From positions 1-35,031 of the forward strand of contig CAIWDF010000213.1 in the NCBI GenBank assembly GCA_903911435.1: a stretch of 35,031 nucleotides of DNA, in the 5' to 3' direction. Made by a program: the position numbers and the translations under genes. The number at the start of each line of letters is the position of its first letter. Within the stretch, counting starts at the first letter, position 1. Origin of the DNA: an uncultured Bacteroidota bacterium (GTDB taxonomy: Bacteria; Bacteroidota; Bacteroidia; 2-12-FULL-35-15). Positions 1 through 35,031 of the stretch are shown in pieces. Below the pieces are notes generated by a model, which was not told where the DNA came from, made no database searches, and worked only from the letters and a program-made list of their open reading frames with translations.

Positions 1-201
1 ATTATTAGGTGGCGTCTCGCCACCATGGGTAGTGAAAAGTAAAAAAATGTGGCGGGACGCCAAAGGGTAAGAAACACGAGCGAAACACGCTCACGTTTGC
101 GGGATTATTTCAGAAAATATAAATTTATGAAATGATAAAAGACTCCCGCTGGCGCGAGCGTGTTTCGCTCGTGCCTATTATTAGGTGGCGTCTCGCCACC
201 A
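1..201. repeat. GC-rich palindromic (REP-like) cluster
   Basis: A 25-bp direct repeat occurs at 1-25 and 177-201. Each copy contains the hairpin GGTGGCG-TCT-CGCCACC. Between the copies, CGAGCGAAACACGCTC (77-92) and its exact reverse complement (156-171) form a larger inverted repeat, and GCGGGA near 99 faces TCCCGC near 144. The block is far more GC-rich than its surroundings and has no plausible coding frame. It resembles the palindromic intergenic elements common in Bacteroidota. The first copy touches the window edge, so the cluster may extend left. Confidence 0.8.
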
Positions 202-225
202 CATCTAGCGCTTAAAACATAGAAC

Positions 226-263
226 AAAAAAAACTCCTTACATTTCTGTAAGGAGTTTTTTTT
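226..263 (-). terminator. Rho-independent terminator, probably bidirectional
   Basis: A perfect 10-bp stem, ACTCCTTACA (233-242) and TGTAAGGAGT (247-256), closes a TTTC loop. It is flanked by a run of A on the left and a run of T on the right, so either strand would give a hairpin plus U-tract. It ends the prolyl isomerase gene, whose stop codon is only a few bases away at 269. Confidence 0.85.
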
Positions 264-268
264 ATTGA

Positions 269-775
269 TTAATGATGGTGACCATGCTCGCCATGCACAT
301 GCCCATGTGCTAGCTCATCGGCAGTAGCTGGACGCACTTCGAGTACTTCGCCTGTGAAATGTAAATCGAAACCAGCCAAAGGATGATTAAAATCCATGCG
401 TACATGTTCGTCAGTAATATCAACTACCTTACCATGTAAGCGATTTCCTTCGTTGTCTTGCATTGGTAATGTCACATCTATTTTCACATTTTCGTGGTCG
501 AATTGTCCATCCTCATTATGAAAAGCTTCTTTAGGAATGCTTACCACATGTTGTTCGTCACGTTGGCCATATCCTTTACTCGATTCAATAAAAAAATCGA
601 ATGTATCGCCTGCCTTTTTTCCACGAAGGTTGTTTTCAAAATCTTCTAACAAACCGCCTGTTCCAAAAATAAACTGAAATGGGTGTTCCTTACTTGTTTG
701 TTCTACCTGCTTTCCGCTTACTTTTTCTGTTAGCGTGTAGTTTACCGAAACTACTGAATTGTTTTCGATTTTCAT
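269..775 (-). CDS. slyD: SlyD-like FKBP-type peptidyl-prolyl cis-trans isomerase
   Basis: 168 residues. The protein should catalyse cis-trans isomerisation of prolyl bonds and act as a cytosolic folding helper. The FKBP core is split by an insert-in-flap domain (about 68-127), as in SlyD. The N-terminal half carries FGTGGLLEDFE (37-47) and the C-terminal part of the core carries DFNHPLAGFDLHF (128-140), a SlyD hallmark. The tail is rich in histidine (157-168), consistent with the metal-binding tail of SlyD, although shorter and without the cysteines of the E. coli protein. There is no signal peptide. It starts with ATG, is divergent from the aminotransferase gene, and has its own terminator. 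Family assignment is firm; nickel binding is inferred. Confidence 0.92.
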   Translation of the reverse strand: MKIENNSVVSVNYTLTEKVSGKQVEQTSKEHPFQFIFGTGGLLEDFENNLRGKKAGDTFDFFIESSKGYGQRDEQHVVSIPKEAFHNEDGQFDHENVKIDVTLPMQDNEGNRLHGKVVDITDEHVRMDFNHPLAGFDLHFTGEVLEVRPATADELAHGHVHGEHGHHH

Positions 776-808
776 CTTTGATAAATTTTTAAATTAATAA
801 ATAGCTGG

Positions 809-816
809 CAAAATTA
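809..816 (-). promoter_or_regulatory. Bacteroidota -7 box for the SlyD gene
   Basis: Read on the minus strand this is TAATTTTG, a full match to the Bacteroidota consensus TAnnTTTG, 34-41 bases before the ATG at 775. I see no clear -33 TTG, so this rests on the -7 box and its position only. Confidence 0.45.
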
Positions 817-952
817 TCAAAATAGACTTATTGGTGAATAAAAAAACGATTTATTTTCAAATTGATAGAACGGTGCAAATTTACATGTACTTTTAAGGCT
901 GAAATAAAATGATAACTACCATTGATTTTTTTAACAAACGAATACAATACCT

Positions 953-2107
953 ATGCAATACCCCAACTTGATAAGCAGTAAACTACCCAATGTAGGCACC
1001 ACCATTTTTACCGTGATGAGCAAACTTGCTGCCGACCACAATGCCATTAACCTCTCGCAAGGCTTCCCCGATTTTAATTGCGATGAGGAATTAATTGAGT
1101 TAGTAAACAAGTACATGAAAGAGGGCAAAAATCAATATGCACCCATGGCAGGATTGATGCCTTTGCGCGAAGTGATAGCCGATAAAATAGAATCGATACA
1201 TGGAACTAAATACGACCCAGAAACTGAAATAACAATAACTGCCGGAGGCACACAAGCCATCTATACTGCCATTTCGGCAATCATCCGCGATGGTGATGAA
1301 GTAATTATTTTCGAACCTGCTTACGATTGTTATCAACCAGCCATCGAGATGAATGGAGGAACCACCATTTATCTTCAGCTAAAAGCACCTAGCTACACCA
1401 TCGATTGGAATGAAGTAAAAAAGGTGATTACCCACCGAACAAGAATGATAATCATCAACACTCCTCATAACCCTACGGGTAGCATCATGACGAGTGATGA
1501 TATGAGGATGTTGGAAAAAATTACCAACAATACCGATATTGTGGTCATTAGTGATGAGGTTTACGAACACATCATATTCGATAACCAAGAACATCAAAGT
1601 GTTTCGCGCTTTCCAAAACTTGCCGAAAGGAGTTTTATTATTTCTTCGTTTGGTAAAACGTTTCATACCACCGGATGGAAAACGGGATATTGTGTGGCAC
1701 CCAAAAACCTCATGGCTGAGTTTCGCAAAGTGCATCAGTTTTTGGTGTTCTGTGTCAATTCGCCCATACAATATGCTCTTGCCGACTACCTGAAACAGAA
1801 AAAAAATTACATCGGCTTAAATTCTTTTTATCAAAACAAAAGAGATTTATTTGTGAAACAAATAAAAAATTCGCGGTTCGAATTCACTCCTTGTGGTGGC
1901 ACTTATTTTCAATTGTTGAGTTATAAAAAGATGAGCAAAGAAAAAGATACCGAATATGCTATTCGCCTTACCAAAGAGTTTGGCATTGCATCCGTTCCTA
2001 TTTCCGTTTTTTATCACGAAACCATCGACAACCATGTCTTGCGTTTTTGCTTTGCAAAAAAAGAAGAAACACTCGAAAAAGCTGCTGAGATTTTAAATAA
2101 GATTTAA
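953..2107 (+). CDS. Methionine (glutamine-type) aminotransferase, PLP-dependent
   Basis: 384 residues, fold-type I class I/II aminotransferase of the KAT/YbdL (methionine aminotransferase) group. Visible motifs are the NPTG turn (173-176), DEVYEH (201-206), the PLP lysine K235 in SSFGKTFHTTGWK, and a C-terminal R-F-C-F segment where the substrate carboxylate-binding arginine is expected. The N-terminal INLSQGFPDF is typical of this group. In methionine salvage such enzymes transaminate 2-keto-4-methylthiobutyrate, commonly with glutamine as donor. The gene is followed after 9 bp by an omega-amidase, which fits glutamine use. It is cytosolic, starts with ATG and has the family's usual length. 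A kynurenine aminotransferase activity is the main alternative. Confidence 0.88.
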   Translation: MQYPNLISSKLPNVGTTIFTVMSKLAADHNAINLSQGFPDFNCDEELIELVNKYMKEGKNQYAPMAGLMPLREVIADKIESIHGTKYDPETEITITAGGTQAIYTAISAIIRDGDEVIIFEPAYDCYQPAIEMNGGTTIYLQLKAPSYTIDWNEVKKVITHRTRMIIINTPHNPTGSIMTSDDMRMLEKITNNTDIVVISDEVYEHIIFDNQEHQSVSRFPKLAERSFIISSFGKTFHTTGWKTGYCVAPKNLMAEFRKVHQFLVFCVNSPIQYALADYLKQKKNYIGLNSFYQNKRDLFVKQIKNSRFEFTPCGGTYFQLLSYKKMSKEKDTEYAIRLTKEFGIASVPISVFYHETIDNHVLRFCFAKKEETLEKAAEILNKI

Positions 2108-2116
2108 TTGTAACTC

Positions 2117-2884
2117 ATGACTGATTTAAAACTTACCATTGTTCAATCGAACCTATATTGGGAAGACAAAAAAGCCAACCTTAACCAATTTACGGATAAA
2201 CTTTCGAGCATTACCGAAAGCACTGATTTAATAATTCTACCTGAAATGTTCACAACTGGATTTAGTATGAACGCCACCGCACTTGCCGAAACCATGGAAG
2301 GTGAAACCGTGAATTGGATGAAACTTCATGCGGCTAAGAAAGGCTGTGCTATAACAGGTAGTTTTATTTGCGAAGAAAATGGTAAGTATTTCAACCGATT
2401 GGTTTGGGTGGATGAACATGGTAGCTGCTATAGTTATGATAAACGACACCTCTTCAGCATGGCTGCAGAACACGAGCATTACTCGAATGGCAACACCAAA
2501 CTGATGGTTACACTCAAAGGCTGGAACATTTGCCCACTTATTTGTTACGATTTACGTTTCCCAGTATGGAGTAGAAATACAAAAGAAAATCCTTACGACT
2601 TGTTAATCTATGTAGCTAACTGGCCCGAAAGAAGGCAGCACCCCTGGAAAACATTATTACTTGCTCGCGCCATCGAAAACCAAGCGTATGTTGTTGGCCT
2701 AAATAGGGTGGGCACCGATGTGCATCAGGTCATTTATTCGGGCGATTCGGCTGTTATTAATTACAAGGGCGAAGTGATGAGTACCACACCTCCTCATGTA
2801 GAATCGATTGAAACTTTAACACTAAGTTATGCCAATTTGAAGGATTTTCGAAAAGAATTTCCGGTTTTGAATGACGCAGACTAG
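2117..2884 (+). CDS. Omega-amidase (Nit2/YafV-type carbon-nitrogen hydrolase)
   Basis: 255 residues, nitrilase superfamily. The catalytic triad is visible: E43 in ILPEMF, K109 in YDKRHLF and C143 in LICYDLRF. The short length and the FTTGFSM segment after the catalytic glutamate place it with YafV/Nit2 omega-amidases rather than nitrilases or NAD synthetase amidases. The enzyme hydrolyses alpha-ketoglutaramate or ketosuccinamate to the keto acid and ammonia, which pulls glutamine transamination forward. It sits 9 bp behind the methionine aminotransferase and is almost certainly co-transcribed with it. No signal peptide. The assignment is strong, and the exact substrate is inferred from context. 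Confidence 0.9.
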   Translation: MTDLKLTIVQSNLYWEDKKANLNQFTDKLSSITESTDLIILPEMFTTGFSMNATALAETMEGETVNWMKLHAAKKGCAITGSFICEENGKYFNRLVWVDEHGSCYSYDKRHLFSMAAEHEHYSNGNTKLMVTLKGWNICPLICYDLRFPVWSRNTKENPYDLLIYVANWPERRQHPWKTLLLARAIENQAYVVGLNRVGTDVHQVIYSGDSAVINYKGEVMSTTPPHVESIETLTLSYANLKDFRKEFPVLNDAD

Positions 2885-3005
2885 GGAATAGCGTATTGAA
2901 CCCTAAAGCTATAAGCTATTAGTTTTCATGCCATTGTTCTCTGTTTTTGTTTTCCTACTCTTATTTTCAGCCTTCAAAAACCTCCTAAAACAATAATTCA
3001 ATTGA

Positions 3006-3152
3006 ATGATCACTCCATTCGTTTGAATGATCGGATCATTTAAACCGAAAAAAGTTTTTTAGGCTTGTAAAAAAGTTTTTTTCGTTTCATTAATCACTTC
3101 ATTCAAACTGAAAAAAGTTTTATTCGTTTAAATGGTGGTTTTGGGCATTTTT
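3006..3152. repeat. 21-bp phased imperfect repeat array A
   Basis: The interval divides into seven 21-bp units in register. ATGATC opens the units at 3006 and 3027. AAAAAAGTTTT opens the units at 3048, 3069 and 3111. TCATTYAAACYGAAAAAAG recurs at 3036 and 3099, exactly 63 bp apart. Units are internally dyadic, for example ATGATCGGATCAT and AAAAAAGTTTTTT. It fills most of the gap between two convergent genes. No open reading frame of note crosses it. Confidence 0.75.
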
Positions 3153-3176
3153 TACCAAGGACTCGCCAAAAGCAGT

Positions 3177-4868
3177 TTATTTTTCGGCACTTAATTTCCA
3201 CTCTAAATCCAAATCCCAGTTCGAGCGAATGGTAATGTTTCCAGTATAGTAAATTACTTTTTCAGGTTGTTGTTTTTTCAAATAATCACCCGTGTCCCAC
3301 TTTCCATTTTTATTGTCGTCCACAATTATTTTCAATTTGTATTGCTGAGGATGTAAATAATCAAAGAGAATGGTTTGTGTAGCACCGACTACGGTTTGGC
3401 GAACCACGTTTTCTTTATCATCTAGTAGTTGCAAAACATACTGCCCTTTTCCGCTTGGAACATTTAATTTCAATTTAACTGTACCATAGTATTTTTCGTC
3501 TTGGGTTTTAAAATCAATTTTGATAGAATCGTTAGTCAATCCGAAGAAATCGGTAAACGTGCCCGCAGGAATTAAGAAGTGATATTTGGTCGATTCTTTT
3601 AGTTTTACATCGTAAGGCTTAAAAAAATTATCCCTGCCGGTAACGGAAGAAGAGGTTTCTATTTTGGATTTAACTAACGAGGTGTCGGCCCTTAAAAAAA
3701 GATATTCGCCAACCTTTTGTATGGGTTGACTCAACTGAAAATTAAATACAGTATTTAAATCCAACGCTTGATTACCACTAAAATTGTTGGTTAAATAAAG
3801 TCCTAATTTATTTCTTTTCGATTTTAATGCGTCTTCTTTGGTAATCAGTTTGTACTCTAACGTATCAAGTATTTTGTTTCCGTTTTTCAATTGTAGTTTC
3901 AAAACCTCTTTATCAATCCCTCTGAACCAATAGGTCAATGAGTCTTTATTTCTCGAGTATTGAAGAAGTACATCATTATCTTTAAAAGTAAAATCAATTG
4001 GATTAATTTGAACACTATCGGCAGCCTTGTTAAAAACAAACAGAATCTTTCCGTACGAATCATACGTATTTTTTTTCAAAAACAATTTCTTTGGAATTTC
4101 TTGAAAAAGTTCAACCAAGACATTTTCGTTTTTGGTAATATCAATAGCTTCGTCAATAAATCCAATGCTTTCCGATTCGCCATCGTACTTGTAATTCGAA
4201 TTGGCATCTTTTAAAACAACGAGTTTATATTTTCCATTTTTTACATTGCTTATCTGAAACGAACCATCGTCTTTGGTTTTTGCAAAGTAATCTGGCAGCT
4301 GCTTATACACAATGCTGTCATCAAAACGACTATACAACATCACCATTACACCCTTCTCCACCGAATGATTAAACCCCAATTCGACCTTACCTTTTAAAGA
4401 ACAAGAATCGATATAACTGCCAGTAGAAAATAAATATTTGAAATTATCAATCGGATTGTTCTCGGTAATATCTTGCACCGAATTACCAAAACTGATACCA
4501 TAAGTAGTATTGGGTTTTAGCGTATCCTTCTTATCAAACACTAGTGTTAATGTTTTGTTTTTAATCGAAATATCGGGTGTGGTTTTAAGCGGTGGCGATA
4601 TGATCAGTTGATTATTTAAATCCTTCAGTTGAACAAATTCATCAAAATTAATTTGAATGGTTTTTGAATTAAAATTCAATTGAGCACTATCCGGCTGATA
4701 CTTGGTAACTCTTGGAGGTATAATATCTTTTTTCCCTCCCCCTGGCGTGACTACTTGTGCGCAAGAATAAAACAAAGTAATGAATGCAGCGATGCCGAAA
4801 ACAAAGAACCTATTAGCTCGGTAGCTCGAATTGCAATGCTTGGACACGATAAGTTTAAAGGTTTTCAA
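3177..4868 (-). CDS. Ig-like (Big_5-type) domain lipoprotein
   Basis: 563 residues. After a hydrophobic N-terminal segment (about 21-35) ending in FYSC, C36 is the likely lipidation site, so this is probably a lipoprotein. The next region, with PPRVTKYQPDSAQLNF and INFDEFVQLKDL, is typical of the Bacteroidota proteins that begin with a Big_5/SbsA-like Ig domain. The rest looks like beta-sandwich modules, with LVVLKDANSNYKYDGESES (about 217-235) and DDNKNGKWDTGDYL near the C-terminus resembling calcium-binding loops. There is no ATG: the first candidate is TTG at 4868, overlapping the upstream stop by 14 bp, while GTG at 4847 would give a shorter n-region 7 bp after that stop. Function is unknown; a cell-envelope role is inferred. 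Confidence 0.8.
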   Translation of the reverse strand: MKTFKLIVSKHCNSSYRANRFFVFGIAAFITLFYSCAQVVTPGGGKKDIIPPRVTKYQPDSAQLNFNSKTIQINFDEFVQLKDLNNQLIISPPLKTTPDISIKNKTLTLVFDKKDTLKPNTTYGISFGNSVQDITENNPIDNFKYLFSTGSYIDSCSLKGKVELGFNHSVEKGVMVMLYSRFDDSIVYKQLPDYFAKTKDDGSFQISNVKNGKYKLVVLKDANSNYKYDGESESIGFIDEAIDITKNENVLVELFQEIPKKLFLKKNTYDSYGKILFVFNKAADSVQINPIDFTFKDNDVLLQYSRNKDSLTYWFRGIDKEVLKLQLKNGNKILDTLEYKLITKEDALKSKRNKLGLYLTNNFSGNQALDLNTVFNFQLSQPIQKVGEYLFLRADTSLVKSKIETSSSVTGRDNFFKPYDVKLKESTKYHFLIPAGTFTDFFGLTNDSIKIDFKTQDEKYYGTVKLKLNVPSGKGQYVLQLLDDKENVVRQTVVGATQTILFDYLHPQQYKLKIIVDDNKNGKWDTGDYLKKQQPEKVIYYTGNITIRSNWDLDLEWKLSAEK

Positions 4869-5349
4869 TGATTGTGATTACTTCTTCTAAATATTTTTTA
4901 TCCACTTCGTCAAAATTAGCGAGGTATTCGCTATCCACATCCAACACCAATTCTACTTCACCTAATTTATTAAAAGCAGGTATCACTATTTCCGATTTTG
5001 ATTGACTACTGCAGGCGATATGACCGGGAAAAGCATCAACATCATCAACAATGATGGTTTGTTTCGTTTCCCAACTTTTGCCACAAACACCTTTACCATA
5101 TGCTATTCGAGTGCAAGCAACAGGACCTTGAAATGGCCCGAGTACAAGTTCTCTCCGATTTTCTTTTGTTTCTTTCACGAAATAAATTCCAATCCAAAAA
5201 AAATTAAATCCATGTTTTAATGCCGCAACCAAATTCGCTAAATTAGCAATTCGGTCGTCTTCATTTGCTATCAAGGCTTTTAGCTGAGGAAGCAAACTTT
5301 GGTACTTCTCTGCTTTTGTGGCTCCTGAAACAATTATTGATTCTGACAT
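4855..5349 (-). CDS. msrC: Free methionine-R-sulfoxide reductase (GAF domain)
   Basis: 164 residues, a single GAF domain of the fRMsr/YebR type. It reduces free L-methionine-R-sulfoxide with thioredoxin. The three redox cysteines are in their expected contexts: C79 in GPVACTRI, C89 in GKGVCGKSW and C113 in FPGHIACSS. LVLGPFQGP and SKSEIVIP complete the family signature. It is cytosolic with an ATG start. The 3' end overlaps or nearly touches the lipoprotein gene, so the two are probably co-transcribed. Family and residues are clear. Confidence 0.93.
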   Translation of the reverse strand: MSESIIVSGATKAEKYQSLLPQLKALIANEDDRIANLANLVAALKHGFNFFWIGIYFVKETKENRRELVLGPFQGPVACTRIAYGKGVCGKSWETKQTIIVDDVDAFPGHIACSSQSKSEIVIPAFNKLGEVELVLDVDSEYLANFDEVDKKYLEEVITIIENL

Positions 5350-5365
5350 CTTTTTTTGTGTGCTG

Positions 5366-5373
5366 CAAAAATA
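5366..5373 (-). promoter_or_regulatory. Bacteroidota -7 box for the msrC/lipoprotein unit
   Basis: On the minus strand this reads TATTTTTG, matching TAnnTTTG, and lies 17-24 bases before the ATG at 5349. No obvious -33 TTG is seen. Confidence 0.45.
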
Positions 5374-5404
5374 GGTTTATTTATTGAAGGTTTGACTAAT
5401 ATTA

Positions 5405-6088
5405 CTACACTGTTGCATGAGCTAAAGTGACAACACTCACCGAAACACCTGGAATCTTGATTAGCGTTTGTGCACAAGCTTCCAAAGTAGATCCTGTTGT
5501 AATTACGTCATCCACCAATAATATATGTTTGCCAATTAAAGGGTGTTCATCATTTACTTGAAATACCGATTCAACATTTTTCCATCTATTGAATCTCGAC
5601 TTACGGGTTTGCGATTCGGAAGCTACTGCTCTATACAATGATTTGAAGTTAGTAGGAATGCCCATGCCTTTTGATAATCCTTCGGCTATCGATTCGCTCT
5701 GGTTGTAACCCCTCTTTCGCAGTTTGTTTTTATGTAAAGGCACAGGTATTATTAAATCCACCTTTTTAAAATTGGCAGACTCCTTTAATTCAATTCCATA
5801 CAATTTTCCTAGTGTGACACCTATTTCTTTTTGTCCTTCATATTTCAATTGATGAATAAGGTGCTGCACTTTTCCACCTTTCGTAAAGCTATAATAGGAT
5901 GCAGCCGCAACAATTTCGACTCTTCCCCAAAAAATCTTCGCTATTGGGTTTTCTTTGTCTAGATGAAAATTTGTTTTAGGCAAATGATATACGCAAAGCA
6001 TACAAATACAATTTTCGGTTTTGTACAATGGCTTACCACAAGCAACACAAACATGCGGAAAAATAAGGGCTAAAAAGTCTTTTATCAA
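5405..6088 (-). CDS. ComF-family phosphoribosyltransferase-like protein
   Basis: 227 residues. An N-terminal zinc-ribbon-like segment has cysteines at 14, 17, 27, 29 and 32, followed by a type I phosphoribosyltransferase fold with RKRGYNQS (124-131) and the PRPP loop VDDVITTGST (192-201). Proteins of this family are linked to DNA uptake or processing (ComF) and to GntX-like functions, but the substrate is not settled. No ATG is available: the frame is closed eight codons upstream and the first start is TTG at 6088, which places the N-terminus (MIKDFLALIFP) exactly where relatives begin. It is divergent from the coiled-coil gene and 55 bp upstream of msrC. Confidence 0.9.
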   Translation of the reverse strand: MIKDFLALIFPHVCVACGKPLYKTENCICMLCVYHLPKTNFHLDKENPIAKIFWGRVEIVAAASYYSFTKGGKVQHLIHQLKYEGQKEIGVTLGKLYGIELKESANFKKVDLIIPVPLHKNKLRKRGYNQSESIAEGLSKGMGIPTNFKSLYRAVASESQTRKSRFNRWKNVESVFQVNDEHPLIGKHILLVDDVITTGSTLEACAQTLIKIPGVSVSVVTLAHATV

Positions 6089-6118
6089 AGTGTATGTTCT
6101 ATAAGGCTAAAAATATAT

Positions 6119-6126
6119 TACTTTTG
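6119..6126 (+). promoter_or_regulatory. Bacteroidota -7 box for the coiled-coil/ruvB unit
   Basis: TACTTTTG matches the TAnnTTTG consensus exactly and lies 29-36 bases before the ATG at 6155. The same octamer precedes the PstS-like gene at 13146. Confidence 0.5.
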
Positions 6127-6154
6127 CGACATTAAAATTAACAAACTTAGCGAT

Positions 6155-7072
6155 ATGGAAAACCAACCGGAAGAAAAAAAATCAAACAATAAGTTATTTA
6201 TTATGCTGCTTGCTTTGCTATTAATCGGGAATGGAATATTTTTCTGGTTATGGTTGCAAGAACGTGGCCGAGCAAATACAGTAGTTGTTGAAAAACAAAA
6301 TGTAATTATCGAGCGCGACAATGTAAAAGCCGACTTATTGGATTTACAACAACAATATGCTACCCTGCAAACAAATGACAAGTCATTGCAAGCCGACTTA
6401 GATGCCAAACGTACCCAAATAGCTGAACTTCTGGAACAAGCCGAGAAACACAAAAACGATTCATACATCATTTCGAAATTAAAAAAAGAAAGCGAAACAC
6501 TTCGTAAAATCATGCAACATTTCGTGGTTCAAATTGATTCGCTGAATACAGCTAACAAAACAATAATTGCCGAAAAAGAAAAAGTGAGTGCCGACCTTCA
6601 TACTGAAAAAGATAAATCAAATAAACTTTCAAAAGATAAAGAAGCGTTACAAAACACAATAAGTTTAGGTTCCGTGTTAAAAGCAGAAAACCCTACTGCA
6701 TTAGGGGTTAAATTCAAGTCAGGAGGCAATAAGGAAGTGGAAACCACAAAAGCTTCACGGGTTGAAAAAATAAAAGTTTCCTTTATTTTGGGAGAAAACA
6801 AAATTGCTAAAAAAGGCACTCGAACGGTATTCGTACGAATCACTACTCCTGATGGTAAAGAATTATGTAAATCACCGGATGAAGATAATATGGTTAAATT
6901 CAATGGAGGGAAAGGTTTTTATGCAGCAAAGCAAGATATCTCTTATAATAACGAAGATACTTCTGTGAATGTGTTTTGTTCGAATCCAAATCCTTTTATC
7001 GCAGGGAAGTATTTAATTGACATCATCTGTGATGACGTGGTAGTTGGCAACACTAGTATAACTTTAAAATAA
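6155..7072 (+). CDS. Membrane-anchored coiled-coil protein, unknown function
   Basis: 305 residues, not recognised as a named family. A short charged N-terminus is followed by one membrane segment (about 14-34). Then comes a long heptad-like, Q/K/E-rich coiled coil (about 45-170), and a C-terminal domain (about 180-305) with alternating hydrophobic strands, such as IKVSFILGENKIAKKGTRTV and GKYLIDIICDDVVVG, that looks like a beta-sandwich. The topology suggests a single-pass inner-membrane protein with a periplasmic rod and cap. The gene is 57 bp upstream of ruvB in the same direction, with its own -7 box. The link to RuvB is positional only. Confidence 0.8.
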   Translation: MENQPEEKKSNNKLFIMLLALLLIGNGIFFWLWLQERGRANTVVVEKQNVIIERDNVKADLLDLQQQYATLQTNDKSLQADLDAKRTQIAELLEQAEKHKNDSYIISKLKKESETLRKIMQHFVVQIDSLNTANKTIIAEKEKVSADLHTEKDKSNKLSKDKEALQNTISLGSVLKAENPTALGVKFKSGGNKEVETTKASRVEKIKVSFILGENKIAKKGTRTVFVRITTPDGKELCKSPDEDNMVKFNGGKGFYAAKQDISYNNEDTSVNVFCSNPNPFIAGKYLIDIICDDVVVGNTSITLK

Positions 7073-7129
7073 ACCCAGTGAATTCCTATTATGAAGATGG
7101 GAATAACATACTTTTAAAATTACAATAAC

Positions 7130-8161
7130 GTGAACCCTAATATAAACCCAGATGGCGAAAACCTTGACCCCGCGGAAAAGGAGTTCGAAAAGGTATTGCG
7201 TCCAGCCGAATTTTCAGACTTTACTGGACAATTCGAAGTTGTAGAAAATTTAAAAATATTTGTGCAAGCTGCAAAACAACGTAGTGAAGCATTAGACCAT
7301 GTTTTATTGCATGGACCTCCAGGGCTTGGGAAAACAACACTTGCGAATATCATTGCATCTGAACTAGGTGTAAATATTAAAATCACTTCTGGTCCAGTAC
7401 TCGATAAACCAGGCGATCTTGCTGGGTTGCTAACAAACTTAGAAGAATTTGATGTCTTATTTATTGACGAAATCCACCGCCTCAGCCCGATAGTGGAGGA
7501 ATATTTATATTCTGCCATGGAGGATTACAAAATTGATATTATGATTGACAGCGGACCTAATGCCCGCAGTGTTCAAATCAAGCTAAATCCATTTACATTG
7601 GTTGGAGCAACCACGCGGTCTGGTTTATTAACTTCTCCTCTGCGTGCTCGATTTGGAATCAATTCTCGATTAAATTATTACGATTCGGCTCTGTTGAAGA
7701 AAATAATCGTACGTGCGGCAGGTATACTTAATGTTCCAATTGCCGAAGATGCCGCCATTGAAATTGCTCGAAGAAGTCGTGGTACACCTCGTATTGCGAA
7801 TGCTCTACTAAGGCGCATTAGAGATTTCGCACAGATTAAAGGCAATGGCTCAATTGATATTGAAATTGCTCATATAGGGCTTTCGGCACTCAATGTTGAT
7901 AAGAATGGGCTAGATGAAATGGATATTCGAATTTTATCCGCCTTGATTGAAAAATTCAAAGGAGGACCTGTCGGATTAACTACTATTTCAACAGCTGTTG
8001 GCGAAGAAGCTGGAACTATCGAAGAGGTTTACGAACCTTTTTTAATTCAAGAGGGATATCTAGTGCGCACACCTCGTGGTAGGGAAGCTACAGAGCTTGC
8101 TTACAAACATCTTGGTAAAATTCCACGTGCACAAAAAGGAAGTTTATTCGATTTGGAATAA
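7130..8161 (+). CDS. ruvB: Holliday junction branch migration helicase RuvB
   Basis: 343 residues, full length for RuvB. It is the hexameric AAA+ motor that drives branch migration of Holliday junctions with RuvA. Visible are the N-terminal [12 protein letters not shown] (23-34), Walker [11 protein letters not shown] (61-70), Walker B DEIH (113-116), sensor segment [10 protein letters not shown], the arginine-finger context SPLRARFG, and the winged-helix C-terminus with GPVGLTTIS and [12 protein letters not shown]. The start is GTG at 7130. No ruvA or ruvC lies in the window. The identification is secure. Confidence 0.98.
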
Positions 8162-8188
8162 ACCTTGTTGGTTCGTTAATTGGATAAT

Positions 8189-8644
8189 TTACTTTTTATA
8201 CTGAACAACTTCTACTCCAAATTTTCTTAAAAAGTCTACGCCTTCATCAGAAGGTAATTTCTTAAAATCAGCATACGAATTCATATAGAATACCTTTTTT
8301 ATCCCAATTGTAAAGATAACTCTTGCACAAGCGATACATGGCGAAAGTGTAACATAGAGTGTACATCCATCAATAGAAACATTGTTTTTAGAAGCATAAA
8401 GGATGGCGTTCTGTTCAGCATGTAATGCAAGCGAACAACTACCTTTACTGTCTCTAGGACAACCTTCTTCAGGAAATTCCTGATCGCAGTTATGTGTTCC
8501 AGCAGGAGGTCCGTTATATCCTACAGAAATGATTCTTGTATCTTTGGTAAGTACTGCACCAACTTTGGCTTTAACACAGTGCGAACGTTTGGCCAAATTA
8601 TCCGCCAAGTCCATGTAAATATCATCAAAAGAAGGTTTTTTCAT
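8189..8644 (-). CDS. dCMP deaminase (zinc-dependent CDA fold)
   Basis: 151 residues. It converts dCMP to dUMP for thymidylate synthesis. The zinc site is complete: HAE (75-77), with E77 as proton shuttle, and PCIAC with C103 and C106. GYNGPPAGTHNC (42-53) and the extra Cys/His residues before HAE are typical of the dCMP deaminase/ComEB group, which often binds a second zinc. The start is ATG. It lies 12 bp after the polysaccharide deacetylase gene and is the last gene of the four-gene minus-strand run, an odd partner for glycan genes. Confidence 0.92.
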   Translation of the reverse strand: MKKPSFDDIYMDLADNLAKRSHCVKAKVGAVLTKDTRIISVGYNGPPAGTHNCDQEFPEEGCPRDSKGSCSLALHAEQNAILYASKNNVSIDGCTLYVTLSPCIACARVIFTIGIKKVFYMNSYADFKKLPSDEGVDFLRKFGVEVVQYKK

Positions 8645-8656
8645 TTTATGAAGTTC

Positions 8657-9433
8657 TTATTTATTTTTAAATTTTGTTACATATTCATTCATCGTAATAA
8701 ACTTCGAATTGGGTTTTAAATCCATTATGGTCTCTTCTAACCGTTGCAGCATTTTTTCTCCACTATACTTACTGATGTATTTTGGCAGGCCAAAATTGCT
8801 TACATCAGTAAACTCCCATGGATGAAAATAAAGCGAAACAACTTTGTCTCGTTTCAATGTTTTCATCATGATTGATTTGAAATACCATAAAGGAAAATTC
8901 TTAAAGCTTAACCAAAACAAAGGCACTCGCAACGAAGGTGTAACTGAGGTGGGAACATTTAACACCGAACCTGAATAGAAAGCTGTTCGAGGTTTATCCA
9001 AGTTATTATACCTGCCAGGAACATAGGTTGGGTTCATAGAAGAATTGTATTTATATCCAGCTTTCTCTACTTCCAAATCATCTACAGGAGCCAAGCGTGC
9101 CATTCGAAAACCGGTTATCGGTTTATCAATTATTTTTTCCAAAACTTCTCTCGATGTTTTTAAATCAGCTGTATGAAAAGAAGAGTGATAAAAACCATGT
9201 GATGCTATTTCATGTTTTTCGGCAATAGTTTTAATAAGTTCTGGTTTTTGTTGAGCAAACGTAGCCGTTGTGAAAAATGTACAAGCCACTTGATGCCTAT
9301 CAAGCAAATCAATAAGCCTTGTGAGACCTAAGGTGGTAACTTCAATTTGTTTGTCAAATTCTAATTTGGTTCCATATTCCTCAGGGACATCGAATTCTTC
9401 CAAATCAAATGTTAATAGTACTTTCAGCGACAT
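8657..9433 (-). CDS. Polysaccharide deacetylase family protein (NodB-like)
   Basis: 258 residues, NodB-type carbohydrate esterase 4 fold. The motifs are: TFDLEEFD (8-15) with catalytic/metal Asp D10, ASHGFYHSSFH with metal-ligand histidines H79 and H83, GFRMA (108-112), and YFHPWEF with H204. There is no signal peptide, so it probably acts on a lipid-linked or cytosolic glycan. It abuts the GT2 gene (stop and start at 9434/9433) and reads as one operon with it. The substrate is unknown. Confidence 0.85.
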   Translation of the reverse strand: MSLKVLLTFDLEEFDVPEEYGTKLEFDKQIEVTTLGLTRLIDLLDRHQVACTFFTTATFAQQKPELIKTIAEKHEIASHGFYHSSFHTADLKTSREVLEKIIDKPITGFRMARLAPVDDLEVEKAGYKYNSSMNPTYVPGRYNNLDKPRTAFYSGSVLNVPTSVTPSLRVPLFWLSFKNFPLWYFKSIMMKTLKRDKVVSLYFHPWEFTDVSNFGLPKYISKYSGEKMLQRLEETIMDLKPNSKFITMNEYVTKFKNK

Positions 9434-10174
9434 TTACACCTTTCTTTTAAATACAATTGAATAAACCCTAATAAAATTACCTAATTCTTTCATAAATGTT
9501 TTGAAACTCATTTTGGATAAAATTATCCCTTCCCTTAATGAAACTTCATGTGGCACAAGTTTTAACTTGCGGGTTTTGGCTGCCAATGCTAAAAACTCCG
9601 TATCGGCCAAATACCTTTCAATGGTAGTGCGCATGAATACCATTTTTCCTTTTCTGTTGATTCCTTTTATTCCTGATTGGGTATCATTGAATGGTAAACG
9701 TAAAAACAGCCGATTTAAAATTTGTGACATCTTCGAAGCTATCCAGCGCATGGGGGATAGCGTTTGATAATAATTTTGTTTTCGAATTCCTGACACCACA
9801 TCTGCTCCATCAACCAACATTTCATATATTTCCTTAATGTGTATAAGTTCGTATGGGAAATCGATGTCAGTATAAATCTGAATCCTTCCTTTACTTGCAC
9901 CGATGCCTGTCCTTAATGCGTTTCCTTTCCCTTTGTTGGGTTCATAACTTATAAACTGAAAATGAGTTATTCGCTGTTCAAGAAACCGAATGGATTCGTT
10001 CGAAATGTTCTTTTTCGAACCATCATTAACAATGATTAAATTTATATTGATTCTCGGCAACAACGCTTTGACATCGCTATAATGCAACCATACCGATTGC
10101 TCCCAATCTGGCAAAGGGTTGTAACAAGGCTGCACAATATCCAAATCAATAATGATGCTCTTGTTTTCAGGCAT
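9434..10174 (-). CDS. GT2-family glycosyltransferase (polyprenyl-phosphate sugar synthase-like)
   Basis: 246 residues, GT-A fold family 2. NDGS (50-53), the EPNKGKGNALRTG segment (78-90) and the metal-binding D-I-D at 103-105 are visible. FNDTQSGIKGINRKG and the downstream region resemble dolichyl/undecaprenyl-phosphate glucosyl- or mannosyltransferases. No C-terminal membrane helices are apparent. The start overlaps the end of the GT87 gene by 8 bp, so translation is probably coupled. A role in charging polyprenyl phosphate with a hexose for the membrane protein upstream is inferred. Confidence 0.86.
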   Translation of the reverse strand: MPENKSIIIDLDIVQPCYNPLPDWEQSVWLHYSDVKALLPRININLIIVNDGSKKNISNESIRFLEQRITHFQFISYEPNKGKGNALRTGIGASKGRIQIYTDIDFPYELIHIKEIYEMLVDGADVVSGIRKQNYYQTLSPMRWIASKMSQILNRLFLRLPFNDTQSGIKGINRKGKMVFMRTTIERYLADTEFLALAAKTRKLKLVPHEVSLREGIILSKMSFKTFMKELGNFIRVYSIVFKRKV

Positions 10175-11375
10175 GGAGAGGTTGAGCTAATGATCGTTTT
10201 CTAAATAATAATTCGAACTCTATCTTCAACCAAATAATAAAACATGGTAAACACTTGAGCGCATAAGGATCAATAAAATTATCCCGAATATAACGCGGGA
10301 ACAAATCAGAATGGGATAAACTCGTAATCACAAGTGCAAAGATAAGCAAACCAAGGTTCATTTTGCTTTTTTCATCTGCAATATACCATATTGCAACTCC
10401 TGTTATCGCAATAATGAAACTTGGCGATTCTACTGCATTGTTAAATATGGTTGTCCAAACAAGGATGGATGCTAAAAACAAGAGCTTGAATTGAGGATGA
10501 GTAAATGAATGGTATCGAATGTATTTCAAACAAAACAGAATGACCGCAGTTGCTTGAATAGTATATCGTCCTAAATCGCTAAGTGTGAATTGAAATAAAG
10601 AGGCAAGTAGTTGCATGGCTGATAAATCACCGATATTTTCAGAATGAAGCGTAATGATTGTAGTATACCAACCAAGATATTGCTTAATCAGTTCGTCCCA
10701 AGAAATAAAAATTAAAGGGGATAAGAAAATAAGCGAACTCCATAAAAACAGATAGCCAATAAATTTTAATCGTTTGGGATAAAGAATAAAAAATGCAGCA
10801 CCAACAATTCCAAATATCTTGATAAACATACTAGAAGCAATCAACAATGCTGCTAATCCAACTTGTTTTCGTTCAAATGCAATAAACGTCAAAACAAATA
10901 ATGCCGCCACCAATGGATTGACCTGAACATTTTGAATTGCTGTTATCAACTCAACCAAGATAAACCAATGTATAATGACCTTTTTCTTTTCATCTATTTT
11001 CAACCAACGAACAGCATAGAAAAGTACTAGTGCATTAAACACACACCAAACAACCACTCCAATATACTTTTGCAGGAGAGCGAAAGGCATGATAACAAAC
11101 GGAAACGATGGACTGTAGAGATAAAGATCGTAATGTTCGCTCCAATGATAACCATACAAGAATTTATGCTGCAAAAGATGGAAAAAAGAACCTTGATAAA
11201 TAGCGTAATTGTTCATAGAGCTATTTCTAATAAAATCGTAAGATCCTTCACGATAGGGTGAAAGCATATCTGCAAAAGCTGTTTGTAGTCCTGCTCCGAT
11301 TGAAATTACCAAATAAACAATCAACAAAAATGATGGTTTAGAGACGAGACGAATGAATGCTTTATATGTTTTCAA
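10167..11375 (-). CDS. GT87-like polytopic membrane glycosyltransferase
   Basis: 402 residues with about nine to ten hydrophobic segments, the first at about 15-36. A long extracytoplasmic loop after it contains YLYSPSFPFVIMP, similar to the YSP/YPP motif of GT87 (DUF2029) mannosyltransferases, which use polyprenyl-phosphate sugars. The context supports this, because a GT2 polyprenyl-phosphate sugar synthase overlaps its 3' end. No ATG is available near the N-terminus; TTG at 11375 is the first start after an upstream stop. GT87 membership is likely but the donor and acceptor are unknown. Confidence 0.75.
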   Translation of the reverse strand: MKTYKAFIRLVSKPSFLLIVYLVISIGAGLQTAFADMLSPYREGSYDFIRNSSMNNYAIYQGSFFHLLQHKFLYGYHWSEHYDLYLYSPSFPFVIMPFALLQKYIGVVVWCVFNALVLFYAVRWLKIDEKKKVIIHWFILVELITAIQNVQVNPLVAALFVLTFIAFERKQVGLAALLIASSMFIKIFGIVGAAFFILYPKRLKFIGYLFLWSSLIFLSPLIFISWDELIKQYLGWYTTIITLHSENIGDLSAMQLLASLFQFTLSDLGRYTIQATAVILFCLKYIRYHSFTHPQFKLLFLASILVWTTIFNNAVESPSFIIAITGVAIWYIADEKSKMNLGLLIFALVITSLSHSDLFPRYIRDNFIDPYALKCLPCFIIWLKIEFELLFRKRSLAQPLHA

Positions 11376-11736
11376 TTTGTATATAAAAAGGGTTGATATG
11401 ATTTACTCTGTGCCCGAAGATATAAAATAATATTGTTGTGAGTTGAATTGGTTGGTGAACAATAGGAATCAACTTATAAAAAAGAAAGAAATTAGATTTC
11501 TGCAATCAATTGGAATGCGCCTGATATGAATTACCATCAATAGTGATAACAATCCACATCCTTCTTAAAAGTTTTCTATAAGAGTGGGCTAGACAATGAA
11601 ATTTCAGATTTGGCGATTAGCACCTCATCTTATCAACCTTAAATATTTACATTAACTTAATATGGCCATAACAATTTATCTATATCCTTATTAGACTTTT
11701 GTGCCAAATAAATTAATTAACTTAAACACTACAAAA
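11376..11736. other. Divergent intergenic region upstream of porin
   Basis: 361 bases between the divergent GT87 and porin genes. GACTTTTG at 11694-11701, a 7-of-8 match to TAnnTTTG, could be the porin -7 box. TTAAATA (11639) and TTAACTT (11652) lie just upstream. I see no gene, repeat array or clear terminator here. Confidence 0.5.
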
Positions 11737-13089
11737 ATGAAATTAAAAAACTATTATTTATTAACGTTTACATTTACTATGTTAAGTTTATGTCTTAGTA
11801 CCTTAACGGTAAAAGCACAAGCTCCTGAAGAAACCCCTATTGATACGTTAGCAAGAGCGGTTAATAAGATGGCGGACGATATTTCGTTCCTAAAAAAAAT
11901 AAAATTCTCTGGTTACATCCAATCACAGTTTCAGGTGGCTGATTCTATGGGAGCGAAATCATTTGCTGGAGGTGACTTCCCCGCAACAGTAGATAAGCGT
12001 TTTAAAGTTCGTAGAGCTGAATTTAAAACAATGTACGATAATGGAAAAGTACAAGTTGTTGCAAACATCAACGTATCTCAAGATGGAATAACTATTAAGG
12101 ATGCATACGGTAAATGGAGCGAACAACGTTTAAAAATGTTTTCATTGACTGCTGGTATTTTTAATCGTCCTTTTGGATTTGAAAATAGCTACTCGTCTGG
12201 TTCATTGGAGTCTCCTGAAAGAGCAAGAATGATACAAGTGCTTCTACCTGGAGAGCGTGATTGTGGTGCTATGCTTACTTTCCAAATGCCAAACACCTCT
12301 GCACTTCATCCTTTGAAAATAGAAGCTGGTGTTTTTAATGGAACAGGAAACGCTGCGAATGATTTTGATTATTACAAAGATTTTATTGGAAATATTCACT
12401 GGACAAGTACCAATAAATCAGAGAAGATAAAGTATGCATTAGGGGTTTCTTTTTATGATGGAGGTGTGCGTCAAGGCTCTGACAGTGTTTATACTATGAA
12501 GGCTGATTCGAATGGAACAAATTCCTTTATTCTAAATAAAAGCTATTCAAACAATGGAGCAATCGCAAGAAGACAATATATGGGAGCAGATGCGCAGGTT
12601 TCTTTCGATTTCCCTTTTGGTATTACTACATTGAGAGCAGAATATATTACAGGCCAACAGCCCGGAACATCCGGAACAAGCTCCAGCCCTAGTGCTTTAC
12701 CAGTAGATTCAAAAAACAGCAAAAACACTTATATCAGAAAGTTTGATGGTGCTTATTTTTATTTGGTTCAAAACATATTTCAATCAAAACATGCAATAGT
12801 TTTAAAGTATGATTGGTATGATGCCAATACAGAAGTGAATGGTGATAATATTGGCAAAACAGTTTTGGCCACCAAAGGTAACTCTTATAAGGCAACAGGT
12901 ACAAACGATTTAAAATATACTACTATTGGAGTGGGATATATTCTGAAGGTGGATAATAATCTCAAATTTACGGTTTACTATGATATGGTTTCTAATGAAA
13001 AGAGTACGAATCTTATCAATAGCGGGTTTTGGTACAATAGAGATTTGAAGGATAATGTATTAACAATAAGAGCTCAATACAAATTTTAA
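11737..13089 (+). CDS. Phosphate-selective porin O/P family outer-membrane protein
   Basis: 450 residues from the ATG at 11737. A GTG at 11701 is in frame but would put 12 extra residues before a normal signal peptide, so ATG is preferred. The signal peptide ends at KAQA (about residues 26-29). The mature protein has a short helical segment, then alternating amphipathic strands with VDKRFKVRRAEFKTMY and AGIFNRPFGFENSY, the pattern of OprP/OprO porins, and ends in aromatic RAQYKF, a beta-barrel C-terminus. It should be a trimeric outer-membrane channel for phosphate or polyphosphate. A PstS-like gene follows after 92 bp. Confidence 0.88.
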   Translation: MKLKNYYLLTFTFTMLSLCLSTLTVKAQAPEETPIDTLARAVNKMADDISFLKKIKFSGYIQSQFQVADSMGAKSFAGGDFPATVDKRFKVRRAEFKTMYDNGKVQVVANINVSQDGITIKDAYGKWSEQRLKMFSLTAGIFNRPFGFENSYSSGSLESPERARMIQVLLPGERDCGAMLTFQMPNTSALHPLKIEAGVFNGTGNAANDFDYYKDFIGNIHWTSTNKSEKIKYALGVSFYDGGVRQGSDSVYTMKADSNGTNSFILNKSYSNNGAIARRQYMGADAQVSFDFPFGITTLRAEYITGQQPGTSGTSSSPSALPVDSKNSKNTYIRKFDGAYFYLVQNIFQSKHAIVLKYDWYDANTEVNGDNIGKTVLATKGNSYKATGTNDLKYTTIGVGYILKVDNNLKFTVYYDMVSNEKSTNLINSGFWYNRDLKDNVLTIRAQYKF

Positions 13090-13097
13090 TAACTCAC

Positions 13098-13153
13098 TTA
13101 ACATAAACACAATCTTAAGTTAACTTACAAGAGATAGTTCGGAACTACTTTTG
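13098..13153 (+). promoter_or_regulatory. Promoter with PHO-box-like repeats before the PstS-like gene
   Basis: TACTTTTG at 13146-13153 matches TAnnTTTG. Upstream, TTAACAT (13098) and TTAACTT (13120) are 22 bp apart, twice the 11-bp spacing of PhoB half-sites, and another CTTAA lies at 13114. The -7 box is seen; phosphate control is inferred from gene content. Confidence 0.4.
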
Positions 13154-13181
13154 TAAATAAATAAAATATAAAAAAGAAAAA

Positions 13182-13994
13182 ATGAAAAGAACATCAATTT
13201 TAATCGCATTAAGTTTATACACTTCGTTGAACTTTGCACAAAAAATCAAAGGTAGTGACACTGTTTTGCCATTATCGCAAAAGGAAGCCGAAATGTACAT
13301 GAAGGCTAATAAAATGAACAAAATTACTGTAACGGGTGGAGGTAGCGGAGTTGGTCTTGCTGCTTTAGTTGATAACACTACTGATATCGCTATGTCATCT
13401 CGTAAAATAAAAATGGATGAAAAAATGAAATTGCAAGATGCCGGAAGAGCTTATAAAGAAGTTACCGTTGCTTATGATGCACTTTCAGTGATTGTAAACA
13501 ATGATAACAAAGTGAGCCAACTTACACGCGAACAACTTGAAGGTATATTCACTGGAAAAGTAAAAAACTGGAAAGATGTTGGTGGTGATGATTTACAAAT
13601 AGTAGTTTATTCTCGTGAATCAAGTTCAGGTACCTATGAGTTTTTTAAAGAACATGTAATGAACAAAAAGAACTATGCTTCATCAGTATTGAGTATGCCT
13701 GCAACAGGAGCGATTGTTCAATCAGTTAGTCAAACAAAAGGTGCAATCGGATACATTGGTCTTGCTTACATGGAAAAATCAGTGAAAGCTTTGAAGGTTT
13801 CTTACGATGCTGGAAAAACTTTTGTTGCTCCTTCAATGGCAACAGCAAAAGACAAAACGTATCCTGTTATTCGTCCTTTGTATTATTACTACTTAAATAC
13901 AGTAGAAAAAACAGTTAAACCTTTTATTGATTATGTATTATCTGCCGAAGGCCAAAAAACAGTGGAACAAGTAGGTTATGTTCCATTAAAGTAA
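13182..13994 (+). CDS. pstS: PstS-like phosphate-binding protein
   Basis: 270 residues. A signal peptide (about 1-19, ending NFA) leads into a type II periplasmic binding protein. Phosphate-site motifs are visible: GSDTVLP (24-30), TGGGSGVG (51-58), SSRK (72-75) and SRESSSGTYEFF (144-155), with GAIGYIG near 188. It should capture phosphate in the periplasm for a PstCAB importer, but no pstC, pstA or pstB follows; a terminator does. The outer-membrane porin lies just upstream, making a two-gene outer-membrane/periplasm uptake unit. No lipobox is seen. Confidence 0.9.
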   Translation: MKRTSILIALSLYTSLNFAQKIKGSDTVLPLSQKEAEMYMKANKMNKITVTGGGSGVGLAALVDNTTDIAMSSRKIKMDEKMKLQDAGRAYKEVTVAYDALSVIVNNDNKVSQLTREQLEGIFTGKVKNWKDVGGDDLQIVVYSRESSSGTYEFFKEHVMNKKNYASSVLSMPATGAIVQSVSQTKGAIGYIGLAYMEKSVKALKVSYDAGKTFVAPSMATAKDKTYPVIRPLYYYYLNTVEKTVKPFIDYVLSAEGQKTVEQVGYVPLK

Positions 13995-14015
13995 CAGTTT
14001 GTTTAGTTGAGTACG

Positions 14016-14049
14016 AAAGGCGCTTCACAATTTGTGAGGCGCTTTTTTT
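14016..14049 (+). terminator. Rho-independent terminator after the PstS-like gene
   Basis: AAAGGCGCTTCACAA (14016-14030) pairs with TTGTGAGGCGCTTTT (14032-14046) with only two G:U wobbles, followed by a T-run. It lies 22 bases after the stop codon. Confidence 0.88.
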
Positions 14050-14241
14050 GTTTTAACTCCAACTTAATCTCGATTTTCATTTTCTTGGGTTACTAAAAGA
14101 ATGACCGCATCATGGTTGAGAACACATCAAACTTTAGCATTTCGAAAGCAAGATTTTCCTGCCTTTAGGTGAAATATTCGCTGATTTTTGATTTTCTAAA
14201 AAATATAATTTATTGATAATATATATTTTAACCAAATAATG

Positions 14242-14598
14242 ATAAGAAATCGTCATTTTTACAAGAGATGACATCATTTCTTCTTTTCCTATAAGGATTT
14301 GTTAAAATCCTCAGAGGATTTATTCTTTTCCTTTAAGGATTTATTAAAATCAACCAGTGATTTCATCTTTTCCTTTGAGGATTTGTTAAAGTGGACCAAT
14401 CATTTTAACAAATACTTCCATCATTTCTTCTTTTCCTCTAAGGATTTTAACTTAAGATGACACCATTTTATAAAATCCCTGAATGATTTTAACTTTTCCT
14501 CTCATCATTTTAACTTGAGATGCAATCATTTTAACAAATCATTGAGTGATTTTACCTTTTCCTTTCAACTCTTGTTAAAATGCTGAAAACCCATTAAT
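14242..14598. repeat. 21-bp phased imperfect repeat array B
   Basis: Seventeen 21-bp units in exact register. The heptamer TTTTCCT opens units at 14284, 14326, 14368, 14431, 14494 and 14557, with spacings 42, 42, 63, 63 and 63. Other units open with AAATC or TTGAGATG and end ATTTTAAC. Units are dyadic, for example AAATCCTCAGAGGATTT (14305-14321). The array occupies the 742-bp gap between the convergent PstS-like and PorP/SprF-like genes. The flanks at 14050-14241 and 14599-14736 show nothing I can name. Confidence 0.85.
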
Positions 14599-14736
14599 CC
14601 AAACCATCTTTATCATTAAAATTAGTTATCGAGTGAAACTAAAAACCTGAGAATTAAAATCAAGAATTAACTTCTTGTTTCCGAATCTCGAAAGCAATTC
14701 AACTTCGAATTAATTAAGGAAAAATGAATTAGGGAA

Positions 14737-15639
14737 CTATTGTTTCAACGCTTTGTTGAACTTAATCGCAATCATGATTTCATGCGTTCCGGAGCTGTAT
14801 TTTCGGATATTGGTGGTGGTAAAATCATAGGAATAAGCGAAAGTGAGATTTTGCATCAAAGTGTAGCCCACCATTGCCGACACTGCATCATGAGTTCGAT
14901 AAGCAGCTCCAAGCCAAACCATGTCGCGGTATATTGCTCGTAAACCCAAATCCACTTGAACAGGTGCAGGACTTACAAATTTAATACAAGTTGATGGCTC
15001 CACCTTAATGTCATCATTGATGGTAAATTTATAGCCTCCTGTGAAGTAAACATGGGTAGCCAACTTGCTTAGAGAGGAAGTTTCGGCATTAAAAAATTTT
15101 ATTTGCTCTTGTAATATTTGAGGAACCGAGGCACCTGCATACCATTTCTTATCGGTAGAATAGGCATAAATACCTGCACCAAAATCGGGCATCAATACCG
15201 ACTGAACTCCATTACTGATTACTAAATCGCTTTGATCATGCAATTGTATTTTTGAAGCATCAACCATAAACTGTAATAATCCAGCAGATAGACCAAGAGA
15301 AACTTTTACCTTTTCGGCCACTTTCAAATGATATGCATATGTCAAATAGAATCCAGTGCGATGAGTTGGGCCAACAATGTCGGTAAATAACATTCCTCCC
15401 AATCCCATCTTTTGATTTTTAGTAGGCCCATTTACGCTCAACAAGTAGGTTCTTGGAGCATCAGTAATACCAACCCATTGATACCTGTTGTTCGATTTAC
15501 CTTCGAAATATGGGTTACTACCACATACAGCAGGATTTAGGGCAAAATCATTTACCATATAATTGCTGTATTGCGGTAATTGTTGCGCCACCATTCGCGA
15601 AACAACTAGTATACAGATGATGGATAAATATTTTTTCAT
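14737..15639 (-). CDS. PorP/SprF family type IX secretion-associated outer-membrane protein
   Basis: 300 residues. A signal peptide (about 1-18, ending in MVA before QQ) precedes LPQYSNYMVNDFALNPAVCG, the standard opening of PorP/SprF proteins, and an outer-membrane beta-barrel with a C-terminal IMIAIKFN strand. SprF is needed in Flavobacterium johnsoniae to export or attach SprB, and PorP/SprF-like proteins generally accompany cargo with type B sorting domains. This gene lies 30 bp behind such a cargo gene, in the same order as sprB-sprF. It is the likely dedicated partner of the giant adhesin. The start is ATG. A convergent neighbour and the 21-bp array follow it. Confidence 0.92.
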   Translation of the reverse strand: MKKYLSIICILVVSRMVAQQLPQYSNYMVNDFALNPAVCGSNPYFEGKSNNRYQWVGITDAPRTYLLSVNGPTKNQKMGLGGMLFTDIVGPTHRTGFYLTYAYHLKVAEKVKVSLGLSAGLLQFMVDASKIQLHDQSDLVISNGVQSVLMPDFGAGIYAYSTDKKWYAGASVPQILQEQIKFFNAETSSLSKLATHVYFTGGYKFTINDDIKVEPSTCIKFVSPAPVQVDLGLRAIYRDMVWLGAAYRTHDAVSAMVGYTLMQNLTFAYSYDFTTTNIRKYSSGTHEIMIAIKFNKALKQ

Positions 15640-15669
15640 TTTTATTTTCGTTACTTCCTTTTTATTTTG

Positions 15670-18600
15670 TTACCTCAAAATAGTCAATGGCCCTGTTAAT
15701 GCATCAGGGAACAGCGGGTCGTTTAAATTGATAATGTAATAATACGTACCTACAGGCAATGGTTTACCTTTAAAAGTACCGTCCCATTTATCGTGATATC
15801 CAACTGACTGAAACAATAATTCTCCCCAACGATTGTAAACTTCAACCGTACAGTTCGGATACCGTTCGATGTAATCGATTTGCCATAAATCATTCGCACC
15901 ATCATTGTTTGGCGAAAATCCACTACCAAACACTATCGTTGGTGACACAGTCACCAAAACAGCATCCGATGCAATACAGCCTTCTGCAGAGGTCACCATT
16001 ACCGTGTAAACAGTGGTTAGTTCTGGTGTAGCGGTTGGGTTCGCAAGAGCCGAATCGTTAAGACCTACATAAGGACTCCAATAATATATAGCACCCGAAG
16101 GTCCTGTTGGTGAACCACCAAGTACTGTACTTGCACCTTGTATGATGACCACGTCTTGGCCTGCATTCACCACAGGTAATGGATTGGCAGTTACCATCAC
16201 CGTATCGCGAGTAGAACAACCTGTAGCATTACTAACTTCTAAATAATAGCCATTGATTCCACTAGTTGGGGTCACACTCGTTGTCGCTGTATTTGCAATA
16301 CTCGAATTAGGTAATTGGAACCATTGATAAGTAGCTATGTTGCCAGTACTTGCATTACCATTTAAAATCACCGAACCAGGTTGGCAGAAGGTTGTGTCTG
16401 CTCCAGCATTGGCTGAAATGATAGGGTCGAGAGTGACATTGATGGTGTCTTGATCAATACAACCAAGTCCATTATCAACCACAACATAATATGTGGTGGT
16501 AGCACCAATTGGTGGATTCACTGTAACAGAAACTCCTGTACCGATTGAATTAGCAGGTACCTGATACCATTGATACGAAACAGCATTCAAACTCGAACTA
16601 GCATTCAATATTACATTCGGAGTTTGGCAGATGGTCGTATCATTACCTGCATGAGCTATAGGTAAGGCAATTACGGTTACATTCACCGTATCTGTATTCG
16701 AACAAATTGTTCCATTATCCACTACAACATAATATGAGGTGATACCTAAAATCGGTGTAACAGAAACCGCGGCTGCGCTACCAACTAGTGTATTGCTTGG
16801 TAATTGATACCAATTATATCCCGTGCCATTCAAACTTGTTGTAGCATTTAGGGTATATGTCGCACCTATACAAATTGTCGTATCGTTGCCTGCATGGGCT
16901 GTAATGCCTGGGTAAACAATATAATTCACTGTATCATTATTTGCACAAACTCCATTACTTACCACAACATAGTATTGTGTATTCACTCCTACCGCTGGAT
17001 TGATGGTGATTGTAGCCGTTGTTCCAAGGCTTGTGTTAGTTGGTATTTGGAACCATTCATAGCTCACAGCATTTACACTTGTAGTTGCATTCAGTGTTAC
17101 ACTTCCTGGAACACATAGAATTGAATCATTACCTGCATGAGCTACAGGTAATGCAATTGCTGTCACATTCACCGTATCTGTATTCGTGCAAATTGTTCCA
17201 TTATCTACCACAACATAATATGAGGTGATGCCTAAAATCGGTGTAACAGAAACCGTGGCTGCATTACCAACTAGTGTATTGCTTGGTAGTTGATACCAAT
17301 TATATCCCGTGCCATTCAAACTAGTTGTAGCATTTAGGGTATATGTTGCACCTACACAAATTGTCGTATCGTTGCCTGCATGGGCTGTAATGCCTGGGTA
17401 AACAATATAATTCACTGTATCATTACTCGTACAAACTCCATTACTTACCACAACATAGTATTGTGTATTCACCCCTACCGGTGGATTGATGGTGATTGTA
17501 GCCGTTGTTCCTAGGCTTGTGTTTGTTGGTATTTGGAACCATTCATAGCTCACAGCATTTATACTTGTTGTTGCATTCAATGTAACGCTACCAGGAACAC
17601 ATAGAATTGAATCATTACCTGCATGGGCTACAGGTAAGGTAATTGCTGTCACATTCACCGTATCTGCATTCGTACAAATTGTTCCATTATCTACCACAAC
17701 ATAATATGATGTGATGCCGAAACCCGGAGTAACCGAAACCGTGGCTGCATTACCAACAAGTGTATTGCTTGGTAATTGATACCAATTATATCCTGTAACA
17801 TTCAAACTCGTTGAAGCATCTAAGGAAAATGTTGAGCCAACACAAATAGTCGTATCATTGCCTGCATGGGCTGTCAGAATTGGATTTACAATAATATTAA
17901 CAGTGTCATTGGAAGCACATCCACTGCTATTTGCAATGACTAGATAATAACTTGTGGTTCCAACATTTGGAAAAACGGTAACAGTATCATTTGAACTTAT
18001 ACTTGTATTGCTAGGAATTTGAAACCATTCGTAACTTGAGGCATTAATACTTGTACCTCCATCCAAAAGTACAGCAGTAGGTTGACATATGAAAACATCA
18101 TTACCTGCATGAGATGTTGGTAAAGGAGTGGATGTCACCACAACGGTATCTTTGTCACTACAACCTGTGCCATTATCAACTATTACGTAATAACTTGTTG
18201 TGCCTGTTGGTGGAGTTACAGAAACGGTTGAAGTATTTCCAACACTTGTATTCCCAGGGATTTGAAACCACTGAAAATTAACCCCATTTAAGCTATTTAA
18301 AGCACTTAGTGTTATTGCACCTAGATTACAGAAAGTTGTATCATTTCCTGCATTAGCAATAACTGTTTGCGCTGGATTCACGTTGATCGTATCTGAGAAG
18401 GTACACAAATGCGTATCAGTAACAGTTATCGTGAATGTTCCTGGAGGCAATAAGCTAATATCCTCTGTTGTTGCTGTTGACCCACCACTCCACTGATAAG
18501 TGTATCCTGGACTACCTCCACTCACTGTGATGTCGATAGCTCCATCAGAGAGAGTATTACAACTTGGGTTGGTAACTACACTCGCGATTGTTAATTGTGG

Positions 18601-21600
18601 AGGAGTCATGATGTTGGTCGTTTGATTCACACTACATCCATGTGCATCGGTTACTGTTACCGTAAACGATCCTACAGATAAACCAACTGCAGTTATTCCG
18701 TTTCCTCCCATCGGAGCCCAAGAGAAAGTATATGGCAAAGTTCCTCCAGAAGGCACAGCAGTGATTGTTCCATTTCCACTTCCACTACATGTTGGATTTT
18801 GAATATTGGCTAAACTTAATCCAATGGCAGAAGGTTGGCTAATTGTTGCATTTGCAATAGTAACACATCCATTGTTGCCCGTTACTTGTACCACATAATT
18901 ACCTACACACAAGTTTGTGGCAATAGGTCCTCCCGTTGGCGGTACATTATTCCAAACATATGAATATGGTGGCACTCCATTTGATGCCACAACAGTAGCT
19001 GTCCCATCACAAGTTCCATTGCAACTCGCTGGAGTAGTGTTCACAGTCAATAATGGACCAGATTGGCTATTCAAAGGAATGACAACATTTTGTGTGCAAC
19101 CGTTTGAACAAGTAAGATTAACACTATATACACCTGCACATAAATTGGTCAATGACAAAGATGATGATCCTGTATTCCAAAGTACACTTACAATTCCTGC
19201 ACATCCTGTTGGATTTATTGAAACACTTCCATCGCATGCGCCACAACTTGGGGCAGAGAATGATGGATTTGCCAACATTGAAGCAGGTTGTGTTATGACC
19301 ACCGAATCAATCAACGAACAACCATTCGCATCTGTAATTTGTACAAAATAAGTTCCTGCGCAAAGATTCGACAATGTTGATGTGGTTTGACCTCCTTGAA
19401 TCCAATTGTAAGTATATGGTGCAACTCCTCCAATAGGTGAAATTCCTGTAACCGCACCATCACATAAACCAAAACAAGTAACATTGGATGAATTAATCAG
19501 AGCACTTGTTGGTCCTGAAACATTGCTTACAGGTACTGAAATCACTGCATTGCATCCAATGGCATCGGTGATGCTAACCGAATACAATCCTACACAAAGA
19601 TTGCTTATAGACGAAGTGTTCTGTCCATTACTCCAAATATAATTATACATCCCAGTTCCTCCAGTTGGTGTAGCTGCTATCTGCCCATTACAAACCCCGC
19701 ATGTGGCATCTGTCACCGCAGCATTAGCAACTACTGGTGGTGTGGCGGAAATGGTAGTATTTAAAGTGGTATTACATCCTAAGGCATCTGTAATAGTTAC
19801 TGAATAATCACCCGCACAAAGAGCAGATGCTGTATCGTTTGTTTGTCCTAATGGGTCGTTCCATTGAGTTAGATAAGGTGGGGTTCCAGAAGTAACGGTA
19901 ATATAAGCCATACCTGTACAAGCATTCGAACAGGAAATTGTATTCTGATTAATGGTCGCGACAATTGGTGCTGATTGTCCAATTACAAATGTATCTATCT
20001 GTGTACAATTGTTCGCATCTGTAATAGTCAATGTATATGAACCTTGACATAAAGATGTAATCGTTGGAGTACCTTGTCCTATTGGATTTCCTGGCGCCCA
20101 ACTGTAAGAATATCCAATTGTTCCTCCTGTAGGAGCAACACTGATAGAGCCATTGCATAAACCACCACATGTTGTATTTGTTATCGTTTCATTTGCAACA
20201 ATAGGTGTAGGTTGATTGATGGTTACAGGGCTAAAGTGTACGCAATTATTAGCATCTGTAACTTGTACCAAATAGCTTCCTGCACACAAGTTGATTGCTG
20301 TTGCATTCGCAGTATTGGTTGGAGGATTGTTCCAAACAAAACTATACGGTGCTAAACCTCCAATTGGGTTCACTGTGCCCGATCCATTACAAACAGAATT
20401 ACATGAAGCATCAGTTGTTACTACCGTTTCACCACTCGGACCAGAAGAGTTATTCATTGGAATAACAAAAGTAGAATCGCAACCATGAAAATCCGTTACC
20501 GTCACATTATATATTCCTGCACAAATACTCGTACCATTTGGTGTACCTTGTCCTGTAACAGCAGGGCTCCAATTATAAGTATAAGGCGCTGTACCAGTGG
20601 TAGGAGTCAGGTTAATGGTCCCATTGCATGAACCACAACTAGCAGGTGTGCTACCAATCACAACATCAATAGCAGCTGCAGGATTAACAGTGATGTTCTG
20701 AGTAGATGTACAATTATTAATATCTGTAACCGTTACAGAATAAACTCCAGGACAAAGGTTACTTAAGGTTTGACTAGCGGAGATAACTGGTGTCCACGAA
20801 TAGGTATAACCAGGTGTTCCGCCTAATGGAGTAGCCGTTGCACTTCCATTACACAATCCTGTACAAGTTGGAGGAGTTGAACTAACATTCGCGTTTAATA
20901 TTGGTGGATCTACGATGTTTATGATTTGTGTTGCAGTACAATTAAGTAAATCAGTAACTGTAACCGTATAGCTTCCTGCACATAAATTATTTATTGTTTG
21001 CGAGTGAATATTTCCAGGCATCCATGTATAATTATATGGTGGTGTACCTCCTGTTGGGCTAGCTATTGCAGTTCCATTGCACAAACCATTACAAGTAGGC
21101 AAAGTAAATGTTGCAGTTGGGCTTATCGCGATTGGTTGAGTAATGACAACTGGTGCAGGTGAAGAAGAACATCCATTTGCGTCTACAACTGTTGCCGTGT
21201 AAGTACCTGCACACAAACCACTCGCAGTTGGAGTAAGAATATTTCCTGGATTCCAAACATAACTATAAGGTTGTGTACCTCCATTTGCCGAAACAATGGC
21301 TGTTCCATTACACAAGTTGTTACACGATATATTAAGATGCGAAGTTGTTGTGGTTAATAAAGCTGGTTCTGTAATCACTACCGTATCTTTGGCGATACAA
21401 GAATGTGCATCTGTAACCGTAACGATGTATTGATTTGGACAGAGATTGACAAGATTAGGTGTAATGGATGGCCCATTTGACCAAGAATAGGTATAAGCTG
21501 GTGTTCCTCCAGCAACAGTAGCCGTGGCAGTTCCATTACAAACTCCATGACACAAATCGTTTGTTGAACTTAGCGTGACAACTAAGAGTGGTGGGGATGT

Positions 21601-24600
21601 AATGGTATAAACTCTATTAATACTACAATTATTAGCATCTGTAATAGTTACTGAATAAGTACCCGCGCAGAGATTGTTGATGGATGAAGTGGATTGACCT
21701 CCAGGTAACCAAGCATACGAATAAGTTCCTGTGCCTCCAGTAGGAGCTAAAGAGATACTTCCATTGCACGAATTATTGCAATTAGTGTTCACGATTGTTG
21801 GATGAGCCAACATTAATATAGGATTTGTAAGAGTTACATTGCTCAATGAAACACATCCAACTGCATCCGTAACTTGAACGATATACGTATTTGGGCAAAG
21901 GGAAGAAATAGCTGAAGTACCATTTCCAATTGGGTTACCAGGTGTCCAGTTATAGGTATAGCCACCTGCACCACCCGTAGCAACTACTGATGCACCTCCA
22001 TCACATAAACCATTACAACTTATAGGTGTGGTAGAAGTTGTCAGTGTAGGTCCTGCTGGACTAGCTAACGAATAATTAAAATTATAAGTACAACTTGCCG
22101 CATCTGTTATGGTTAGTGTATAGGCACCAAGAGCCAAGTTTGTTATCGTTGACGTTCCTTGTCCTGTTGGATTTCCTGGCCCCCATGAATACGAGTAACC
22201 TCCTGCCCCACCTGATGGAGTAACCGTAATACTACCATTGTTCAGAATACAACTAGCAACAATTATCGTTGCATTATCATTTACTGTTGTTGGCTGTGTG
22301 ATGGTAGCTTGACCCGTATTGGTACAACCATTCGCATCTGTTACAGTCACTAGATAAGTTCCTGAACACAAGTTGGAAATGGTTGGTGTTACTTCCGAAA
22401 GCGCAGTGAGCCACTGATACGAGTAGACTCCCGTTCCTCCCGTTGGCATTGCAGTTGCTGTTCCATCACAAACTCCATTACAACTAGCATTTGTAACCGA
22501 AGTGTTTACACTAAGTTGAGGAGGATTAACAAAAGTTACGGTTGCGGTATTAAAACAACCTACCGCATCTGTCACTTTTACAGTATACGTTCCTGCACAC
22601 AAACCATTCACCGATTGAGTAAAAAATGGTCCTGTTGGTCCTGTCCATAAATATGAATATGGAGGATTCCCTCCTGATGCATTTGCTGTTGCTGTACCAT
22701 TGCATGAACCAAAACAACTCAGTGTCGTATTGGTAGTTGTTACAATGATATTAATATTCTGAAAAATAGTTACCGTATCCGTTGCACTGCAATTATGACT
22801 ATCGGTAACAGTTACCGTGTACGTAATATTTGGACATAATCCTGTTGCTGTTGCAGCAGACTGACCAGTTGGCATCCACAATATGGTATAAGGACCAGTT
22901 CCTCCTGCTGGAACTACGGTTGCAGTTCCATTACAAATATTACAACTATTCGTTTTATTGGTAATAGGCGAAATAAGTACTGATGGTTGAGTAATAGTTA
23001 CAGGTTGAGTAGATATACACGAATTAAAATCGGTAACAATTAAGTTATAAGTTCCTGCACATAGATTAGTGATTGTATTGGTTCCATCACCCACTGGACT
23101 ACCTGGTGTCCAGTTAAAAGAATACGGGGCAACACCTCCAATAGGTGCAGAAGTAGCCGAACCATCACAAGCGCCATGACAAGACACATTATTTACGATA
23201 CTAGGATTTCCTAATAGTTGTGGAGGTTGAGCAATGGTAATGGTGTTGGTAACGGTACAATTATGTGCGTCAGTAACAGTAACTGTATAGGTACCTGAAC
23301 AAAGATTGGTTATGGAGGAAGTTGTTTGTCCTCCTGGTAACCATAAGTATGAATACCCCGGTGTTCCACCACCTGCTGTTGCACTTGCAGTACCATTGCA
23401 CAATCCAAAACAAGTGACATCAGTAGAAGTGGTTGAAAGGGTAAGAATTGGAGGTTCTGTAATGGTAACACTACTTGAAGCAAGACAACCATGTGCATCA
23501 GTAATATTTAAATTATAAGTGCCAACACATAATGAAGAGATAACCGATGTACCATTCCCCGCTAGAACACCTGGTGACCAAACGAATGTATATGCAGGTG
23601 TACCACCTGTTACAGTTGCTGCTGCTGTTGAATTACAATCTCCATGACACATCAACAGTGTTGGAGAAATGGATACATTTAATACATTTGGTTGGGTAAT
23701 GGTTACCGACACATTAGCTGCACAACCATTCGCATCATGGATATTGATGGTATAAGCACCCGCTGTCAACCCATTAAACGTACCACTAACTAAGAAATTT
23801 ATTCCATCGATAGAGTAAGTGTAACTTGGCGTTCCATTACTACCAGAAACCGTCACACTACCTGTACTACCTCCGTTACAAAGCACATTGGTTTGTGACG
23901 TAATACTTCCTGTGAGGGCAATAGGTTGAGTGATGGTAACAGGAACAGTTATCGTACAACCGTTAACATCCTTAATAGTTACTGTATACACACCTGCTGA
24001 TAAACCACCAAAAATGTTACTTACTTGAAAGGTGATACCATTTATTGAATACGTATATCCGGGTGTACCGCCACTACCAGCAACGGTTACACTTCCAGTA
24101 TTGCCTCCATTACAGAGCACATTGGTTTGTGAAGTAATGCTTCCAGTGAAGGCACTAGGTTGTGCGATAGTAACCGCAACGGTAGTTGTACAGCCATTTG
24201 CATCTTTCACGGTGATGGTATAGCTTCCTGCAGCTAATCCACAAAAGGTTCCACTTGCTTGAAAAACAATTCCGTTTTGTGAGTAAGTATATCCTGATGT
24301 ACCGCCACTACCAGCAACGGTTACACAACCTGTGCTTGCACCAAAACAAAGCACATTGGTTTGTGAACTGATGCTTCCCGATACCACTGTAGCTGGTTCT
24401 GTTATGGTAACACCAAGGGTTGTTGTACATCCGTTCGCATCTTTCACCGTGATGGTATAGGTGCCTGCTGCCAATCCTCCAAAAGTTCCACTTGCAACAA
24501 ACGTAATTCCATCAATAGAATATGTATATCCTGGAGTACCATTCGTTCCTGTTACGGTTACGCTTCCTGTACTTCCGCCTTTACAAAGCACATTGGTTTG

Positions 24601-27600
24601 CGAATTAATGATACCCGCTACCGCAGTAGCAGGTTGTGTAATGGTAACTGAAACCGTTGAAGTACATCCATTGGCATCTTTTACAGTTATGGTATATACT
24701 CCTGCAATCAAATTACTAAAGGTACCACTTACTTGAAAGGTGATTCCATCTATCGAATACGTATACCCAGGAGTTCCATTTGCCCCTGCCACTGTAACAC
24801 TGCCCGTATTCGCTCCCCTGCAAAGCACATTGGTTTGGGAGGTAATGCTTACTGTTACTGATATGGGTTGACTTATTGTTACAGGAACGGTAACAATACA
24901 ATTATTTGCATCTTTAATAGTAATCGTATAACTACCTGCAGCTAGACCATTAAAAGTACTACTTGCTTGAAACGTAATTCCATTAATTGAATAAGTATAT
25001 CCTGGTGTACCTCCACTACCGGCAACAGTTACACTTCCGGTATTACCTCCATTACAAAGCACATTGGTTTGTGATGTAATGCTTCCAGTAAATGCACTTG
25101 GTTGTGTGATGGTAACTGCAACGGTAGTTGTACAACCATTCGCATCTTTCACAGTGATGGTGTAACTTCCTGCAGCTAATCCACAAAATGTTCCACTGGC
25201 TTGAAAAACAATTCCGTTTTGTGAGTAGGTATATCCCGGTGTACCACCACTACCTGCTACCGTTACACAGCCTGTGCTAGCACCAAAACAAAGCACATTG
25301 GTTTGGGAGCTGATGTTTCCAGATACTACTGTAACTGGTTCTGTTATGATAACACTAACGGTTGTTGTACATCCATTGGCATCTTTCACCGTGATGGTAT
25401 ACGTTCCTGCTGCCAACCCTCCAAAAGTTCCACTTGCAACAAATATAATTCCATCACTAGAATAAGTATATCCAGGTGTACCATTTGTTCCTGTTACGGT
25501 TACACTTCCTGTGCTTCCGCCTTTACAAAGCACATTGGTTTGTGAACTAATGATTCCTGCTACAGCTGTTGCTGGTTGAGTGATGGTAACCGATACGGTT
25601 GTGGTACATCCATTGGCATCTTTCACTGTTACTGTGTAAACACCTGCAAGCAAACTACTGAAGGTACCACTTACTTGGAAGGTGATTCCATTGATGGAAT
25701 AGGTATAACCAGGTGTACCATTTGCTCCAAGCACCGTAACACTTCCTGTATTGGCTCCCCTACAAAGCACATTGGTTTGTGAGGTAATACTTCCCGTAAC
25801 TGCCGATGGTTGAGTGATGGTAGCACTTACAGTTACCGTACAACCATTCGAATCTTTTATCGTTATGGTATAGGTGCCTGCTATTAATCCACTAAAGGTG
25901 CTACTTCCTTGAAACGTAACTCCATTGATAGAATATGTATAACCAGGCGTTCCTCCACTGCCCGCAACAGTTACACTTCCTGTATTTCCATTATGACAAA
26001 GTACATTCACTTGTGATACGACAGAACCCGTTAGTACTGGCGGTTGGGTAATGGTAACCGGAACTGTGGCAGTGCAACCATTTGCATCTTTCACCGTGAT
26101 GGTATAACTTCCTAAAGCTAATCCATTAAATGTTCCGCTGGCTTGAAACGTTACTCCGTTCAACGAATAAGTATAACCCGGTGTGCCTCCATTGCCTGCA
26201 ATGGTCACTGTTCCTGAGCTGCCTCCGAAACAAAGCACATTGGTTTGTGCACTAATATTACCCGAAACCACAGTAGCTGGTTCGGTTATGGTAACATCAA
26301 CGGTTGTGGTACATCCATTCGCATCTTTCACTGTGATGGTATACGTTCCTGCTGCTAATCCTCCAAAAGTTCCACTTGCAACAAATGTAATTCCATCAAT
26401 AGAATACGTATAACCTGGTGTGCCATTCGTTCCTGTCACGGTTACACTTCCAGTGCTTCCACCTTTGCAAAGTACATTGGTTTGTGCACTGATAATTCCT
26501 GCCACAGCAGTTGCTGGTTGAGTAATGGTCACCGAAACGATAGCCGTACATCCATTGGCATCTTTCACCGTGATGGTATACGTACCTGCTGCTAAACTAC
26601 CGAATGTACCGGATGGTTGAAAAGTAACTCCATTGATTGAATAGGTATAACCCGGAGTGCCATTTGCTCCTGCTACGGTAACACTTCCTGTACTTGCACC
26701 TCGACACAGAACATTTGTCTGTGAGGTAATAGAACCTGTAACGGCTGTAGGTTGCGTGATGACGGTATCGAAGGTGGTGGTACAATTGTGTGAATCGGTG
26801 ATGGTACACGTATACGTACCTGCACAAAGATTGGTAACCGATGGTGTGCCATCGCCTGTTGGGTTTCCTGGTGTCCAATTAAAACTATATGCTGCTGTAC
26901 CACCCGAAGGTGTTACGGTTGAAGCTCCATTGCATATTCCATGACAGGTTAGATTGGTTGCTGTTCCATTAGCTACTAGTGGAGCTGGTTCGGTAACTAC
27001 AATGGTGGTAGTGGCCGAACAACCTCTCGAATCAGTTACTCCAACGGTATAAGTACCTGCACAAATATTGTTGGCAATATCACTGTTAATAGCTCCAGGA
27101 GTCCATGTATAGGTATAAGGAAAGGTTCCTCCTGTAGCATCTACCGAAGAAGTAGCATTGCAAAGTCCATTACAAGTTGGAGGTGTAGTGCTCAATTCAT
27201 AATCAAACAATACAGCGGGTTCCGCTATTTGAATGGAACAAAAACAGAATAGATGCGAAACATTATCTGTAACTTTTACAGTATATGTTCCAGCACATAA
27301 ACCCGTAACGGCCGTAGTGCCTTGCCCTGCAGGATTTCCAGGACTCCAAACATAAGTATAACTTCCCGAACCTCCGGTAACCGACACTACCGAAGCAGTT
27401 CCGTTGCACGACCCATTACAAGCAATGTTGGCTCCTGTTAAGGTAATTACCAAATTGGCCGAACAAGCAGTGCCCGAAGGGGTACAGAAGGTAGTGAGTG
27501 GTGCAAAGTTTCCGTAATTTAAATTTCCTCTTCGAAAATGATCGAGTCCAATTCCTTGTTCGAAAATAAGACGAGAGGAAGCTGGTGTAAAGTTTAAGTT

Positions 27601-28242
27601 GGTAGAACTACTAAAATCCCATGTATCGATAATATAAATTTCGGAAGAGGTAAGGTTTAAACTTCTTTGTTGATTAGAGTTTCCATTAAAGTTTCCAACC
27701 TTTACATTTTTATCATTCGTGTTCAAATCCCCTTTTAGTAGAACAATCGAACTTTGTTTGATGGTAGTTACATCATCATTTAACATCCACGAACCTGCAC
27801 CGTCAAATACCCAGTTACCAATAATAAGTTGCCCGAAAGTATTAATAACATTGGTGTTGAGAGAGGAAGCAAAAATAGTTTGTCCTTTAAATCCATTGTA
27901 CAACAAAGTTGACAAACGGTACGAACCATATACTGTTAATTTTTTATTGGCTGCTGCCGAAAAGATGGCTCTATCGTCAATCGAACTCCAGTCGATGGAT
28001 TTACAAACAGCATCCGTGGTAACCATCACGGTTTGTTTATCAGCCGAAAAAGATTGTTGATTAAAAAACACATCGTCATTCGAACTAGGAATGGATGCAC
28101 CACCTGCACCTCCACTGTTTACCGACCAATGCTCCGAATTGTTCCATACCCCAGTTCCTCCTACCCAATACCTATTGGCGGCCTTTGACGAGGTGAGAGA
28201 AGCAGCAAAAACGATGAAAAAGAATAGTAAACTTTTTTTCAA
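15670..28242 (-). CDS. Giant SprB-like surface adhesin, T9SS type B sorting domain
   Basis: 4190 residues. Order: signal peptide (about 1-21); an N-terminal domain (about 22-257) opening with RYWVGGTGVWNNSEHW, common at the start of such proteins; about 39 SprB repeats (about 258-3290), each with C-x-G-x-C-N-G, GGxxPYxYxW, LCAGTYTVxVTD and GC; ten Ig/PKD-like repeats (about 3291-4095) marked AGNDTTIC and YYVVV; and a CHU_C/gliding-type C-terminal domain (about 4100-4190) with GFSPNNDGANDLW, VYNRWGELLF and WDGTFKGKPLPVGTYYY. It should be exported by the T9SS and displayed at the surface, possibly for gliding or attachment. The only start after the upstream stop is TTG at 28242 (or the preceding ATT). 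The PorP/SprF-like gene follows. Confidence 0.94.
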   Translation of the reverse strand: MKKSLLFFFIVFAASLTSSKAANRYWVGGTGVWNNSEHWSVNSGGAGGASIPSSNDDVFFNQQSFSADKQTVMVTTDAVCKSIDWSSIDDRAIFSAAANKKLTVYGSYRLSTLLYNGFKGQTIFASSLNTNVINTFGQLIIGNWVFDGAGSWMLNDDVTTIKQSSIVLLKGDLNTNDKNVKVGNFNGNSNQQRSLNLTSSEIYIIDTWDFSSSTNLNFTPASSRLIFEQGIGLDHFRRGNLNYGNFAPLTTFCTPSGTACSANLVITLTGANIACNGSCNGTASVVSVTGGSGSYTYVWSPGNPAGQGTTAVTGLCAGTYTVKVTDNVSHLFCFCSIQIAEPAVLFDYELSTTPPTCNGLCNATSSVDATGGTFPYTYTWTPGAINSDIANNICAGTYTVGVTDSRGCSATTTIVVTEPAPLVANGTATNLTCHGICNGASTVTPSGGTAAYSFNWTPGNPTGDGTPSVTNLCAGTYTCTITDSHNCTTTFDTVITQPTAVTGSITSQTNVLCRGASTGSVTVAGANGTPGYTYSINGVTFQPSGTFGSLAAGTYTITVKDANGCTAIVSVTITQPATAVAGIISAQTNVLCKGGSTGSVTVTGTNGTPGYTYSIDGITFVASGTFGGLAAGTYTITVKDANGCTTTVDVTITEPATVVSGNISAQTNVLCFGGSSGTVTIAGNGGTPGYTYSLNGVTFQASGTFNGLALGSYTITVKDANGCTATVPVTITQPPVLTGSVVSQVNVLCHNGNTGSVTVAGSGGTPGYTYSINGVTFQGSSTFSGLIAGTYTITIKDSNGCTVTVSATITQPSAVTGSITSQTNVLCRGANTGSVTVLGANGTPGYTYSINGITFQVSGTFSSLLAGVYTVTVKDANGCTTTVSVTITQPATAVAGIISSQTNVLCKGGSTGSVTVTGTNGTPGYTYSSDGIIFVASGTFGGLAAGTYTITVKDANGCTTTVSVIITEPVTVVSGNISSQTNVLCFGASTGCVTVAGSGGTPGYTYSQNGIVFQASGTFCGLAAGSYTITVKDANGCTTTVAVTITQPSAFTGSITSQTNVLCNGGNTGSVTVAGSGGTPGYTYSINGITFQASSTFNGLAAGSYTITIKDANNCIVTVPVTISQPISVTVSITSQTNVLCRGANTGSVTVAGANGTPGYTYSIDGITFQVSGTFSNLIAGVYTITVKDANGCTSTVSVTITQPATAVAGIINSQTNVLCKGGSTGSVTVTGTNGTPGYTYSIDGITFVASGTFGGLAAGTYTITVKDANGCTTTLGVTITEPATVVSGSISSQTNVLCFGASTGCVTVAGSGGTSGYTYSQNGIVFQASGTFCGLAAGSYTITVKDANGCTTTVAVTIAQPSAFTGSITSQTNVLCNGGNTGSVTVAGSGGTPGYTYSINGITFQVSNIFGGLSAGVYTVTIKDVNGCTITVPVTITQPIALTGSITSQTNVLCNGGSTGSVTVSGSNGTPSYTYSIDGINFLVSGTFNGLTAGAYTINIHDANGCAANVSVTITQPNVLNVSISPTLLMCHGDCNSTAAATVTGGTPAYTFVWSPGVLAGNGTSVISSLCVGTYNLNITDAHGCLASSSVTITEPPILTLSTTSTDVTCFGLCNGTASATAGGGTPGYSYLWLPGGQTTSSITNLCSGTYTVTVTDAHNCTVTNTITIAQPPQLLGNPSIVNNVSCHGACDGSATSAPIGGVAPYSFNWTPGSPVGDGTNTITNLCAGTYNLIVTDFNSCISTQPVTITQPSVLISPITNKTNSCNICNGTATVVPAGGTGPYTILWMPTGQSAATATGLCPNITYTVTVTDSHNCSATDTVTIFQNINIIVTTTNTTLSCFGSCNGTATANASGGNPPYSYLWTGPTGPFFTQSVNGLCAGTYTVKVTDAVGCFNTATVTFVNPPQLSVNTSVTNASCNGVCDGTATAMPTGGTGVYSYQWLTALSEVTPTISNLCSGTYLVTVTDANGCTNTGQATITQPTTVNDNATIIVASCILNNGSITVTPSGGAGGYSYSWGPGNPTGQGTSTITNLALGAYTLTITDAASCTYNFNYSLASPAGPTLTTSTTPISCNGLCDGGASVVATGGAGGYTYNWTPGNPIGNGTSAISSLCPNTYIVQVTDAVGCVSLSNVTLTNPILMLAHPTIVNTNCNNSCNGSISLAPTGGTGTYSYAWLPGGQSTSSINNLCAGTYSVTITDANNCSINRVYTITSPPLLVVTLSSTNDLCHGVCNGTATATVAGGTPAYTYSWSNGPSITPNLVNLCPNQYIVTVTDAHSCIAKDTVVITEPALLTTTTSHLNISCNNLCNGTAIVSANGGTQPYSYVWNPGNILTPTASGLCAGTYTATVVDANGCSSSPAPVVITQPIAISPTATFTLPTCNGLCNGTAIASPTGGTPPYNYTWMPGNIHSQTINNLCAGSYTVTVTDLLNCTATQIINIVDPPILNANVSSTPPTCTGLCNGSATATPLGGTPGYTYSWTPVISASQTLSNLCPGVYSVTVTDINNCTSTQNITVNPAAAIDVVIGSTPASCGSCNGTINLTPTTGTAPYTYNWSPAVTGQGTPNGTSICAGIYNVTVTDFHGCDSTFVIPMNNSSGPSGETVVTTDASCNSVCNGSGTVNPIGGLAPYSFVWNNPPTNTANATAINLCAGSYLVQVTDANNCVHFSPVTINQPTPIVANETITNTTCGGLCNGSISVAPTGGTIGYSYSWAPGNPIGQGTPTITSLCQGSYTLTITDANNCTQIDTFVIGQSAPIVATINQNTISCSNACTGMAYITVTSGTPPYLTQWNDPLGQTNDTASALCAGDYSVTITDALGCNTTLNTTISATPPVVANAAVTDATCGVCNGQIAATPTGGTGMYNYIWSNGQNTSSISNLCVGLYSVSITDAIGCNAVISVPVSNVSGPTSALINSSNVTCFGLCDGAVTGISPIGGVAPYTYNWIQGGQTTSTLSNLCAGTYFVQITDANGCSLIDSVVITQPASMLANPSFSAPSCGACDGSVSINPTGCAGIVSVLWNTGSSSLSLTNLCAGVYSVNLTCSNGCTQNVVIPLNSQSGPLLTVNTTPASCNGTCDGTATVVASNGVPPYSYVWNNVPPTGGPIATNLCVGNYVVQVTGNNGCVTIANATISQPSAIGLSLANIQNPTCSGSGNGTITAVPSGGTLPYTFSWAPMGGNGITAVGLSVGSFTVTVTDAHGCSVNQTTNIMTPPQLTIASVVTNPSCNTLSDGAIDITVSGGSPGYTYQWSGGSTATTEDISLLPPGTFTITVTDTHLCTFSDTINVNPAQTVIANAGNDTTFCNLGAITLSALNSLNGVNFQWFQIPGNTSVGNTSTVSVTPPTGTTSYYVIVDNGTGCSDKDTVVVTSTPLPTSHAGNDVFICQPTAVLLDGGTSINASSYEWFQIPSNTSISSNDTVTVFPNVGTTSYYLVIANSSGCASNDTVNIIVNPILTAHAGNDTTICVGSTFSLDASTSLNVTGYNWYQLPSNTLVGNAATVSVTPGFGITSYYVVVDNGTICTNADTVNVTAITLPVAHAGNDSILCVPGSVTLNATTSINAVSYEWFQIPTNTSLGTTATITINPPVGVNTQYYVVVSNGVCTSNDTVNYIVYPGITAHAGNDTTICVGATYTLNATTSLNGTGYNWYQLPSNTLVGNAATVSVTPILGITSYYVVVDNGTICTNTDTVNVTAIALPVAHAGNDSILCVPGSVTLNATTSVNAVSYEWFQIPTNTSLGTTATITINPAVGVNTQYYVVVSNGVCANNDTVNYIVYPGITAHAGNDTTICIGATYTLNATTSLNGTGYNWYQLPSNTLVGSAAAVSVTPILGITSYYVVVDNGTICSNTDTVNVTVIALPIAHAGNDTTICQTPNVILNASSSLNAVSYQWYQVPANSIGTGVSVTVNPPIGATTTYYVVVDNGLGCIDQDTINVTLDPIISANAGADTTFCQPGSVILNGNASTGNIATYQWFQLPNSSIANTATTSVTPTSGINGYYLEVSNATGCSTRDTVMVTANPLPVVNAGQDVVIIQGASTVLGGSPTGPSGAIYYWSPYVGLNDSALANPTATPELTTVYTVMVTSAEGCIASDAVLVTVSPTIVFGSGFSPNNDGANDLWQIDYIERYPNCTVEVYNRWGELLFQSVGYHDKWDGTFKGKPLPVGTYYYIINLNDPLFPDALTGPLTILR
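16661..17880 (-). repeat. 486-bp super-repeat in the Ig-like part of the adhesin
   Basis: Two neighbouring Ig/PKD-like units repeat together with a period of exactly 486 bp (162 residues). The same landmark begins at 16661, 17147 and 17633, and another at 16901 and 17387. Copies differ at only scattered bases. About two and a half copies are present. Confidence 0.88.
23695..26754 (-). repeat. 942-bp four-unit super-repeat in the SprB array
   Basis: Thirteen SprB units of 78, 79, 79 and 78 residues in rotation span residues 497-1516. The landmark ACATT encoding part of NVLC sits at 23885, 24119, 24353, 24590, 24827, 25061, 25295, 25532, 25769, 26003, 26237, 26474 and 26711, giving spacings of 234, 234, 237 and 237. 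Four units make a 942-bp block repeated three times, plus one final unit. Units of the same class are closer to each other than to their neighbours. Confidence 0.95.
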
Positions 28243-28471
28243 AATGATTTTTGTTAACTAATTACTTTACAAATATCAACTAAAAAAATGAGATATAAAA
28301 ATCAATTGCATTAGTTAATACACAACACGTTGTTTATAACCTAAGATGCAAATACCTTTGAAAAGGTTGTATGGCAATAAGGATTTGGAATTTACCGCTC
28401 CCGAAGGGTCGGGACAAGAAAGACAGAAAGGCACAAAGAAGAAATTCTATCCAGAAGCTTCGGGACTAATG

Positions 28472-28495
28472 CGTATTTCGTAAAGTTAGCTATTC
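28472..28495. repeat. 24-bp direct repeat, left copy
   Basis: Identical over 24 bases to 30475-30498. The core TTTCGTAAAGTTAGCTATTC is shared, and the flanking bases differ. The shorter core ATTTCGTAAAGTT occurs once more a few bases to the right. The pair brackets the 265-residue protein gene and the sigma factor gene. Confidence 0.8.
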
Positions 28496-28531
28496 ATATT
28501 TCGTAAAGTTCCCCCAACCGCCACGCATCTC

Positions 28532-28552
28532 CCCCTCTCTTGTGGAGAGGGG
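28532..28552. repeat. REP-like GC-rich hairpin
   Basis: CCCCTCTC-TTGTG-GAGAGGGG is a perfect 8-bp stem with a 5-base loop, followed by CAGGGGAGAGG, which repeats the right arm. It is much more GC-rich than the surrounding DNA and resembles palindromic intergenic elements of Bacteroidota. Confidence 0.7.
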
Positions 28553-28572
28553 CAGGGGAGAGGTGATAAAAA

Positions 28573-28600
28573 AAGCCCCTTGCATTTCCACAAGAAGCTT
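28573..28600 (-). terminator. Weak terminator-like hairpin
   Basis: AAGCCCCTTG and CAAGAAGCTT pair except for two central mismatches. A run of A at 28568-28574 would give a U-tract on the minus strand. It could end the 265-residue protein gene, but the stem is poor. Confidence 0.3.
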
Positions 28601-28685
28601 CTTAATACATAATACTTAATACACACTTACTCCCTTTCGCTATTCACTATTCGCTATTGCCTCTCTATTAAAGCCTTTCCGCTAC

Positions 28686-29483
28686 CTAAAAAACATTTTC
28701 CAATCTCAAACTATTCTCTGCATTTAGCAAATAATAATCTCCATTTACAAACTGAAAAAACTCTATCCCAATACAACCTATCAACCCTGCCGAAGCAGTC
28801 ATCACAGGTGCTCCAGCTATAGTAGCTGTCACAGTCGTATCCATTCCCACCATGCCAGTTACCTCTATATAGCCGCTGTATTTCACCATATTCAACCCAT
28901 CTATCGTTGGGTCAGTCGCATTATACGTTTTTAAGGTCGGGTCATACTTATAATCACTCAGTATGCTCGCACTGTTCACCAACCTAAAATGAGTAGCCCC
29001 TTCCGGTGCATGCACATAATCACTCACGTTAAAGTCCGGCACAAACAATTCCGTTTCATTCCTTCCTACATTCACCGTGTATGTATACATGGGCGAGAAA
29101 ATACTACTCAGGCGTTTGTTATTGTTAAAGTTAAAACCAATCATGATACTCTTGTTAGCCACTATCTCAAACTTCCTTTCCCCCCTTGTCCCACTTCCGT
29201 GGCTACAAACCGCCTTAAACATCCCCGTTACCCTTCCCGACAGCGACCTTCCGCTCATCACATCCAACACATCCGCCAACCCATGTCTAAACGCCCTGCC
29301 TACATGTGCACTACCTCCAAACTCAGTCATGTTCTCTCGCAACCTCACAAACTTCGGATTACTCATTATCTGACTCTTCGTTGCTCCTCCTGGTGTCTTC
29401 ACAAAATCTTTTCCATTTCCTTGGTAAAAGCTTAAATCACCAATCTTCCCTTTAATCCTTATTATACCTTTCTGCTCTGCCAT
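28686..29483 (-). CDS. Uncharacterised Bacteroidota protein with GIIRIKGKIGDLSFY N-terminus
   Basis: 265 residues, with no function I can assign. The N-terminus GIIRIKGKIGDLSFYQ (6-21), followed by KTPGGATKSQIMSNP and RLRENMTEFGGSAHVGRAFR (48-66), matches a pattern I recall from hypothetical proteins of this phylum, distantly like DUF6266. The remainder is rich in predicted beta strands, with YTYTVNVGRNETELFVPDF in the middle and VTATIAGAPVMTASAG near the end. There is no signal peptide, membrane segment or catalytic motif, so a structural or binding role is only a guess. It starts with ATG, 169 bp downstream of the sigma factor gene on the same strand. Confidence 0.75.
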   Translation of the reverse strand: MAEQKGIIRIKGKIGDLSFYQGNGKDFVKTPGGATKSQIMSNPKFVRLRENMTEFGGSAHVGRAFRHGLADVLDVMSGRSLSGRVTGMFKAVCSHGSGTRGERKFEIVANKSIMIGFNFNNNKRLSSIFSPMYTYTVNVGRNETELFVPDFNVSDYVHAPEGATHFRLVNSASILSDYKYDPTLKTYNATDPTIDGLNMVKYSGYIEVTGMVGMDTTVTATIAGAPVMTASAGLIGCIGIEFFQFVNGDYYLLNAENSLRLENVF

Positions 29484-29652
29484 TTTACTTGCGCCTTTCG
29501 CGACTTATTAAATTGTTAATACTACTTTTTCTTATTCACTCATTACCTTTTCTTCCTGTCCCGACCCTTCGGGATTTCCTATCAGCTCACTTCTATTTAC
29601 CATATACCATCAGCTCAAAATATCCGTCCACTTCTTGTTTTTTTTATTTTCC

Positions 29653-30219
29653 CTACACACTCCATTCAACCCTCCCCCTCAACTTATTCAACACCTTCTT
29701 ATGCCTTCCCGAAGCACCATTTTCAGTTATTTTCAACAGCATGCCTATTTCTTTCCATGCTAGTTTCTTCCAATACCTCAACCATATCAGTTGCACATCG
29801 CGTTCTGGCAACCCTTTCATTGCTTTTTTCAGTTTTTTTATTTCCTCCTCACTTCTCCTTTCATCCTCCATCCGTTCATCCTTCACATCACCCATCATTT
29901 CCACCTCCACTGTTTTCAATGCTTTTTTCCGTTGCACATGTGTCAAATAATACTTCGCCATCCTTTTCATCCACCCTCCAAACCTTTTTCTCTCCTCATA
30001 TTTCCCTTCATTCATCACCTTCATCACTATCACAAACTCCTCTTGTGTAGCATCCTTCGCATCCTCCATATTATGCAACACCGAAAAATTATACCTCGTA
30101 AGCGTTTCCCTATGCAGTTCTGTTAGCTTCCCGAAAGCACTCACATCACCTGCCAAATAGTTTTCTATCAACTTCGAATCTCGTTCGTTCTCCGCTTTTC
30201 TTTTTTCTTCCTTTGTCAT
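29653..30219 (-). CDS. ECF-type RNA polymerase sigma factor
   Basis: 188 residues. Region 2 (about 16-92) has LIENYLAGDVSAFGKLTELH, then DATQEEFV (56-63) and FGGWMKRMAKYYL, where core binding and -10 recognition are expected. Region 4 (about 127-183) has LPERDVQLIWLRYWKKLAWKEIG and a helix-turn-helix ending GRHKKVLNKLRG. The linker is unusually acidic and lysine-rich. The coding strand is strikingly purine-rich. No anti-sigma gene is adjacent; the 265-residue protein gene downstream is the only partner in sight. The ATG start is clear. Confidence 0.88.
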   Translation of the reverse strand: MTKEEKRKAENERDSKLIENYLAGDVSAFGKLTELHRETLTRYNFSVLHNMEDAKDATQEEFVIVMKVMNEGKYEERKRFGGWMKRMAKYYLTHVQRKKALKTVEVEMMGDVKDERMEDERRSEEEIKKLKKAMKGLPERDVQLIWLRYWKKLAWKEIGMLLKITENGASGRHKKVLNKLRGRVEWSV

Positions 30220-30382
30220 CTCTCCTCCCTCTTTTCTTCATAACACCGTTTTCCGTTTTCGTTACACTTTTTATGCCCCTTTTTTCTATAATACCATCCC
30301 CTCTCTTTTTCCGTCCACTTTTTTCAAAGAATATTTTTTTATCCCTATATTTTTAGTGTTTTCACTTATAAATATTTTAAAT

Positions 30383-30415
30383 AAAAAAGCCTCTCACAGC
30401 AATGTGAGAGGCTTT
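30383..30415 (-). terminator. Rho-independent terminator after the T9SS cargo gene
   Basis: A perfect stem, AAAGCCTCTCACA (30386-30398) with TGTGAGAGGCTTT (30403-30415), closes on a GCAA tetraloop of the GNRA type. The A-run on its left gives the U-tract on the minus strand. It lies about 80 bases after the stop codon at 30493. Confidence 0.85.
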
Positions 30416-30474
30416 CCTTATTCGTAAATTCAGGGCATAAGTCCAGTGAACTTATGAGCCAGTTTGTGCGTGGT

Positions 30475-30498
30475 CGTATTTCGTAAAGTTAGCTATTC
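30475..30498. repeat. 24-bp direct repeat, right copy
   Basis: Identical to 28472-28495. This copy covers the last codon and TAG stop of the T9SS cargo gene and the 18 bases after it. Confidence 0.8.
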
Positions 30499-31542
30499 CT
30501 TCACAAACTTCTTCCTCAGTATTCCTTTTTCCGTTTCTACCGCCACAAAATAAATCCCACTAGATTCATTGCTTATATCTATCTTTATAGTACTTTCATT
30601 CCTAATTCCTAATTCGTAAATCCTAATTATCTCCCCCATCACATTATATACTTCCACTCTTTTCATTTTATACTTTGTACTCTTCACTTCAAAAATCCCT
30701 TCATTCGGATTCGGATAAACACCTATCCCATTTTGATCTACGATTTCACTTATTCCAATACCACTTCCAGTACAATCCCATACACTTACATCGTCTATGT
30801 AGTAATAGGCACCATAGGGAGGATGATTTTGAAAATGTAGTGTATCGGTGGAGGTATCAGGATAAAAATTGCCAATTGAAATATACTGTTCTCCACCTGT
30901 TGCAAAAAACTCTCCAGTAATTCTAACCCAATTGACAGTATCTGTTACGATATTAGTATCATTTATTTGAGGCCCCAATCCAAAGTAATCCCATGGGTAT
31001 TGATACTGAATAGGCAATTCTGAAAAATAAATTCCCATATTATTTGAAGCGGCTTGTGGATGATTTATAAGGTTAATATAAAATTCCACACAATATTTAT
31101 GTTGTGAAACTAAAGTATCAAGAAGTTGTGTTTGGACAAACTCCATAAATGGAGTATTTCCTGAATCATACGATTCTATACCAATATATGCGACCCCGGT
31201 ATGTGCATATTGCCAACCTAAAATAGGATAATTGTTGGGTACATTTCTGTTGGATGTAATTGTATGAGGAGCACAAGCATTAAAATAATCAGGGCTACTA
31301 TATTGGCATGGATTGTACCAATTTTGGCAAGTGAAAGGGTTTGCAGGAAAAGTTCCATCTGGTCGTTTTGGACAAGATAAAGTATCCTCAAAACTAGGAT
31401 TAGGCACAAGGTTTTGGGCAGAAGCCCCCTCGCCACCCAAAAGGGGGAGGAAGAACATACCTAGTATTAATAGCCCCACCAACCTCCCCGAAGGGGAGGC
31501 TTTTGAAGCACATTGTTTACAATAAAATTTTAAATTGAACAT
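30493..31542 (-). CDS. T9SS type A sorting domain protein
   Basis: 349 residues. The signal peptide has an unusual n-region and a hydrophobic core LVGLLILGMFFLPLLGG, ending in ASAQ. The mature part opens NLVPNPSFEDT and contains CPKRPDGTFPANPFTCQNWY and PDYFNACAP, a known opening of Bacteroidota surface proteins, then a jelly-roll-like carbohydrate-binding-type domain (about 120-260). The C-terminal type A domain (about 275-349) has GVYPNPNEGIFEV, VEVYNVMGEII and SGIYFVAVETEKGILRKKFVKE split over three strands. It should be exported by the T9SS and attached or released. Codons for residues about 13-41 overlap two GC-rich palindromes. Confidence 0.87.
   Translation of the reverse strand: MFNLKFYCKQCASKASPSGRLVGLLILGMFFLPLLGGEGASAQNLVPNPSFEDTLSCPKRPDGTFPANPFTCQNWYNPCQYSSPDYFNACAPHTITSNRNVPNNYPILGWQYAHTGVAYIGIESYDSGNTPFMEFVQTQLLDTLVSQHKYCVEFYINLINHPQAASNNMGIYFSELPIQYQYPWDYFGLGPQINDTNIVTDTVNWVRITGEFFATGGEQYISIGNFYPDTSTDTLHFQNHPPYGAYYYIDDVSVWDCTGSGIGISEIVDQNGIGVYPNPNEGIFEVKSTKYKMKRVEVYNVMGEIIRIYELGIRNESTIKIDISNESSGIYFVAVETEKGILRKKFVKE
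31421..31505. repeat. REP-like palindromes within the signal-peptide codons
   Basis: CCTCCCC-GAA-GGGGAGG (31483-31499) is a perfect 7-bp hairpin, preceded by AGCCCCACCAA. A second hairpin pairs CCCCCT (31425-31430) with AGGGGG (31442-31447). Both lie in the open frame of the T9SS cargo gene at its N-terminus. Confidence 0.8.
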
Positions 31543-31550
31543 TTTTTACG

Positions 31551-31589
31551 CCCGCCATCCCTCCCCTTCGGGGAGGTTAGGAGGGGCTT
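31551..31589. repeat. REP-like palindrome, inverted copy in the intergenic gap
   Basis: CCTCCCC-TTC-GGGGAGG (31560-31576) followed by TTAGGAGGGGCTTCT. Read on the minus strand it is the same element as 31472-31499 (AGCCCCWCC, AACCTCCCCGAAGGGGAGG), with one base inserted. It fills almost the whole 47-bp gap between two T9SS cargo genes and touches the stop codon at 31590. Confidence 0.8.
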
Positions 31590-34500
31590 CTATTTAATAA
31601 TTATCAACTTATCCATTTTTACCAATTTCTCATTTACCTTAACACCCCAGAAATAAGCCCCTGCTGCCAATTGGCTTTGGTCAATGGTTATAGAAGTGTT
31701 GCTAATATTTAAAGTGTATTTCTTAATAGCTTTACCTTGTATTGAATAAATGCCAAATACTCCTGTTTCCTTTTCTTCTAATTTATACTCCAACGTCATA
31801 TTGCCGTTGTTCGGATTTGGATACAGTTTAAAAGTGTATGGCTTTTCCTGATGAACCCCATGCTGTTTCAACCGTTTAATCGGGTCAATGGTTTTATCAT
31901 CATGTACATCTATCCATAATGCCGTCCGTGCCTGATACACTGCCTCTCCGCCCATAATCGGGTTTTGATGAGCTATTTTATTCAATCGGTAAATTTCAGC
32001 ACTATCATATATATAAGTTACTCCTGGTGGATTCAGGGTATCCTTTTCATAAATCAGTTTATCAATATACGTCCTGTTGTAATCCTGCCGGTTAGTATCC
32101 ACTGTTGATATTGGAACTAAGTTTTCGTTAGCCAGATAAACAGCATTCAAATCCAATGTGCTGTCGTTACCGGTAAGCGCATCACTCACTTGCTCAAAAT
32201 GACCTATATTCCCATTGGCACAAAAGTAATAAAAATGCTGGTAAGTGGTATCATCCACCGTACCAAGGTTAAGCCAGGAAGTGTCTGCTTGTAAGGTACG
32301 GTACGCGAAAATAGAATCGGATAACATATTCTCTGTTTGCGTAGAATCGTATAGGTTTTCTCCCCTTACTATTTTACCAAGCATATTTTCTCTTTTTATT
32401 ACATTATAATTATTTCCGAAAATTTGACCTGCCGATGCACAAGGATTAGTTTGGTCAGGTGGTAAAGTGTAGTTTAATTGAGTGCCCGGTATGACATAGT
32501 TACTAAAATTCGGGTCATTATCATGCCAAAAGGTGGCAGGATTCATTACCTGTCCATTAATATATCCATGAGCTGTTCCATTCCATGTGTTACCTGTAGT
32601 CATTTGATAATGCTGATCAGGAATATCAGTCATAGGAGGCCAAAACATAAAGCCATCATAACATTGGTCTAATTTATTGCAAACAAATTGGGTGTTCAAA
32701 CAACTTCCCCATGCAGTTATCCCACTGCTTTGTCTTACTAACCAGTTATTAAAAATAGTTGCGTTACCAGCATCATTTTCGATTCCAAACGCAATATTAT
32801 TGCTGATTAAAACAGTAGTATAATCGCCATTCTCCACATAATTTTCCTCCACCTGCCCGCCAGGGTTACTTTCAAGCCATATTCCATGCGATGTATAAGG
32901 GAAAACATTGTTCATATGAGTATCTTTGTAATAAATATGATTATGAAACACTTTCCATTTTCCTGAATTTGCAACCCTTATCCCATCCGCTGTATGATTC
33001 TGTGTCAGACTAAATACATGAATACTATTATTAGTAACCTGCACAGGGGCTGTATAACTTTGGTTCGATATGGGTACACGTTGAAAAACACCTATTCCCA
33101 AGGGCGATTTATAACTGATATTTGATGGGTCATAAAAGCTGGCATTTACATTTACTATATTGGCATGTAGGGTACACGATGAATTAGAAGCAGAAGTAAT
33201 AGCCATGCCTATCGTATTTATTCCCCAGTTTTGACCTTCCATCAAATTCGAATTTACCGTATTAAATCTGTTCTTTCCTTCCTCCAAAAATATTCCAAAG
33301 TGTTTCGTAAACGCAATATTATTGCTGTTCGGAATAATAGGCATCTCTGATGTTGTTACATTGTTTTTAAAATCATTAAACAGTATATCATTATTATAAT
33401 CATGACTATAAATTCCGTTCTGACAATTAAAAAAATAATTCTTTAATGTAGTGCTCATGCCTCCCACCAATAGATTCATTGCAACAGGCTTAGTAATGAT
33501 TTTTGGCATACCCTCAGCATATATTCCCGCTGTTTGTATAGGTATAGGATTGTTTCCCAGAGGGTATCCTACCAAATTATAAATGTTCGTAAACACATTA
33601 TTCACTATTTCCACATTACTATAAAACGGACGAATACCAAAATCTAAATAATCAAATACGTTCCCATAATGTTCTTTATTCACGCCCTGCATTCCAATAA
33701 TAATTGGTGTTGTGTTCGATATCCCATTCAATTCTATTCCTGAATAGCTCCTCATCCCAGTGTAGGGCGACAACAATGTAGTCTGCGGATATTTGGAACC
33801 CTGATAACTGAAATCTCGTGTATTTGCATCATACGAATTCAAAAAATTATACTGATTTAATATATCAGCTGAACTACTAAGGTTCAAAACAGAAGGAGGG
33901 CTTGCAAAATCTCTACAGGTAAATACATTGTCAATAAGCTTGCAATCGTTCATATTCAGGGCAGTTTGCCCAACAATTATGCTTTTGTAATTTTTATTAA
34001 ACACAGAGCCTGATATCATATATTGGCCCCCGTTATCTGATACCACTGCATTTTTTCCATCTTCTATTAATGAACGATAAATAGTTAAATAAGTGGTAGG
34101 CGTAACTCCGCTTAAATGTATTCTGTACCACATTTGCCCACAATCTCCTGCATGCAAATGCGACTTAGTAATTGTTAAAGTTTTCCCTGGGCTTATTTCA
34201 ATACTTGCATCTTTTCCCAATACAACATCACTGCCATCAATTTGTAAATCATGGTCAACTATTAATGTTCCATTTATTGAAAAGGACGAAGGTCCTCCAT
34301 TTAGTAACCATACCGCTCCTCCTGGAGCATAACCATTAGCATGTAGCCATGTAGCTGTTTTATTGTCAAAATTCATATTTCCAACTCCATTATTGCAACA
34401 AGGCTCTAAAGTATAATCTAAATTTCCACATACATTTGATACACTTATTGTTGCTCCTTCATATACAGCATTTGATGTCCATTGTACACTAAAATTACCC

Positions 34501-35031
34501 CACACGTCAATAGACGAAATAGTCGTAGTATATACCGTGCCAGCGGTCGGTCCTGTAATGGTAATTGTATAATCACTTGGTGTACCATTGAAATTTGAAA
34601 TAGTATATTGGTACAGCGTTGTTTCATCACAAATTGGAAGCAGAGATGAATTTGTTAACGTTGGTATGTTATTCACTGTTACAGTAACTTGTGCGGTATT
34701 GCTACAACCATTTAAATCTGTTCCTGTTACAGTATAAGGAGCAGTTGCTATTGGTATAAATGAAACTCCATTTGATATTCCTCCTGTCCAACTATAGGTA
34801 TTTGCTCCTGTTCCCGTCAGTGTTACACTCGTACCTGCACATACCCTTATTTGACTTGCAGTGATAGATACACTTGGCAATGCATTTACTGTTACAGTGA
34901 CTTGTGTGGTATTGCTACAACCATTTAAATCTGTTCCTGTTACAGTATAAGGAGCAGTTGCTATTGGTATAAATGAAACTCCATTTGATATTCCTCCTGT
35001 CCAACTATAGGTATTTGCTCCTGTTCCAGTC
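31590..35031 (-). CDS. T9SS type A sorting domain protein with Ig-like repeats and probable beta-helix, 5' partial
   Basis: 1146 complete codons are visible and the frame is open to the right edge, so the N-terminus is missing. An internal TTG at 34880 is just a leucine codon inside a repeat. From the edge: two near-identical 71-residue Ig/PKD-like units (SWTGGISNGVSFIPIATAPY, CAGTSVTLTGTGANTYSW), then a third Ig-like module. Next comes a long asparagine-rich region with repeated short strands and NNVF/NSNNIAF turns, which fits a right-handed parallel beta-helix. The type A sorting domain (about the last 80 residues) has FKLYPNPNNGNMTLEY and AAGAYFWGVKVNEKLVKMDKLIIIK in pieces. It should be a secreted or surface protein of unknown ligand. 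Confidence 0.86.
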   Translation of the reverse strand, partial: TGTGANTYSWTGGISNGVSFIPIATAPYTVTGTDLNGCSNTTQVTVTVNALPSVSITASQIRVCAGTSVTLTGTGANTYSWTGGISNGVSFIPIATAPYTVTGTDLNGCSNTAQVTVTVNNIPTLTNSSLLPICDETTLYQYTISNFNGTPSDYTITITGPTAGTVYTTTISSIDVWGNFSVQWTSNAVYEGATISVSNVCGNLDYTLEPCCNNGVGNMNFDNKTATWLHANGYAPGGAVWLLNGGPSSFSINGTLIVDHDLQIDGSDVVLGKDASIEISPGKTLTITKSHLHAGDCGQMWYRIHLSGVTPTTYLTIYRSLIEDGKNAVVSDNGGQYMISGSVFNKNYKSIIVGQTALNMNDCKLIDNVFTCRDFASPPSVLNLSSSADILNQYNFLNSYDANTRDFSYQGSKYPQTTLLSPYTGMRSYSGIELNGISNTTPIIIGMQGVNKEHYGNVFDYLDFGIRPFYSNVEIVNNVFTNIYNLVGYPLGNNPIPIQTAGIYAEGMPKIITKPVAMNLLVGGMSTTLKNYFFNCQNGIYSHDYNNDILFNDFKNNVTTSEMPIIPNSNNIAFTKHFGIFLEEGKNRFNTVNSNLMEGQNWGINTIGMAITSASNSSCTLHANIVNVNASFYDPSNISYKSPLGIGVFQRVPISNQSYTAPVQVTNNSIHVFSLTQNHTADGIRVANSGKWKVFHNHIYYKDTHMNNVFPYTSHGIWLESNPGGQVEENYVENGDYTTVLISNNIAFGIENDAGNATIFNNWLVRQSSGITAWGSCLNTQFVCNKLDQCYDGFMFWPPMTDIPDQHYQMTTGNTWNGTAHGYINGQVMNPATFWHDNDPNFSNYVIPGTQLNYTLPPDQTNPCASAGQIFGNNYNVIKRENMLGKIVRGENLYDSTQTENMLSDSIFAYRTLQADTSWLNLGTVDDTTYQHFYYFCANGNIGHFEQVSDALTGNDSTLDLNAVYLANENLVPISTVDTNRQDYNRTYIDKLIYEKDTLNPPGVTYIYDSAEIYRLNKIAHQNPIMGGEAVYQARTALWIDVHDDKTIDPIKRLKQHGVHQEKPYTFKLYPNPNNGNMTLEYKLEEKETGVFGIYSIQGKAIKKYTLNISNTSITIDQSQLAAGAYFWGVKVNEKLVKMDKLIIIK
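34669..35031 (-). repeat. 213-bp tandem repeat in the partial T9SS protein
   Basis: The same landmark GCAGTTGCTATTGG begins at 34741 and 34954, a period of 213 bp or 71 codons. The two copies differ at only a few bases. The array continues past the window edge, so the copy number is unknown. Confidence 0.88.

Follow-up and report, generated by a model that had tools for sequence, protein, structure and literature searches.

Tandem repeats in bacteria are usually regarded as unconnected slippage accidents of mixed unit length, and VNTR loci, whose unit lengths are likewise mixed, lengthen or shorten by whole units. The arrays described here share with bacterial minisatellites the head-to-tail arrangement of units of 10-60 bp, the intergenic position and the occurrence of near-perfect as well as decayed copies, but differ in that, within a genome, one exact 21-bp period dominates arrays unrelated in sequence, and the same period appears again in other families. 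This period equals two turns of B-DNA. The tandem repeats of the archaeal Borgs are perfect and A-rich, have many unit lengths and lie in ORFs in about half of the cases (PMC9879509). Like the present arrays, they are genome-wide, of independent origin and not found in close comparison genomes, and some of their intergenic units measure ~20 nt (PMC9879509); in contrast, our arrays have a constant unit length of 21 bp, are imperfect in many cases and lie almost without exception between genes, and assignment to the Borg type was rejected on the imperfect units, the single period and the presence of only 1 of 51 arrays in an ORF. BrickBuilt of Porphyromonas gingivalis, also of the Bacteroidota, is intergenic and built of contiguous short tandem units (23 nt), but forms one sequence family with a leader, a tail and inverted ends (PMC4596501), whereas the 21-bp arrays vary in sequence and have no ends of this kind. 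TAACTGA heptamers are intergenic direct repeats with a patchy distribution in Beggiatoaceae, Cyanobacteria and some Bacteroidetes, and in a Beggiatoaceae genome most of them immediately precede start codons (PMC4679880); their sequence is a fixed 7 nt, which was not found in the units of the window array. Finally, the 10-11 bp periodicity of A-tract curvature also represents a helical-phase spacing (PMC3431218, PMC3940949), but the 21-bp arrays lack a 10.5-bp A/T harmonic and it is entire units that recur at 21 bp. Our search of the open-access literature, which did not extend to subscription papers, did not turn up any account of an array class with a fixed 21-bp period.

The window, which is the whole 35,031-nucleotide stretch of a contig from an uncultured Bacteroidota bacterium, contains one such array, with the following features.

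13182..13994, plus strand: gene for a PstS-like substrate-binding (phosphate-binding) protein, left neighbour (Pfam PF12849, E 1e-47)
14015..14047, plus strand: intrinsic-terminator-like hairpin of the upstream (pstS) gene, outside the array
14242..14254, unstranded: left degenerate edge, the first unit of the initial annotation; its ATTT (14255) opens the core
14255..14569, unstranded: core array, 15 contiguous 21-bp units, every one starting with ATTT
14276..14390, unstranded: sub-block with a 42-bp higher-order period, alternation of A and B units (TRF)
14397..14567, unstranded: sub-block with a 63-bp higher-order period, three unit types (TRF)
14570..14598, unstranded: right degenerate edge, ATTT gone and register fading
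14737..15639, minus strand: gene for a PorP/SprF type IX secretion membrane protein, right convergent neighbour (Pfam PF11751, E 1e-81)

The initial annotation had described 17 units of strict 21-bp period lying between convergent genes. The intergenic position was borne out, with the PstS-like gene (+) and PorP/SprF (-) on either side, but the number of units was not: 15 consecutive units keep the register, and the first and last of the 17 are the degenerate edges. TTTTCCT occurs exactly at the six positions that had been listed for it (14284, 14326, 14368, 14431, 14494 and 14557), each a unit start. Outside the ATTT, the core units have a mean identity of 45%, and the register runs through without any slip; column 21 is G or C, and columns 9-10 are A or T, in all units. 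The fraction of matches across 14200-14640 was 0.429 at a lag of 21 (z 5.4), 0.526 at 42 (z 10.1) and 0.516 at 63 (z 9.0), and 500 dinucleotide shuffles reached at most 0.41 whichever lag was taken, indicating that the period is real. The region is AT-rich, which would speak for ordinary chance periodicity of such DNA, but z values of 9-10 at lags 42 and 63, replicated genome-wide and in congeners, refute it and leave it a virtually nil probability. Next to PorP/SprF, a 4190-aa ORF (15670-28242, minus strand) with long internal repeats of ~237-243 bp resembles a repeat adhesin secreted by the type IX pathway.

Internal dyads, which had also been claimed for the units, were significant in the window array (p about 0.01). 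The array folded much better than its dinucleotide shuffles, with a z of -6.0 as plus-strand RNA, -3.9 as minus-strand RNA and -4.8 as DNA, as might be expected if the arrays were transcribed hairpin chains acting as structured RNA or in a 3' UTR. However, both strands fold well because dyad repeats necessarily do so, two thirds of all arrays have no significant dyad excess, unit orientation differs within an orthologous pair of arrays, and an Rfam search returned nothing above threshold. In addition, the pstS terminator precedes the array by about 200 bp, and the array is therefore not the 3' end of pstS. The 3' UTR role proposed earlier is thus unlikely, and structured RNA in general is highly improbable. 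Terminator-like hairpins were also seen 3' of most of the pstS orthologs shown. In most of the relatives shown a different gene comes next after pstS, so that gene order is broken at the window array and an orthologous site for it does not exist in them; the PorP neighbourhoods compared across relatives were not syntenic. No homologue of the window array was found in relatives, a 49-bp match in G005 being the single hit.

Similar arrays were searched for in the genome as four ATTT at 21-bp spacing with at most one mismatch, the backward pattern serving as control. The source genome gave 148+130 matches as against 49+32 for the control, representing many separate arrays with unrelated bodies, and the ATTT anchor of arrays recovered in this manner is partly an artefact of the pattern. 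Examples from the array-bearing contigs of this genome are (ATTTGCGACTCGCCACGAACG)n, (ATTTCTACACCACCCAAATCC)n and (ATTTAGCCATCTCCGAGCAGC)n, and some other arrays there lack ATTT. Since ATTT was part of the search pattern, congener DNA was sampled irrespective of arrays. A 600-kb array-blind sample of G027 yielded 53 period-21 calls and no more than 8 for any other period. In five array-bearing genomes, TRF showed that only 21 and 42 stood out among periods between 19 and 45 bp, and beyond that range 63 did so too; the 21/42 peak was absent from 100-kb samples of the array-free congeners G009 and G010. Intergenic autocorrelation, which had been suggested as a check, gave peaks at 21, 42 and 63 in the source genome, G027 and G028 (z at lag 21 of 17 in G000, 10 in G027 and 9 in G028); in the G009 and G010 samples, 21/42/63 did not form the leading series. 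The source genome also contains rare arrays of period 20 (L026:1-222, GTGGCGATTTCTCGTCACAC) and period 19 (L036:198-420, TTTTTTCGGGAAATGCTAC), and any ruler is therefore not absolute.

At a strict threshold, 51 arrays of median length 287 bp were present in 1.19 Mb of array-blind DNA from G027 and G015. Scaling suggests roughly 170-180 strict arrays per genome of 4.1-4.3 Mb, or about 1% of the DNA, and we estimate that the source genome and a group of its relatives hold a hundred or more such arrays. Arrays were thus abundant elsewhere, as the initial annotation had required of a genuine class, and its exclusion of CRISPR and coding repeats was upheld: units are contiguous without spacers, the match to an Rfam CRISPR model scored 27 bits against a cut-off of 47 and lay outside the array, and the arrays lie between genes, with any open frame in just 22 of 51, which speaks against coding heptapeptide repeats. 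Insulation between convergent genes was not supported. Tandem, divergent and convergent gaps held 30, 9 and 10 of the G027 and G015 arrays, near the background of 406, 131 and 84, and pstS has its own terminator upstream of the window array. Several contigs of the source genome terminate within arrays.

What, then, do the arrays have in common? Units inside one array were up to 95-100% identical, and those of different arrays were unrelated. Expectation maximization over 37 array profiles did not reveal a shared motif in excess of controls with permuted columns (2.90 versus 2.61-2.86 bits). The sole general invariant is the 21-bp quantum. One explanation is an architectural platform, in which an oligomeric nucleoid protein would occupy one face of the double helix at intervals of 21 bp, with spacing selected and sequence free to drift. 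Cooperative protein binding, with one putative site per two helical turns, may occur, and the platform would account for a spacing of two turns, for the invariant ATTT and fixed weak and strong columns of the window array, for intergenic placement in every gap orientation, and for dyad-symmetric units, which reached significance in 31 arrays out of 89 (expectation 4.5), the window array included. Against it stands the lack of a common motif. The 10.5-bp A/T harmonic was, moreover, depleted (0.075 versus 0.102 expected, z -3.8), which argues against a general phased-bend design and led us to reject phased A-tract curvature; a 7-bp A/T component was mildly raised. A lattice also does not need the near-identical units of young arrays. 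We consider the platform less likely than not, ranking it second.

The indel percentage reported by TRF was 2.1 for imperfect 21-bp arrays and 2.3 for other tandem repeats; the two being equal, a generator of duplications alone suffices, and a low indel rate could not be used as general proof of selection. A single orthologous pair does favour selection. This array precedes the same gene, whose products are 83% identical, in G015 and G027 (L125:12554-12855 and L149:13171-13483), and its 261 columns are gap-free at 66% identity, while the neighbouring 161 columns have 4 gap openings. The comparison hints at selection on spacing, a suggestive observation from one case, and fits the nucleoid platform, although just one such pair was found. 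Unit orientation was not kept between the two copies. Half-units were seen in either orientation in the same register (for example ATTTAAGACAT and ATGTCTTAAAT, or AAGGTTA and AACCTTA), with flips and many A-T and C-G exchanges at L033:9412-9719, in the orthologous array and in the window array. Such complement-flip substitutions were raised in the window array and the orthologous pair, a signal that was spotted first and tested afterwards, and were not raised in arrays at large.

Paralogous arrays were also observed. In G000, the arrays L025/L033, L026/L029, L023/L028 and L027/L039/L040 have units and 20-60 bp of flank in common. This raises the question of whether the arrays are mobile or copied elements that spread in the manner of non-autonomous MITEs, for which BrickBuilt, a 23-nt minisatellite inside a MITE, offers a precedent (PMC4596501). 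However, units are unrelated in most arrays, whose bodies differ, the copied ends showed no common terminal inverted repeats or target duplications, and Y1 transposases do not vary in number with the arrays. Mobile spread is accordingly improbable as the general explanation, and a MITE was rejected, as was a REP/RAYT system, given the same Y1_Tnp counts and the want of a common motif. A dispersed repeat of ~110-150 bp with a hairpin (GGAAATCCTTTTTCTTTGCCC...GGGCAAAGAAAAAGATTGGAAGGG) is present in the source genome, and several of its copies adjoin 21-bp arrays or contig ends.

L027:6186-6298, L032:388-494, L036:52-167, L038:17633-17775 and L040:286-403: copies of the dispersed hairpin repeat

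When G015 and G027 were compared, none of 51 collinear gene junctions in G027 carried an array, as against 3 of 15 junctions that were not collinear; on these small numbers, and with the break in gene order at the window array, the arrays seem to be located at synteny breakpoints.

We favour, at a probability of about 45%, the reading that the window array is an old, diverged member of a class of lineage-specific intergenic minisatellites made by tandem duplication of 21 bp. Young arrays have near-identical units of arbitrary sequence, and duplication with a ruler is therefore called for. An enzyme or nucleoprotein complex would have two contacts with the DNA, separated by two turns and thus lying on one side of the helix, and would repeatedly duplicate 21 bp. 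Candidates are a nicking or strand-transfer enzyme that acts as a dimer and leaves a staggered cut to be filled in, and a polymerase that slips back by one step of a protein lattice and primes again. Recombination would afterwards lengthen the arrays and turn them over by 21, 42 or 63 bp at a time, and the 42- and 63-bp higher-order blocks are as expected of later unequal exchange. Selection would remove arrays from coding DNA. The dyads in a third of the arrays suggest that hairpin or cruciform intermediates may favour the process or be favoured by it, and register could be maintained afterwards by protein binding or structure. Several points count against the duplication generator. Duplications of 21 bp stay in frame and should be tolerable in many proteins, yet ORFs are nearly free of arrays; and old arrays keep register, as do the 15 window units at 45% identity, which hints at selection on spacing. 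Decayed arrays that remain in register with their anchors, together with the gap-free orthologous pair, therefore leave room for such selection, and generator and lattice can hold together. Slightly more tentatively, some Bacteroidota may possess an undescribed two-turn ruler system, either a duplication enzyme or a spacing-selected lattice, that writes or maintains about a hundred or more sequence-independent arrays. It also counts against the generator that no responsible enzyme was identified among the candidates considered. SbcD is nearly absent across the genus, with or without arrays, so that its loss was rejected as the cause; RAYT was rejected because the number of Y1_Tnp transposases does not follow the presence of arrays; and loss of the PolA flap exonuclease was rejected because all 24 genomes tested have the 5'-3' exonuclease domain of PolA.

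The distribution among relatives was uneven. Exact pattern matches numbered 50-153 in eight of 36 congeners and 0-6 in the rest. On a gyrB tree of 30 of the 36, seven of the eight array-rich species formed one clade with 100/100 support, G028 being separate, and this clustering was equalled in 0 of 500 label shuffles. The stem of the seven-species clade is long (0.17 changes per column, median tip 0.025), possibly reflecting fast evolution at the time the arrays arose. Among 295 Bacteroidia scanned, recurrence was patchy: G150 had 74 matches, G307 57 and G304 38, and most had 0-3, some low counts being simple heptamer repeats, so that high values alone are meaningful. The highest count, 401, came from G299, a 3.8-Mb genome of another Bacteroidia family.

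That numerous arrays of unrelated sequence follow one exact period in one clade, and not in its sister species, implies a length-measuring process, and sister pairs with and without arrays should make the responsible gene findable by comparison. In practical terms, the arrays disrupt short-read assembly of the genomes that bear them. Should the arrays prove to be binding lattices, they would add a new level to chromosome organisation; should they prove to be products of a duplication enzyme, they would reveal a new mutational mechanism.
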